A DNA stretch of 64,000 nt from assembly GCA_025357915.1 (NCBI GenBank), contig JANYLH010000016.1:1-64000 (forward strand), written 5' to 3'. Shown piece after piece: positions 1 through 64,000 of the stretch. Within the stretch, counting starts at the first letter, position 1. Every line of letters begins with the position of its first letter. The stretch comes from Gammaproteobacteria bacterium (GTDB taxonomy: Bacteria > Pseudomonadota > Gammaproteobacteria > Steroidobacterales > Steroidobacteraceae). Under the pieces are notes generated by a model, which was not told the origin of the DNA, did not search any database, and saw only the letters and a list, made by a program, of their open reading frames with translations. Both the position numbers and the translations under genes were made by a program.

Positions 1-205
1 GGTGCGCTCTTACCGCACCCTTTCACCCTTGCCAGCACCGTTTCCGGCACTTCGGCGGTTTACTTTCTGTTGCACTTTCCGTGGGCTCGCGCCCCCCAGG
101 CGTTACCTGGCACCTCGACCCGCTGAGCCCGGACTTTCCTCCACCTCCTGCATGCGCCCCGAAGGGAACATGCAGTAAGCAGCGATTGCCTGGCCGGCTC
201 TCCAA
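1..205 (-). ncRNA. rnpB: RNase P RNA, class A (5' part; 3' part lies outside the window)
   Basis: Read on the minus strand, this stretch carries the conserved bacterial class A RNase P RNA landmarks in order: GGAGGAAAGTCCGGGCT, then GCCAGGTAACGCCTGG, then CAACAGAAAGTAAACCGCCG, and AGGGTGAAAGGGTGCGGTAAGAGCG at the window edge. It is the catalytic RNA that cuts the 5' leader from pre-tRNAs. The 5' end is placed by similarity to the E. coli RNA and is good to within a few bases. The 3' half lies outside the window. The gene follows rsmI on the same strand, the usual gammaproteobacterial order (rsmI-rnpB-mraZ/dcw cluster), and starts about 18 nt after the rsmI stop, so its promoter should lie inside the 3' end of rsmI. 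Confidence 0.95.
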
Positions 206-222
206 ACTCCACGATACGGCCT

Positions 223-1122
223 CTAGGGCTGTTCTGCACCGATATCGCGTGCGCCGCCCTGGCGCGCGAGCTGCATGGCCTGCTCATAGGCCAGCGGGCG
301 CGCCACCCCGCTCAACTGCGCGGCGATGGCCGCCGCCCGTGCCGGGGGCAGGCTCTTCAGCAGCAGCGGCAGGGCCCGGGCGAGCAGCGCCGCATCGCCC
401 CCGGCCACTTCCGGGGCGCCGGCAATCACCAGCGTAATCTCGCCGCGCGTCATGTCGGCGTCCTGCGCGGCCTGTCGCGCCAGCTCCGCGAGCGTGCCGC
501 GATACAGGCTCTCATGCAGCTTGGTGAGTTCGCGGGCCACCACCGCGGCGCGCCCGTCCCCGAACGCCACAGCCAGTTGCTGCAGGGTTTCCGCGATGCG
601 GTGCGGGGCCTCGAACAGGACCAGCGTGCGCGGTTCCTGCGCGAGGCGCGCCAGCGCCGCCGCCCGCTCGCCGGGGCGCGCGGGCAGGAAACCCTCGAAT
701 ACGAACCGATCGGTGGGGAGCGCGGCGACGGCCAGCGCCGCGGTCACGGCGGAGGGACCGGGAATGCTGCGCACTTCGAAGCCCGCCGCGGCCACCGCGC
801 GCACCAGCACGAATCCCGGATCGGACAGGAGCGGCGTGCCCGCATCGCTCACCAGCGCGAGCACCGCGCCCTGCCGCAGTCGCCCGAGCAGTGCCTCGAC
901 GCGGCCGGCTTCGTTGTGGTCATGGAGCGAGAGCAACGGCCGGGAAACCCCGCAGGCTCCCAGCAGCGTCGCGGTGCGCCGCGTATCTTCGGCCAGCACC
1001 AGGTCGGCCGCGGTCAGGCTCGCGATCGCGCGCGGGCTCAAGTCGCCAATATTGCCAATTGGCGTCGCAATGACATCCAGCCTTCCGGCGCCGCCAGCCA
1101 CTATAATCTCCCGCTCCCCCAC
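223..1122 (-). CDS. rsmI: 16S rRNA (cytidine1402-2'-O)-methyltransferase RsmI
   Basis: The 299-residue protein of the tetrapyrrole-methylase fold family (YraL) uses SAM to 2'-O-methylate C1402 of 16S rRNA. Visible signatures are VIATPIGNIGDLSPRA near the N-terminus, the AEDTRRTATLL segment, SDAGTPLLSDPG and FEAPHRI. Length matches the family (about 285-300). The start used is a GTG at 1122, with a short extension before the conserved core; a slightly later start cannot be excluded. It is divergent from lpoA and followed on the same strand by rnpB, the normal gammaproteobacterial arrangement. Family and function are secure by motif; the exact start is inferred. Confidence 0.95.
   Translation of the reverse strand: MGEREIIVAGGAGRLDVIATPIGNIGDLSPRAIASLTAADLVLAEDTRRTATLLGACGVSRPLLSLHDHNEAGRVEALLGRLRQGAVLALVSDAGTPLLSDPGFVLVRAVAAAGFEVRSIPGPSAVTAALAVAALPTDRFVFEGFLPARPGERAAALARLAQEPRTLVLFEAPHRIAETLQQLAVAFGDGRAAVVARELTKLHESLYRGTLAELARQAAQDADMTRGEITLVIAGAPEVAGGDAALLARALPLLLKSLPPARAAAIAAQLSGVARPLAYEQAMQLARQGGARDIGAEQP
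1102..1107 (+). promoter_or_regulatory. candidate -10 box for lpoA
   Basis: A perfect TATAAT lies 47 nt upstream of the lpoA ATG, in the region between the divergent lpoA and rsmI starts. No convincing -35 hexamer is seen at the correct spacing, so this is a weak prediction based on one box. Confidence 0.35.
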
Positions 1123-1154
1123 GTACGCCTAGCTTGCAGGGCGCGGTGCTACAC

Positions 1155-3035
1155 ATGCAAACACGGTACGGCTGTTTCCGCTCCTGGGCCACGATCGCGG
1201 CGGCCAGCGCACTCGCTGCAGCAACGGGCTGCGCCAGCTTCCCCCCTGCCACCTTTCCCGCGCCAGCAACGGCGGGCACGCCAGCCCAGGCGCCGGCCGA
1301 GGCCGCCGCCCGTGGCCGCCAGGCGAGCGCATTGGAGAATGCCGCACGCAAGGCGGAGCCAGCGGCACGCCCCGCCCTGCAGTTGCAGGCCGCACGGGCC
1401 TGGCTGCAGGCCGGACGCGGCGGCGAGGCGGCGCATGCAATGAACGCCATTACCGCCGTGCTGACGCCCGTGCAGCTCATCGAGCGCCATGTGCTCGAGG
1501 CCGACATCGAACTCGCAAACGGCCGTGCCCAGCAGGCCTGGCAGAAGATGGGCGGCATTCCCGAACCCGCCGGCACTCCCATCGCGCCCCAGTATTTTGA
1601 GAGCCGCATGCGCATCGCGCTGGCCGCCGCGCGCCCGGTAGACGGAGTGCGCGCGGAAATGGGCGCGGAGCGGGCGACCACCGCCGAGAGCGAGCGCAGT
1701 GCGCTGCGCGTCGAACTGCTCTCGCTCCTGCGCGCCGCGCGCGAGCAGGGCGTGAAGCTCGAGCCCGAGGCCAGCCAAGACCCGATCGTGCGCGGCTGGC
1801 TCGACCTGGGGGCCATCGCCAGCTCAGGCACGGGCGTTTCCATCAGCGGCGCGATCGAGGCCGGCCGCTGGCGGGCCCTGTATCCCGGCCATCCCGCCTC
1901 GGAACTGCTCGCGACCGCGGTCGCCGCGCAGCTGCCGATCGCCGCGCAGCTCCACAAACTCGCGCTGCTGCTGCCAATCAGCGGCCAGGCCGCCGGTTAC
2001 GCCGCCACCGTCCAGGCCGGTTTCAATTACGCCTGGCAACAGCTGCCGCCCGACACGCGCCCCCAGGTGCAGGTCTACGACACCGGCGTGATCACTGTGG
2101 ACGAGGCGCTGCGCCGGGCCCGTACCGACGGGAACGATTTCATCGTCGGGCCGCTCACGCGCCAGGAAGTCGACATCGCCGCCAGCGCCTGGTCGGGGGT
2201 GCCAATGCTGGCGCTGAATTTCCTGAGCCCGGGCCGCGCTGCGCCCTACGGCATGTACCAGTTCGCGCTCTCGCCCGAAGCCGACGCCCGGGAAGTCGCG
2301 CGGCGCATGCTGGCGACCGGCCAGAAGCGCGGCGTGGCCCTAAGCCCCATCGGCGACTGGGGCACGCGCGTGCTGGCGGCATTTTCACAGGAACTGCTCG
2401 CTGGCGGCGGAACGCTCCTGGCACAGGGGTTCTACGACCCGGCCGAGCACGACTACGGCGTGCCAATTCGCACCGTGCTCGCCACCGACCAGAGCATCGC
2501 GCGACGACTGCGGCTCCAGACCGTGCTGGGCCAGAAGCTGGAGTTCGAGCCGCGCAGTCGCGCCGACCTCGATTTCATCTTCATACCCGCGCAGGCCGGA
2601 CCGGCACGACTCCTGCGCCCGCAGCTGCGCTTCCAGTACGCCGGCAACGTGCCGGTATACTCCACCGGCGACGCCTACGTGGCCGACGGAAGCCCTGCCA
2701 ACCAGGACCTCGACGGCCTGATCGTGCCGGCCATGCCCTGGCTCGTGCCCAACAGCGGCCCCGCCGCGGCAGTGCGTGAGACTGTAGAGGCCGCGGCCGA
2801 CAACAGCACCGCCTGGCAATCAGGCCTGTACGCCTTCGGCTTCGACGCCTGCCAGCTCGCGCTCTCGGTCGCCGCGTCCGGCCATGACAGCGGCCGGGTG
2901 CGCGTCGCTGGCCTGACAGGTGAACTGCGCATGGACGCAGACGGACGCGTGCATCGCGAACCGGCCTGGGCACGCATCACGCGCAGTGGCACGCCGCAAC
3001 TGCTGGTCGGCACTGCCGCGGACGGCGGCAACTAG
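1155..3035 (+). CDS. lpoA: LpoA/LppC family outer-membrane lipoprotein, activator of penicillin-binding protein
   Basis: The product is a 626-residue lipoprotein. The N-terminus has a short basic region, a hydrophobic stretch and a lipobox ending AAATGC, so Cys is expected to be lipidated. The rest has the LppC two-part layout: an alanine-rich helical TPR-like N-terminal half, then a periplasmic-binding-protein-like domain (LALLLPISGQAAGYAATVQ near residue 275). In E. coli LpoA reaches through the peptidoglycan to activate PBP1A. The first in-frame ATG at 1155 is preferred over a GTG/TTG-type start at 1134 because it gives a normal lipoprotein signal. The neighbours rsmI (divergent) and yraN (downstream, about 17 nt) are the classic context. 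Assignment rests on the lipobox, domain layout and synteny. Confidence 0.9.
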   Translation: MQTRYGCFRSWATIAAASALAAATGCASFPPATFPAPATAGTPAQAPAEAAARGRQASALENAARKAEPAARPALQLQAARAWLQAGRGGEAAHAMNAITAVLTPVQLIERHVLEADIELANGRAQQAWQKMGGIPEPAGTPIAPQYFESRMRIALAAARPVDGVRAEMGAERATTAESERSALRVELLSLLRAAREQGVKLEPEASQDPIVRGWLDLGAIASSGTGVSISGAIEAGRWRALYPGHPASELLATAVAAQLPIAAQLHKLALLLPISGQAAGYAATVQAGFNYAWQQLPPDTRPQVQVYDTGVITVDEALRRARTDGNDFIVGPLTRQEVDIAASAWSGVPMLALNFLSPGRAAPYGMYQFALSPEADAREVARRMLATGQKRGVALSPIGDWGTRVLAAFSQELLAGGGTLLAQGFYDPAEHDYGVPIRTVLATDQSIARRLRLQTVLGQKLEFEPRSRADLDFIFIPAQAGPARLLRPQLRFQYAGNVPVYSTGDAYVADGSPANQDLDGLIVPAMPWLVPNSGPAAAVRETVEAAADNSTAWQSGLYAFGFDACQLALSVAASGHDSGRVRVAGLTGELRMDADGRVHREPAWARITRSGTPQLLVGTAADGGN

Positions 3036-3052
3036 CCTCCGGCACGCTTGCG

Positions 3053-3427
3053 GTGGCGGGCGCGGCGCACATCGACCGCCGGCAGATCGGCCGTGACGCC
3101 GAAGAGCGCGCAGCCGCTCACCTGCGCGCCGCCGGGCTGGTACTGCTCCACCGCAATTACCTTTGTCGCCTCGGCGAACTGGACCTCGTGGCACGGCACG
3201 GCGCGACGCTGGTGGTGGCCGAAGTACGGCTGCGCGCATCCGCGCAATTTGGCGGCGCGGCCGCGAGCATCACCCGCGCCAAGCAGCGCCGCATCGTGCT
3301 CGCCACGCGCCATCTGCTGGCACGCTACCCCTCGTTGCAGCGATTGCCGATCCGCTTCGATGCGCTGCTCGTGCCCGCGGACGACGCACCGATCGTATGG
3401 CTGCGCGGAGCGTTCGACGCTTACTAG
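3053..3427 (+). CDS. yraN: YraN/UPF0102 family endonuclease-like protein
   Basis: This 124-residue protein belongs to UPF0102. It shows the restriction-endonuclease-like core, G-D/E spacing in CRLGELDLVARHG followed by LVVAEVRLR, where the acidic residues and the E-x-R/K element match the family's predicted nuclease centre. The canonical final motif is usually EVK/EVR-x-R, and here it is EVRLR. The in vivo role is unknown; links to DNA processing are suggested by fold only. It starts just after the lpoA stop and is probably co-transcribed with it. The downstream partners often seen in enterics (diaA, yraP) are absent, and the next gene, sspB, converges. Confidence 0.88.
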   Translation: MAGAAHIDRRQIGRDAEERAAAHLRAAGLVLLHRNYLCRLGELDLVARHGATLVVAEVRLRASAQFGGAAASITRAKQRRIVLATRHLLARYPSLQRLPIRFDALLVPADDAPIVWLRGAFDAY

Positions 3428-3473
3428 TGGTGCGCAGTCCACCTTGGTGCGCCGCGAGGCCCCGGCCGTCGCG

Positions 3474-3905
3474 CTACTTCACGACCGTCAGCTTTGCCCG
3501 CCGCATTTCGCCCTTGACTGCGGCGGCCGGTGCGCCGGCGTCCACCGGCGGCGGTGCGTCAGGCTCGGCTTCGTTGAACACCATGCCCTCGCCGGTCTCG
3601 CGCGCGTAGATGCCGAGTACCGCACTCATCGGCACGCGCACGTGATGCACGACGCCGGCAAAGCGGGCGTCGAACTCGATGGCGTGGTTGAGCAGCTGCA
3701 GGCGCTGCGTGGCGTTCACCGAGACGTTGAGGACGATCTTGCCGTCCTTGACGTAGGCGCCCGGTACCTCGACGCCAGCGCGGCCGGCATCGACGATGAT
3801 GTGCGGCGTGAATCCCGCGTCGCCCATCCATTCGTGCATGGCGCGCAGCAGGTACGGCCGGCGCGAGGGACCGGAGCCGGCGCCAGCTTCGCCGGTGGCC
3901 GCCAT
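3474..3905 (-). CDS. sspB: ClpXP protease specificity-enhancing factor SspB
   Basis: SspB (143 residues here) binds ssrA-tagged and other substrates and delivers them to ClpXP. The substrate-binding domain is at the N-terminal part (RRPYLLRAMHEWMGDAGFTP, then ATQRLQLLNHAIEFDARFAG). The C-terminus ends in a basic/hydrophobic ClpX-docking tail (MRRAKLTVVK) after a proline/alanine-rich linker. Start and stop overlap with sspA as TGATG (one shared base), implying translational coupling. The N-terminus carries about 15 extra residues (MAATGEAGAG...) before the conserved RPYLLRA segment. Confidence 0.93.
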   Translation of the reverse strand: MAATGEAGAGSGPSRRPYLLRAMHEWMGDAGFTPHIIVDAGRAGVEVPGAYVKDGKIVLNVSVNATQRLQLLNHAIEFDARFAGVVHHVRVPMSAVLGIYARETGEGMVFNEAEPDAPPPVDAGAPAAAVKGEMRRAKLTVVK

Positions 3906-4528
3906 CAGGCGGTGCCCATCTCGATTTCCGCGTCAGAAAGGCTGGCGCGGACCGAAGGGCGCGCGAGAATCATCGCCGCGTATTTCGACATCGCCTGCGC
4001 CTGCGGCGGCAGCTCGATTTCATAGCGGCGCATACGCCAGATGATCGGCGCGATGGTCGCATCGACCACCGAGAACTCGTCGCTGAGGAAGTAGGGCTTG
4101 ATCTTGAACAGGTCCGCGCTTTGCAGCATGGCGTCGCGCAAGTCCTTCTTGAGCCGTGCCTGGTTCTTGCGATCGGGCTCGCGCTCGATCTGCTCGGCCA
4201 GTCCGTACCAGTCGCGCTCGACGCGATACATGGCGAGGCGAAACTGCGCGCGCAGCACCGGATCGACCGGCATCAGCGGCGGATGCGGAAAGCGCTCGTC
4301 GAGATAGTCGATGATCACGCGGGCGTCGTACAACACCAGGTCGCGATCGACGAGTGTCGGCAGGCTCCGGTAGGGATTGAGGTCGAGCAGGTCCTCGGGG
4401 TAGCGCCCCGGCACCACGCTGATGATGTCGATCTCGCTCGCCTTCTCGGCGAGCACGATCCGCACACGGTGACTCTGCGGCTCCTCGGGAGCGGAAAACA
4501 GCGTCATGACCGACCGCCGGCTAGCCAC
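3905..4528 (-). CDS. sspA: stringent starvation protein A (GST-fold RNA polymerase-associated protein)
   Basis: A 207-residue protein of the glutathione-S-transferase fold that associates with RNA polymerase during starvation and acid stress. The thioredoxin-like N-terminal domain (RSVMTLFSAPEEPQSHRVRI) and the segment YLDERFPHPPLMPVDPV match SspA closely, including the PHPP surface patch needed for its activity in E. coli. The GTG start at 4528 keeps the RRSVMTLF residues that line up with E. coli; an internal ATG at 4507 is the alternative. It is followed at once by sspB (TGATG) and preceded on the same strand by petC, the standard petABC-sspAB order. Confidence 0.95.
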   Translation of the reverse strand: MASRRSVMTLFSAPEEPQSHRVRIVLAEKASEIDIISVVPGRYPEDLLDLNPYRSLPTLVDRDLVLYDARVIIDYLDERFPHPPLMPVDPVLRAQFRLAMYRVERDWYGLAEQIEREPDRKNQARLKKDLRDAMLQSADLFKIKPYFLSDEFSVVDATIAPIIWRMRRYEIELPPQAQAMSKYAAMILARPSVRASLSDAEIEMGTA

Positions 4529-4575
4529 CTACGCGCTCCTGCCGCCGGCACCGCGCCACCGCCGCGCCCGCCGCG

Positions 4576-5346
4576 TCAATGGACGTCTTTCCAATATTCC
4601 TTCTTCAACAGCCACGCGAACCAGGTGAATACCAGCAGGAACAGCACCACCCAAACGCCGATGCTGCGCCGGTCGACCTGCGAGGGCTCGCCGGCATAGT
4701 CGAGGAAATTGACCGTGTCGCGCACGAAGTCGTCGAACTGCGCGTCATTCAGCTGGCCGGGAACCACGGTGACGAAATGATCGAAGCGCTTCTCGGTGGT
4801 GACCTTGCCGTCGACGGTGACTTCGACGTTGCGGAACACCGCTTCCTTCACGCCCTCGAGGTCACTCAGCACCGCCGGCATCGCCGGGTTGCTCACCAGC
4901 AGATTGTTGCTGCGGTTCGGGCGCGATGGATCGAGATAGAAGGTCTTCAGGAACTGGTAGTTCCGGTCGGGCCCGCGCGAACGCGCGATCAGCGACAGGT
5001 CGGGCGGTTCCTTGCCAAACCAGGCCAGCGCATCCTCCGGCGCCATACTGGCCCGGACGTAATCGGCCGGAGCGGCGCCCGCGGGCAGCAGGTTGGCCTT
5101 GAGCTGGTCGGTGGAAATCTTCAGGTCGGCGGCCATGCGCGAATAGCGCAGGTATTTGAGCGAGTGGCAACCGGCGCAGTAATTGAAGAAATTGCGCGCG
5201 CCGCGCTGGAGCGAAGCGGTGTTGCTGACCTCGTTGCCGGCCTGCCAGTGCTCCCAGTCGAGCGGCGCGCCGGCGCCCTCGCCTTCGGCTGCCAGAACCA
5301 GCGGGGAGAACAGGAGCGCGAGGGCGAGCAGGGCTGACTTACGCAT
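4576..5346 (-). CDS. petC: ubiquinol-cytochrome c reductase, cytochrome c1 subunit
   Basis: The 256-residue cytochrome c1 of the bc1 complex passes electrons from the Rieske centre to soluble cytochrome c. It has a Sec signal peptide ([22 protein letters not shown]), one haem c site, [14 protein letters not shown], and a C-terminal membrane anchor ([18 protein letters not shown]) followed by basic residues. Its start overlaps the end of petB by 8 nt, so the two are translated together. Length and layout are normal for proteobacterial PetC. Confidence 0.97.
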
Positions 5347-6583
5347 GGAAGCTGACTCTCTCAGGCACGGGCTTGACGCGATCCCAGCGCGAATACAACG
5401 GCATCAACAGGAAGAAGGCGAAGTAGCCGATGGCCGACACGCGCGCCGCCGTCACATAGGCTCCGGTGGCCGGCTTCAGCCCCAGGTACATCAGCGTCAG
5501 GAATGACACCGTGAAGACGGCCAGGAAGCCACGGTACCACCAGCCGCGATAACGCACCGACTTGACCGGCGAGCGGTCGAGCCAGGGCAGGAAGAAAAAC
5601 AGCAGCACCGCCATCAGCAGCAGCAGCGCGCCCAGGCGCTGGTTGGGCACCGCGCGCAGGATGGCGTAATAGGGCGTGAAGTACCACGACGGCGCGATCG
5701 GCTCCGGCGTCGAGAGCGGATTGGCCGGTTCGAAATTCGCCTCTTCCATGAAGAGGCCACCGAAGGTCGGCACGAAGAACACGACCACTGCGAACAACAG
5801 CAGGAACACGCCGACGCCGACCACATCCTTGACCGTGTAGTAAGGATGGAACGGGATACCATCAAGCGGCTTGCCGTCGCTCCCGCGACGCTCCTTGATC
5901 TCGATGCCGTCGGGGTTGTTCGAGCCGCTCTGGCGCAGCGCCACCAGGTGGAGCGCCACCAGCAGCAGCAGGATCAGCGGGATCGCCACCACGTGCAGCG
6001 AGAAGAAGCGGTTGAGCGTGGCATCGGCGACGCCGTAGTCGCCGCGGATCCACTCGACCAGGCCCGGGCCGATCACCGGGATGGTGCTGAAGAGGTTGAT
6101 GATCACCTGCGCCGCCCAGTACGACATGTTGCCCCAGGGCAGCACGTAGCCCATGAAGGCTTCGGCCATGAGCGCCAGGTAGATGAACATGCCAAACAGC
6201 CACAGCAGCTCGCGCGGCGCCTTGTACGACCCATACATCAGCGCCCGGTACATGTGCAGGTAAACCACGATAAAGAAGGCCGACGCGCCGATTGAATGCA
6301 TGTAGCGGATCAGCCAGCCGTAATCGACCTCGCGCATGATGAACTCGACCGAGTCGAACGAGGTGGTGTCGCCCACCTTGTAGAACATGGTGAGGAAGAT
6401 GCCGGTGAACAGCTGCATGACCAGCGCGAGCAGCGCCAGCGACCCGAAGAAATACCAGATGTTGAAATTCTTCGGCGCGTAGTACTCGAGCAGCTGCGAG
6501 CGCATGAACTGCGCGACCGGCAGGCGCTTGTTCAGCCAACCCCAGAAGCCGGGCTTGAACTCGGCGTCGTTGCTGGCCATCAC
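5339..6583 (-). CDS. petB: ubiquinol-cytochrome c reductase, cytochrome b subunit
   Basis: The 414-residue, eight-helix cytochrome b carries haems bL and bH and the Qo/Qi quinone sites. Visible features are the paired histidines in helix B and D ([23 protein letters not shown] in part, and [24 protein letters not shown]), the Qo-site PEWY equivalent, here [13 protein letters not shown], and [21 protein letters not shown] in place of PEWY is noted: the PEWY glutamate contributes to quinol proton exit in many bc1 complexes, and Ser/Asp variants occur in some lineages. It overlaps petA (4 nt) and petC (8 nt). Confidence 0.97.
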
Positions 6584-7206
6584 GCCGCTCCTTGGGCCGC
6601 TGATTCATCCTGCCCGATGAGCAGCGTGTTGTCGGTGGGGAAGCTGTAGGGCGGGATGCGCAGGTTGACCGACGCCGGCGAACCGTTGAACACGCGGCCG
6701 GCCATGTCGAAACGCGAGCCGTGGCAGGGACAGAGGAACCCGCCGGGCCAGTCGGCGCCGAGCACCACATCGCCCGGTTCGAAATGCTGCTTCGGCAGGC
6801 ACCCGAGGTGCGTGCAGGTGGCGATCAGCACGGCAATGTCATCGCGCCGCGAGCGCCGCTCGTTTACCGCATAGGCGGGCTGATCGGACTCGGCGGACTT
6901 CGGGTCCTTGAGGCGGGCGTCGTTCGCCGCCAGGCCCGCCACGACCGCGCTTGAGCGCTTGAAGATGTAGATCGGCTGCTTGCGCCACACGTAGGTGACC
7001 ATCTGGCCAGGCTCGAGCTTGCTCAAATCGACCGTCACCGGAGCGCCCAGCGCCTTGGCGCGCTCGGAGGGCCGCCAGCTCGCCACGAACGGGCTGGCGG
7101 CAAATACCACACCCACCGCCGCGGTGGCGCTGGTGGCCACCGTCAGGAACTTGCGTCGATCCTGGTCTACGCCCGCATCGTCGCCCTTTGCTCCGGCATC
7201 CGTCAT
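6580..7206 (-). CDS. petA: ubiquinol-cytochrome c reductase, Rieske iron-sulfur subunit
   Basis: This 208-residue Rieske protein holds the 2Fe-2S cluster of the bc1 complex. Its N-terminus has a twin-arginine-like segment ([20 protein letters not shown]) that also forms the membrane anchor. The cluster ligands are in CTHLGCLP and CPCHGSRFD, each with one Cys and one His ligand plus the disulfide cysteines. It is the first gene of petABC, with an ATGA overlap into petB. A TATAAT box about 95 nt upstream is a candidate promoter. Confidence 0.97.
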
Positions 7207-7300
7207 CTGTCGCTACTCCGCTGGCCTGGCCCTGCCCTGCGGTTCCGCGCATCCGGCGGGACGTAAGGGCGAGGCTCACGATTGTCTCGGGAAGTGTCGC

Positions 7301-7306
7301 ATTATA
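7301..7306 (-). promoter_or_regulatory. candidate -10 box for petABC
   Basis: The minus strand reads TATAAT here, in the 179-nt space between the divergent petA and degS-type genes, about 95 nt before the petA start. On the plus strand the same patch gives TATACA with TTGTCT 15 nt earlier, so it could serve either direction. The -35 for petA is not clear. Confidence 0.35.
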
Positions 7307-7385
7307 CACATCCCGTTGCGGCGCTCGGCGAAGGTGCGCGGACGTTTTTCGGTGGCCACAGGGCGTAGTGCACAGGAGCTGGTCG

Positions 7386-8579
7386 ATGAGTCTGCGAAAA
7401 CTGGGTCAGGGCGTGGTGTTTCTGGCTGGAGCGGTGGTCGGCGGACTGGCGCTGGCCTTCCTGGTGGTGTACTTCCGGCCAGAACTCCTGGTCCGCACCC
7501 GCAACGTCACCGCATCCGCGCCCGCGGTGGCAACGGCAGCCGCCGCCGGTACCGCACCCGCCGCGGCCATGCCGGAACCGGTATTGCCGGCCACGTCGCT
7601 TCACTCCTTCGCCGCCACCGTGCGCCGGGCCGGGCCCGCCGTAGTCAATATCTACACCGCGCGCGTCGTTACCGAGCGGGTGCAGCCCAACAGTTTCGAG
7701 CAGCTCTTCGGCGGCTTCGGACCGCGCTACCAGCAGCACGTGCAGCGCGTGCTGGGGTCCGGGGTCATTGTCGATGGGGCCGGACACATCGTCACCAACA
7801 ATCACGTCATCGCCAACGCCGCCACCATCAGCGTGCGGCTGGCCGATGGCCGCAGCACCGAGGCCACGGTAGTGGGGCGCGATCCCGACACCGATCTGGC
7901 CGTGCTGTCGATCAAGCTCGGCAAGCTCCCGGTGATGGCGCTCGGACTGTCCGAGCGCGTCCAGGTGGGCGACGAAGTACTGGCCATCGGCAATCCGCTG
8001 GGGCTCCAGCAGACCGTGACCCACGGCATCATCAGCGCCACCGACCGCAAGAGGATTGGCGTGGCCACCTTCGAGAACCTGATCCAGACCGACGCCGCCA
8101 TCAACGAGGGCAATTCCGGCGGCGCGCTCGTCAACGCCGCCGGCGAACTGGTGGGCATCAACACCGCGGCGCTCGGCAGGAACAGCGAAACCACCGGCGT
8201 CGAAGGCATCGGTTTTGCGATTCCGGTCAGCCTGGTCCGGGGCGTGCTGAGCGAGATCCTCGAGCGCGGCCACGTGGTGCGCGGCTGGAGCGGCATCGTG
8301 GTCGACGATCTTTCCGACGAACAGGCCGCGCAGTATGGCCTGGCGCGCGGCGGCGTCGTGATCACCAACCTCTACCTCAACAGCCCCGCGGTGCGCGCGG
8401 GGCTCCGTGGGGGCGATATCCTGCTGACGATCGACGGGCGCGAGCTCCGCGATGCCAATGACACCATGAAGCAGCTGGCGAGCCAGAAACCCGGCAGCAG
8501 CGTGAAGCTGCGCGTGCAGCGCGGGCAGGAGGTGCGGGAAGTGGTGTGCGAAGTGGTGCAGAGACCGAGTCAGGTGTAA
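7386..8579 (+). CDS. periplasmic trypsin-like serine protease of the DegS/AlgW/HtrA family
   Basis: The 397-residue protease is anchored by an N-terminal membrane segment (about residues 8-30) and has a periplasmic trypsin domain with one PDZ domain (about 305-392). The catalytic triad is visible: His140 in VTNNHVIAN, Asp170 in [11 protein letters not shown] and Ser244 in [10 protein letters not shown]. One PDZ plus an anchor is the DegS/AlgW layout, where the PDZ senses unfolded outer-membrane proteins and the protease cuts the anti-sigma factor RseA/MucA. A linker of about 45 residues rich in Ala/Pro follows the anchor and makes it longer than E. coli DegS (355). The ATG at 7386 is chosen for its upstream CAGGAG. 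It is a single-gene unit divergent from petABC. DegS versus another HtrA paralogue is inferred. Confidence 0.9.
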
Positions 8580-8599
8580 GCGCCGTCGCGCGCGCGAAC

Positions 8600-10115
<1,516 letters not shown>

Positions 10116-10161
10116 GGCCGCATCTTACAATACCCGGCTGGCGCGCTATCATGCCGTGCTG

Positions 10162-11157
10162 ATGCGCAATGCCACTGTTACAGAGCCCGACGACACCGCC
10201 ATGCTGGCCGCGGCGCGGCGTACGCTGGCCTCCGAACAGGCCGGAATCGAGGCCCTGGCCGCCCGGCTCGACGGGCAGTTTGCCGCAGCCTGCCGCGCAC
10301 TGCTCGCGTGCGAGGGCCGCGTGATCGTCACCGGGATGGGCAAGTCCGGGCACATTGCCGGCAAGATCGCCGCCACGCTGGCCAGTACCGGCACGCCCGC
10401 CTTCTTCCTGCACCCGGCCGAAGCAGGGCACGGCGACCTGGGCATGATCACGCGCCCTGACCTGTTGCTGGCGCTTTCGAACTCGGGCGAGACCGCCGAA
10501 ATCCTGGTGCTGCTCCCGCACCTCAAGCGCTTGGGCGTGCCGTTGATCGCGATGACGGGCCGCGCCGAGTCCACGCTCGCGCAGGCCGCCGATATCTCGC
10601 TCGACGCCAGCGTCAGCCAGGAAGCCTGTCCCCACAATCTCGCGCCCACCACCAGCACCACGGCCGCGCTGGCCCTGGGGGACGCGCTGGCCGTCGCGGT
10701 GCTCGAGGCGCGCGGCTTCTCGGCGGAGGATTTCGCGCGCCGCCATCCCGGCGGGGCGCTCGGGCGGCGGCTCCTGCTGCACGTCGAGGACATCATGCGC
10801 ACCGGCAGCGCGGTCCCGCGCGTGGCGCCCGACACGCTGCTGGCCGCCGGGCTGGTGGAAATGTCCGCCAAGGGGCTGGGCCTGACCGCGGTGGTCGATG
10901 CCAGTGACCACGTGCTCGGCGTGTTCACCGACGGCGACCTGCGCCGCGCGCTCGACCAGCGCACCGACGTGCACGCGACCGCCATGCGCCAGGCGATGAC
11001 CGCCGGGGCGCGCACCATCGGCCCGCGCGAGCTCGCGGCCGCTGCCGCCCACATCATGGAAACGCATCGGGTGACGGCGCTGCTGGTGGTCGATGCCGAC
11101 CGGCGGCTGATCGGCGCCCTCAATGTGCACGACCTGATGCGCGCGGGCGTGGTGTAG
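10162..11157 (+). CDS. kdsD: D-arabinose 5-phosphate isomerase KdsD (KpsF/GutQ family)
   Basis: The 331-residue enzyme interconverts ribulose 5-phosphate and arabinose 5-phosphate, the first step of Kdo synthesis. It has an SIS sugar-isomerase domain (VIVTGMGKSGHIAGKIAATLASTGTP in part, ALSNSGETAEI, APTTSTTAALALGDALA) and two C-terminal CBS domains ending LIGALNVHDLMRAG. The ATG at 10162 is chosen because it falls after the divergent ibaG start; earlier in-frame starts at 10087 and 10114 would overlap ibaG. It opens an operon with kdsC and the lpt genes. Confidence 0.95.
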   Translation: MRNATVTEPDDTAMLAAARRTLASEQAGIEALAARLDGQFAAACRALLACEGRVIVTGMGKSGHIAGKIAATLASTGTPAFFLHPAEAGHGDLGMITRPDLLLALSNSGETAEILVLLPHLKRLGVPLIAMTGRAESTLAQAADISLDASVSQEACPHNLAPTTSTTAALALGDALAVAVLEARGFSAEDFARRHPGGALGRRLLLHVEDIMRTGSAVPRVAPDTLLAAGLVEMSAKGLGLTAVVDASDHVLGVFTDGDLRRALDQRTDVHATAMRQAMTAGARTIGPRELAAAAAHIMETHRVTALLVVDADRRLIGALNVHDLMRAGVV

Positions 11158-11161
11158 GGCC

Positions 11162-11665
11162 GTGGCCCGCCGCCCTGCCCCGCTCGCCGCGATCCGCCTG
11201 CTGGTGCTGGACGTGGATGGCGTGCTTACTGACGGCAGCCTGCGCTACGGCCCCGCAGGCGAACAGGAAAAGGTCTTTCATGTCCGCGACGGTTACGGCA
11301 TCCGGGCGCTGGCGGCGGCGGGCGTCACGGTCGCGGTGATCTCCGGCCGTGAATCAGCGGCGGTGGCGCGGCGCTGCGCGGAACTGGGCATCGGCGAAGT
11401 GCAGCAGGGAGTGGCCGACAAGGCCCGGGCGCTGGACGCGTTGCTGGCGCGGCTCAAAGTGCCGGCACGCGAGTGCGCCTGCGTCGGCGACGACACGCCC
11501 GACGTGCCGCTGCTGGCACGCGCCGGCCTGGCCATCGCAGTGGCCGATGCGCACGCGGACGCACGGCGGGCGGCGCACCGCCACACCCGGCTGCGTGGCG
11601 GCGCCGGTGCCGTGCGCGAGGTGTGCGACTGGCTGCTGGCGGCGCGCGCGCGCCGCGGACGTTGA
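11162..11665 (+). CDS. kdsC: 3-deoxy-D-manno-octulosonate 8-phosphate phosphatase KdsC
   Basis: This 167-residue HAD-family phosphatase of the C0 (capless) type removes phosphate from Kdo-8-P. Motif I is LLVLDVDGVLTDGSLRYG, motif II ISGRESAAVARR, and motif IV CVGDDTPDVPLLARAGL. The GTG start lies 4 nt after the kdsD stop, so the two Kdo-synthesis enzymes are coupled. The canonical small KdsC is about 175-190 residues; this one is slightly short but has all catalytic motifs. Confidence 0.95.
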   Translation: MARRPAPLAAIRLLVLDVDGVLTDGSLRYGPAGEQEKVFHVRDGYGIRALAAAGVTVAVISGRESAAVARRCAELGIGEVQQGVADKARALDALLARLKVPARECACVGDDTPDVPLLARAGLAIAVADAHADARRAAHRHTRLRGGAGAVREVCDWLLAARARRGR

Positions 11666-11695
11666 GGCCATGCGGATCGCCCGGGCAGACTCCTA

Positions 11696-12253
11696 GTGCG
11701 CCGCGTCTGGTTGCTGGTGGCCTTCGCCGTGGCGCTGATGTTGTGGCTGTGGCGCTCACCGCGCGGCGAATCGCCAGAGAGTCCGGCCAGGAACGGCGGC
11801 ACCACCGCGGGATCGGGTTACGTCGCCATCAGTGCCGAACTGATCGACACCGGCCCTGACGGACAGCCGCTGTATTCGCTGCGCGCCACGCAGATCGCAC
11901 AGCCCACCCCGCTGGCCGACATCGAGCTCACGGCGCCGCAGTTCGTCTATCACGGCGAAACCGCGTGGACGCTGACCGCCGAGCGGGCCGTGCTGCCGCC
12001 CTCGGCCACGCAGATCAGCCTGCTGGGGAGCGTGGTGGCGCGCACCGAGCGGACGGGCTCGGTGCCTCTGGAACTGCGCACCACGAGTCTTGGCATCGAC
12101 ATGGAGGCCCATACCGCCGATTCGGCCGACGCCGTGGCCATGGACTTCGGGCGCAACCGCCTGTGGGCGGCAGGGCTCCATGCCGATTTGAAGACCGACG
12201 CCCTGCGGCTAAAATCGCCGGTACATGGCGAATTTGCGCGGCTAGCCCAGTGA
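11696..12253 (+). CDS. lptC: LPS export protein LptC
   Basis: The 185-residue bitopic inner-membrane protein sits in the Lpt bridge and receives LPS from LptB2FG. It has one N-terminal membrane helix (RRVWLLVAFAVALMLWLW) and a periplasmic beta-jellyroll domain with the typical repeat GQPLYSLRATQIAQ...ADIELTAPQFVY. A GTG start about 30 nt after kdsC is used. The stop overlaps the lptA GTG start as GTGA, giving translational coupling. Assignment is supported by synteny with kdsC, lptA, lptB and rpoN. Confidence 0.92.
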   Translation: MRRVWLLVAFAVALMLWLWRSPRGESPESPARNGGTTAGSGYVAISAELIDTGPDGQPLYSLRATQIAQPTPLADIELTAPQFVYHGETAWTLTAERAVLPPSATQISLLGSVVARTERTGSVPLELRTTSLGIDMEAHTADSADAVAMDFGRNRLWAAGLHADLKTDALRLKSPVHGEFARLAQ

Positions 12254-13002
12254 AAACATTCCAATCGTATGGCCGTTTGCTGGTGGCGCTGGTGCTGGCA
12301 TCGCTCCCGGGCGCGGTGGCGGCTGCGGAAACCAGCACCGAGTGCAACCCGGAAAACGAGGCCACCTGGCCCGCCTGCACGATGGGCACCCTGTGCTGGT
12401 GCGCCGACGCGGACGTCGAGTACCGGCGCGACAAGGTGATCCTGAACGACCTGGTGATCTACCAGGGCGGGAGCCCGCTGCTGGTCCGGGCCCGGCATGC
12501 TGAGACTCCCTCCACCGACACCAGCGACAGCACCTGGAACCTCTCCGGTGGCGTGCGCTCGCGCCTGGCGCAGGGCCAGCTGGCCGCCGAGAACGCGACC
12601 GTGCACTTCCAGTCCAGCAGCCTGACTACCGCCACGTTCGACGGGCAGCCGGCGACCTTCGAGGAAACCACGGCGGCGGCCGGCGCCGCCGGCAGCACGG
12701 CCGGCGCGCAGGGGAATGTCCGCGGCAGCGCCAACAGCATCGTGTACGACACCGTCGGCGGCGGTGAAGTGCGGCTCCGCGGCGATGTACGGCTGTACGA
12801 CGGCTGCAAGGACATCCACGGCGCAGGCTTCGTCTACAACCTCACGCAGAAGAGCCTCAAGAGCCTCGACCCACTGCCCGGCGCCAGCCGCGAGCGCATC
12901 CGCGGCACGTTCCAGCAAAAATGCAAGCCGGCCGGTGCGGCGACGCTGGCGGCACCAGCGCCGCCTCCGACGGCGGCGCCAGCGCCAGCGAAATCGCCGT
13001 GA
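12250..13002 (+). CDS. lptA: LPS-transport periplasmic protein LptA, with a cysteine-rich N-terminus
   Basis: This 250-residue protein has a signal peptide (residues 1-25, ending AVAAA) and an OstA-like beta-jellyroll ([19 protein letters not shown], later [25 protein letters not shown]). LptA polymerises between LptC and LptD to carry LPS across the periplasm. Oddly, the mature N-terminus holds four cysteines at about 32, 43, 49 and 51, with two more further on (in YDGCKD and QQKCKP); typical LptA lacks these. The jellyroll is interrupted by an Ala/Gly-rich stretch ([13 protein letters not shown]), and the C-terminus is Pro/Ala-rich. The GTG start overlaps the lptC stop, and the stop overlaps the lptB GTG. 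Function follows from position and fold; sequence divergence is marked. Confidence 0.82.
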
Positions 13003-13724
13003 GCACGCTCAGCGCCGCGGGGCTCAGCAAGAGCTATGGCGCTCGCCAGGTGGTGCGCTCGCTGTCGATGGAGATCAACACCGGCGAGGTGGTCGGGCTG
13101 CTCGGTCCGAACGGGGCCGGCAAGACCACCGCTTTCTACATGATCGTCGGCCTGGTGCGGGCCGATGGCGGCAGCATCCAGCTCGACGGGCGCGATATCA
13201 CCCAGCTCAGCATAGACCAGCGCGCGCGCCTGGGGCTTGGCTACCTGCCACAGGAGCCTTCGGTGTTCCGGCGCCTGTCCACGGCCGACAACATCACCGC
13301 GATCCTGGAACTGGTGCCGAAGCTTGACCGCGCCGAGCGCGAGCGGCGGCTCGAGCAGCTGCTGGAGCAGCTGCACATCGCGCATGTGCGGGACACGCCG
13401 GGCATGTCGTTGTCGGGGGGTGAGAGGCGGCGCGTGGAGATCGCGCGCGCCCTGGCGGCCGAGCCGCGGTTCATACTTCTGGACGAGCCCTTCGCAGGCG
13501 TCGACCCGCTGTCGGTGGCCGACATCCAGCAGATCATCCGCGACCTGGCGGCACGCGGCATCGGCGTGCTCATTACCGATCATAACGTGCGCGAAACGCT
13601 CGGCGTCTGTGCGCGCGCCTACATTGTCAACCGGGGCACTGTAATCGCTTCCGGATCTGCGGAACAAGTGCTTGCCAACCCGCTGGTGAAAGAGGTGTAC
13701 TTGGGCGACGCTTTCCGCCTCTAG
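12999..13724 (+). CDS. lptB: LPS export ABC transporter ATP-binding protein LptB
   Basis: A 241-residue ABC ATPase that powers LPS extraction by LptFG. It has Walker [11 protein letters not shown]-loop [12 protein letters not shown], signature [15 protein letters not shown], Walker [16 protein letters not shown] and switch His in [10 protein letters not shown], all as in LptB. The GTG start overlaps the lptA stop as GTGA. A longer in-frame reading begins at 12921 but runs through the lptA C-terminus and is not used. The next gene is rpoN, the universal neighbour. Confidence 0.96.
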
Positions 13725-13742
13725 ACCGCTAGGCTCATTTCA

Positions 13743-15191
13743 TTGCTCAAAGCTTCCCTGCAGCTCCGCCTGGGCCAATCGCTGACGATGACACCGCAGC
13801 TGCAGCAGGCCATACGCCTGCTCCAGCTGCCGACGATCGAACTGCAGGCGCACATCCGCGAAGCCCTCGAATCCAACGTCATGCTCGAGCAGGACGAGGA
13901 GGCCGAGGCCGCCGCGTTCCAGCCGCTGGCCACCACCGAGATGGGCAATGAAGCAGCGGGCCCCGACTCACCAGTGGAAGTGGAAGTCATCGACGACGCC
14001 TGGAACGACCAGAGCGTGGGGCCGGCGGAAAACCCCTGGAGTCCGGGCGATGACGAACGGCAACAGGACATCGCTGACGCCACCGGCCAGACGCTGCGCG
14101 AACACCTGCTCTGGCAGCTCGAGCTGCCGCAACTCACCTCGCGCCAGCAGGCTATCGGCCGCGCCATCATCGACGCCATCAACGACGACGGATACCTGGC
14201 CGACCCGCTCGAGGAAATCGCCGCCACGCTGCGCCCGGAAATCGACGCCAGCAGCGAGGAAGTGGCCGCCGTGCTGGCCATCGTGCAGGGCTTCGATCCG
14301 TCCGGGGTTGGCGCCCGCACCGTGAGCGAATGCCTCACGCTCCAGCTCAACCTCCTCGACCCGGCGACCGCGGGCCTGGACACCGCGCGACTCCTGGCGC
14401 TCAACCACCTGGAGCTGGTGGCGAGCCGCGAACTCAGCGCCCTGCGGCGCGTGCTGCACGCCAGCGACGAGGAACTCGAGGCGGCGCTGGCGCTGGTGCG
14501 CGCCTGCCATCCGCGCCCCGGTTCGGTGTTCAACACCGCCGCCCCCGAATACGTCGTGCCCGACGTGTTCGTGCGGCGCACGGCGCGCGGCTGGTCGGTC
14601 GAAATCAATCCGGCCACGCTGCCACGCGTGCGCGTCAACCAGGGTTACGCCGACCTCATTGGCCGTGGCGCCGACCACGCCACCATGCGCACGCAGCTGC
14701 AGGAGGCCCGCTGGCTGCTCAAGAGCCTCGAGATCCGCAATGACACGCTGATCCGCGTGGCGCGCTCGATCGTCGCGCGCCAGAGCGCGTTCCTCGAACA
14801 GGGCGAGGAACATATGCAGCCGATGATCCTGCGCGACATCGCCGCGGCCATCGAGATGCACGAGTCGACGGTGTCGCGCATCACCTCCGGGAAATACATG
14901 CACACGCCGCGCGGCGTGTTCGAGCTGCGCTATTTCTTCTCGAGCAAGGTCGATGACGCCAGCGGTGGCGCCGGCAACTCCTCGACCGCCATCCGCGCCA
15001 GGATCAGGAAGATGATCCGCGAAGAGGACCCGGCCAACCCGCTGAGCGACAGCCGCATCGCCGAGCTGCTGAGCGGCGCCGGCATTCCGGTGGCGCGCCG
15101 CACGGTCGCCAAGTACCGCGAGTCGATGCGCCTCGCACCCTCGAACGAGCGGCGCCGCGACGCGGCCAGGACCGCGAGCAACGCTTCCTGA
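13743..15191 (+). CDS. rpoN: RNA polymerase sigma-54 factor
   Basis: This 482-residue sigma factor directs RNA polymerase to -24/-12 promoters and needs AAA+ activators. Region I is glutamine/leucine-rich (KASLQLRLGQSLTMTPQLQQ), followed by an acidic region II. Core-binding and HTH regions are seen (MHESTVSRITSGKYMHTPRG), and the C-terminal RpoN box reads ARRTVAKYRESM with a full match to the signature. The start is a TTG 18 nt after lptB. All regions are intact, so it should be functional. Confidence 0.97.
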   Translation: MLKASLQLRLGQSLTMTPQLQQAIRLLQLPTIELQAHIREALESNVMLEQDEEAEAAAFQPLATTEMGNEAAGPDSPVEVEVIDDAWNDQSVGPAENPWSPGDDERQQDIADATGQTLREHLLWQLELPQLTSRQQAIGRAIIDAINDDGYLADPLEEIAATLRPEIDASSEEVAAVLAIVQGFDPSGVGARTVSECLTLQLNLLDPATAGLDTARLLALNHLELVASRELSALRRVLHASDEELEAALALVRACHPRPGSVFNTAAPEYVVPDVFVRRTARGWSVEINPATLPRVRVNQGYADLIGRGADHATMRTQLQEARWLLKSLEIRNDTLIRVARSIVARQSAFLEQGEEHMQPMILRDIAAAIEMHESTVSRITSGKYMHTPRGVFELRYFFSSKVDDASGGAGNSSTAIRARIRKMIREEDPANPLSDSRIAELLSGAGIPVARRTVAKYRESMRLAPSNERRRDAARTASNAS

Positions 15192-15232
15192 CCTCCGATC
15201 ACAGACCCGAGATCCATGACAAGGAGTAGCCC

Positions 15233-15553
15233 ATGCAATTGAGCGTCACCGGCCATCATGTCGAGATCACGACCGCCCTGCGCAGCTACGTGGACAAGAA
15301 ACTCGAGCGCCTCGTGCGCCACTCCGATCACGTCATCGACGCCCACTGCATACTGACGGTGGAGAAGCTCACGCAGCGCGCTGAGGCGACGCTGCATCTG
15401 CGCGGCGAGACGGTGCATGCGCTGGCCGAGGACGCGAACATGTACGCCGCCATCGACGCGCTCACTGACAAGCTCGAACGGCTGGTGCGCAAGCACAAGG
15501 AGAAGATCACCGATCACCACGCCGCCGAGGCGCAGAAAGGCGCGCGCCTCTAG
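15233..15553 (+). CDS. hpf: ribosome hibernation-promoting factor HPF (short form)
   Basis: The 106-residue protein of the HPF/YfiA family binds the 30S decoding centre in stationary phase and supports 100S dimer formation. It shows LSVTGHHVEITTALRSYVDKKLERL and the later segment DANMYAAIDALTDKLERLVRKHKEK, which match short HPF. It has a strong ribosome-binding site (AAGGAG) and follows rpoN, as in most Gammaproteobacteria. Confidence 0.95.
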   Translation: MQLSVTGHHVEITTALRSYVDKKLERLVRHSDHVIDAHCILTVEKLTQRAEATLHLRGETVHALAEDANMYAAIDALTDKLERLVRKHKEKITDHHAAEAQKGARL

Positions 15554-15591
15554 CGCCGGCGCACCGCAACTCCACGCAGGCGAGCGGCAGC

Positions 15592-16485
15592 ATGCAACTT
15601 ATCATCCTCAGCGGGCTGTCCGGAGCCGGCAAGAGCGTGGCCCTGCACATGCTCGAGGACCTGGGTTATTACTGCATCGACAACATGCCGGCCGCGCTCC
15701 TCAAGCCGTTCATCGCCCACAGCGTGCGTAGCAGCGACAAGATCTACGCGCGCACCGCCATCAGCCTCGATGCCCGCAACAGCGACGCGGAAATCGCCTC
15801 GGTGCCGATGCTCGTCGATGAACTCAAGCGCAGCGGCATCGACTGCGAGGTGCTGTTCCTGATCGCCGGCGAGGCCGAATTGCTGCGGCGCTTCGCCGAA
15901 ACCCGCCGCGTACATCCGCTCAGCCGCCAGGGTGAGACGCTGCGCGAGGCGATCGCCAGCGAACAGCGCTTGCTCGAGCCGATTGCCGCCTGCGCCGACC
16001 AGGTGATCGATACCTCGCAGCTGGGCGTCCACCAGCTGCGCGAGCTGGTCCAGCGCCGCGTCGATCCGAGCTCGAGCGACCGGCTTTCGGTGCAGTTCGA
16101 ATCGTTCGGCTTCAAACACAGCATACCGGGCGACGCGGATTTCGTCTTTGACGCGCGCTCGCTGCCGAACCCCTACTGGGAGAGCGCGCTGCGCCCGCTA
16201 ACCGGGCGCGACGCCGCCGTGGTACGGTTTCTCGACGAGCAGCCCGCGGTGCGGGAGTTCATCGACGACGTGGCGAAGTTCATGACGGCGCGCATCCCGG
16301 CCTACCGAGCCAGCGCGCGGCGCTACCTGACGGTGGCGGTAGGCTGCACCGGCGGCCAGCACCGCTCGGTCTATATCGTCGAGCGGCTCGCCGAAATCTT
16401 CGCGCGCATGTTGCCGGAAGTGCGTGTACGCCATTCCGGCCTCACGCAGGCCGGCACGGCGACCGAAGTGCGGACGCGCAGCTAG
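15592..16485 (+). CDS. rapZ: RNase adapter protein / nucleotide-binding protein RapZ
   Basis: This 297-residue protein guides RNase E to the sRNA GlmZ in enterics and so sets GlmS levels and amino-sugar supply for the cell wall. The N-terminal domain has Walker A GLSGAGKS at residues 8-15, and the C-terminal domain contains the conserved GCTGGQHRSVYIVERLA. It follows hpf directly. The PTS-Ntr gene ptsN, normally between hpf and rapZ, is missing, as are hprK and npr. Confidence 0.94.
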   Translation: MQLIILSGLSGAGKSVALHMLEDLGYYCIDNMPAALLKPFIAHSVRSSDKIYARTAISLDARNSDAEIASVPMLVDELKRSGIDCEVLFLIAGEAELLRRFAETRRVHPLSRQGETLREAIASEQRLLEPIAACADQVIDTSQLGVHQLRELVQRRVDPSSSDRLSVQFESFGFKHSIPGDADFVFDARSLPNPYWESALRPLTGRDAAVVRFLDEQPAVREFIDDVAKFMTARIPAYRASARRYLTVAVGCTGGQHRSVYIVERLAEIFARMLPEVRVRHSGLTQAGTATEVRTRS

Positions 16486-16825
16486 CCGCCCGAGCGCCGC
16501 GCCGCAAATCCGCGCTTCACCAGTTCCGCGACCAGCGTGTCGCGATGCTCGCCCTGGATCTCGATCAGGCCAGCGCGCACAGTGCCGCCCGAGCCACAGC
16601 GCTTCTTGAGGTCGGCCGCGAGCGTGGCGAGTTCAGCCTCGCCCAATGGCAGCCCCGTGATCACCGACACCACCTTGCCGCCGCGCCCCTGCGTGGCGCG
16701 TGCGACCCGCACGGCGCCGGCGCCTGGCCGCGCGGGTTTCCCGCGCTGGTCCTTGCAGGCGCACTCCGCGAGCGGACGCCGACAGCCCGGACAGATCCGT
16801 CCGACGCCGCTCCGGTAGACGATAG

Positions 16826-16829
<4 letters not shown>
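16482..16829 (-). CDS. yciH: YciH/SUI1 family translation-initiation-factor-like protein
   Basis: A 115-residue homologue of eIF1/SUI1. The C-terminal SUI1 domain is clear (GKVVSVITGLPLGEAELATLAADLKKRCGSGG in parts, then LIEIQGEHRDTLVAEL). In front lies a small zinc-ribbon-like segment with cysteines at 13, 16, 23 and 25 (CPGCRRPLAECAC). In E. coli YciH helps discriminate against non-canonical initiation. The GTG start at 16829 overlaps the maeB stop as GTGA. The 3' end overlaps the rapZ stop by 4 nt (convergent). Confidence 0.9.
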
Positions 16830-19141
<2,312 letters not shown>

Positions 19142-19176
19142 CGGGCTCCCCTCCCAGATCTCACAAATCCTGCGGC

Positions 19177-20388
19177 TCAGTTGCCGAACGTCAACGCCGG
19201 CAGCTTGATGGTACGCGACAACTGGCCGCCGCCCAGAAATTCGATGATTTCCTCGTGCTGGGCCCGGGCGTCCCGGACCCCGAGCGCGATCAGTTCCTGG
19301 GTAAACTCCGATTCGAACATCAGGTAGCTGGCCAGCTGGGCACCGCTGGCGCCGCGCGCACCCATCACCCGCAGGAGTGCGCGCAGGCTCCGCGGCAGGC
19401 TCTTGATATGGCGGGTGGCGATAAGGCGCAGATCCTCGCTCGGCGCGATCATCAGCGTGGCCACCTTGTGCACGCCCGGCACCGCTGCCGGCGCGATTTC
19501 CGCCACCTGATTCAGGCGCGCCACGTGCTCCACATTGGCGTAAATCTGGTCCATGAACAGCGTGTCGAGCATGTAGCCAAACAGCTGGCCCATGGTCGGC
19601 GACTCGGCCGCGCTGCGTCCCCGCGCGTTAACGCCGGCGCCCTGCTCGGAACGCACGCCGATGATCAGCAGGCGGTCGGCGCCGAGGTGTATCGCCGGAC
19701 TCAGCGGCCACAGCTGCCGCTGCGCGCCGTCACCGTAGAACTCCTCATCGAGCCTGACCGGCGGAAACAGGAACGGCACGGCCATGCTCGCCATCAGGTG
19801 ATTGAGCGTCAGGGTCTCGCGCCGGCCGACGCGCTGGTGGCGCTCCCAGTCCGCCAGGCCTGGCGCGCCATCGAAGAAAGCCACCGACGTCGCAGTGCTG
19901 TAGCTGGTGGCGCAAAGCGCCAGCGCCTTGAGCGCCCCCCGCCGCACGCTGGTGCGCAGGTGCTCCCAGCGGATATTGTGTGCCAGGAGTGCGCGCAGCG
20001 GCGAGTTGTCGAAGATCGCGGGCGGCGGCGGCAGCAGCAACCCACCCGAAACCAGCGATGTGCCCCAATGGAGCCCCGAACGCAGCATGCTGAGCGCGTC
20101 GGCCTTGAGCACCTGGTCGACGTGGAAATGCTTCCACACGCGCTCGAGCGAGTCGACCGCCCGGTGCCAGTGACAGGCCTCGGTAGCCAGCACTGTCGCC
20201 GCGACCGCACCGGCCGAGGTGCCAACAATGATGGGAAACGGGTTGGGCACGCCGGGTAACATGTCGGCGATGGCCCGCAGCACGCCGACCTGGTACGCGG
20301 CGCGCGCGCCGCCCCCCGGCAGCACCAGACCGACGGTGCTGCCGACACCCAGCCTCGAACCCAGTGACGGTTGCGCGCCCACAGGCAT
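19177..20388 (-). CDS. patatin-like phospholipase/acyl hydrolase
   Basis: A 403-residue patatin-fold enzyme. The oxyanion-hole motif is [19 protein letters not shown], the nucleophile elbow [13 protein letters not shown] carries the catalytic Ser, and the second dyad residue is the Asp in [16 protein letters not shown]. Related bacterial proteins are phospholipases A or thioesterases; the substrate here is not known. No signal peptide is seen, so it is probably cytosolic or membrane-peripheral. The ATG at 20388 avoids overlap with the divergent peroxiredoxin; a start at 20427 would overlap it. It lies upstream of maeB on the same strand with a gap of about 35 nt. Confidence 0.88.
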
Positions 20389-20417
20389 AAGATACCCGCA
20401 AACAGCGGAGGACCGTG

Positions 20418-20945
20418 ATGAATGCAAGTCTCGTTTCGCGCCTCGGGGCGCTGATAATTGCGCTGCTGCTGCCTGTCCTGGCCAGTGCCGAGCCCGCCAC
20501 GGGCTCCATGGCCCCCGGTTTCCGGCTGCAGGATCAGCACGACGCCTGGGTAAGTCTCGCCGACCAGAAGGGCAAGTGGCTCGTGGTTTATTTCTACCCC
20601 ATGGACGAAACGCCCGGCTGCACCACCGAGGCCTGCGAATTCCGCGACAACATTTTCGCTTTCCGCAGGCTCGGCGTGAACGTGCTGGGCATCAGCGTCC
20701 AGGACGTCGCCTCGAAGAAGGAGTTCGCCGCCAAGCACAGCCTGCCCTTCTCGGTGCTTGCCGACTCCAACAAGGCCGTCGCGAAAGCCTACGGTGTGTT
20801 GGGCATCCTGGGTTTCGCGCATCGCGAGACCTTCGTGATCGATCCGCAGGGACGTATTGCCAAGCACTATGCGGACGTCGACCCGAAGGCGCATTCGAAA
20901 CAGCTGCTCGTGGACCTGCAGGCGCTGATCAAGCCCGCAGGCTGA
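20418..20945 (+). CDS. exported peroxiredoxin of the PrxQ/BCP type
   Basis: This 175-residue peroxiredoxin has a signal peptide (residues 1-24, ending VLASA), so it is expected in the periplasm. The active site [18 protein letters not shown] holds the peroxidatic Cys68 and a resolving Cys73 spaced CX4C, the PrxQ arrangement. It reduces H2O2 and organic peroxides using a thioredoxin-like donor. The start is set by GGAGG 7 nt before ATG 20418. It is followed by an exported cytochrome c, which suggests a small envelope redox unit. Confidence 0.92.
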
Positions 20946-20990
20946 CCAGCGCACCCACGGCAGCGCCACGGTTCCGGCACAGGAGCCTTG

Positions 20991-21860
20991 ATGAAGCGCC
21001 TGTTGCGCTGGGTCGGGATTGGCCTGGGCGCGCTGCTGGGGCTGTTAGTCATTGCCTTGGCCGTGATCTACGCGCTCTCGCAGCGGACGCTGAATCAGCG
21101 CTACCCGGTGCCGCAAACCACGATCGATGTGCCAGGCGATGCGGCTGCCATCGCCGCAGGGCAGCGGCTCGCCACGATTAGCGGCTGCTACGCCAGCTGC
21201 CACGGGCGGCGGGCGGAGGGCGCGGTGTTGTTCGACGAACCGATCATCGGCCGGCTCGTCGCCCCAAATCTGACCGCCAGCGTGCGCAAATACAGCGACG
21301 TAGAACTTGCCAACATCATCAGGCATGGGCTGCGGCCTGACGGCCGCAGCGTGATCGTGATGCCCTCCGAGGCGTTCGTCTTCCTGCGTGACGCCGACCT
21401 CGGCCGCATCATGGCCTTCCTGCGGAGTCTCCCGCCCAGCGAGGGGCCCGGACCCAGCGTCGCGCTCGGCCCGCTTGCACGGCTGGGACTGGCCACCGGC
21501 CAGTACAAGACAGCCGCCCAGCTCATTGCCGAAACCGTTCCACTACCGGTAGCCGCGAACCCGGATGCGCTCAGCGGTCGCTACCTGGCGCAGACCGTCT
21601 GCGCCCATTGCCACGGCACGGACCTCCGTGGCAGGACCACCCCGGCATACAGCAGCCCGAACCTGCAGATCGTTGCGGCATATTCCCCAGAAACTTTTGC
21701 GCGCCTGATGCGCACCGGCGTGCCGCTCGGCGGCCAGAAACTCGGCCTGATGCGCGAGGAAGCGCAGCTGAATCTCGCGCTGCTCACGGATGCCGAGATC
21801 GCCTCGCTCTACAGCTACCTGCACACCCTGCCCGACGCCCCGCCGCGCCAGCCCACGTGA
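20991..21860 (+). CDS. membrane-anchored dihaem cytochrome c with one CX3CH site
   Basis: The 289-residue protein has an N-terminal membrane anchor (about residues 8-29) and two cytochrome c domains. The second haem site is a normal CAHCH at 204-208. The first reads GCYASCHG at 65-72, with three residues between the cysteines (CX3CH) rather than two. A candidate distal methionine for the first haem is Met124 (VIVMPSEAF). It looks like the dihaem gluconate-dehydrogenase/alcohol-dehydrogenase-type subunits, but its electron donor is unknown. The start is set by AGGAG 5 nt before ATG 20991. It follows the PrxQ gene by about 45 nt. Confidence 0.85.
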   Translation: MKRLLRWVGIGLGALLGLLVIALAVIYALSQRTLNQRYPVPQTTIDVPGDAAAIAAGQRLATISGCYASCHGRRAEGAVLFDEPIIGRLVAPNLTASVRKYSDVELANIIRHGLRPDGRSVIVMPSEAFVFLRDADLGRIMAFLRSLPPSEGPGPSVALGPLARLGLATGQYKTAAQLIAETVPLPVAANPDALSGRYLAQTVCAHCHGTDLRGRTTPAYSSPNLQIVAAYSPETFARLMRTGVPLGGQKLGLMREEAQLNLALLTDAEIASLYSYLHTLPDAPPRQPT

Positions 21861-21965
21861 GGGGACGGCGAATATCCGGGCGCTCCGCCGCACGGATGTT
21901 CGACCCGCGCGCAGCCATGAGCACGCACAACGTTGGGCGTGCGGCGGCAGCGCCGCGGTGCGCCT

Positions 21966-23405
21966 TCAGCGCTGCGTCACCCGCACGATCTGCATCGAAT
22001 TCGTCCCGCCCGACACGCCCGATTGCTCGCCCTTGGTCAGGATCACCAGGTCATCCACGTCGACCAGGCCCTGGCCCAGGAGTCGCTCGAAGATATCCTG
22101 GTAGATCTCCTGCGGGCGGCTCCCGGTGATGTCGAAGGGCACGGCGTAGACGCCGCGATAGAGCGTGACCCGCCGGCGCGTGACCTCGTGGCGCGTGAAG
22201 GCGTAGATCGGAATATCGGCGCGAATCCGGCTCATCCACAGCGGGGTGTGGCCCGACTCGGTCAGCGCGACGATGGCGCGCACCCGCATGTGATTGGCGG
22301 TGTACATCACCGCGCGCGAGATCGCCTCCTCGGTATTGGCAAACTCGTCCTCGACGCCGATCGTGCCGCGCGGCGCGCCAAGCTGGTATTTCTCGGCGCC
22401 GCGGATCACATCCGCCATGGCCTGCACGGCCTTGACCGGGTGCTTGCCGGCCGCGGTCTCGGCCGAGAGCATCACCGCATCGGTGCCGTCGAGCACCGCG
22501 TTGGCCACGTCGCTCACTTCGGCGCGCGTCGGCATCGGGTTCTGGATCATCGATTCCATCATCTGCGTGGCGGTGATGACCACGCGGTTGCGCGCCAGCG
22601 ACTGGCGGATAATTGTCTTCTGCAGACCGGTAAGCTCGGCGTAGCCCATCTCGACGCCCAGGTCGCCGCGCGCCACCATCACCGCGTCGGTGACCGCGAG
22701 GATGCCGGCGAGGTTGTCGAGCGCCTCGTGGCGTTCGATCTTCGCCACCACGCGCGCTTCGCCGCGCCACTTGCGCAGTTCGCTCTGCGCACGGCGGATG
22801 TCGTCGCCATCGCGCGCGAAGGACACGGCGAGGTAATCGATGCCGAGCTCGGCGGCGAGCTGCACGTCGGCGATGTCTTTCTCGGTCAATGCAGGCGCCG
22901 AGATGCCGCCGCCCTGGCGATTGACACCCTTGCGGTTCGACAACTCGCCGCCGACGCGCACCACGCAGTGGATGCGGCTCCCGGCTACGCGCTCGACGCC
23001 CAGAACGATCTGGCCGTCGGCAAGCAGGAGCGAGTCGCCGGCTCGTACGTCGTTCGGCAGGTTCTGGTAGGCGCAACCCACCTCGGTTTCGTTGCCGGCC
23101 GTGGCATCGAGCGCCGTATCGAGCGCGAAGGGCGCGCCCTCGGTGAGCTGGATGCTGCCCCTGGCGAAGCTTTCGATGCGGATCTTGGGTCCCGCCAGGT
23201 CGGCGAGAATACCGATGTTGCGGTCCGCTGCCCGCGCGGCGGCGCGCACCGTATCGACGCGCGTGCGCTGCGAGTCGCGCGTGCCGTGCGAGAAGTTGAT
23301 GCGCGCGACGTCGAGCCCGGCCGCGACCATGCCGGCGATAACCGCCGGATCATCGGTGGCGGGGCCCAGTGTGGCGACGATCTTGGTGCGGCGTCCGGTA
23401 TCCAT
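21966..23405 (-). CDS. pyk: pyruvate kinase
   Basis: The 479-residue glycolytic enzyme converts PEP and ADP to pyruvate and ATP. It has TKIVATLGPATDDP at the N-terminus, ARINFSHG, the active-site segment VARGDLGVEMG (E/D ligands for metal), VITATQMMESM with the conserved lysine-region neighbours, and a C-terminal regulatory domain. It is the last gene of a minus-strand tkt-gap-pgk-pyk cluster, 8 nt after pgk. fba, which often follows, is absent from this cluster. Confidence 0.97.
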   Translation of the reverse strand: MDTGRRTKIVATLGPATDDPAVIAGMVAAGLDVARINFSHGTRDSQRTRVDTVRAAARAADRNIGILADLAGPKIRIESFARGSIQLTEGAPFALDTALDATAGNETEVGCAYQNLPNDVRAGDSLLLADGQIVLGVERVAGSRIHCVVRVGGELSNRKGVNRQGGGISAPALTEKDIADVQLAAELGIDYLAVSFARDGDDIRRAQSELRKWRGEARVVAKIERHEALDNLAGILAVTDAVMVARGDLGVEMGYAELTGLQKTIIRQSLARNRVVITATQMMESMIQNPMPTRAEVSDVANAVLDGTDAVMLSAETAAGKHPVKAVQAMADVIRGAEKYQLGAPRGTIGVEDEFANTEEAISRAVMYTANHMRVRAIVALTESGHTPLWMSRIRADIPIYAFTRHEVTRRRVTLYRGVYAVPFDITGSRPQEIYQDIFERLLGQGLVDVDDLVILTKGEQSGVSGGTNSMQIVRVTQR

Positions 23406-23413
23406 GCCAGAGC

Positions 23414-24601
23414 TCAGCCCGCTGCCCGCGCCTGCAGCATCGCTACAGCCGGCAACGTCTTGCCTTCGACGAATTCCAGGAAGGCGCCGCCGCCCGTGGA
23501 AATATAGGAAATGCCGTCCTCGACGCCGTATTTCTCGATAGCCGCGAGCGTGTCGCCGCCGCCGGCCAGCGAATAGGCCGCGCTGCTGGCGATGGCGTCG
23601 GCGATCGCCTTGGTGCCCTCGCCAAACTGGTCAAATTCGAATACTCCGACGGGACCGTTCCATAAAATCGTGCCGGCATCCTTGAGCACCGCGCAAAAGC
23701 GCTCGGCGGTATCAGGGCCGATGTCGAGAATCATTTCCCCTGCGGTCACCTCGCCGACCGGACGCACGTCGGCGTGCGCCGTGGCGGCGAACTCACGCGC
23801 CACCACCACGTCGGTAGGCAGCGGAATTTCGGCACCGCGTTCGCGGGCGCGCGCCAGCAGGCGCCGCGCCATGTCGAGCATGTCGGTCTCGCACAGCGAC
23901 TTGCCGACCTGCACGCCGGTGGCCGCCAGGAAGGTGTTGGCGATACCGCCGCCGACAATCAGCTTGTCGACCTTTTCGAGCAGCGCTTCGAGCACCGTCA
24001 GTTTGGTCGACACCTTCGAGCCGGCCACGACCGCCACCAGCGGCCGCGCCGGCTTGAGCAACGCGCGCTCGAGCGCGTCGAGCTCGGCAACCAGCAGCGG
24101 GCCGGCGCAGGCGATGGGCGCAAAGCGGCCGACGCCGTGGGTGCTGGACTCGGCGCGGTGCGCGGTGCCGAAGGCGTCCATCACGTAGACGTCGGCGAGC
24201 GCGGCCATGCGGCGCGCGAGCGCCTCGTCGTCGGCTTTCTCGCCCTTGTTATAGCGCACGTTCTCACACAGCACCGCGGTGCCGGGCGCGCAGTCGACGC
24301 CGTCGAGCCAGTCCTTGACCAGCGGCACGGGCGAGCCGAGCAACTCGGACAGCCGCACCGCCACCGGAGCGAGCGACAGCTCGGGCTCGAACTGTCCTTC
24401 CTTGGGGCGTCCGAGGTGCGAGAGGATCAGCACGTGCGCCTGCTTATCGAGTGCCATGCGGATGGTCGGGAGCGCCGCGCGGATGCGCGCGTCGCTGGTG
24501 ACCTTGCCGTCCTTGATCGGCACGTTCAGGTCCTCGCGGATCAATACCCGCTTGCCGGCGAGGTCCAGGTCCGCCATCCGCAGGAGCGTGGGCATGCTCA
24601 A
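23414..24601 (-). CDS. pgk: phosphoglycerate kinase
   Basis: A 395-residue two-lobed kinase (1,3-bisphosphoglycerate + ADP to 3-phosphoglycerate + ATP). The N-terminus has [19 protein letters not shown] and SHLGRPKEG, and the C-lobe has the nucleotide-binding GNGPVGVFE-like segment (here [13 protein letters not shown]) and [13 protein letters not shown]. The shorter length compared with plant enzymes matches bacterial Pgk. It sits 10 nt after gap and 8 nt before pyk. Confidence 0.97.
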
Positions 24602-24611
24602 GACCGCGCGT

Positions 24612-25628
24612 TCAAGCCGCGCGCGACCAGGCGAGCGTGGTATCGAGCATGCGGTTGGAGAACCCCCACTCGTTGTCGTACCAGGAACAGACCTTGATGA
24701 GGTTGCCCTCGATGACCTTGGTCATGGTCGCGTCATAGGTCGAGGAGGCCGGATCGTGGTTGTAGTCGACCGACACCAGCGGTGCCTCGGTATAGGCGAG
24801 GATGCCCTTGAGCGGGCCGCTCGCCGCGGCCGCCTTCACCAGCCTGTTGATCTCATCGATGGTGGTCGCACGCTTGGGCGTGAAGGTCAGGTCCACGAGC
24901 GAGACATTGATGGTCGGCACGCGGATCGCGAAACCGTCGAACTTGCCCTTGAGCTCGGGCAGCACGAGGCCTACGGCCGCGGCGGCACCGGTCTTGGTCG
25001 GGATCATCGACATGGTGGCCGAACGCGCGCGGCGGATGTCCTCGTGGTACACGTCCGTGAGGCGCTGGTCGTTGGTGTAGGCGTGAATCGTGGTCATCAG
25101 GCCGCTCTCGATGCCGATGCCGTCGTTCAGCACCTTGGCGAGCGGCGCCAGGCAGTTGGTGGTGCAGGAGGCGTTCGAGATCACGGTGTGCGTGGACTTC
25201 AGCACGTTGTGGTTCACGCCGTAGACGACCGTGGCATCGACGTCCTTGCCGCCCGGCGCCGAGATCACCACCTTCTTCGCTCCTCCCGCCAGGTGCTTGC
25301 CGCAATCGGCCTTGCTGGTAAAGAACCCGGTGCACTCGAGCACGAACTCGGCGCCGAGCGCGCCCCAGGGAATCTGCGCCGGATCGCGGTGCGCGCTGAC
25401 CTTGATGCGATCGCCGTTGACGATCATGGAGTCGCCCTCGACACTCACCTGGCCCGGGAACTTGCCGTGCGCGGTGTCGTAGCGGGTGAGGTGCGCATTG
25501 GCCTGCGCGTCACACAGATCGTTGATGCCCACGATCTGGATTTCCTGCTGGCGGCCGCTCTCATAGAGCGCGCGCAGGATGTTGCGGCCGATGCGGCCGT
25601 ACCCGTTGATGCCCACCTTCACTGCCAT
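24612..25628 (-). CDS. gap: glyceraldehyde-3-phosphate dehydrogenase, type I
   Basis: A 338-residue NAD-dependent enzyme. The N-terminal Rossmann motif is [18 protein letters not shown], and the active-site Cys is in [14 protein letters not shown]. The second catalytic segment (His in [10 protein letters not shown]) and the C-terminal [12 protein letters not shown] are present. The ATG at 25628 has GGAG upstream; an upstream in-frame start at 25679 is not used. It is the second gene of tkt-gap-pgk-pyk, 52 nt downstream of tkt. Confidence 0.97.
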
Positions 25629-25680
25629 TGACGACTCCTTGGAAAAACCACTGTGCGTGCCGCGCCAGCGCGGCGGCAAT

Positions 25681-27669
25681 TTACAATTCTAGTACGACCC
25701 GCAGCACATTGTCGGCGCCCAGGCCAAATTTCCGGTACAGCTCGGGCGCCTTGCCCGAGGCGCCGAACTCGTCGATGCCCAGAACGCGCCCCGCCGTGCC
25801 GACATAGCGCCACCACAGGCCCGTGGCACCCGCCTCGATCGCCAGCCGACGAGTCACCGCGGCGGGCAGGACCGATTCCTTCCAGGCCGCGTCCTGCGCG
25901 TCGAAAACCGCCGTGCAGGGCATCGAAACGAGCCGCACGCGCCGTCCCTGGGCCTGCGCCGCCTTGATTGCATCGAAGGCCAGCGACACTTCCGAGCCGG
26001 TGGCGATGACGATGGCTTCCGGCGCGTCCTGGCAGTCGAGCAGCACGTAGCCGCCGCGAGCCATGTGCTCCGGCGCAGCCGTGGCGGCCACCTGCGGCAG
26101 GCCCTGGCGCGTCAGCACCAGGCACCCCGGCCCGTCGGTGCGCTCGATGACGGCCGCCCAGGCGACGGCGGTTTCGAGCGCATCGGCCGGGCGCCACACG
26201 TGCAGGTGCGGCATCAGCCGCAGGCTCGAGACGTGTTCGATGGGCTGGTGCGTCGGACCGTCTTCCCCGAGCCCGATCGAATCGTGCGTGTAGACCAGGA
26301 TCACGCGCTGCCGCATGAGCGCGGCCATGCGCACCGCGTTGCGCGCGTAGTCCGAGAATGTGAGAAAGGTGCCGCCGAAGGGAATGAAGCCGCCATGGAG
26401 CGCGAGGCCGTTCATGATCGCGGTCATGCCGAATTCGCGCACGCCGTAATAGAGGTAGCTGCCCGAAGCGTCGGCATGCGTGATCGCGCGCGCGCCCTTG
26501 CGCAGCGTATTGTTTGAACCGGTGAGATCGGCGGAGCCGCCGAGCAGTTCCGGGAGCCCATCGCCGATCGCGTTGAGCGCGTTCTGCGAAGACACGCGCG
26601 TCGCCTGCGCGCCACTCGTTGCCGCCGCCGCAGCGTACAACTGCGCGCGCGCGCCCGGCCATTGCGCCGGCAACTCGCCCTGCATGCGCCGCACGAATTC
26701 GCTGGCCAGCTGCGGGTGAGCCGCCTGGTAGCGCGCGAACAGCTCCTGCCAGGCTTGCTCCGCCGCGCGGCCGCGCGCCTGGCCGTCCCACGCGGCCCGC
26801 AGCTGCGGCGGCACCACGAACGGCGGTTCGCTCCAGTTGAGCAGTTTTCGCACCGCCGCGATTTCCTCGGCACCCAGTGGCTCGCCGTGCGCCTTGGCGG
26901 TGCCGCCGCGCGTCGGCGCCGGGTAGCCGATCACCGTCCGGCAGCAGATCAACGCGGGACGTGCAGCATCGGCCTGTGCCGCCTGGATGGCCGCGGCCAC
27001 GGCGTCGCCGTCCTGGCCATCCACCTCGCGGATTACCTGCCAGCCGTAGGCCTCGAAGCGCTTCGCGGTGTCATCCGCGAACCAGCCCGCGACCTTGCCG
27101 TCGATGGAAATGCCATTTTCGTCGTACAGGCAGATGAGCTTGCCCAGGCCCAGCGTGCCGGCGAGCGAGGCCACTTCGTGAGAGATGCCCTCCATCAGGC
27201 AACCGTCGCCCACAAACACCCAGGTGTGGTGATCGACGATGTCGAAGCCGGGCTGGTTGAACTGCGCCGCGAGCACTTTTTCGGCCAGCGCAAAGCCCAC
27301 GGCGTTCGCCAGTCCCTGCCCCAGCGGTCCCGTGGTGGTCTCGATGCCCAGGGCGAGATCGTGCTCGGGGTGGCCGGCGGTGCGGCTCCCGAGCTGGCGA
27401 AAGTTGCGCAGTTCGTCCATCGACACCGGGTAGCCCGTGAGGTGCAGGAGCGAGTACAGCAGCATCGAGGCGTGCCCGTTCGAGAGCACGAATCGATCGC
27501 GGTTCCACCAGCGCGGATTCGCCGGGTTGTGCTTGAGAGAGCCGCGCCACAGGGCCTCGGCCATGTCCGCCATGCCCATCGGCGCGCCCGGGTGGCCGGA
27601 GTTGGCCTGTTGGACGGCGTCCATGGACAGTACGCGAATGACGTTGGCTAGCTCGCGGCGTGTGGGCAT
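25681..27669 (-). CDS. tkt: transketolase
   Basis: The 662-residue thiamine-diphosphate enzyme of the pentose phosphate and Calvin-type pathways moves two-carbon units between sugar phosphates. The N-terminal segment [20 protein letters not shown], the TPP-binding [12 protein letters not shown]...N region, and the Pyr-domain segment DLTGSNNT are standard for the family. It is the promoter-proximal gene of tkt-gap-pgk-pyk and divergent from metK. All key motifs are intact. Confidence 0.97.
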
Positions 27670-27749
27670 GGGTGTCTCGTGAACTCAAGGCGGCGCGGCC
27701 AGAGGGGCGCGCATTGTCTACCAGGGGATTTCCCCCGGCAACCACACGT

Positions 27750-27755
27750 TATACT
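27750..27755 (+). promoter_or_regulatory. candidate -10 box for metK
   Basis: TATACT lies about 36 nt upstream of the metK ATG in the 121-nt gap to tkt. The -35 is weak. A small hairpin GGGGA-TT-TCCCC lies just upstream, near 27724-27735. No known SAM-riboswitch pattern was recognised. Confidence 0.3.
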
Positions 27756-27790
27756 GCGCGCTCGCTTACCCCCCTGTTTCAGGATCCCGC

Positions 27791-28984
<1,194 letters not shown>

Positions 28985-29310
28985 GCGCCCGGTTCGCGTC
29001 TCTCTAATCGTTTTTTGCCCCGTCCCTGGTGCTAGCGCCGGCGCAACGGCGATGGCGCCGTCATTGAACATTGTTCGAAGCTTGATTGAGGCTTTACCCC
29101 TGCTTCATATAGGGTTGTACCAATTGCCTGCCGGAATCCCCTGCAGGCCCTGGCCGAGCGACGGCAACTGGGCAGCGCGGGTTTCGCCAGCGGCGCACAC
29201 GCCCAGCGCCACCAGGACGCCCGGCGCCAGGACATCGATAGCGCGGACTCGTACCACCGCGCGACGCTACCTGAAACCAGCGGCAGGTGTCGAATTCAGA
29301 CCTGGTTCAG
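28985..29310 (+). other. intergenic region after metK with no recognised gene
   Basis: This 326-nt stretch follows metK and precedes the ahcY promoter and riboswitch. No open frame here has a family match or a plausible ribosome-binding site. A short run of six Ts follows metK near 29010 but has no convincing stem. Low-complexity GGCGCC-type inverted repeats occur near 29035-29060. I see nothing firm in it. Confidence 0.5.
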
Positions 29311-29318
29311 GCTATAAT
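29290..29318 (+). promoter_or_regulatory. probable promoter of ahcY
   Basis: A perfect TATAAT at 29313-29318 with TCGAAT 17 nt upstream (29290-29295). It lies about 33 nt before the SAH riboswitch, so the switch would sit at the transcript's 5' end. Confidence 0.6.
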
Positions 29319-29350
29319 CGCCGCTCGACGTACGGGCCTGCCCGCACGCC

Positions 29351-29430
29351 GGTGCATCGAGGAGCGTTGCGACAGGGTAAGCCCCTGCCAGGCTTGGTGC
29401 ATCGTGGCTAAGGAGCCAACGGCGCTCACT
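29351..29430 (+). promoter_or_regulatory. SAH riboswitch (S-adenosylhomocysteine-sensing leader)
   Basis: The stretch has the SAH riboswitch core in order: GAGGAGCGTTGCGAC (29359-29373), GCCAGGCTTGG about 13 nt later, and the pseudoknot strand CAACGGCGCTC (29418-29428). The last pairs with GAGCGTTG of the 5' arm. This class occurs before ahcY in Proteobacteria and turns on expression when SAH rises. It sits between the promoter and the ahcY ribosome-binding site, about 35 nt before the ATG. Assigned from memory of the consensus; a covariance-model run would settle it. Confidence 0.92.
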
Positions 29431-29464
29431 ACCTGTTTATACAGAAACAATAGTAGGAGACGCC

Positions 29465-30901
<1,437 letters not shown>

Positions 30902-31067
30902 CGCATTGCTGCCGCACTGCCGCGGAACGGCGACAGTCGTTGCGGGGACTGTTTAACATCTGCGGAAAGGAGCCTCCGGAACTGTGGAGCGCGTCGATAG
31001 TCCAGACACATATGGGCACGGCAGAAGTTGATGCAGGTCACCGGGCGTGCGGCGCGCGGGCGGTAAT

Positions 31068-31871
31068 ATGGCGCGCATGAAGACCGACATCCGCTTGCTG
31101 CAGATTTCCGACCCGCACCTGTTCGGGCGGTCCGAGGGCGCGTTGCGCGGCGTGGTGACGCGCGATTCGCTCCAGGCCGTGCTGCGCCATGCGCGCGCTC
31201 ACCACTGGGATGCCGAAGCGCTGCTACTGACCGGCGACCTCGTGAATGATGACGCCAGCGGCTATGCCACCGTGCGCGAGCTGTTCGGAAACCTGGGCAA
31301 GCCGCTGTGGTGCCTGCCCGGCAACCACGACGACGGCGCAGCCATGCGGCGCGAACTCGGCGCGGCGCCCTTCGAGGTCGGCGGCTTCCACGACCTTGGC
31401 GCCTGGCGCGTGATCCTGCTCGACAGCTGCGTGAGCGGCCAGGCCCACGGGCGCCTGGGCGTCGGCGAGCTCTCGCGCCTGGAGGCGGCGCTGGCGGGCG
31501 CCGGCGAGCGCCATGTCCTCATTGGCCTGCATCACCACCCGGTGCGCATGTCGAGCCGCTGGATCGATTCGGTCGGACTGCAGAACCCCGAGGATTTCTT
31601 CGCGATCACCGATCGTTACCCCCAGGTGCGCGTCATGCTCTGGGGACACGTGCACCAGGCCTTCGATTCGCGGCGTAAGGGCGTGCGGCTGCTGGCGGTG
31701 CCTTCGACCTGCGCGCAGTTCCTGCCGCATTCAGACCAGTTCGCCATCGATCCGAGTCCGCCGGGTTACCGGCGCCTTACGCTCCACAGTGACGGCACGA
31801 TCGACACGGAAGTGCTGCGCGTCGAGATGCATGCGGCCGCGCACACGGCGCAGCGCGTCGCCGGCGCTTAG
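31068..31871 (+). CDS. cpdA: metallophosphoesterase, 3',5'-cyclic-AMP phosphodiesterase CpdA-like
   Basis: A 267-residue calcineurin-like phosphoesterase. The five metal-binding motifs are present: LLQISDPHLF (D-x-H), TGDLVNDD (GD), LPGNHDD (GNH), GLHHHPV (H) and LWGHVHQ (GHVH). The whole-length likeness is to CpdA, which hydrolyses cAMP; the substrate is inferred. Starts at ATG 31068 or 31077 cannot be told apart from a clear ribosome-binding site. The next gene converges, leaving an 8-nt gap. Confidence 0.85.
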   Translation: MARMKTDIRLLQISDPHLFGRSEGALRGVVTRDSLQAVLRHARAHHWDAEALLLTGDLVNDDASGYATVRELFGNLGKPLWCLPGNHDDGAAMRRELGAAPFEVGGFHDLGAWRVILLDSCVSGQAHGRLGVGELSRLEAALAGAGERHVLIGLHHHPVRMSSRWIDSVGLQNPEDFFAITDRYPQVRVMLWGHVHQAFDSRRKGVRLLAVPSTCAQFLPHSDQFAIDPSPPGYRRLTLHSDGTIDTEVLRVEMHAAAHTAQRVAGA

Positions 31872-31878
31872 GGCCTGC

Positions 31879-32484
31879 TCACGCCTGTTCCTCGCCTTCG
31901 GGCGGCACTTCGATCAAGGGCGCCAGGGCGCGCATCCGCTCCTGCGCATCGTCAAGTTCCAGCAGTTCCTGTTGCGCGCTGCGCTCGAGCGGCAGGAACT
32001 CCGCCAAGCGATTCGACACCCAGCCGGCGTCATCAAAATCGGTTTCCAGGTGCCGCGCCGTGTCGCCCAGCTCCTGCAACACGCGGCGCAGGACGCGCGC
32101 CAGCGGCCGATGCTCCGGCGCCAGCGCGCTCGGCGGCGACTCCGGAAGCCATTCCACGGCAGCGACGTGCAAGCCGTCGGCTTGCAGGCGGCGGCTTACG
32201 AGGCGGAAGCGCCGTGCGCCGCGGCACATGAGCCCCAGCAGCCCGTCGGGCAGCGCGTTGAAGTCGACGATGCGTGCGCTGGTGCCGACGCGCGCCAGTC
32301 CGGGGACCGGACCGGTCTGGGCGCTGCCCGGACCCGTGATCAGCAGCACGCCAAAGTCATTGCCCTCGCGCATGCAACGGCCAACCATGTCGACGTAGCG
32401 CGTTTCGAAGATGCGCAACGGCAGCAGGCCGCCGGGAAACAGCACCGTGCGCAGCGGAAACAGCGGCACTTCAGCCATCGGCAC
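31879..32484 (-). CDS. LON N-terminal (substrate-binding) domain protein
   Basis: The 201-residue protein is a stand-alone LON_substr_bdg domain, similar to the N-domain of Lon protease (PLFPLRTVLFPGGLLPLRIFETRY, RIVDFNALPDG, GARRFRL). It lacks the AAA+ and protease parts. Its role is not established; such proteins are common in Proteobacteria and may bind partly unfolded proteins. It overlaps mpl by 14 nt and probably shares its transcript. Confidence 0.9.
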   Translation of the reverse strand: MPMAEVPLFPLRTVLFPGGLLPLRIFETRYVDMVGRCMREGNDFGVLLITGPGSAQTGPVPGLARVGTSARIVDFNALPDGLLGLMCRGARRFRLVSRRLQADGLHVAAVEWLPESPPSALAPEHRPLARVLRRVLQELGDTARHLETDFDDAGWVSNRLAEFLPLERSAQQELLELDDAQERMRALAPLIEVPPEGEEQA

Positions 32485-33865
32485 CGCGTGCGGCCAGCGC
32501 CTTGAGTAGTCGCTCGTGCAGGCCGCCGAAGCCGCCGTTGCTCATCAACAGGGCATGGTCGCCCGCATGCAGGTCGCCCACCAGTCCTGCCAGAAGCGAG
32601 TCGAACTCGTGGGCAACGTGTGCACGGCCGCCGAGCGGGCGCAGCGCGCCCGCGGCGTCCCAGCCCAGATCGGCGGGCGCGTGGAGCCAGACGCTGTCCG
32701 CGCCACCCAGCGACTCGGCCAGGGTGTCGCGATGCACGCCGGCACGCATCGTGTTTGAACGCGGCTCGAGTACCGCGACGATGCGCTCGCGCCCAACCCG
32801 GCGGCGGAGCCCTTCGAGCGTGGTGGCGATCGCGGTCGGGTGATGCGCGAAATCGTCATAGACGCTGACGCCGTCGGCCACGCCGCGCAGCTCCATGCGC
32901 CGGCGCACGCCCGCGAACGACGCCAAGGCCAGGCACGCTCGCTCCGGCGGCACGCCGGCGTGGCGCGCGGCGCCGATGGCGGCGAGCGCGTTGTCGACGT
33001 TGTGCAAGCCGATGAGCGGCCAGCGTACCGCGCCGCAGTCAACACCGCCGAAGCGCACGGAAAACTCCGAGCCGTCGCTCCCCGGCGCCAATGCGGCCGA
33101 CCAACCCGTGGCGGCACCCGGCGTCGTAGCGCTGTCGCGCCCGAAGCGTTCCACGCCGCTCCAGCAGCCCATGGCGAGCACCCGCGCCAGATTGGCGTCG
33201 CCGCCGTTGACGAGGATGAGTCCACCCGCCGGAACCGTGCGCACCAGGTGATGGAACTGGCGCTCGATGGCGGCGAGGTCCGGGTAGATGTCGGCGTGGT
33301 CGAATTCCAGGTTGTTCAGCACCAGCGTGCGCGGCCGGTAATGCACGAACTTGGCGCGCTTGTCGAAGAAGGCCGTGTCGTATTCATCGGCTTCGATGAC
33401 GAAGAACGGCAGTTCGCCGAGCCGCGCACTGAGCTCGAAATTGCCAGGAATGCCGCCGATCAGGAACCCGGGCGAGAGCCCGGCGTCCTCGAGGATCCAG
33501 GCCAGCATTGCCGCGGTCGTGGTCTTGCCATGCGTGCCCGCGACCGCGAGCACCCAGCGGTCGGCCAGCACCTCGCGCGCCAGCCACTCGGGCCCGGAGA
33601 CATAGGCAATGTTCTGCTCCAGCACGGCTTCAACCGCCGGCATGCCGCGTGAGCAGACGTTGCCCACCACGACAACGTCCGGGCGCGGCTCGAGCTGCTG
33701 CGCGCCATACCCTTCGGTGAGGCCGATGCCCAGCGCAGCCAGCTGCGTGCTCATCGGTGGATAGACGTTGCGGTCAGAGCCCGTTACCTCGTGGCCCGCG
33801 GCGCGCGCGATCGCCGCCACGCCACCCATGAAAGTTCCGCAGATGCCGAGTATGTGTACGTGCAT
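32471..33865 (-). CDS. mpl: UDP-N-acetylmuramate:L-alanyl-gamma-D-glutamyl-meso-diaminopimelate ligase
   Basis: The 464-residue Mur-ligase-family enzyme attaches recycled murein tripeptide to UDP-MurNAc. The N-terminal domain begins HVHILGICGTFMGGVAAIARAAG, as in Mpl and not MurC. The ATP motif is AVAGTHGKTTTAAML, with the ligase segment DEYDTAFFDKRAKFVHY and YDDFAHHPTAI. ATG 33865 is chosen because it gives the family N-terminus; an upstream start at 33907 would overlap rnd. It works in peptidoglycan recycling, complementing murA in the window. Confidence 0.96.
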   Translation of the reverse strand: MHVHILGICGTFMGGVAAIARAAGHEVTGSDRNVYPPMSTQLAALGIGLTEGYGAQQLEPRPDVVVVGNVCSRGMPAVEAVLEQNIAYVSGPEWLAREVLADRWVLAVAGTHGKTTTAAMLAWILEDAGLSPGFLIGGIPGNFELSARLGELPFFVIEADEYDTAFFDKRAKFVHYRPRTLVLNNLEFDHADIYPDLAAIERQFHHLVRTVPAGGLILVNGGDANLARVLAMGCWSGVERFGRDSATTPGAATGWSAALAPGSDGSEFSVRFGGVDCGAVRWPLIGLHNVDNALAAIGAARHAGVPPERACLALASFAGVRRRMELRGVADGVSVYDDFAHHPTAIATTLEGLRRRVGRERIVAVLEPRSNTMRAGVHRDTLAESLGGADSVWLHAPADLGWDAAGALRPLGGRAHVAHEFDSLLAGLVGDLHAGDHALLMSNGGFGGLHERLLKALAARGADG

Positions 33866-33917
33866 AATCACGCCGATTGTACACGCGGGCGCCCGGGCGC
33901 CCGCCATCCCGGTCCCG

Positions 33918-35015
33918 ATGGAGCGTCAGTCCAACTTGTCCACACCGATCACCGATGCCGCGGCGCTGTCCGCGGCCGCCGCCACGCTGGAAACCGGCAA
34001 GACGCTCGGTCTCGACACCGAATTCATGCGCGAGCGCACCTACTACGCGCAGCTGTGCCTGCTGCAGCTCGGCGCGGAAAGCGTGTTCGTGTGCGTCGAT
34101 CCGCTGGCGCTGAAATCGCTCGAACCGCTCCGTCCGCTCATGGCTGCGCCGGGCCTGTGCAAGATCCTGCACGCGGCCCGCCAGGACCTGGAGGTGCTCG
34201 AACCCTCGGTTGGCCTGCTGCACAACGTATTCGACACGCAGGTGGCCGCGGCGCTGGCCGGTTTCCCGGCGCAGATCGGCTACGGCGACCTGGTGCGCGA
34301 GATCCTCGGTGTCGACCTGCACAAGAGCCAGACCCGCACTGACTGGTCGCGCCGGCCACTGTCGGCCGCGCAGATCGACTATGCACTGGACGACGTGCGC
34401 CACCTGCCCCCGCTCCGCGAGCAGCTCGGCGAGCGGCTCGAGCGCCTCGGCCGCAGCGCCTGGTTCGACGAGGAAATGGCCCAGCTCGGCGGCGAGAACT
34501 TCGCGATCGACCCGGAGCAGGCCTGGTTACGCATCAAGGCCTTTGCCGACCTCGACCCGGACCGGCAGCGGCTCGCGCAGATGCTGGGCGCCTGGCGCGA
34601 ACGCCGGGCGATGAGCTCCGACCGCCCGCGCGGCTGGATACTGCCCGACGGCGCGCTGCGCGACCTGGTATTCCAGGTGCCGCGCGACCGTGCCGCGCTG
34701 GCGCGCTTGCGCGAGCTGCCGGACGGCATCCGCGAGAACAGCGGCGCGCAGCTGCTGGAGCTGATCAGCGCCGCAGCGGTCCCGGAGCCACCGGCAGCGC
34801 TGCCGGAACGGCGGCGCCCCGACCCGGAACAGCTCGACAAGGTAACGCGCCTCGTGGACATCGCGCGGCGCATGGCCGCCTCGCTCAGCCTCGCGACGGA
34901 GATCCTCGCGACCCGCCGCGAGCTGGAACAGCTGGCACGCGGGCAGCGCGACGGGCCGCTCCTGCGCGGCTGGCGCCGCGAAGCGGTCGGCGCGGAACTG
35001 CTGAAAGCGCTCTAG
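33918..35015 (+). CDS. rnd: ribonuclease D
   Basis: A 365-residue 3'-5' exoribonuclease that trims tRNA 3' ends. The DEDD catalytic motifs are visible: LDTEFMRERTYYAQL (D, E), HAARQDLEVLEP (D) and the C-terminal Exo III YALDDVRHLPPL. One or two HRDC-type helical regions follow from about residue 205. The start at ATG 33918 is on the divergent side of mpl. The stop overlaps the adk stop by 4 nt (convergent). Confidence 0.95.
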   Translation: MERQSNLSTPITDAAALSAAAATLETGKTLGLDTEFMRERTYYAQLCLLQLGAESVFVCVDPLALKSLEPLRPLMAAPGLCKILHAARQDLEVLEPSVGLLHNVFDTQVAAALAGFPAQIGYGDLVREILGVDLHKSQTRTDWSRRPLSAAQIDYALDDVRHLPPLREQLGERLERLGRSAWFDEEMAQLGGENFAIDPEQAWLRIKAFADLDPDRQRLAQMLGAWRERRAMSSDRPRGWILPDGALRDLVFQVPRDRAALARLRELPDGIRENSGAQLLELISAAAVPEPPAALPERRRPDPEQLDKVTRLVDIARRMAASLSLATEILATRRELEQLARGQRDGPLLRGWRREAVGAELLKAL

Positions 35016-35950
35016 CGACGGCGCGCGCGCTTGCGCACCGGTTTGCGCGCCGGCTTGCGTGCCGGCTTGCGCACAACCTTGCGAACCGGCTTCTTGCGCA
35101 CAACCTTGCGCTTGCCCTTACTCCTGGCTTTGTGCGTGGTCCTGGGCGCGCTCTTGCGCGCGGGCGCCGCCTTCCGCTCGACCCTGGCCTTCTTGCGGGC
35201 GCTCTTGCGCCTGGCCTTCGACTCTACCGGCGCCTTCGCCGGCGCCTTGCGCGGGCGCTTCGGCCTGGCTTGCCGTGCCGGTTTCCGGGCCGCGGCCGGC
35301 TTCCTGGTCAACACGCTGATCAATCGCGCCGTAACTTCATCCACCGACCCCTGCGCATCGACCGTGCGCAACAGGCCCTGAGCGCGATAGTGCTCGATCA
35401 GCGGCCGGGTCTGCTCGTCGTAGACGGCCAGGCGGCGGGTCACGGTCTGCTCGTTGTCGTCGGGGCGCTGGGTCAGCGCCGGCGCCGCCGCGCACTTGGT
35501 GCAATGCGTGATCCCGGGCGTGGCGTGATCGTGCACGTTGAAGATCGTGCCGCAGTTGGGGCAGGTGCGCCGGCCGGAGATGCGGCGGGCGATTTCCGCG
35601 TAATCGACGTTGAACAGCACCACCGCATCGAGCGGCTGGCCGATTGCGGCGAGCATGGCCGCGAGTGCTTCGGCCTGTGCGAGGTTGCGGGGAAACCCGT
35701 CGAGCACATAGCCCGTGGCAGCATCAGCTCCACCGAGCCGCTCGCGGATGATGCCAACGACGATCTGGTCCGCCACCAGCGCGCCGGCGTCCATGGCTGC
35801 CTTGGCCCGGAGGCCCAGGGGCGTGCCGCGGCCAACGGCCGAACGCAGCAGGTCGCCGGTGGATATCTGTGGAACGCCGAAGCGCGCGAGCAGCCGCTGC
35901 GCCTGGGTGCCCTTGCCCGAACCGGGCGCGCCAAGTAGGACGATTCGCAT
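35012..35950 (-). CDS. adk: adenylate kinase with a lysine/arginine-rich histone-H1-like C-terminal tail
   Basis: The first 216 residues are a complete long-form adenylate kinase (ATP + AMP to 2 ADP). The P-loop is GAPGSGKGTQ, the AMP site STGDLLRSAV and DGFPRNLAQAE, and the LID has a four-cysteine zinc site (CPNCGTIFN, CTKC). From about residue 217 to 312 a tail rich in Lys, Arg, Ala and Pro follows (KPARKPVRK-type repeats), resembling AlgP/histone H1-like proteins. Normal Adk stops near residue 215-220. The frame is continuous and the tail ends at a stop that overlaps the rnd stop. The tail may bind nucleic acid or polyphosphate; this is inference. ATG 35950 gives the standard N-terminus MRIVLLGAPG. 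Confidence 0.93.
   Translation of the reverse strand: MRIVLLGAPGSGKGTQAQRLLARFGVPQISTGDLLRSAVGRGTPLGLRAKAAMDAGALVADQIVVGIIRERLGGADAATGYVLDGFPRNLAQAEALAAMLAAIGQPLDAVVLFNVDYAEIARRISGRRTCPNCGTIFNVHDHATPGITHCTKCAAAPALTQRPDDNEQTVTRRLAVYDEQTRPLIEHYRAQGLLRTVDAQGSVDEVTARLISVLTRKPAAARKPARQARPKRPRKAPAKAPVESKARRKSARKKARVERKAAPARKSAPRTTHKARSKGKRKVVRKKPVRKVVRKPARKPARKPVRKRARRR
35025..35115. repeat. short degenerate tandem repeats coding the basic tail of adk
   Basis: The plus strand has a run of related 12-mers built on CTTGCGCACC/CCGGCTTGCG. On the coding strand they encode repeated (V/A)-R-K-P motifs. Such repeats can expand or contract by slippage, so the tail length may vary among strains. Confidence 0.6.
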
Positions 35951-36062
35951 GTGTGAAAGGTACCGAGCGCCCCGCGCGCGGTCAAACACCCTCTGCCCCG
36001 CCCCACTGCCTTGGGCTATCCTGACAGCTCCAAAGCCCATGCCCCCCCGGAGCCACCCAGTC

Positions 36063-37337
36063 ATGCCGAAACCCGCGCCACGCAATGCCGTCTACGCCCA
36101 GTCCGGCGGCGTCACCGCCGTCATCAACGCCTCGGCCTGCGGGGTCATCGAAACCGCCATGAAGCACCGGCGGCACATCGGTCGCGTCTATGCCGGACGC
36201 GACGGCATCGTCGGCATCCTCACCGAAAACCTCATCGACGTGGGCGCCGAGGACCGCGCGACCATTCGCGCCCTGCGCCATACGCCGTCCGGTGCCTTCG
36301 GCTCGGCGCGCTTCAAGCTCAAGGGCCTCGAGCAGAACCGCGCCGAGTACGAGCGGCTGATCGAAGTGTTCCGCGCCCACGACATCGGCTACTTCTTCTA
36401 CAACGGCGGCAACGATTCGATGGACACGGCGCACAAGGTGTCGCAGATCGGCACGCAGCTGGGTTACCCGATCGCCTGCATCGGCGTGCCCAAGACCGTC
36501 GACAACGACCTGCCGCACACCGATTGCTGCCCGGGCTTCGGCTCGGTGGCCAAGTACATCGCCGTCTCGACGCTCGAGGGCGCAATGGACGTCGCCTCGA
36601 TGGCGCGCACCTCGACCAAGGTGTTCGTGCTCGAAGTGATGGGCCGCCATGCCGGCTGGATCGCCGCCGCCGGCGGACTCGCCGGCAGGAAGCCCGGCGA
36701 GGCACCGCACATCATCCTGTTTCCGGAAATCGCCTTCGACAAGGAGAAATTCCTGGCGCGCGTGAAGCAGTGCGTCACCGATTACGGCTACTGCGTGATC
36801 GTGGTTTCCGAAGGCGCGCACTACGCCGACGGCAAGTTCCTCGCCGAGGCCGGCACCAAGGACGCCTTCGGCCACACGCAGCTCGGCGGCGTGGGGCCCG
36901 TAGTCGCCAACATGGTGCGCGAGGCGCACGGCTACAAGTTTCACTGGGCGGTGGCCGACTACCTGCAGCGCGCCGCGCGCCACATCGCTTCCAGGGTCGA
37001 CGTCGAACAGGCCTACGCGGTCGGCAAGGCGGCGGTCGAGTACGCCGTGCAGGGCAAGCACGGCGTGATGCCGGCGATCAAGCGGCTGTCCTCGAAACCC
37101 TACCGGTGGAAGATCGTGCCGGTGCCGCTCGAGGCCGTAGCCAACGTCGAGAAGATCGTACCGCGCCATTTCATCACCGCGGATGGCTTCGGCATCACCG
37201 CGGCCTGCCGCCGCTACCTCGAGCCGCTCATTGGCGGCGAGGACTATCCGCCGTACCGCAACGGATTGCCGGACTACGCCCACCTGCGCGGCAAGGCGGT
37301 GCGCCGCAAACTCAAGGGCGAATACACGCTCAAATGA
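36063..37337 (+). CDS. pfp: 6-phosphofructokinase, probably pyrophosphate-dependent
   Basis: This 424-residue enzyme phosphorylates fructose 6-phosphate. The motif FYNGGNDSMDTAHKVSQ replaces the GGDGS of ATP-dependent enzymes; GG[ND]DS is the mark of the PPi-dependent group, in which the Asp blocks ATP and favours PPi. IGVPKTVDNDL and EVMGRHAGWIAAAGGL are also typical of that group. PPi-PFK is reversible, so it can work in glycolysis or gluconeogenesis. The ATG at 36063 gives MPKPAPRNAVYAQSGG. It overlaps slyX by 4 nt (ATGA) and is divergent from adk. Substrate choice is inferred from motifs. Confidence 0.9.
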   Translation: MPKPAPRNAVYAQSGGVTAVINASACGVIETAMKHRRHIGRVYAGRDGIVGILTENLIDVGAEDRATIRALRHTPSGAFGSARFKLKGLEQNRAEYERLIEVFRAHDIGYFFYNGGNDSMDTAHKVSQIGTQLGYPIACIGVPKTVDNDLPHTDCCPGFGSVAKYIAVSTLEGAMDVASMARTSTKVFVLEVMGRHAGWIAAAGGLAGRKPGEAPHIILFPEIAFDKEKFLARVKQCVTDYGYCVIVVSEGAHYADGKFLAEAGTKDAFGHTQLGGVGPVVANMVREAHGYKFHWAVADYLQRAARHIASRVDVEQAYAVGKAAVEYAVQGKHGVMPAIKRLSSKPYRWKIVPVPLEAVANVEKIVPRHFITADGFGITAACRRYLEPLIGGEDYPPYRNGLPDYAHLRGKAVRRKLKGEYTLK

Positions 37338-37543
37338 ACGACCAGGCACGCTTTGAAAGCCTCGAGATCAAGCTCATGCACCTGGAGGACGCACTCGCCG
37401 GGCTCAGCGACGCCCACACGCGGGCGCAGCGGGAACTGGGTGAGCTGCGCGAGCAGGTGCGCATCATCATTGAGCGGCTCGCGGGCCACGAGGAATCGCA
37501 GGGCGCCAGCGCGACCGCTCACGAGCCGCCGCCTCACTACTAG
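37334..37543 (+). CDS. slyX: SlyX family coiled-coil protein
   Basis: A 69-residue protein with a heptad-rich helix (RFESLEIKLMHLEDALAGLS to RIIIERLAG), as in SlyX. Its function is not known. Its ATG overlaps the pfp stop as ATGA, so it is probably translated by coupling. The tail after residue 55 is Ala/Pro-rich (TAHEPPPHY), and SlyX proteins often end in PPHY, which supports the call. Confidence 0.88.
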   Translation: MNDQARFESLEIKLMHLEDALAGLSDAHTRAQRELGELREQVRIIIERLAGHEESQGASATAHEPPPHY

Positions 37544-37559
37544 AGCGGGGGCGCGCCCG

Positions 37560-39326
37560 TCAGTGTCCGGTGGGTGGCTCGTGCTCGCGGTGGTAGCGGT
37601 GGATCGTCCATAGATAGCTTTCCATGAGCGAGTCCTTGCCGAGGCTCACCAGCACGTCGTTGCGACGGCCCGACGTCGCCAGGCGCCCGAGTTCGAGGCG
37701 GGCGTGGGCGAAGTGCCGCAGCTGGTTGCGGTATTGCCACAGCAGTTCGCGCGTCGCCATTTTGTCCTGGTGCAGTTCCCATACGCCGAGCAGCACGGCC
37801 AGGAACCCCATGCAAAAGGTCAGCAGGTTTTTCAGTGAGACGCCAAAGCCGATGGTGGCATGCTGCAGCGAATCTCCGAACAGGAACAGCGTCACGATCA
37901 CCAGCACTATGACGGCGAACAGCGTGTTGCGGAGCAACTTGACGCGGCCGCTGCTCTTTTCGAGCGCCGCCACCTTGGCGGTGAAATAGCGGTGCTGGCT
38001 TTCGATCCAGTATTTCTCGACGCAGCGTGAGCGACGGCTGTCGGGATCGACGTGCGTCGCGGCGTGCACGTCCGGCACCTCCACGTCCGCCAGCACGTAG
38101 CTGATCCAGCTGAAACCGCGGAAGCGATCAATGCCTGACAGCGACAGCACTTCCGCGGCATCCACGCGGTGATCGACTCCGGCCAACCGCAGGTAGAATT
38201 TCACGCGCATGGTTTCGGCGAGCGCGCGATACGTCAGGTGCTTGGCGAACCAGTGACGGTTGCGCAGCACGTAGTACAGGCCCAGGCTCGTCAGCAGCAC
38301 CACCAGGTACGCGATCAGCACCAGTTTTGACTCGGTGAGCTTCTCGTAGATCAGGTAGGCGAGGCCCATGGTAAAGGCCATCACGCCGAACAGCTTGAAC
38401 AGCAGGTCCGAGCGCTGCTGATAGTAGACCGCGAGGGCATCGGCCTTGCCGTACTGCGCGTCGATGTCCTCGAGCATCAGCCGCGGGTCGCGCGGCGCAT
38501 CAGCCGGGAGCGCCGCGAGCAGCGACTCCGGGGTACCAAGGCTCCCCTCGTCCAGCATTTCACGATATTCGCGGTTGTAGCGGTTCAGTTCGGCCAGCTG
38601 GTGCGCCAGCGGCGCTGGCATGGTCTGCTGCATCTGCAGCACGTTATCGCCCACGCCCCGCAGGTAACCCGGCTGCCGGAGCGCCGCCGCCGGACCTTCG
38701 GCGCCGCGCACAGCGGGCGTCCAGTAGACCAGGGGTTCGGCGCTGTCGAGGTCCTCGACCGAGTCGACCAGCGAGATGTTGTCGGTCACCTGGTTGAGAT
38801 CCGAACGGACACCCAGATAGCGCAACACCGTGTCGGCCGTGCCGCCAGGGAGCCGTGAGGGACTCCCGTCCCACAGGGCCAGCAACAGGCTGCTGCGCCG
38901 GATCAGCGTCTCGGTCAGGTTGGCGTACAACGCATCGCGTCGCGCCTCCGCGCCGGTCAGTGTGTCCACATGCCGGGGCGGGCGCAGCTCCGTGCAGCGC
39001 ACTTCGGCGCGAGCCAGCAGATCGCGCAGCAGCGGGAGCGTGGTCGCATCGAAATCCGCGGCGTACTGTTCCAGGGGCATGGGCAGCACGGCCTCGACGC
39101 TCACGCCCAGATCGAGCACGGTCTGCGCCACCAGCAGGTCCGCGCCCTCGGCCATGCCCACCATGACGCGCAACTCGGTATCCGGCAGGCGTTGGCGGAT
39201 TTCACGCACGAAGGCCCCGACTGCCTCGCGCAAGCGCCCGAGATCCGCCGGATTCAGATCGCGGTGGCCCGAGACGCCGACGATGAACGGGGAATTGCCG
39301 CTGGCGGCTTTGGTGACTATGCCCAC
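37560..39326 (-). CDS. SLOG-like Rossmann domain fused to a multi-TM region (possible SLATT-type effector)
   Basis: A 588-residue protein with no certain function. Residues 15-160 look like a SLOG/DprA-type nucleotide-binding Rossmann domain: IVGVSGHRDLNPAD (15-28), MVGMAEGADLLVAQ (55-68) and SSLLLALWDGSP (145-156). The middle has no recognised motif. Then come two hydrophobic pairs: about 308-327 and 334-353, and 466-484 and 497-517. Each is followed by a long charged helix, the first with YRALAETMRVKFYLRLAG. This layout resembles SLOG-SLATT proteins, which are predicted to sense nucleotide signals and open membrane pores in conflict systems. No cyclase, kinase or nuclease lies next to it. 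The GTG at 39326 avoids overlap with the divergent transporter; no Shine-Dalgarno is seen. Confidence 0.65.
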   Translation of the reverse strand: MGIVTKAASGNSPFIVGVSGHRDLNPADLGRLREAVGAFVREIRQRLPDTELRVMVGMAEGADLLVAQTVLDLGVSVEAVLPMPLEQYAADFDATTLPLLRDLLARAEVRCTELRPPRHVDTLTGAEARRDALYANLTETLIRRSSLLLALWDGSPSRLPGGTADTVLRYLGVRSDLNQVTDNISLVDSVEDLDSAEPLVYWTPAVRGAEGPAAALRQPGYLRGVGDNVLQMQQTMPAPLAHQLAELNRYNREYREMLDEGSLGTPESLLAALPADAPRDPRLMLEDIDAQYGKADALAVYYQQRSDLLFKLFGVMAFTMGLAYLIYEKLTESKLVLIAYLVVLLTSLGLYYVLRNRHWFAKHLTYRALAETMRVKFYLRLAGVDHRVDAAEVLSLSGIDRFRGFSWISYVLADVEVPDVHAATHVDPDSRRSRCVEKYWIESQHRYFTAKVAALEKSSGRVKLLRNTLFAVIVLVIVTLFLFGDSLQHATIGFGVSLKNLLTFCMGFLAVLLGVWELHQDKMATRELLWQYRNQLRHFAHARLELGRLATSGRRNDVLVSLGKDSLMESYLWTIHRYHREHEPPTGH

Positions 39327-39374
39327 CTTGTCGATTGTAATACAGTCGAGCGCCGCTGAACGGCTCGAGAAACC

Positions 39375-40253
39375 ATGGGCGCCAACAAGAATCTTCCCGG
39401 CATCATCGCCATGGTAGCGGCCGCGGCGCTGTTCACGGTGATGGACGCCGGTATGAAACTGCTGGCGGAACACTATTCGCCGATGCAGGTGACGGCGCTG
39501 CGGAGCCTGGCCTCGCTCCCGCTGGTCTACGTCTACGTTGCCTGGCGCAGCTCATTCGCCGCCATGCTGCGCGTGCGCTGGCCGTTGCACATGCTGCGCG
39601 GCGCGCTGGCGGTCGTCATGCTCTACACATTCGTGTACGGGTTGCGACAGCTGCCGATGACCGAGACCTACACGATCTTTTATGTGGCACCGCTCCTCAT
39701 CACCGCGCTGTCGGTGCCCTTGCTCGGCGAACGCGTCGGCGCGGCGCGCTGGCTGGCCATCGTCATCGGTCTCGCAGGCGTGTTGATCGTGCTGCGGCCC
39801 ACGGGTGCGGGCGTATTCACGCTCGCCGGACTCGCCGTCGTGGCCTCGGCGGTCTGCTACACGATCTCGGCGATTGCGGTGCGCATACTCGGGCGCACCG
39901 ATTCGATGGAGAGCCTGATGTTCTGGCTGATTTCGATGCTGGCGTTCGGCTCGGCCGCCCTGGCATGGCCGCATTGGCAAACGGTACGCCCGCAGGACGC
40001 GTGGCTCATCACCGGGGTCGGTATCACGGGATTCTGCGGCCAGTGGGGCATAACCTACGCCTTCAGGCATGGCGAAGTCTCGGCGATCGCGCCGTTCGAA
40101 TACACCTCGATCGTGTGGACCCTCGGGCTAGACCGGCTGCTGTGGCAAACCGTTCCTGACCACTACACGCTGCTCGGCGCGGCGATCATCATCGGGGCGG
40201 GCGTATTCCTGGTGCGACGCGAACGGCTCCACATCGAGGCCGAGCACCCTTAG
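39375..40253 (+). CDS. EamA/DMT family transporter (10 predicted TM helices)
   Basis: This 292-residue integral membrane protein of the drug/metabolite transporter superfamily shows two EamA repeats. They are recognisable from hydrophobic periodicity and from segments LPGIIAMVAAAALFTVMDAG, TYTIFYVAPLLITALSVPLLGERV and EYTSIVWTLGLDRLLW. Members export amino acids, nucleosides or other small molecules; the substrate here is unknown. It is divergent from the SLOG-like gene, with a gap of about 48 nt, and its stop overlaps the next gene's stop by 4 nt (convergent). Confidence 0.92.
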   Translation: MGANKNLPGIIAMVAAAALFTVMDAGMKLLAEHYSPMQVTALRSLASLPLVYVYVAWRSSFAAMLRVRWPLHMLRGALAVVMLYTFVYGLRQLPMTETYTIFYVAPLLITALSVPLLGERVGAARWLAIVIGLAGVLIVLRPTGAGVFTLAGLAVVASAVCYTISAIAVRILGRTDSMESLMFWLISMLAFGSAALAWPHWQTVRPQDAWLITGVGITGFCGQWGITYAFRHGEVSAIAPFEYTSIVWTLGLDRLLWQTVPDHYTLLGAAIIIGAGVFLVRRERLHIEAEHP

Positions 40254-41116
40254 GGCCTGTCAGCACCCAAGGCGCGGCCGCGTTTCGACGCCAGTATCCC
40301 ATCGCCAGAGAATTCCGCCGCAAACCCGGCACGGCGCAGGCGGGCCGCCACTTCGCTCGCCAGCTTGCGAGCGCGGCTCACGCTGTTGGGCGCGCCGGTG
40401 TAGTGAAACAGGCTCCCGCCCTGCCTGAGCACCCGCGCCAGCTGGTCGTAGAATTGCTGCGAGTAAAGTTCACCGGCAATGCCAAAGCGCGGCGGGTCGT
40501 GCAGGATGGCATCGATCGAACCGTCGGGGATGCGCACAATCTCCGCGGTGATATCACCCACGGTCAGCTGCAGCGCGGTGCCCGTGGCAGGCGCCCAGGG
40601 ACTGTCGGGCGACCAGGGGTTGAGGCTGCGCAGCCAGAGCACGGCCACGTTCTTTTCATAGGAGAGGACGCGCGCGGCTCCGCCCTGCAGGCACCAGGCA
40701 GCGAAATAGCCCAGCCCGCCGCAAGTGTCGAGAATCACCTTGCCGCGCGGCCGGATCAGGGCAACCTTGCGTTCGGCATCTGCGTACGGCGAAACTCTTG
40801 CGGTCGGCAGCATCTTGATGCCGTCGATCTCGAAAGTGGGCGGGCCCCACGCCGTCGGCACGAGTTTGAAGAGCGCGCTCGTGTAGCGCGCTGCCGGATC
40901 GAAACCGGCGCCGGTCCAGTAATAGACCGTGCGCGGCTTGCACACTTCAGGATAGGGGAAGGCGCGCGCTTCCCAGGTCCACTCGCGCTCGCCAATGGCG
41001 ACAACGCTGCGCGAGCGACCGAGGTCGAGCGTGCATTCCGCGCGGGCGACACCGGCTCGACGGGCAGCGAGCAGGGTGTCGAGCTCGCTGCTGGTCAGGA
41101 GCGGCGTCGGGCTCAT
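40250..41116 (-). CDS. class I SAM-dependent methyltransferase of unknown substrate
   Basis: A 288-residue protein. Residues 1-125 form an N-terminal region rich in aromatic residues (EVCKPRTVYYWTGAGFD). The SAM-binding motif I reads ILDTCGGLGYFAAW (128-141), and ILHDPPRFGIAGELYS (205-219) has the DPPR motif typical of nucleic-acid or spermidine-synthase-like methyltransferases. No specific substrate can be assigned. Its ATG overlaps the stop of the upstream pseudouridine synthase (ATGA, 4 nt). The pairing suggests an RNA-modification context but does not prove it. Confidence 0.8.
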   Translation of the reverse strand: MSPTPLLTSSELDTLLAARRAGVARAECTLDLGRSRSVVAIGEREWTWEARAFPYPEVCKPRTVYYWTGAGFDPAARYTSALFKLVPTAWGPPTFEIDGIKMLPTARVSPYADAERKVALIRPRGKVILDTCGGLGYFAAWCLQGGAARVLSYEKNVAVLWLRSLNPWSPDSPWAPATGTALQLTVGDITAEIVRIPDGSIDAILHDPPRFGIAGELYSQQFYDQLARVLRQGGSLFHYTGAPNSVSRARKLASEVAARLRRAGFAAEFSGDGILASKRGRALGADRP

Positions 41117-41874
41117 GCGCACAACGCCGCGATTTCACGCTCGCTCAGCAGGCGCCACCCGCCCTGTGGCAGCTCACCCAGCGGCAAGGCGCCAATGCGC
41201 ACACGCACCAGACGCAGAACGGAGACGTCAAATGCGCCCAACAAGCGGCGGATCTGCCGGTTGCGGCCCTCGTCGAGCACGATCTCCAGCCACGCATGCC
41301 GCGCACCACTGCGCAGGCAACGCGCGGATCTGGCGCCGAGGCGCTCACCCTCGAGCACCACGCCCCGCGCCAGTTTCTGCAGCAGCGCGGCCGAGGGCAG
41401 CTGGTCGATCTGCACGTGGTAGGTCTTGTCCGGCCCGCTACCGGGATTGGCGAGGCGCGCTGCCCAGGCCGGATCGTTGCTGAACAGCAGCAGCCCCTCG
41501 CTGGCCTTGTCGAGCCGCCCCACCGGCGCCAGCCACGGCAGATCGGCACCGGCGAAACACTGATAAACCGTCGCCCGCCCCTGCTCATCGCTCGTAGTCG
41601 TCACCAGTCCGCGCGGTTTGTTCAGCATCAGCACGACGCGGGTGGCCGCGGCCGTGCTCTGCCCGTCGATCGTGACGCGATCCACTCCCTGCCGCACCGG
41701 AAATTCGGCGTCGCGCACCACGCGGCCGTTCACCTGCACGCGCCCGGCGCGTACCCAGGCGGCAGCCGTGGTGCGCGAGGCCATGCCCATTTTTGATATC
41801 ACGCGCGCCACGCCGTGGCGCGCGACGCCGGCCACACGCCGTACGCCGGATCCAGACAAGCGAGTGCCGCACAA
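41113..41874 (-). CDS. 23S rRNA pseudouridine synthase, RluB/RluE/RluF type
   Basis: A 253-residue RsuA/RluB-family enzyme that converts uridine to pseudouridine in rRNA. An N-terminal S4 domain (ISKMGMASRTTAAAWVRAGRVQVNG in parts) is followed by the catalytic domain with GRLDKASEGLLLFSND, where Asp of GRLD is the nucleophile, and NRQIRRLLGAFDVSVLRLVRVRIG at the C-terminus. Which member of the group it is cannot be decided from sequence alone. It is the first gene of a pair with the methyltransferase. Confidence 0.93.
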   Translation of the reverse strand: MCGTRLSGSGVRRVAGVARHGVARVISKMGMASRTTAAAWVRAGRVQVNGRVVRDAEFPVRQGVDRVTIDGQSTAAATRVVLMLNKPRGLVTTTSDEQGRATVYQCFAGADLPWLAPVGRLDKASEGLLLFSNDPAWAARLANPGSGPDKTYHVQIDQLPSAALLQKLARGVVLEGERLGARSARCLRSGARHAWLEIVLDEGRNRQIRRLLGAFDVSVLRLVRVRIGALPLGELPQGGWRLLSEREIAALCA

Positions 41875-41885
41875 CGCTGCCGGCC

Positions 41886-42497
41886 TCAGGCCTGGAGCCG
41901 CTGCAACTGCGCTTCGAGCTCGGCAATGCGGCTATCACGCTCTGCGAGCGCCGCCGTAACATCCGCCGCCTCGAAGCGCTGCGGAATATGCTGCGGGCAG
42001 TTGCTGTCCCAGGCGCTGATGGCAAACACGATCGCCTGCTCGCCGCGCGCCTTGTAGCCTGGCGGCATCAAACTGGCGAGCAATTGCCCATCGCCCTCCA
42101 CCACCCGCGCGTTGCCCCAGATCTTGATGCGCCGGCGGTGCGCATAATCCATCAGGAACAGGTGCGCCTTGGGGTTCTCACTGAGATTGCCGGTGGTGAT
42201 GAACTGCCGGTTGCCCACGAAATCGGCGAAGCCGAGCGTGCGCTCGTCGATGACTTTGAGGAAACCGGGCGGCCCGCCGCGATGCTGGATGTAGGGCTGG
42301 CCCGCCGCGTTTGCGCTCGCCAGGTACACGCTGGTCTGCGCGCCAATGAACTCCGCCAGTTCGGGCGTGACCGTGGTTTCCCAGGAACCGCCCTGCTCCA
42401 TGCGCTCGTAGGAGCGGCGCGAACCCTTGCGCGCCTGCACCGCCTTGACGGTCGGCGTGAACGCCACGTCGCTCGCATAGCCGGCGGCCTGCTCCAT
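41886..42497 (-). CDS. pyridoxamine 5'-phosphate oxidase-like FMN-binding protein
   Basis: The 203-residue protein has the split-barrel FMN-binding fold of the PNPOx-like family. Segments are AEFIGAQTSVYLASANAAGQPYIQHRGGPPGFL and FADFVGNRQFITTGNLSENPKAHLFLMDY, a common layout in proteins annotated as pyridoxamine oxidase-like or general-stress reductases. Residues after 170 form a short coiled coil. The cofactor and substrate are inferred from family. It is the last gene of a minus-strand set with the NTF2-like and AhpD-like genes, divergent from a LysR regulator. Confidence 0.88.
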   Translation of the reverse strand: MEQAAGYASDVAFTPTVKAVQARKGSRRSYERMEQGGSWETTVTPELAEFIGAQTSVYLASANAAGQPYIQHRGGPPGFLKVIDERTLGFADFVGNRQFITTGNLSENPKAHLFLMDYAHRRRIKIWGNARVVEGDGQLLASLMPPGYKARGEQAIVFAISAWDSNCPQHIPQRFEAADVTAALAERDSRIAELEAQLQRLQA

Positions 42498-42509
42498 GGC
42501 GACGTTCCC

Positions 42510-42974
42510 CTAGAAGCCCAGGTCGCTGAGCGCGGGATGATCGGCCGGGCGCGGGCCCGCCGCCCAGTGATACCTGCGCTCGGCGGCCGTAATCGGCGCG
42601 TCATTGATGCTCGCGATGCGCAGGCGCATCAGCCCCTGCTCATCGAACTCCCAGTTCTCGTTGCCGTAGCTGCGGAACCACTGGCCGCTGTCGTCATGCC
42701 ATTCGTAGGCGAACCGCACCGCGATGCGATTCTCGCCAAACGCCCACAATTCCTTGATCAGCCGGTAGTCGACCTCGCGCGCCCACTTGCGCCGCAGGAA
42801 AGCCTCGATCGCCTCGCGCCCCTGGAGGAACTCCGAGCGATTCCGCCAGCGCGAATCGCTCGTGTAGGCCAGCGCCACCCGGGCCGGATCCCGGGTGTTC
42901 CAGCCGTCCTCGGCCATGCGCACCTTCTGCGCGGCGGTCTCGGGTGTAAACGGCGGTAGCGGTGGTCTGCTCAT
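42510..42974 (-). CDS. NTF2-like fold protein of the DUF1348 family
   Basis: A 154-residue protein resembling DUF1348. The NTF2-like cone has the conserved [38 protein letters not shown], and [10 protein letters not shown], seen in this family. No catalytic activity is known. It is 12 nt from the PNPOx-like gene and 36 nt from the AhpD-like gene and is probably co-transcribed with both. Confidence 0.9.
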
Positions 42975-43010
42975 GAGTCACTCCGGTTCTGCTGGCAACG
43001 AGTCTTCGCC

Positions 43011-43562
43011 TCAGGCGGCCTTGCGTGCGTGGACGACCGGGAAATCGATGACGGTCTGCGCGACGCTGTTAATGTAATTGGTCCAGGTGTTGAGCGCGAC
43101 ATGCTGCACGATCTCGACGATCTGCGCCTCGTCGTAGTCGGCTGCACGCACCTTGCCCACCTCTTCATCGCTCACGTGGCCACGCTGGCTGATCACCTGC
43201 ACAGCAAAGCGGACGGCGGCATCCGCCCTGGCGTCGTGCGAGCCGCCCGCGCGGTTCGCGGCAATCTCGAGCTCGTCGAGCTTCGCCAGGTTCTTGCCCA
43301 GATAGCTGTGGGCCGACAGACAATAGTCGCAACCGTTGAACTCGGCTACCGCCAGCGCGATGCGCTCACGCGTGGCCGCCGGCAGCGCGCCCTTGGCCAA
43401 CGCACCGGACAGGCCGAGGTAACCCTCGAGGGCCGCCGGGCTGTTGGCAACCATGCGGAACAGGTTGGGCACGAGGCCGAGCTGCTTGTTGACGGCCTCG
43501 AGCAGGGGGCGCGAAGCCGCCGGGGCGGCGGCGATATTGGCGGGAGTCGAAATGCGGGACAT
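43011..43562 (-). CDS. carboxymuconolactone decarboxylase / AhpD-like peroxidase-family protein
   Basis: A 183-residue protein of the CMD/AhpD family. The redox-active motif is CDYCLSAH (CX2C followed by the conserved His), and VPNLFRMVANSPAAL is a classic uncharacterised-peroxidase segment. AhpD-like proteins act as thiol-disulfide reductases in peroxide defence. The ATG at 43562 has GGAGAACG upstream. It is the first gene of a three-gene operon and divergent from the LysR gene, which is probably its regulator. Confidence 0.9.
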   Translation of the reverse strand: MSRISTPANIAAAPAASRPLLEAVNKQLGLVPNLFRMVANSPAALEGYLGLSGALAKGALPAATRERIALAVAEFNGCDYCLSAHSYLGKNLAKLDELEIAANRAGGSHDARADAAVRFAVQVISQRGHVSDEEVGKVRAADYDEAQIVEIVQHVALNTWTNYINSVAQTVIDFPVVHARKAA

Positions 43563-43651
43563 GGTCGTTCTCCTTGGGAGCCGGTTCGGAATGGGCCGGT
43601 ATTGGCGCCATGGGTGCCAAGATAAAGCCTTCCGTTTTGTGAAACTAGACT

Positions 43652-43694
43652 CCATAATTGAGATATATCTTTCCATTTTTCGGAATAATTATGG
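43652..43694. promoter_or_regulatory. candidate LysR-type operator in the divergent intergenic region
   Basis: CCATAATT (43652-43659) and AATTATGG (43687-43694) form an 8-bp inverted repeat around a perfect 10-bp palindrome AGATATATCT (43661-43670). The block is A/T-rich against a GC-rich background and overlaps the start of the LysR gene, as expected for an autoregulated divergent promoter. The binding protein is inferred. Confidence 0.5.
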
Positions 43695-44584
43695 ATCGGC
43701 TGGCGGCCATGTCGGTATTTGTGGCAGTGGTGGAGGCAGGCAGCTTTTCCGGCGCCGCGCGGCAACTGCGCATGCCGGTGCCGACCGTCAGCCGCAAGGT
43801 ATCGGAACTCGAAGCGCAGCTCACCGCGCGGCTCCTGACGCGCTCGACCCGCAAGCTCGCCCTGACCGAGGCCGGCACGGCCTACCTCGCTGCCTGCAAA
43901 CGCATCCTCGAGGATGTGACGGCGGCGGAACGCGGTGCTGCGGGCGAGTACCAGGCGCCCCGCGGCGAACTTGCGATCACCGCACCGATCGTCTTCGGCC
44001 GGCTGCACGTCGTGCCCGTCGTTGCGGAGTTCCTCGAGCTCTACCCGGAGGTGAACGTGCAGCTCACGCTGGTGGACCGCCCGCTCCACCTGCTCGATGA
44101 ACACCTCGATCTCGCCGTCCGCGTGGGCGAGCTGCCCGACAGCACGCTGGTGGCGACGCGCATCGGCCTGCTGCGCAAGGTCGTATGCGCGAGCCCTGGT
44201 TACCTGGCGAAGTACGGCACACCCCGGACACCGCAGGAACTCACGAACCATCAGTGCGTCAATTTTGCCGGGCTGACCGGCCCGGAGGGCTGGAGCTTCG
44301 GCGTGGGCCGCGACCAGGAGCCCATCCGCATCCGCGCACGGCTCGTGGTCAATACCGCGGAGGCGGCGCTCGACGCGGCCATCGCGGGCGTCGGGCTCAC
44401 GCGCGTACTGTCCTATCAGGCCGCCCCGGCGGCCAAAGCAGGCGCGCTGGTCGTGGTGCTGAAGAAATACCAGCCGGCGCCGCTCCCGGTCAGCCTGGTC
44501 TACACACGCCAGCCGCTGCTGCCGCAGAAGCTGCGCGCCTTCCTCGACTACGCTGCACCGCGCCTGAAAGCCCGCTTGGCCTAG
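43691..44584 (+). CDS. LysR-family transcriptional regulator
   Basis: A 297-residue LTTR. The N-terminal winged HTH spans about residues 1-60 (MDRLAAMSVFVAVVEAGSFS, RMPVPTVSRKVSELEAQL) and the effector-binding domain about 90-290. The AARQLRMPVPTVSRKV helix is characteristic of the CrgA/AaeR subgroup. The ATG at 43691 matches the family N-terminus. It is divergent from the AhpD/DUF1348/PNPOx-like operon, with a palindromic operator between them, so it probably controls that operon and itself. The inducer is unknown. Confidence 0.93.
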   Translation: MDRLAAMSVFVAVVEAGSFSGAARQLRMPVPTVSRKVSELEAQLTARLLTRSTRKLALTEAGTAYLAACKRILEDVTAAERGAAGEYQAPRGELAITAPIVFGRLHVVPVVAEFLELYPEVNVQLTLVDRPLHLLDEHLDLAVRVGELPDSTLVATRIGLLRKVVCASPGYLAKYGTPRTPQELTNHQCVNFAGLTGPEGWSFGVGRDQEPIRIRARLVVNTAEAALDAAIAGVGLTRVLSYQAAPAAKAGALVVVLKKYQPAPLPVSLVYTRQPLLPQKLRAFLDYAAPRLKARLA

Positions 44585-44635
44585 CCTGGGCTCGCCGCTT
44601 CATACACAATCGGCCGTCCACCGGAGCCAGTGAAC

Positions 44636-45103
44636 ATGAAAATCCTTTACGCCATGAACCGTCTGCACGCGGAGCTCAGCCGCGCCCTCGATATCCTTCA
44701 GCCGCTGGTACTGCTGGCCACGCGTTGCTACGTGGGCTGGCAGTTCACGAAGTCCGGCTGGCTCAAGTTCGCGTCCTGGCAGACGACACTCGGCCTGTTC
44801 CGCGATGAGTACCACGTGCCGCTATTGCCACCCGACGTGGCGGCGGTCATGGGCACCTGCGGCGAGCTGGGTTTCCCTATCCTGCTCTACCTCGGGCTGT
44901 TCGGCCGGCTTGGTGCGCTGGGCACCTTCCTTGTCAACGCGATGGCGGTGATTTCCTACCGGCAGGTGCTGCTCACGGAAGGTTTCGAAGCTGCCCTTGG
45001 CCAACACATTCTGTGGGGCTTCATGCTGCTGGTTCTGATCGTATTTGGGCCGGGAAGGATTTCACTCGACGCCTGGCTGGAGCGACGCGCGGCGGCGAGC
45101 TAG
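44636..45103 (+). CDS. DoxX family membrane protein
   Basis: A 155-residue four-helix membrane protein of the DoxX superfamily. Segments are LQPLVLLATRCYVGWQFTKS, GELGFPILLYLGLFGRLGAL and NAMAVISYRQVLL. DoxX-like proteins are linked to redox balance and terminal oxidase or thiosulfate systems in some species, but this one's function is unknown. ATG 44636 is preferred; a GTG at 44630 is possible, since GGAG lies 4 nt before it. It follows the LysR gene by about 50 nt. Confidence 0.85.
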   Translation: MKILYAMNRLHAELSRALDILQPLVLLATRCYVGWQFTKSGWLKFASWQTTLGLFRDEYHVPLLPPDVAAVMGTCGELGFPILLYLGLFGRLGALGTFLVNAMAVISYRQVLLTEGFEAALGQHILWGFMLLVLIVFGPGRISLDAWLERRAAAS

Positions 45104-45133
45104 AGCCCGCGCCAGCGACGAGATCCCCTGTGG

Positions 45134-45182
45134 TATATTGCGCGCCGCTGCGCTCCGGCCCCTATAAAAGGGCTTAGCGGCG
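45134..45182 (+). promoter_or_regulatory. promoter-proximal leader hairpin before the H+-pyrophosphatase gene
   Basis: TATATT at 45134-45139 is a candidate -10. Just downstream, CGCCGCT (45143-45149) pairs with AGCGGCG (45176-45182), enclosing a second small stem CCCCT/AAGGG. The structured leader ends about 32 nt before GGAGG and the ATG. No known riboswitch class was matched; a -35 box is not clear. Confidence 0.4.
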
Positions 45183-45225
45183 GGCCCAAATAATTCAGAA
45201 CTTGATGATTTCCGGAGGTTTTCCC

Positions 45226-47289
<2,064 letters not shown>

Positions 47290-47290
47290 A

Positions 47291-48055
47291 TCAGCCGGTG
47301 ATATGCGCCAGCGCCTCGGCAAAGGCGAGCCACGGCGCCGTGCCGGCCACCACGACGCGCAGCAGGATCACTGCGGTCATGATCGCGCCGCCGATCAGCC
47401 AGGCCGGATGGGGTTTGCCGCGCGTGCGCCAATCGTAGACCATGCCCGCGACGATCAGCAGCTCGAGGATCAGGCCCGGTGCCACGGTGAAGGCAAGCGG
47501 TGGCGGCGCACCGAGGCCAGGCCGCAGGCCCGGGCCCCCGCCCGTGATCAATACGAAGAACACCCGGGCCACGGCCGCCTGCAGCACCGAAATCGTGGCC
47601 AGCAGCATGAGCCGCTTGTGCCACTCCGGGCGGCGGATGTTGGCGATGGCGGCGATCACGAAGCCCGCGAACAGGCAGATGGCGCTGACCGGCACGATTG
47701 CGAAGGCGCGCGAGCGATCGCCGTAGCCGGCTGCGAGCCCGTGGTCGAGCGAATGAATCGCGGCCGCCAGGCCGAACAGCACCATCGCGGTGGCGAGCGA
47801 TATGCCCGCCAGGCCAAAGGCGCGATGCGAGGCCTTGCGCCCCTTGGCGACGAATAACGCCTGTGTGAGCAGTAGCAGCGTCCAGGCGGAGAACAGCGCG
47901 CCGTGAATGTGCAGCAGCGGCGGCCCGACGAAGGTGCCCGGGCCCAGCTGCAACCAGTAAGTGGGTGCGAAGCCGCCGAAGGCGATCAGGACGCAGATCG
48001 CGGCCATCCAGACATAGAAGTGGCTCGCCGCCGGCGGCACGGAGGGCGTGGTCAC
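47291..48055 (-). CDS. conserved integral membrane protein (about 7 TM helices)
   Basis: The 254-residue protein has about seven hydrophobic helices. A His-rich segment LLHIHGALFSAWTLLLLTQ, HRAFGLAGISLA and RPEWHKRLMLLATI are regularly placed and could bind haem or metal, but I do not recognise a named family. It overlaps the next gene (48052-48055, ATGA). The stop lies 1 nt from the hppA stop (convergent). Functional assignment is not possible from sequence alone. Confidence 0.75.
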   Translation of the reverse strand: MTTPSVPPAASHFYVWMAAICVLIAFGGFAPTYWLQLGPGTFVGPPLLHIHGALFSAWTLLLLTQALFVAKGRKASHRAFGLAGISLATAMVLFGLAAAIHSLDHGLAAGYGDRSRAFAIVPVSAICLFAGFVIAAIANIRRPEWHKRLMLLATISVLQAAVARVFFVLITGGGPGLRPGLGAPPPLAFTVAPGLILELLIVAGMVYDWRTRGKPHPAWLIGGAIMTAVILLRVVVAGTAPWLAFAEALAHITG

Positions 48056-49341
48056 TGGCGTGGCTCCTGCAGCAATTCGCGCAGCATGACGAGCTCCGCC
48101 GCCACCATGGAGCGAAGCGTGGGCTCGAGCTCGGGTGCCCAGAGCGGAGAGTGCAGGTAGGGGAGCTTCCTGCCACTGGCCAGGGCTTCCGGGCTGACGG
48201 CACCGATGTGCAAGAGTACCGACGTCACGCCCGCGCGACCGTACTGCGAAAAGTCCTCGGCGCCCATCTGCTGGGGCATTTCGCGCGCGCTGTCGGGACC
48301 GAGCTGGCGCTGCAACGCCGCGACCAGCCGGGCGGTGGTGGCCGGATCGTTAAAGACAGTGTCGGCACTGTCGACGATCGTGAAGCGAGGCATCTGCGGT
48401 GCGTCCGCGGCCATCGCCTCCGCCTTCAGCTGCCGCTGGATCGAGGCGAGCACGTGTTCACGCACTGCTGCATCAAAGGTGCGCACCGTCATCAGCATCC
48501 GGACTTCGTCCGGGATGATGTTCGAGGCGGTGCCGCCATGAATGGCGCCTATTGTCACGACCGCGGGAGAAAGCGTGTTGGTCTCGCGCGAGACCACGGT
48601 CTGGATTCCCAGGATCGCACGCGCGGCGATCACGATCGGGTCGACCGCCAGATGGGGATAGGCACCGTGCCCACCGCGACCAAAGATGATGATCTCGATG
48701 GAATCAACGGCGGCGCGAAAGTAGCCGGCATGGAAACCGACCACCCCGGAGGGGAGCGACGGCTCGTCGTGCATCCCGAGCGCGAAATCCGGCTTGGGAA
48801 ATCGCGTGAACAGCCCGTCGGCCAGCATCGCCGCCGCACCGTTACCGAGCTCTTCTGCCGGCTGCCCGACCAGCATCAGCGTGCCGTGCCAACGCTCGCG
48901 CTGCTGGGCCATGATCTTCGCCGTGCCGTACCAGGCCGTCATGTGCAGGTCGTGGCCGCAGGCGTGCGCCAGGTGCACGGTCGCGCCCGCCGCATCCAGC
49001 GTGGTCACCGTGCTGGCAAAAGGCAGCCCGGTCTTCTCCTCGACGGGCAGCGCGTCAAGCTCCGTGCGCAACATCACGGTCGGGCCGGGCCCGTTGTGCA
49101 GCAACGCCACCAGGCCGGTTTTCCCGACGCCGGTGGTCACTTCGTAACCCAGTGCCCGCAGCCGCCCGGCCAGTGCCGCGGCCGTCCGGACCTCGTGAAA
49201 CCCGAGCTCCGGGTGCTGGTGCAGGTCCTTGTAGAGCGCTTCGAGCTCGGGCTCGAGCGCGGCCACTTCGGGAACTCCGGCACGCGCGGGCAACGCAGCC
49301 ACCGCGGCGAGGGCCAACCAGGCAAGCAGCCGAATTCTCAT
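48052..49341 (-). CDS. exported M20-family metallo-amidohydrolase/peptidase
   Basis: The 429-residue enzyme has a signal peptide (MRIRLLAWLALAAVAALPARAG), so it is probably periplasmic. Core M20D features: HQHPELGFHE, LRTELDALPVEEKTGL, HACGHDLHMTAWYGTA, GQPAEELGNGA and the C-terminal GAEDFSQYG. The layout is that of aminobenzoyl-glutamate or N-acyl-amino-acid amidohydrolases. The substrate is not known. The start overlaps the amidohydrolase stop by 4 nt, and the two are probably expressed together. Confidence 0.92.
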   Translation of the reverse strand: MRIRLLAWLALAAVAALPARAGVPEVAALEPELEALYKDLHQHPELGFHEVRTAAALAGRLRALGYEVTTGVGKTGLVALLHNGPGPTVMLRTELDALPVEEKTGLPFASTVTTLDAAGATVHLAHACGHDLHMTAWYGTAKIMAQQRERWHGTLMLVGQPAEELGNGAAAMLADGLFTRFPKPDFALGMHDEPSLPSGVVGFHAGYFRAAVDSIEIIIFGRGGHGAYPHLAVDPIVIAARAILGIQTVVSRETNTLSPAVVTIGAIHGGTASNIIPDEVRMLMTVRTFDAAVREHVLASIQRQLKAEAMAADAPQMPRFTIVDSADTVFNDPATTARLVAALQRQLGPDSAREMPQQMGAEDFSQYGRAGVTSVLLHIGAVSPEALASGRKLPYLHSPLWAPELEPTLRSMVAAELVMLRELLQEPRQ

Positions 49342-50819
49342 CGCACACCCACCTGTCCACGCACTGACTCGATCAGGAGCCGGGAATCATAACCGGTACC
49401 GTCCTTGAACACGGTCTCAACGTTTTCGATATCGCTGATCTGTTTTGCCGGATCACCCTTGACGAGCACGAGGTTCGCGCGCTTGCCGACCGCCAGCGTA
49501 CCGATGTCCGCCTCGCGCCCCAGGTAGCGCGCGCCGTTTTCGGTTGCGACCTGGATCGCCTCGACCGGAGTGAAGCCGGCTTCGACCAGCAGCTCGATTT
49601 CCCGTTGATTGCCGAACCCGGGCACTACACCCCCGCTCCCGGTTGGGTCGGGGCCGGCCAGCAACAGGCCGCCGGCAGCCGCGAATGCGCGCTCGAAATC
49701 CATCTCCTTGCGAAACAGTGCAACGCTGGTCGCATCCGCCGGATCGAGCGAAGCGCGTTCGGTCAGGTAACTCTCGCGGGCGCCGGTCGACATGGCATCC
49801 AGCGAGCGACGCTGCGGCGGCGGCCGGCCTGGCACGTACAACTCGAACACCGGCAGCGTTGAGGTCACCGCGACGTGGTGTTCGACCAGCAGCCTGATCA
49901 GCGCGGTGACGTCCGCTCCGTCAATGGTGTGCGCCTGCCAGGACGCGTCGAGGTCGCGACCGCGCGGACACACGTCAGCTTTCTTGCCCGTCACGAACTC
50001 GGTGTCGGTGTAGACCGGGCCGTGCTCGAAATCGTCGATTCCCGCGGCCACCGCTTCGGGCCAGGTGACGGAACACAGGTGTCCGGTGATCTTCATGCCG
50101 CGCGCGTGGGCCGCGCCGGCGGCGGCAGCGAGTTCGTCGCGCGTGATGTTCATGTAGGCCTTGAACGAGGTCATGCCCGATTCCGCCCAGAACGCGACGA
50201 AGCGGCGCGCATCCTCGGCGCCCTTGAGTTCACGCATCTGCGCGAACGGCGTCGGCCCACCCTCCAGGTACGGTGCGGTCAGATCGACATCGGGGCCGGG
50301 CATCAGCCCGGCCCCGATGCGATCGTGCACCTTGATGTCGGTGTAAGGCTCGACGCTGCCGGTGGTCCGAAGCGTGGTGACGCCACCGGCGAGATACAGG
50401 CGCGGCGCCGTGTAGGCAATCTCATTGGCCTGGAATCCGGGTTCGAAGCTCTTGCCGTCGCCGCGCTGCACCGCATTCGAGGCGGAGTAGTAGAAGTGAT
50501 CGTGCATGCTGACGAGCCCCGGCAGCACGGTGTAGCCGGCGTAATCGTGCACCTCGGCGCCTGCAGGCACGGCCGTGCCCGACGCGGGTCCGATCGCCGT
50601 GATGCGTCCGTTTGCGAACACCACGGTCTGGTCGGCGCGTGGCGCGGCGCCCGTGCCGTCGATGACGCTCACATGCCGCAGCGCTAAAGTCGGCGCCGAG
50701 AGGGTCACGTACGGCATGACTTCAGGCCCCGGAGCCGCCAGGGCGCAGCCGTCTGTGGCCCAGGCCGCGGCTGCAGTTGTGACCGCGATCAGCGCGGTGT
50801 TCTTCCACTGTCTGTGCAT
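49338..50819 (-). CDS. exported amidohydrolase of the imidazolonepropionase/prolidase-like family
   Basis: A 493-residue metallo-dependent hydrolase with a signal peptide (KNTALIAVTTAAAAWATDGCALAAPG). It has an N-terminal beta-sandwich (LRHVSVIDGTGAAPRADQTV), the metal site VLPGLVSMHDHFY, where the usual HTH is HDH, and a TIM barrel with ITGHLCSVTWPEA, DFEHGPV and GPDPTGSGGVVPG. The C-terminal segment ENGARYLGREADIGTLAVGK is typical of the family. Its substrate (dipeptide, lactam or ester) is unknown. It overlaps the M20 gene by 4 nt and lies about 95 nt downstream of the DUF2891 gene. Confidence 0.92.
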   Translation of the reverse strand: MHRQWKNTALIAVTTAAAAWATDGCALAAPGPEVMPYVTLSAPTLALRHVSVIDGTGAAPRADQTVVFANGRITAIGPASGTAVPAGAEVHDYAGYTVLPGLVSMHDHFYYSASNAVQRGDGKSFEPGFQANEIAYTAPRLYLAGGVTTLRTTGSVEPYTDIKVHDRIGAGLMPGPDVDLTAPYLEGGPTPFAQMRELKGAEDARRFVAFWAESGMTSFKAYMNITRDELAAAAGAAHARGMKITGHLCSVTWPEAVAAGIDDFEHGPVYTDTEFVTGKKADVCPRGRDLDASWQAHTIDGADVTALIRLLVEHHVAVTSTLPVFELYVPGRPPPQRRSLDAMSTGARESYLTERASLDPADATSVALFRKEMDFERAFAAAGGLLLAGPDPTGSGGVVPGFGNQREIELLVEAGFTPVEAIQVATENGARYLGREADIGTLAVGKRANLVLVKGDPAKQISDIENVETVFKDGTGYDSRLLIESVRGQVGVR

Positions 50820-50913
50820 CAGCCGCTTCCCCGGCTCGGGTCGTCTTGGCCCGGAGCGAACATCCTCGGGGCGCGAATCGGTACATGTACTCCGTTACAG
50901 GTAACGCGCGAAT

Positions 50914-52020
50914 TCACTGCAGTCCCGCCCCCGTCGTCAGATAGACCGCGAAGGTGCCGAGCCAATGGCCGCCCTCATAGTACTCGCCGGTCACGGCCGG
51001 GAGCGCCGCGTCGCGATGGCGCGCGGCCGCTGCCAGCAGTGCACCAGCGCGGTAGTCGCCCGGCGCAAGCCCGTGCGCGATGCCCTCCAGCATCCACGCC
51101 CGGCTCAGGTTCAGGCCGTCCAGATGCGCGAGCTTCGGATCGGACCGGTCGGTGACCACGGCGGGCATGAGCCAGGGTGCGCTGGCACGCCGTGGAATGC
51201 CGGGCAGGAACGCCGACAACCAGCGGCCAAAAGCTTCATGGTCCAGCACACGGCGCATGAAATCCGCTTCGGCGAGGCAGGGTGAGAGAAAATCCTCCCC
51301 GGAAGGCTCGTAGTTCAGTGGGCAATCGCGATCGCCGTAATAAAACCGCGCGGCAGCATCGGTGAGCGCGAGGCGCATCTGCGCGTCGCCGGCGACGCCC
51401 GCCCAATCCCAGATCAACCCGAAGGCGAACGCGGTCTGATCGTGTTCGCCGAAGCGGATCGGATAGTGGAGTCTGGGCAGCCAGCTTTGCACTCGTGCGG
51501 CCGCCTCCAACTCCAGTGGGCGCAGCGCCTCCAGCCCCTGTTGCGCCTGCGGGTCGTGCCACTGGCGCAGTTCCGCGCACAGCTGCAGGAGCCAGGCAAG
51601 TCCATAGGGACGCTCGAACGAAGCGCGGTCAGCGCGCCGCAGGTAGGCCACTTCGCCGGCGATGTTCCCCACGGTGAGACTGCGCGCCACTGCCGCGCGC
51701 GCCGCCGGAGCGAACGGCGCATCTGGAAACAGGCGCAGCAAGCGCACCAGCAGCCAGTGACCATGGACGTCCGAGTGCCAGTCGAGGCAACCGTAGAACG
51801 CCGGCGTGAGTTCATGCGGCGGCCGCGCGTCGGCGTCGCTGTCCAGCGTGTGGCTGACGTGGTTGGGATATTCCTCGTGCAGGCACTTGAGCGCGAGGTT
51901 GGCAAAACGCACCGCAGCGGCAGCGTCGAGCGGCTGGCCGGCGGGCGCGCTTGCCGCAAAAGCGGTAACCGGACACACCGCAAGCGTGAGCAGCATCACA
52001 GTGCGGACGACTCGACGCAT
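50914..52020 (-). CDS. exported DUF2891 family protein
   Basis: This 368-residue protein has a signal peptide (RRVVRTVMLLTLAVCPVTAFA). The body matches DUF2891 (HELTPAFYGCLDWHSDVHGHWLLVRLL, YGLAWLLQLCAELRQW, NYEPSGEDFLSPCLAEADFM), with conserved aromatic and acidic residues like those of (alpha/alpha)6-barrel glycan enzymes. No function is established. A plausible ATG at 52020 is used; longer in-frame readings upstream are rejected because they cross into the permease gene. It is divergent from the APC permease. Confidence 0.88.
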   Translation of the reverse strand: MRRVVRTVMLLTLAVCPVTAFAASAPAGQPLDAAAAVRFANLALKCLHEEYPNHVSHTLDSDADARPPHELTPAFYGCLDWHSDVHGHWLLVRLLRLFPDAPFAPAARAAVARSLTVGNIAGEVAYLRRADRASFERPYGLAWLLQLCAELRQWHDPQAQQGLEALRPLELEAAARVQSWLPRLHYPIRFGEHDQTAFAFGLIWDWAGVAGDAQMRLALTDAAARFYYGDRDCPLNYEPSGEDFLSPCLAEADFMRRVLDHEAFGRWLSAFLPGIPRRASAPWLMPAVVTDRSDPKLAHLDGLNLSRAWMLEGIAHGLAPGDYRAGALLAAAARHRDAALPAVTGEYYEGGHWLGTFAVYLTTGAGLQ

Positions 52021-52170
52021 CAGCAGCCCCCGTTGGTTCGTGCCAGGAGGCATTGTGCAGCATATGACCCGAGCGTCGATAGTTTCCAGCGCCCAGTCAC
52101 TGGCCGCCAGCGGCACACTGTGCGAGGCTTCACCCTTGCGGCCAACGCCTTGGGTACAGGTTTCCGATTC

Positions 52171-53625
52171 ATGAAGATGGACTCCCGGCAGAACGGCGAC
52201 GCGGGGCTGCGCCGCGCACTCGGCACCTTCGACCTGGTGCTGCTCAACATCGCGGCCATCGTCGGCCTGCGCTGGCTGTCGACCGCCGCACAACTCGGGC
52301 CAGCCAGCCTGACCCTTTGGGTGATCGCCTTCCTGGTGTTCTTCATCCCGTCCGCGCTGACTGTCCAGGAACTCAGTTCGCGCATTCCGCATGTGGGTGG
52401 CCTGTATCGCTGGACGCAGGCGGCCTTCGGCGACACGCATGGGTTCCTCGCCGGCTGGGCCTACTGGATCTCGAACCTGGTGTATTTTCCCGCCATATTG
52501 TTGTTCGTGTCCGGGATCGTGCTGCATGTCGCCGGGCGCTCCTGGTGGTCGCTGGCCGAGAGCCCGCTCTACAACGGTCTGTTCTGCCTGGGGCTCCTGT
52601 GGTCGGTCACGCTGCTGAACATACTCGGCCTCCGGCGCGCCAAGTGGCTGCAGAATATCGGCGGCCTGGCCTCGATCGCCGTGGCCGCGCAGGTGCTGAT
52701 CGGCGGGGCTATCGCCTGGTGGCGCTTTGGCTCCGCGACACCGATCCACACCGCGAACCTGGTGCCGCGGCTGGATTCACTGGCGACGCTCAACACCTTC
52801 GCGATCCTCGTGCTTGCCTTCGTGGGCCTTGAGCTCGGCCCGATCCTCGGTGATGAAATCAGGAATTCGGCGCGCTCCATCCGGCGCGCGATCCTCATCT
52901 CCGGGGTGATGATCACGCTGACCTACGTCGCCGGCACGTTCGCGCTGCTGGTGGCGCTGCCGCCCGGCCAGATTGGGCTGATCAGCGGTATTCCCGAAGC
53001 GATGGAGGCCATCGGAGTGCGCATCGGCATGCCATCCTTCGGCATGGTGGCCGCCGCCCTGCTCACGCTTACCAGCGCCGGGGGCCTGGGCGCCTGGATC
53101 ACCGGCACCGCGCGCCTGCCGTTCGTCATGGGACTTGGCCACTACCTGCCAGGACGCCTGGGGTCGATCCATCCGCGCTACGGCACGCCGCACGTGGCCC
53201 TGCTGGTGCAGGCCGCGGCGACCTCCGTGGTGCTGCTCGGGGCCATTTCCGGCTCCACGGTCCACGAAGCCTACGTGCTGCTGATCGACATGACTGCGGC
53301 GCTCAGCTGCGCCGTCTGGGTCTATATTTTCGCTGCACTGCCCGTCCTGCGTCGCCGCGCCGCCGGTGCCGACGCGGGCGTGGCGTTGGTTCCCGGCGGA
53401 CCCGGCGTCGGCTGGCTCATTGCCGGTGTGGGCATGGTGGCTACGACTTTCGCCACGATCGTGTCGCTGATCCCGCCCGCGGGCAGTGCACACCCGACCC
53501 TGTTCATCATCAAGGGAGCGGGCGGCTGCGTGCTGGTATTTGCGGTCGGGCTCCTGCTGTGCGTGCGCGGCCAGGCGCGGATGCAGCAGGCCAGGGTGGT
53601 TGCGGGGGGCGCGGCCGGGGGGTGA
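52171..53625 (+). CDS. APC-superfamily amino acid permease
   Basis: The 484-residue protein has 12 or more hydrophobic segments and the APC signature near the N-terminus (RRALGTFDLVLLNIAAIVGLRWLSTAAQLG in parts; the helix-1 break is present). Further segments are SSRIPHVGGLYRWTQAAFG, GWAYWISNLVYFPAILL, and LAFVGLELGPILGDEIRNSARSIRRA. Members take up amino acids or amines. No strong ribosome-binding site is seen at ATG 52171; ATG 52177 is an alternative. Divergent from the DUF2891, amidohydrolase and M20 genes, so it may import products of those exported hydrolases. This link is inferred. Confidence 0.9.
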   Translation: MKMDSRQNGDAGLRRALGTFDLVLLNIAAIVGLRWLSTAAQLGPASLTLWVIAFLVFFIPSALTVQELSSRIPHVGGLYRWTQAAFGDTHGFLAGWAYWISNLVYFPAILLFVSGIVLHVAGRSWWSLAESPLYNGLFCLGLLWSVTLLNILGLRRAKWLQNIGGLASIAVAAQVLIGGAIAWWRFGSATPIHTANLVPRLDSLATLNTFAILVLAFVGLELGPILGDEIRNSARSIRRAILISGVMITLTYVAGTFALLVALPPGQIGLISGIPEAMEAIGVRIGMPSFGMVAAALLTLTSAGGLGAWITGTARLPFVMGLGHYLPGRLGSIHPRYGTPHVALLVQAAATSVVLLGAISGSTVHEAYVLLIDMTAALSCAVWVYIFAALPVLRRRAAGADAGVALVPGGPGVGWLIAGVGMVATTFATIVSLIPPAGSAHPTLFIIKGAGGCVLVFAVGLLLCVRGQARMQQARVVAGGAAGG

Positions 53626-53681
53626 TTGGGCAGCAAGACCCGGGGTGTCAGCCCGCGGGCGTTGGGCTAAAGTCCGCAGCC

Positions 53682-54797
53682 ATGAACGGACAGCAGATCA
53701 CTCCCATGAAATCCAGGGTCAGAGGCGTGGCTGGCGGCGGCGCGGCGCGCGAGCACGATCCGCGTTGGGCGGCGATCGTGGCGCGCGATGCCAGCCAGGA
53801 TGGCCAGTTCTTCTATTCGGTCAGGACGACCGGGGTCTATTGCCGGCCCTCCTGCGCCGCGCGCCGCGCCCGGCCCGAGAACGTCGCGTTCCATGGCAGC
53901 GCTGACGCGGCCGAAGCGGCGGGGTTCCGCGCCTGCAAGCGCTGCAAGCCGCGCCAGGCTTCCCTTGCCGACACGCGCGCCGCCACCATGGCGCGCATCT
54001 GCCGGTTCATCGAAGCCGCGGGGGAGCCGCCGAGTCTGGCCGCGCTGGCACGTCAGGCCGGCATGAGTCCCTATCATTTCCACCGGGTGTTCAAGGCCAC
54101 TGTGGGACTGAGCCCCCGGGCCTACGCGCTGGCCCAGAGGACGCGGCGGGTGCGCGGCGAACTGCGGCGCGCCGGCACCGTTACCCAGGCGATGCTCGAT
54201 GCCGGCTTCAATTCCGGCGCACGTTTCTATGCCGCCTCCGACCAGATGCTGGGCATGACGCCGCGGGCATTCCGCGCCGGCGGCGCGGATACCGAGATCC
54301 GTTTTGCAGTGGGCGATTGCTCGTTGGGTTCGGTGTTGGTCGCGCAGAGCGCGAGGGGCATCTGCGCCATCCTGCTGGGTAATGAGCCCGAGGCGCTCGT
54401 GCGGGATCTGCGCGCGCGCTTTCCACGCGCCAACCTGCTGGAAGGCGATGCCCGGTTCGAGCGCCGCGTGGCCGAAGTCGTACGCTTCGTCGACTCGCCG
54501 GCGATCGGGCTGAAGCTCCCGCTCGACGTGCGCGGCACGGCCTTCCAGCAGCGGGTCTGGCAGGCGCTGCGGAAAATACCTGCCGGCGCCACCAGCAGCT
54601 ACGCCGAGATCGCCAAACGCATCGGCGCACCGAAGGCGGCTCGCGCCGTCGCACAGGCCTGCGCCGCGAACGCGCTCGCCGTGGCGATTCCCTGTCACCG
54701 CGTGGTACGGCGCGATGGTGCGCTGTCCGGATATCGTTGGGGCGTCGAGCGCAAACGCGCTCTGCTCGAGCGCGAGCGCGAGCGAGAGAGCGCCTGA
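53682..54797 (+). CDS. ada: Ada bifunctional transcriptional activator/O6-alkylguanine-DNA alkyltransferase
   Basis: The 371-residue Ada protein repairs alkylated DNA and activates the adaptive response. The N-terminal zinc domain has Cys54, Cys58, Cys85 and Cys88 (VYCRPSC, CKRCKP), where Cys54 accepts a methyl group from phosphotriesters. An AraC-type HTH covers about 100-195. The C-terminal alkyltransferase has the active-site Cys338 in IPCHRVVRRDG. All parts are intact. The gene ends in a simple GAGCGC-type repeat encoding Arg-Glu. It lies close to the following LmbE-like gene. Confidence 0.97.
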   Translation: MNGQQITPMKSRVRGVAGGGAAREHDPRWAAIVARDASQDGQFFYSVRTTGVYCRPSCAARRARPENVAFHGSADAAEAAGFRACKRCKPRQASLADTRAATMARICRFIEAAGEPPSLAALARQAGMSPYHFHRVFKATVGLSPRAYALAQRTRRVRGELRRAGTVTQAMLDAGFNSGARFYAASDQMLGMTPRAFRAGGADTEIRFAVGDCSLGSVLVAQSARGICAILLGNEPEALVRDLRARFPRANLLEGDARFERRVAEVVRFVDSPAIGLKLPLDVRGTAFQQRVWQALRKIPAGATSSYAEIAKRIGAPKAARAVAQACAANALAVAIPCHRVVRRDGALSGYRWGVERKRALLERERERESA

Positions 54798-54814
54798 GGC
54801 CGGTCAGGCGACTC

Positions 54815-55699
54815 ATGGTGCTGGGCTCGAGCCTGCTGCTGGCGCTGGCGAGCCACGCGGCCGAGCGCCGCACCGCCGCGCCGCTCCCAACGATGGCGCC
54901 GCCGCGCCCCGCTGACCGCATCCTGGTCATCGCGCCGCACCCGGACGACGAGACGCTGTGCTGCGGCGGCTACCTGCTGCGTGCCGTGGCGGCCGGCGCG
55001 ACCGTCGGCGTGGTGTGGGTTACCGCGGGCGACAGCTTCGAGATCGACGCCATCGTCACCGAACGGACGCTGCGCCCGAAGGGTGCCGGGCTGGAGAAAC
55101 TCGGCGTGCGACGCATGGCCGAAGCGCATGCCGCGGCGGACAGCCTGGGCGTGGCGCGGCGACACCAGTACCTGCTCGGGTTCCCGGACCGTGATATACG
55201 CGCGCTCCTGCAAGACGCCTCACGCACACCGCTCCGTTCCCGCTATACGGGCGTCAGCGCCGTCCCCTATGCGGACGCCCTGCATCCAGGCAGCGCCTAC
55301 ACTGGCGCGAGCCTGCGCCGGAACCTCCAGGACGTCATCGAGCAATTCGCCCCGACGATCGTGCTGGCGGCGGCGCCGCAGGACCGGCATCCCGATCACA
55401 GTGCGAGCGGTGCGCTGGCGCTGGCACTGGTGCGCGAGCGCGCGCCCAGGGCCCGCGTGTATTACTGGATCGTGCACGCTGGGCACAAGTGGCCCGCGCC
55501 GCGCGGTCTGCACCGGGAGCTGCCGATGCGACCGCCGGCGAACGCCGGTGAGCTGGCGTGGGAAGAGCAGGCGCTGAGCGACGTGCAGGTAGCCGGAAAA
55601 CTGACTGCGCTCGGCAAGCACCGTACACAGTTGCGCGTAATGAGCCGCTTCCTCAACGCCTTTGTACGCAGCAGCGAGCTTTACGCGCCCGCACCCTGA
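54815..55699 (+). CDS. exported LmbE/PIG-L family N-acetylglucosaminyl deacetylase-like protein
   Basis: The 294-residue protein has the LmbE/PIG-L signature VIAPHPDDETLCCGG (metal-binding HPDDE) and the second metal-site segment DRHPDHSASGALA. An N-terminal hydrophobic segment (MVLGSSLLLALASHA) suggests export. The family removes N-acetyl groups from sugars such as GlcNAc conjugates; the substrate here is unknown. The start is uncertain: ATG 54815 is used. An upstream in-frame start would run into ada. It is probably in the same transcript as ada. Confidence 0.87.
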   Translation: MVLGSSLLLALASHAAERRTAAPLPTMAPPRPADRILVIAPHPDDETLCCGGYLLRAVAAGATVGVVWVTAGDSFEIDAIVTERTLRPKGAGLEKLGVRRMAEAHAAADSLGVARRHQYLLGFPDRDIRALLQDASRTPLRSRYTGVSAVPYADALHPGSAYTGASLRRNLQDVIEQFAPTIVLAAAPQDRHPDHSASGALALALVRERAPRARVYYWIVHAGHKWPAPRGLHRELPMRPPANAGELAWEEQALSDVQVAGKLTALGKHRTQLRVMSRFLNAFVRSSELYAPAP

Positions 55700-55712
55700 G
55701 GCACCAGCGCCC

Positions 55713-58013
55713 TCAGGCGGCGATCGCCAGTGGGGCCGGCCGGCCCAGCGCGTAGCCCTGCAGGTAATCGACCCCGATCGCGCGTGCCGCGTCGGCCGAG
55801 GCTTGGTCCTCGACCTGCTCGGCGATCACCTTGAAATTGAGCGTGCGCGCCAGCTTGATCATCGCCGTGACCATCGCCTGGTTGACGGTATCGCGCGCCA
55901 GGTTGCGCATGAACGAGCCGTCGATCTTGAGGAAATCGACGGCCAGGAGCTTCAGTTTCGAGAACGAACCGAGGCCACTGCCAAAATCATCGAGCGCGAA
56001 GCGGCAGCCCATGCCGTGCAGCACGCCGATGAAGCGGCGCGCGTGCTCGAGGTTGGCGATCACGGCGCTCTCGGCGATCTCGAAGCACACCTGGGCCGGA
56101 TTGGCGCCCGTGGCGTCAAAGCACTCCACCACGAATTCGAGGAACTGCACATCGGCAAGGGTTTGCCCGGAAATGTTGATGCCAATGCTGCGGTTCGGCG
56201 GCAGCGCGATCGCGCCGCGGCCAAGCGCGTCGAAGGTCGTCTGCACGATCTGGCGGTCGATCAGCCCCATGAGCCGGTAGCGCTCGGCCGCCTGCAGGAA
56301 ATCCGCCGTCGAAACCTGTTCGCCCGCGTCGTTGCGCAGGCGCACCAGCACTTCCATCGCCGGACCGGCATCGCCGTCGCCATAGGCGGCGACGATCGGC
56401 TGGCAGTACAGCTCAAAGCGGTGTTCCTTGAGCGCGGCCTGGAGCAGTTGCAGCCAGTGAATCTCGCCACTCTTGCGCGCGTACTCTTCATCGCGCGCTG
56501 AGTACACCGTGACATGGCCGCCCTGGCGCTTGGCCTGGTAGCAGGCGGAATCGGCGGCCGCGAGCACTTCCTCGATGCTGGCCGACTCCTTCGAGATTTC
56601 CACCAAGCCGATGCTGGCGCCAACATTGAAGATACGGTCGCGCCATATGAAGCGATGGTCGCCGACGCGGCGGCAGACTTCATCGGCGATCTGTCGCGCC
56701 TTGTCGAGCGGGCAACCCATCAGCAGCATGCCAAACTCGTCGCCGCCGAGGCGCCCGACGGTGTCCGAGTCGCGCACCCCGCCGCGCACCAGCTTGGCGA
56801 TATCGCGCAGCAGGCTGTCGCCAGCCTGGTGGCCGCTGGTGTCGTTGATCGCCTTGAAGCGGTCCAGGTCGAGGTAACACAGCACGTGATTGCCATCGCC
56901 CCGGCGCGCGGCCTCGACCGCCTCCTGCAGCCGGCGCTCGAACTCACGGCGGTTCACCAGGCCGGTGAGCGCGTCATGCGCGGCCTGGTAGGAAATCTGG
57001 CGCGTCAGGCCGCGCGACTCGGTGACGTCGTGCAGCAGCAGCACGGCGCCGGTGATGTCACCGACTTCGTCCCGGAGCGGCGCTGCGGTCACTTCGACCA
57101 GGCGCTCGGCGTCGCCCTGACCCATCACCAGCGGCCGGCGGCCGAGGTTCACCGGTGTTCCCGCGGACAGGGCCTGATGAACGGGCTCGATGAGGAGCTT
57201 GCGGTCGGGCTCGTTGGCGTTGCGCGCCAGCTCCTCGAGCGCGAGGCCCTGCGCCGAGTCAGCCGGCACCGCAAGGAGCGCCGCGGCCGCGGGGTTGAGG
57301 TAATCCACGCGGCCGTGCAGATCGACGGTCACCACGGCGCCAGGCATCGACTCGAGCGCGGCGCGAGCACGCGAACGCATGGCGGGCGGTACGCCCAGCG
57401 CGGCCACGGTCTGGGTCGGCAACACTTCCACGCCCACGATCAGCAGTGCGCGCTGGCCTGCGTGATCCACCGGCCAGGCGCTGAGCTCGAGCCGCGCATG
57501 CTGGCCCTGGAGGCCCAGCAGGTCGACTTCATAGCGTGACGCGGCGGCCTCGCCCGCCAGGCGGTGGCGGATGTTTTCTCCGACCAGTTCGGTGTATTCA
57601 GGAGGCACCAGGTCCTCGAGCCGTCGCCCGATGAGCTCGGCCGGCTGTGCGCCGATCAGGGCGGCGAATTGCGGATTGGCGTAGAGGATGCCAGTCCGGC
57701 CGTGTATCAGCACGGCCTCGTGCAGGCGATCGCCGAGCTCAGTCAGCGGGGCCGGCGCCGCCGGCTGTGACTCAGGCGCCGCGGTGGCGGCACGCGTGAG
57801 CAGATGATTGGCAACCGTCACCAGCGCCGCAACCTCGCGCTGGTCGGTCGCCAGTTCGATGCGGCCGCGAAGCGAGCCGCCCACGGCGATGCCATGGAGC
57901 TGGCGCGTTACTTCCTCGAGCGCACCGCGCTGGCGGCGCTGCATCGCATACAGCACCAGCAGCGCCACCGCAAGCAGGGCGAACAACAGGCAAAATAGCG
58001 CCAGGATCGACAT
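55713..58013 (-). CDS. membrane-anchored PAS-GGDEF-EAL hybrid cyclic-di-GMP protein
   Basis: The 766-residue protein has an N-terminal TM helix (about 2-23), two PAS-like domains (about 95-205 and 215-330), a GGDEF domain (about 345-510) and an EAL domain (about 520-760). The GGDEF motif is intact (RLGGDEFGML, 421-430) with an I-site RDSD at 414-417. The EAL signature is EVL at 554-556, and DDFGSG, KIDGSF and the late EQVED are present, so both cyclase and phosphodiesterase activity are possible. It makes or breaks c-di-GMP in response to a PAS-sensed signal. Starts at 58073 or 58091 are alternatives. Confidence 0.93.
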   Translation of the reverse strand: MSILALFCLLFALLAVALLVLYAMQRRQRGALEEVTRQLHGIAVGGSLRGRIELATDQREVAALVTVANHLLTRAATAAPESQPAAPAPLTELGDRLHEAVLIHGRTGILYANPQFAALIGAQPAELIGRRLEDLVPPEYTELVGENIRHRLAGEAAASRYEVDLLGLQGQHARLELSAWPVDHAGQRALLIVGVEVLPTQTVAALGVPPAMRSRARAALESMPGAVVTVDLHGRVDYLNPAAAALLAVPADSAQGLALEELARNANEPDRKLLIEPVHQALSAGTPVNLGRRPLVMGQGDAERLVEVTAAPLRDEVGDITGAVLLLHDVTESRGLTRQISYQAAHDALTGLVNRREFERRLQEAVEAARRGDGNHVLCYLDLDRFKAINDTSGHQAGDSLLRDIAKLVRGGVRDSDTVGRLGGDEFGMLLMGCPLDKARQIADEVCRRVGDHRFIWRDRIFNVGASIGLVEISKESASIEEVLAAADSACYQAKRQGGHVTVYSARDEEYARKSGEIHWLQLLQAALKEHRFELYCQPIVAAYGDGDAGPAMEVLVRLRNDAGEQVSTADFLQAAERYRLMGLIDRQIVQTTFDALGRGAIALPPNRSIGINISGQTLADVQFLEFVVECFDATGANPAQVCFEIAESAVIANLEHARRFIGVLHGMGCRFALDDFGSGLGSFSKLKLLAVDFLKIDGSFMRNLARDTVNQAMVTAMIKLARTLNFKVIAEQVEDQASADAARAIGVDYLQGYALGRPAPLAIAA

Positions 58014-58245
58014 GAAGTTGCGGCGGTTCCCTCTTTGATATTGGCTGCGCCACCGCCTGGCGGTGCGCCGCATGATTAGTGCTTGCAGCATAGCCCAGCG
58101 GGTGGTCGCACCGGAGGGCGAATTCACCATATGATGAGGACTTTATTGCGCCCGGCAGGCGGATTTTCCTGCTGCAGCGCGCGCCGTCGGCAAGCGGGCG
58201 GCGACGCCCGTGCATTAAGTTAACCTTGGTATCATTGCAACCCAC

Positions 58246-58899
58246 ATGAACAGCACTCACGCGGCACTCGAGCAGATGATTTCCCAGCAGGTGCGCACCT
58301 GGGAGGTCTCCGACCCGCGCACGCTCGATGCGTTGCACACGGTGCCGCGCGAGCACTTCGTGCCTGCTGCGTGGCGTTCGCTCGCCTATGCCGACTGCGC
58401 GCTGCCGCTTGCCTGCGGCAAGCACATGCTGACGCCGATGCTGGCCGGACGCATGCTGCAATCGCTGAGCCTGCGCCAGGGCGAGCAGGTGCTGGAAATC
58501 GGCACCGGCTCGGGTTACCTGTCTGCCTGCCTGGCCGCCATGGGTGGACGCGTGCAGTCGCTCGAACTGCACGCCGAGATCGCCGCGGCGGCGCGCGCCA
58601 ACCTGCGCGCGGCAGGCGCCGCAAGCGTCGAGGTCACGACCGCCGACGGCGCCGCGCTGGTCAGCGAAACCGCCTACGACGCCATCGTGCTCACCGCCTC
58701 GCTCCCGGTCTACCAGCCCCAGTTCCAGCGCGCCCTGAAGTACGGGGGGCGGCTATTCGTGGTCGTGGGCACGGGCCCCGTTATGGAAGCCCGGCTGGTG
58801 CGGCGGCTCGGACCGGCCGAATTCAGCTCGCAGGTGCTGTTCGAGACCAGCCTCGAGGCACTGGAACATGCACCCGCCCCGCCATTATTCAAATTTTGA
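58246..58899 (+). CDS. pcm: protein-L-isoaspartate O-methyltransferase
   Basis: The 217-residue SAM-dependent methyltransferase repairs isoaspartyl residues in aged proteins. Motif I is VLEIGTGSGYLSACLA, and the N-terminal PREHFVPAAWRSLAYADCALPL is characteristic, as is the HMLTPMLAGRMLQSL segment (the variant of SQPYIVA). It is divergent from the GGDEF-EAL gene. The following rhodanese and tolC genes lie close behind, an order seen in several Gammaproteobacteria. The variant LTP in place of SQP is the one divergence noted. Confidence 0.92.
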   Translation: MNSTHAALEQMISQQVRTWEVSDPRTLDALHTVPREHFVPAAWRSLAYADCALPLACGKHMLTPMLAGRMLQSLSLRQGEQVLEIGTGSGYLSACLAAMGGRVQSLELHAEIAAAARANLRAAGAASVEVTTADGAALVSETAYDAIVLTASLPVYQPQFQRALKYGGRLFVVVGTGPVMEARLVRRLGPAEFSSQVLFETSLEALEHAPAPPLFKF

Positions 58900-58901
58900 C
58901 G

Positions 58902-59228
58902 ATGCCGCCTGTAACCCAGATCGACCCTGCCGGGTTGAAAGCCATGATGGACGCCCGCCATGAGTTCTGCCTGCTCGATGTGCGCGAGCCATGGGAGGTC
59001 GCGCAGGCGGGCATCCCCGGTAGCCTGTGCATTCCGATGCATGAAATTCCGGCCCGACTGGCGGAACTTGACGCGGCCACGGAGATCATTGTGATGTGCC
59101 AGATGGGCGGCCGCAGCCAGCGGGCGGCGGAATTCCTGGCTGCCCGCGGCTTCGGCAGGGTAAGGAATCTCCGCGGCGGCATCGAGGCCTGGGCGCGCGA
59201 GGTCGACCCCAGCCTGCAGGTCGGCTGA
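58902..59228 (+). CDS. single-domain rhodanese-like sulfurtransferase
   Basis: A 108-residue cytosolic rhodanese domain. The active-site loop is MCQMGGRSQRAA, with the catalytic Cys in a C-x-x-G-x-R-type loop, and the N-terminal LLDVREPWEVAQAGIPGSLCIPM is standard. It can transfer sulfane sulfur, for example from thiosulfate; the partner is unknown. It starts 2 nt after the pcm stop and is followed by tolC. Confidence 0.94.
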   Translation: MPPVTQIDPAGLKAMMDARHEFCLLDVREPWEVAQAGIPGSLCIPMHEIPARLAELDAATEIIVMCQMGGRSQRAAEFLAARGFGRVRNLRGGIEAWAREVDPSLQVG

Positions 59229-59277
59229 CCGGCCCCACTGAATTGACAGCAACGAACAACATACGGATGTACTGCGC

Positions 59278-60675
59278 ATGAATCGCCATTGGTTATCCGC
59301 CCTTGTCCTGACCTGTGCTGCCGGCACCGCCTGTGGGGAAGACCTGCAGACCGTCTACGATCACGCCCTCAGCGCCGATCCGACCATGCAGCAGGCCGAA
59401 GCCCTGCACATGGCGAACCGCGAAACGCGCACGCAGGCGATACTCGACATGCTGCCGCTCAATGCCAACGCCAGCAAGAACTGGACTGGGGTGGCGAGCC
59501 GGCGGCAGAGCACGCCGGCACTGGCCAATCTCAACCTGCAGGTGAACCTGTTCTCGTGGGACAACTGGGTGGCGCTCAAGCAGGCCAACAGCACGGTGGC
59601 GCAGGGCGAGGCCAACTACCAGGCGGCGCGGGAAGACCTGATCGCGCGCGTCGCGCAGGTGTATTTCGGCGTGCTGGGCGCACAGGACACACTGGCCGCG
59701 CAGGAGAGCGCGCTGCGCTCGGTGACGCGCCAGCTCGAACAGGCGGAGCGGCGCTATGAAGTCGGCCTGATCGCCATCACCGACGTGCAGATCGCGCGCG
59801 CCGCGCGCGACAGCGGTGCCGCGGCCGTGATCGCCGCGAAGCGCGCCCTCGCCAGTGCGCAGGAACAGCTGCGCGCCGTCACCGGCGAGAAATACCGGCA
59901 GCTGTCGGAGCCGGGCGATTCCATGCCGCTGCTGGCGCCCGATCCGGCCAGCGAAGACGCCTGGGTTACCACGGCGCTCAGCCAGAACGCCAGCCTGGTG
60001 GCGAGCCGCATGTCCGCGGACATCGCCCGCGACGGCTATCTCACCGCCATCGGCGGACACCTGCCGCAGGTCAACGCCTCGGCGTCCCGCTCCTGGGACC
60101 TGAGCAACTCCAATTCCACCGGGGTGCAAAATCCGCAGACCGGTTACATCACCAACACGCAGGACATCGTCTGGTCGGTCGGTGTCACGGTGCCGCTGTT
60201 CAGCGCCGGGGCAACGCAGTCGCGGGTGCGCCAGGCCAGGTACCTGTGGAACGCCAGCAAGTCCGGGTACGAGCGCAGCCTGCGCCAGACCGAGCAGCTG
60301 GCGCGCGATTCCTACCAGGGCGTGATCAGCCAGATCGCGCAGGTCGGCGCGCTCAGGCAGGCGGTCGAGTCGAACAAGATCTCGCTCCAGGCCACCGAGG
60401 CGGGCTACGAGGTCGGCACCAAGACCGCGATCGACGTGCTCACCGCGCGCCAGCAGCTGGTGCAGGCCCAGACCAACTACGCGCAGGCCAAGTACGGTTA
60501 TCTCAACAACATCATCGCGCTGCGCCTGGCAGCCGGCAATCTCGATCGCGCGACCATTGCGCAGATCAACGGCTGGCTCGCCGAACCGCCGCCACCGCCC
60601 ACCGAGCCCGTGCTTACCGCACCAGCGCCCGCCGAGCCGGCGCTGGCACCGGCGGCGGCGCCAAGCGCTCCCTGA
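59278..60675 (+). CDS. tolC: TolC-family outer-membrane efflux protein
   Basis: The 465-residue outer-membrane channel precursor has a signal peptide (HWLSALVLTCAAGTACG) and the two TolC repeats of long alpha-helical barrels, for example LQTVYDHALSADPTMQQAEA, RVAQVYFGVLGAQDTLAAQE and QLARDSYQGVISQIAQVGALRQAVESNKI in parts. It forms the outer-membrane part of type I secretion or RND pumps. The C-terminus after about 430 is Pro/Ala-rich and overlaps the waaA end by 62 nt on the opposite strand. A weak TTGACA at 59243-59248 may be a -35. Confidence 0.94.
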   Translation: MNRHWLSALVLTCAAGTACGEDLQTVYDHALSADPTMQQAEALHMANRETRTQAILDMLPLNANASKNWTGVASRRQSTPALANLNLQVNLFSWDNWVALKQANSTVAQGEANYQAAREDLIARVAQVYFGVLGAQDTLAAQESALRSVTRQLEQAERRYEVGLIAITDVQIARAARDSGAAAVIAAKRALASAQEQLRAVTGEKYRQLSEPGDSMPLLAPDPASEDAWVTTALSQNASLVASRMSADIARDGYLTAIGGHLPQVNASASRSWDLSNSNSTGVQNPQTGYITNTQDIVWSVGVTVPLFSAGATQSRVRQARYLWNASKSGYERSLRQTEQLARDSYQGVISQIAQVGALRQAVESNKISLQATEAGYEVGTKTAIDVLTARQQLVQAQTNYAQAKYGYLNNIIALRLAAGNLDRATIAQINGWLAEPPPPPTEPVLTAPAPAEPALAPAAAPSAP

Positions 60676-61942
60676 CCAGATCCAGCACGCGCTCCCGTGC
60701 GCCGCGATTCGCGGCCACCGCGGCCTGCGCTGCGTCCGCCATGCGGGCGCGTGCCGCTTGGTCCCCGAGCAACGCGATCAGCGCCGCGCCCAGCGCGTCG
60801 CCGTCGCACACGATCTGCAGCCCGCCGCTCTCCGTCAGCGCTCGCGCCACATCGGGAGCATTGCCCTGTGAAGGACCGGCGAGCGCCGCTACCCCGAGCA
60901 CCGCCGGCTCGAGCAGATTGTGGCCGCCGATCGGCGCCAGGCTGCCGCCGACGAAGGCCACGTCGGCGGCCGCATAGAAGTTCTCGAGCTCGCCGATGGT
61001 GTCGAGCAGCAGCACCGCAGCCACGGCCGCGGAGTCCGGGTCTGCCGCCACGCTGGCGCCCGCTGCACTGTGGCGCAGCCATTTCACCCCGCTGCGCTCG
61101 AGCAGCGCAGCCACTTCATCGAATCGCGGCCGATGGCGCGGTGCCAGTACCAGCAGGGCATCCGCACGTACGCCGCGCACCGCCGCGTGCGCCGCCAGCA
61201 CCGCCTGCTCTTCGCCCGCATGGGTACTGCCTGCCACCCACATCGGTCGCCCGGCGGCATAGCGGATTCGCAGCGCCCTGCCGCTCTCGCGCACGCCCGG
61301 CACGGGCTCGCGGTCGAACTTGATATTGCCGCAGATCCAGATGTGCTCCGCCGCCACGCCCAGCGCCTCGAAGCGCCGCGCATCAGCGGCGGACTGCGCC
61401 GCCACTGACACCGCCCGGCGCAGGGCCGGCTGCAGCAAAGAGCTGAACCGCGACCAGCGTGCCGTGCTGCGCGCCGAGAGGCGCGCACTGGCGATCACCA
61501 CCGGCACACCTGCGCGCGCGCACTCGGCGAGGAGATTCGGCCAGAGCTCGGTTTCCATGATGACCAGCAATGCCGGGCGCAGGCGGCGCAGCGCGCCCCG
61601 CACACACCCGGGCAGGTCGTAGGGCGCGTAGCGCACCTGGACGCCCTCGTCGAGCGCGGCACGGGCCCGCGCACGGCCGGCGGGCGTGGCGCTCGTGACC
61701 GCCACCGGCATGCCAGGCCATTCGCGGCGCAGGGCGGCCACCAGGCTGGTGGCGGCCTGCACCTCCCCCACGGAGACCGCGTGCACCCACAGGCCCCGCT
61801 CGTCCCCGGGGAGCGCGGCGCCGAGGCCAAACCGTTCGCCCCAGCCGCGCCAGTAGTCGCGCTCGCGCAGGCCCCGCCAGAGCACGGCCAGGCTCACGAG
61901 CGGCAGCGCCAGCGCGACCAGCAGCGTGTACAGCCGCCGCAT
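60614..61942 (-). CDS. waaA: 3-deoxy-D-manno-octulosonic acid (Kdo) transferase
   Basis: The 442-residue glycosyltransferase (GT30) adds Kdo to lipid A precursors. The N-terminal TM helix (TLLVALALPLVSLAVLW) anchors it to the inner membrane. Conserved segments are WVHAVSVGEVQAA, ALLVIMETELWPNLL, GNIKFDRE, VAGSTHAGEE and FVGGSLAPIGGHNLLEPAVLG. The start overlaps the kdkA stop by one base (TGATG). Because a Kdo kinase follows upstream, it may be a monofunctional WaaA that adds one Kdo; this is inferred. The 3' end overlaps tolC by 62 nt. Confidence 0.96.
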   Translation of the reverse strand: MRRLYTLLVALALPLVSLAVLWRGLRERDYWRGWGERFGLGAALPGDERGLWVHAVSVGEVQAATSLVAALRREWPGMPVAVTSATPAGRARARAALDEGVQVRYAPYDLPGCVRGALRRLRPALLVIMETELWPNLLAECARAGVPVVIASARLSARSTARWSRFSSLLQPALRRAVSVAAQSAADARRFEALGVAAEHIWICGNIKFDREPVPGVRESGRALRIRYAAGRPMWVAGSTHAGEEQAVLAAHAAVRGVRADALLVLAPRHRPRFDEVAALLERSGVKWLRHSAAGASVAADPDSAAVAAVLLLDTIGELENFYAAADVAFVGGSLAPIGGHNLLEPAVLGVAALAGPSQGNAPDVARALTESGGLQIVCDGDALGAALIALLGDQAARARMADAAQAAVAANRGARERVLDLVRERLAPPPVPAPARRALVR

Positions 61943-62709
61943 CAGTCCGCCTGCAGTGCCGGGAGCTGCTGCAGCTGGATGCCGGTGGCCAGATAGCTGT
62001 CGAGCAGCATCTGCCAGTCGGCAGCCGTGAAGCGCTCGGCCCCCAGGCCAGCGGTGAGTTTGCGCAACGAGCGCTCGAGCCGCACCAGGTTGGCATCGCT
62101 CCACCAGCCCGGCGCGCGCAGCGAGCCGCGGTCGAAGTCGATGACCCAGACATCGCCCTCGGCCGCACCGAGCAGGATATTGTGCGCGTTGAGATCGGCA
62201 TGGCAGACACCGCGCCCATGGAAATGGCGCAGGCACCGGCCAATTGCCATCCAGGTTCCCAGCGGCACCGGCGCGGCGCGGATCGCCGCGGCCAGCGATC
62301 GCACCCCCGCAATCCGCTGCACCAGCAGATCGGCGCTGTAGGTATGGCCGGCGCGGCGGTACCCCGCGGCGATGGGCATCGGCACCGGGAGTCCGGCGCG
62401 ATGCATGTGGTAGAGCAGATGCCACTCCCGAAACGAGCGCGTGCGCTCCGCACCGCGCCACCAGTAGCGGTCGGAGGACACGCGCGCGATGAGCCCGCCG
62501 CGACGGTAATGCCGCAGCACGAGGCTCCGGCCGTCGGCCTCGATCAGCGCAGCCGAACCGCGGCCTTCGGTGGCCTCGCTCACCACGCCGCGCCCGCTCC
62601 ACCATGACCGCTCGAGCCAGCCGGGCGCCGCATTGCCGGCGCGGGAGCTGTCATATAGCATCGCGCCGCCAGTGAATTCCTGGATCCGGATCTCGGGGCC
62701 GACGGCCAT
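61942..62709 (-). CDS. kdkA: 3-deoxy-D-manno-octulosonic acid kinase KdkA
   Basis: A 255-residue kinase of the KdkA/InaA group that phosphorylates the 4-OH of the Kdo residue. The protein-kinase-like core is visible: VLRHYRRGGLIAR (Lys/Arg of the ATP site), the catalytic loop CHADLNAHNILL and the metal motif VIDFDRGSLR. KdkA is found in bacteria whose LPS has a single phosphorylated Kdo, such as Haemophilus. ATG 62709 is used. It is coupled with waaA by TGATG and is divergent from a heptosyltransferase gene. Confidence 0.92.
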   Translation of the reverse strand: MAVGPEIRIQEFTGGAMLYDSSRAGNAAPGWLERSWWSGRGVVSEATEGRGSAALIEADGRSLVLRHYRRGGLIARVSSDRYWWRGAERTRSFREWHLLYHMHRAGLPVPMPIAAGYRRAGHTYSADLLVQRIAGVRSLAAAIRAAPVPLGTWMAIGRCLRHFHGRGVCHADLNAHNILLGAAEGDVWVIDFDRGSLRAPGWWSDANLVRLERSLRKLTAGLGAERFTAADWQMLLDSYLATGIQLQQLPALQAD

Positions 62710-62745
62710 GAAGTTCAAACGAGACAATGCCCACCCGCATCCTGC

Positions 62746-63801
62746 ATGAGTGATACCGCCACGCCGCCGCAATCGCTGTGCATTCTGCGCCTCTCGGCCA
62801 TTGGCGATGCGACCCACGTCGTGCCCATAGTCCGCACCCTGCAGCACGCCTGGCCCGGCACCGCGATCACCTGGGTGATCGGCCGCGCCGAGGCGCGGCT
62901 CCTGACCCTGCTGCCCGGGGTCGAGTTTATCACCATCGACAAGCGCTCCTTGCGGACCGGCGCCCTGGCGCTGCGGCACGCGCTGCGCGGCCGGAGCTTC
63001 GATGTGCTGCTGCATATGCAGTACGCGCTGCGCGCCAGCCTGTATTCGACGCTGATCCGCGCGCCGCTGCGGCTGGGGTTCGATCGCGCCCGCGCCCGTG
63101 AGCTGCAATGGCTGTTCACGAACCGGAAGATCGCCGCGCGCGCCAACGAGCACGTGCTCGACAGCTTCTTCGGCTTCACGGAGGCGCTCGGCATCTGGGA
63201 GCGCCGCCTCGAGTGGAACCTGCCGATCCCGGCGGCTGCGCAGGAATGGGCGCGAGCGCAGATTCCCGACGGCGAGCGCACGCTGATCGTCAGCGCCTGC
63301 TCGAGCCGCCACGCCCGCAACTGGCGCGTCGAGCGCTACGCGGCGGTGATTGACCACGCCGTGCACCGGCATGGCCTGCGGGTGCTGTTGTGCGGCGGCC
63401 CCGGTGACTATGAACGCGCCGTGGGTAAGGCAATCGAACGCGCCGCCACCGTCCCGGTGCGCAATATCGTCGGCAGCGACACGCTGCCGCAGTTTCTCGC
63501 GCTCCTCGCCCGCGCCACCGTACTGCTGGCGCCCGATTCGGGCCCGGCGCACATGGCGACCATGGTTGGTACGCCGGTGATCGGCCTGTGCGCCACCACC
63601 CGTAGCGCCCGCAGCGGCCCGTATCTCTCGCGCCAATGGTGCGTCGATCGCTACGCCGAGGCGGCGCTGAAATTTCGCGGCCGCAGCGCCAGCGAGCTGC
63701 CCTGGAACGCGACCATCGAGGAGCCCGGCGCCATGGACCTGGTGGCAACCGCAGACGTGTGCGCGCGGCTCGATGAACTGCTGGCCGCGGGCGCCCGCTG
63801 A
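62746..63801 (+). CDS. GT9 family glycosyltransferase, probable LPS heptosyltransferase
   Basis: The 351-residue enzyme belongs to glycosyltransferase family 9, the WaaC/WaaF/WaaQ type. The N-terminal ILRLSAIGDATHVVPIVRTL is the conserved GT9 start and the C-terminal LLAPDSGPAHMATMVGTPVIGL is the ADP-heptose-binding signature. Which heptose it adds (I or II) cannot be told from sequence; the context beside waaA and kdkA fits inner-core assembly. It is divergent from kdkA with a gap of about 36 nt. Confidence 0.92.
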   Translation: MSDTATPPQSLCILRLSAIGDATHVVPIVRTLQHAWPGTAITWVIGRAEARLLTLLPGVEFITIDKRSLRTGALALRHALRGRSFDVLLHMQYALRASLYSTLIRAPLRLGFDRARARELQWLFTNRKIAARANEHVLDSFFGFTEALGIWERRLEWNLPIPAAAQEWARAQIPDGERTLIVSACSSRHARNWRVERYAAVIDHAVHRHGLRVLLCGGPGDYERAVGKAIERAATVPVRNIVGSDTLPQFLALLARATVLLAPDSGPAHMATMVGTPVIGLCATTRSARSGPYLSRQWCVDRYAEAALKFRGRSASELPWNATIEEPGAMDLVATADVCARLDELLAAGAR

Positions 63802-63825
63802 CTCCCGGCCTGCTACCATACCGCC

Positions 63826-64000
63826 ATGCAAGACATACTCGTGCCGATATCGCCGGGGGAACTGCTCGACAAGATCACCATCCTGCGCATCAAGTCGGCG
63901 CGGATGAGCGATGCGGCGAAACTCGCCAACGTGCGCCACGAGTTGCGGTTGCTCGAGCAGACCTGGGCCGCCGCCGTTCCCCAGGGCAGCGACCTCACCG
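63826..64000 (+). CDS. DUF6165 family protein (5' end only)
   Basis: The first 58 codons are in the window. The N-terminus reads ILVPISPGELLDKITILRIK followed by MSDAAKLANVRHELRLLEQ, which matches the DUF6165 pattern (PxSxGELxDKIxILxIK, then KLxNVxxEL). The function is unknown, but relatives often lie beside LPS glycosyltransferase genes, as here. The gene runs off the window end. Confidence 0.85.
   Translation, partial: MQDILVPISPGELLDKITILRIKSARMSDAAKLANVRHELRLLEQTWAAAVPQGSDLT

Follow-up and report, generated by a model that had tools for sequence, protein, structure and literature searches.

Known SAH riboswitches

In their 2008 description of the SAH riboswitch family, Wang and others reportedly presented its members as gene-activating. 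In known representatives SAH binding occurs at about 20 nM, whereas SAM is bound at least 1000-fold less tightly (PMC11188199). They have been reported in beta- and gamma-proteobacteria with a core regulon of ahcY and metF, the riboswitch being upstream of ahcY in all genomes that carry it, and in Xanthomonadales metF is located outside the ahcY operon (PMC4239095). Here a gamma-proteobacterial stretch of 64,000 nucleotides (the window) was analyzed, in which a preliminary description had placed an SAH riboswitch with its own promoter before ahcY and next to metK. Features are on the forward strand unless marked otherwise.

An SAH riboswitch aptamer in the ahcY leader

A cmscan comparison of the whole window with all Rfam families produced a match to the SAH riboswitch model RF01057 at positions 29353–29434, covering the full length of the model (positions 1–78) with a score of 54.6 bits (E 2.6e-7) against a curated gathering score of 37 bits. 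This covariance search was the computational check proposed in the preliminary description for a riboswitch before ahcY, and a match above threshold was obtained with no refutation; the span originally given, 29290–29464, corresponds to the aptamer together with promoter and leader. The match was the sole one of its kind found in the genome (2.67 Mb, 87 contigs), so that no second SAH switch was found, for example at metF, which is carried on other contigs without one. Only one further Rfam match over threshold was present in the window, the 5′ part of a bacterial class A RNase P RNA at positions 1–201 of the reverse strand (136.3 bits), which is cut by the window edge.

P1, P2, the conserved core and the pseudoknot strands of RF01057 are all present in the aptamer, as had been claimed earlier for the core and the pseudoknot arm. 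In the cmscan alignment the core sequences GAGGAGCG, GCCAGGCU and CAACGGCGCUC are retained, and P1 (29354–29360 with 29394–29400) encloses P2 (29373–29377 with 29383–29387), in which two non-standard pairs are flagged. The strands GAGCG (29362–29366) and CGCTC (29423–29427) occupy the conserved pseudoknot positions of the model and, from the known structure of the family, would be expected to pair with one another. In the interval between P1 and the 3′ pseudoknot strand, RNAfold predicted a hairpin with the stem TGGCT/AGCCA (29405–29418). Judged by its sequence, the element before ahcY is a typical SAH riboswitch and an ordinary member of the known family, which the preliminary description had rightly identified without any database search, whilst binding of SAH by this aptamer and the direction of control would follow from what is known of that family. 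The probability that the covariance model matched here by chance is negligible, as no point was found in support of such a match and it is already refuted both by the E value, which refers to a search of the entire window with every family, and by the conserved position of the aptamer before ahcY.

Gene context and conservation

The genes on either side of the aptamer were identified by NCBIfam equivalog models at scores over their cut-offs, confirming the described placement of the switch between metK and ahcY. Upstream is metK, encoding S-adenosylmethionine synthetase (27791–28984; TIGR01034, 617.5 bits against a cut-off of 309.4), and downstream, with its start 30 nt beyond the end of the aptamer, is the presumed regulated gene ahcY, encoding adenosylhomocysteinase, which breaks down SAH, a by-product of methylation (29465–30901; TIGR00936, 593.7 bits against 497.6). 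An aptamer over threshold was detected in 33 of 60 related genomes. Within the genus, 12 of 15 genomes carry it, among them all seven of the better ones. Among the 30 loci that were read, the window's own included, ahcY was downstream of the aptamer in every case and metK was upstream in 28. Relatives without a detected aptamer keep ahcY, and in nine of nine tested metK adjoins it; no weak SAH aptamer was found before ahcY in nine genomes lacking a threshold match. Since the metK–ahcY pair is also present in aptamer-less genomes, it is a feature of the order on which the switch has been superimposed.

In three genomes of the same genus (L113, L114 and L115) no SAH aptamer could be detected ahead of ahcY. 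Their metK genes are 66–68% identical to that of the window, compared with 80–98% for most other members of the genus, and these genomes may have undergone a joint loss or replacement of metK and the switch.

The window aptamer has TGCGAC where the consensus has TGCAAC, a change of one usually conserved A, and its P2 is short. These two features could be taken to indicate a decayed relic, or an aptamer whose ligand has changed to SAM or to both compounds. Such an origin is highly improbable given a score well above the cut-off, the occurrence of the TGCGAC variant in all same-genus loci as well as in other family members, and the retention of the aptamer before ahcY in more than half of the relatives.

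The probable promoter and the metK–ahcY gap

A −10 box, TATAAT at 29313–29318, likely marks a promoter for ahcY. In 7 of the 12 same-genus loci an identical hexamer precedes the aptamer by 38–41 nt, and two further loci of the genus have TAAAAT at distances of 32 and 47 nt. As TATAAT is expected about 1.3 times by chance in the 64 kb of the window when both strands are counted, its repeated placement at one spot is not accidental, with the proviso that these loci are related. No good −35 element accompanies it in the window (TCGAAT, three of six consensus positions at a spacing of 17), and the consensus promoter scan listed no site; the −35 element of locus L019 matches five of six positions. 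Outside the genus, the metK genes of family members often stop 15–50 nt short of the aptamer and no such −10 box was found, and here the switch is probably inside a metK–ahcY transcript or served by a promoter within metK. The proximity of metK to the aptamer in many relatives indicates that a private ahcY promoter, probable in this genus, is not general in the family. The earlier proposal that ahcY has its own promoter can thus be upheld in part: it is favored by the recurrence of TATAAT at a fixed distance in the genus and weakened by the poor −35 element and the little room available in many relatives.

The gap between metK and ahcY is 480 bases in the window, 112–217 in most relatives, and 309 and 515 in two others. 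A segment of approximately 300 bases following metK and preceding the promoter (28985–29300) has no homologue in the loci of relatives or in the rest of the genome; within the sequence leading up to the aptamer, a match to another locus (L011) is confined to the final 47 bases. No other RNA family was found in the gap before the promoter. A repeat origin for the 300 bases following metK was rejected as they are single copy in the genome. Spanning the −35 region, CCTGAAACCAG ... CTGGTTCAGG (29269–29311) resembles an inverted repeat; it was left as a chance occurrence since it is interrupted, was not recovered by the repeat search and is not seen in the genus loci compared.

A predicted switching step at the ahcY ribosome-binding site

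Minimum free energy folding of the ligand-free leader with RNAfold produced a strong helix between GGCGCTCACTAC (29421–29432) and GTAGGAGACGCC (29453–29464), with a duplex energy of −16.9 kcal/mol, which covers the Shine–Dalgarno sequence AGGAG of ahcY (29455–29459). The whole of GGCGCTCACTAC would thus act as an anti-ribosome-binding-site strand, and because it contains CGCTC, the 3′ pseudoknot strand, the pseudoknot and the hiding helix are mutually exclusive.

The bases following the pseudoknot strand vary among relatives and the start region varies along with them. Matched pairs include CTAC/GTAG in the window, CAAC/GTTG in L011, L013, L019 and L021, GCGCTCAC/GTGAGCGC in L010, CTCTCTA/TAGAGAG in L024 and TTAACT/AGTTAG in L009. 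Duplex energies were determined for the pseudoknot strand and following bases of each locus with its own or a swapped start region. Matched strands had a mean of −10.6 kcal/mol, whereas exchanging strands between loci gave −8.4 (sd 0.3). The matched pairing was equalled in 0 of 20,000 permutations overall, in 55 of 20,000 within the genus and in 0 of 20,000 for family members outside it, although the kinship of the loci inflates tests of this kind. That L001, L010, L009 and L024 differ in sequence suggests that the hiding complementarity has been maintained independently. Counting pairs column by column in a MAFFT alignment gave an only mildly positive result, with a covariation score of 0.159 against 0.122 for shuffled data (reached by 19 of 500 shuffles); this weakness reflects the variable distance to the start codon, making the swap test of duplex energies the better test. 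The hiding helix is not universal, being weak or absent in several loci (L008, L027 and L018), and engaging the pseudoknot clearly increased the predicted access to the Shine–Dalgarno sequence in only 12 of 25 loci, with a decrease in one.

We consider it very likely that the SAH riboswitch in the ahcY leader functions as a translational ON switch. Transcription would start a few bases past the TATAAT at 29313, with read-through from metK also possible. Without SAH, GGCGCTCACTAC would pair with GTAGGAGACGCC and the ahcY Shine–Dalgarno sequence would be hidden. Accumulation of SAH would stabilize the aptamer, the pseudoknot taking CGCTC for GAGCG, upon which the hiding helix would open and SAH hydrolase would be made. 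An ON direction fits the leader anatomy as modelled. A genuine SAH riboswitch could also exert its control through intrinsic or Rho-dependent transcription termination rather than by hiding the ribosome-binding site, as riboswitches generally use either level of control and a Rho-dependent mechanism would leave no visible terminator. This is unlikely, however, as no intrinsic-terminator-like hairpin was found in 28900–29600 and the start region shows specific complementarity to the pseudoknot strand.

A hairpin preceding P1

Between the promoter and P1 there is a predicted hairpin, termed P0 (CG/CG, CGT/ACG and CGGG/CCCG; 29326–29351), which is outside the Rfam SAH model. A hairpin folds at this position in all 12 genus loci from unlike sequences, with a genus mean z of −1.4 against shuffles, whilst that of the window itself does not exceed shuffled sequences in stability (z 0.03). 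Hairpins of unlike sequence also precede P1 in family members L009, L016, L025, L028, L029 and L030. Loci with such a hairpin just before P1, upstream of the aptamer, include L007, L010, L011 and L013. Possible roles for P0 are protection of the 5′ end and stacking on P1; alternatively, it may be a 3′ hairpin of metK. It is conceivable, if rather doubtful, that the pre-P1 hairpin and a pseudoknot strand co-evolving with the ahcY start form a recurrent extra module in this gamma-proteobacterial family, serving either a private promoter or a metK–ahcY message. Were this so, the gene that makes SAM and the gene that removes SAH would share one transcript, and of the two only the latter would be SAH-responsive.

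Comparison with known systems

These data confirm standard metabolic control in a proteobacterial lineage and overturn no established idea; what the analysis adds is an exact predicted switching step at base level. The locus illustrates clearly how a switch in or beside the old metK–ahcY pair would separate control of the second gene from that of the first. The SAM-Chlorobi motif (RF01724) similarly precedes operons that include metK and ahcY (PMC2864571), but is a different RNA from a different phylum, located in the operon's 5′ UTR. The SAM/SAH riboswitch (RF01727) resembles the switch predicted here in responding to SAH and controlling translation via the Shine–Dalgarno sequence, but is a small H-type pseudoknot found before metK in Rhodobacterales (PMC2864571, PMC7367207). 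Neither RF01724 nor RF01727 had a match over cut-off in the Rfam scan of the window. The closest counterpart is RF01057 before ahcY, with which the locus shares aptamer sequence and structure, controlled gene and lineage range; as in the SAH riboswitch loci of Xanthomonadales (PMC4239095), metF is apart from ahcY. From known RF01057 loci it differs only in small respects, namely the adjacent upstream metK, the genus-conserved −10 box and the hairpin before P1.
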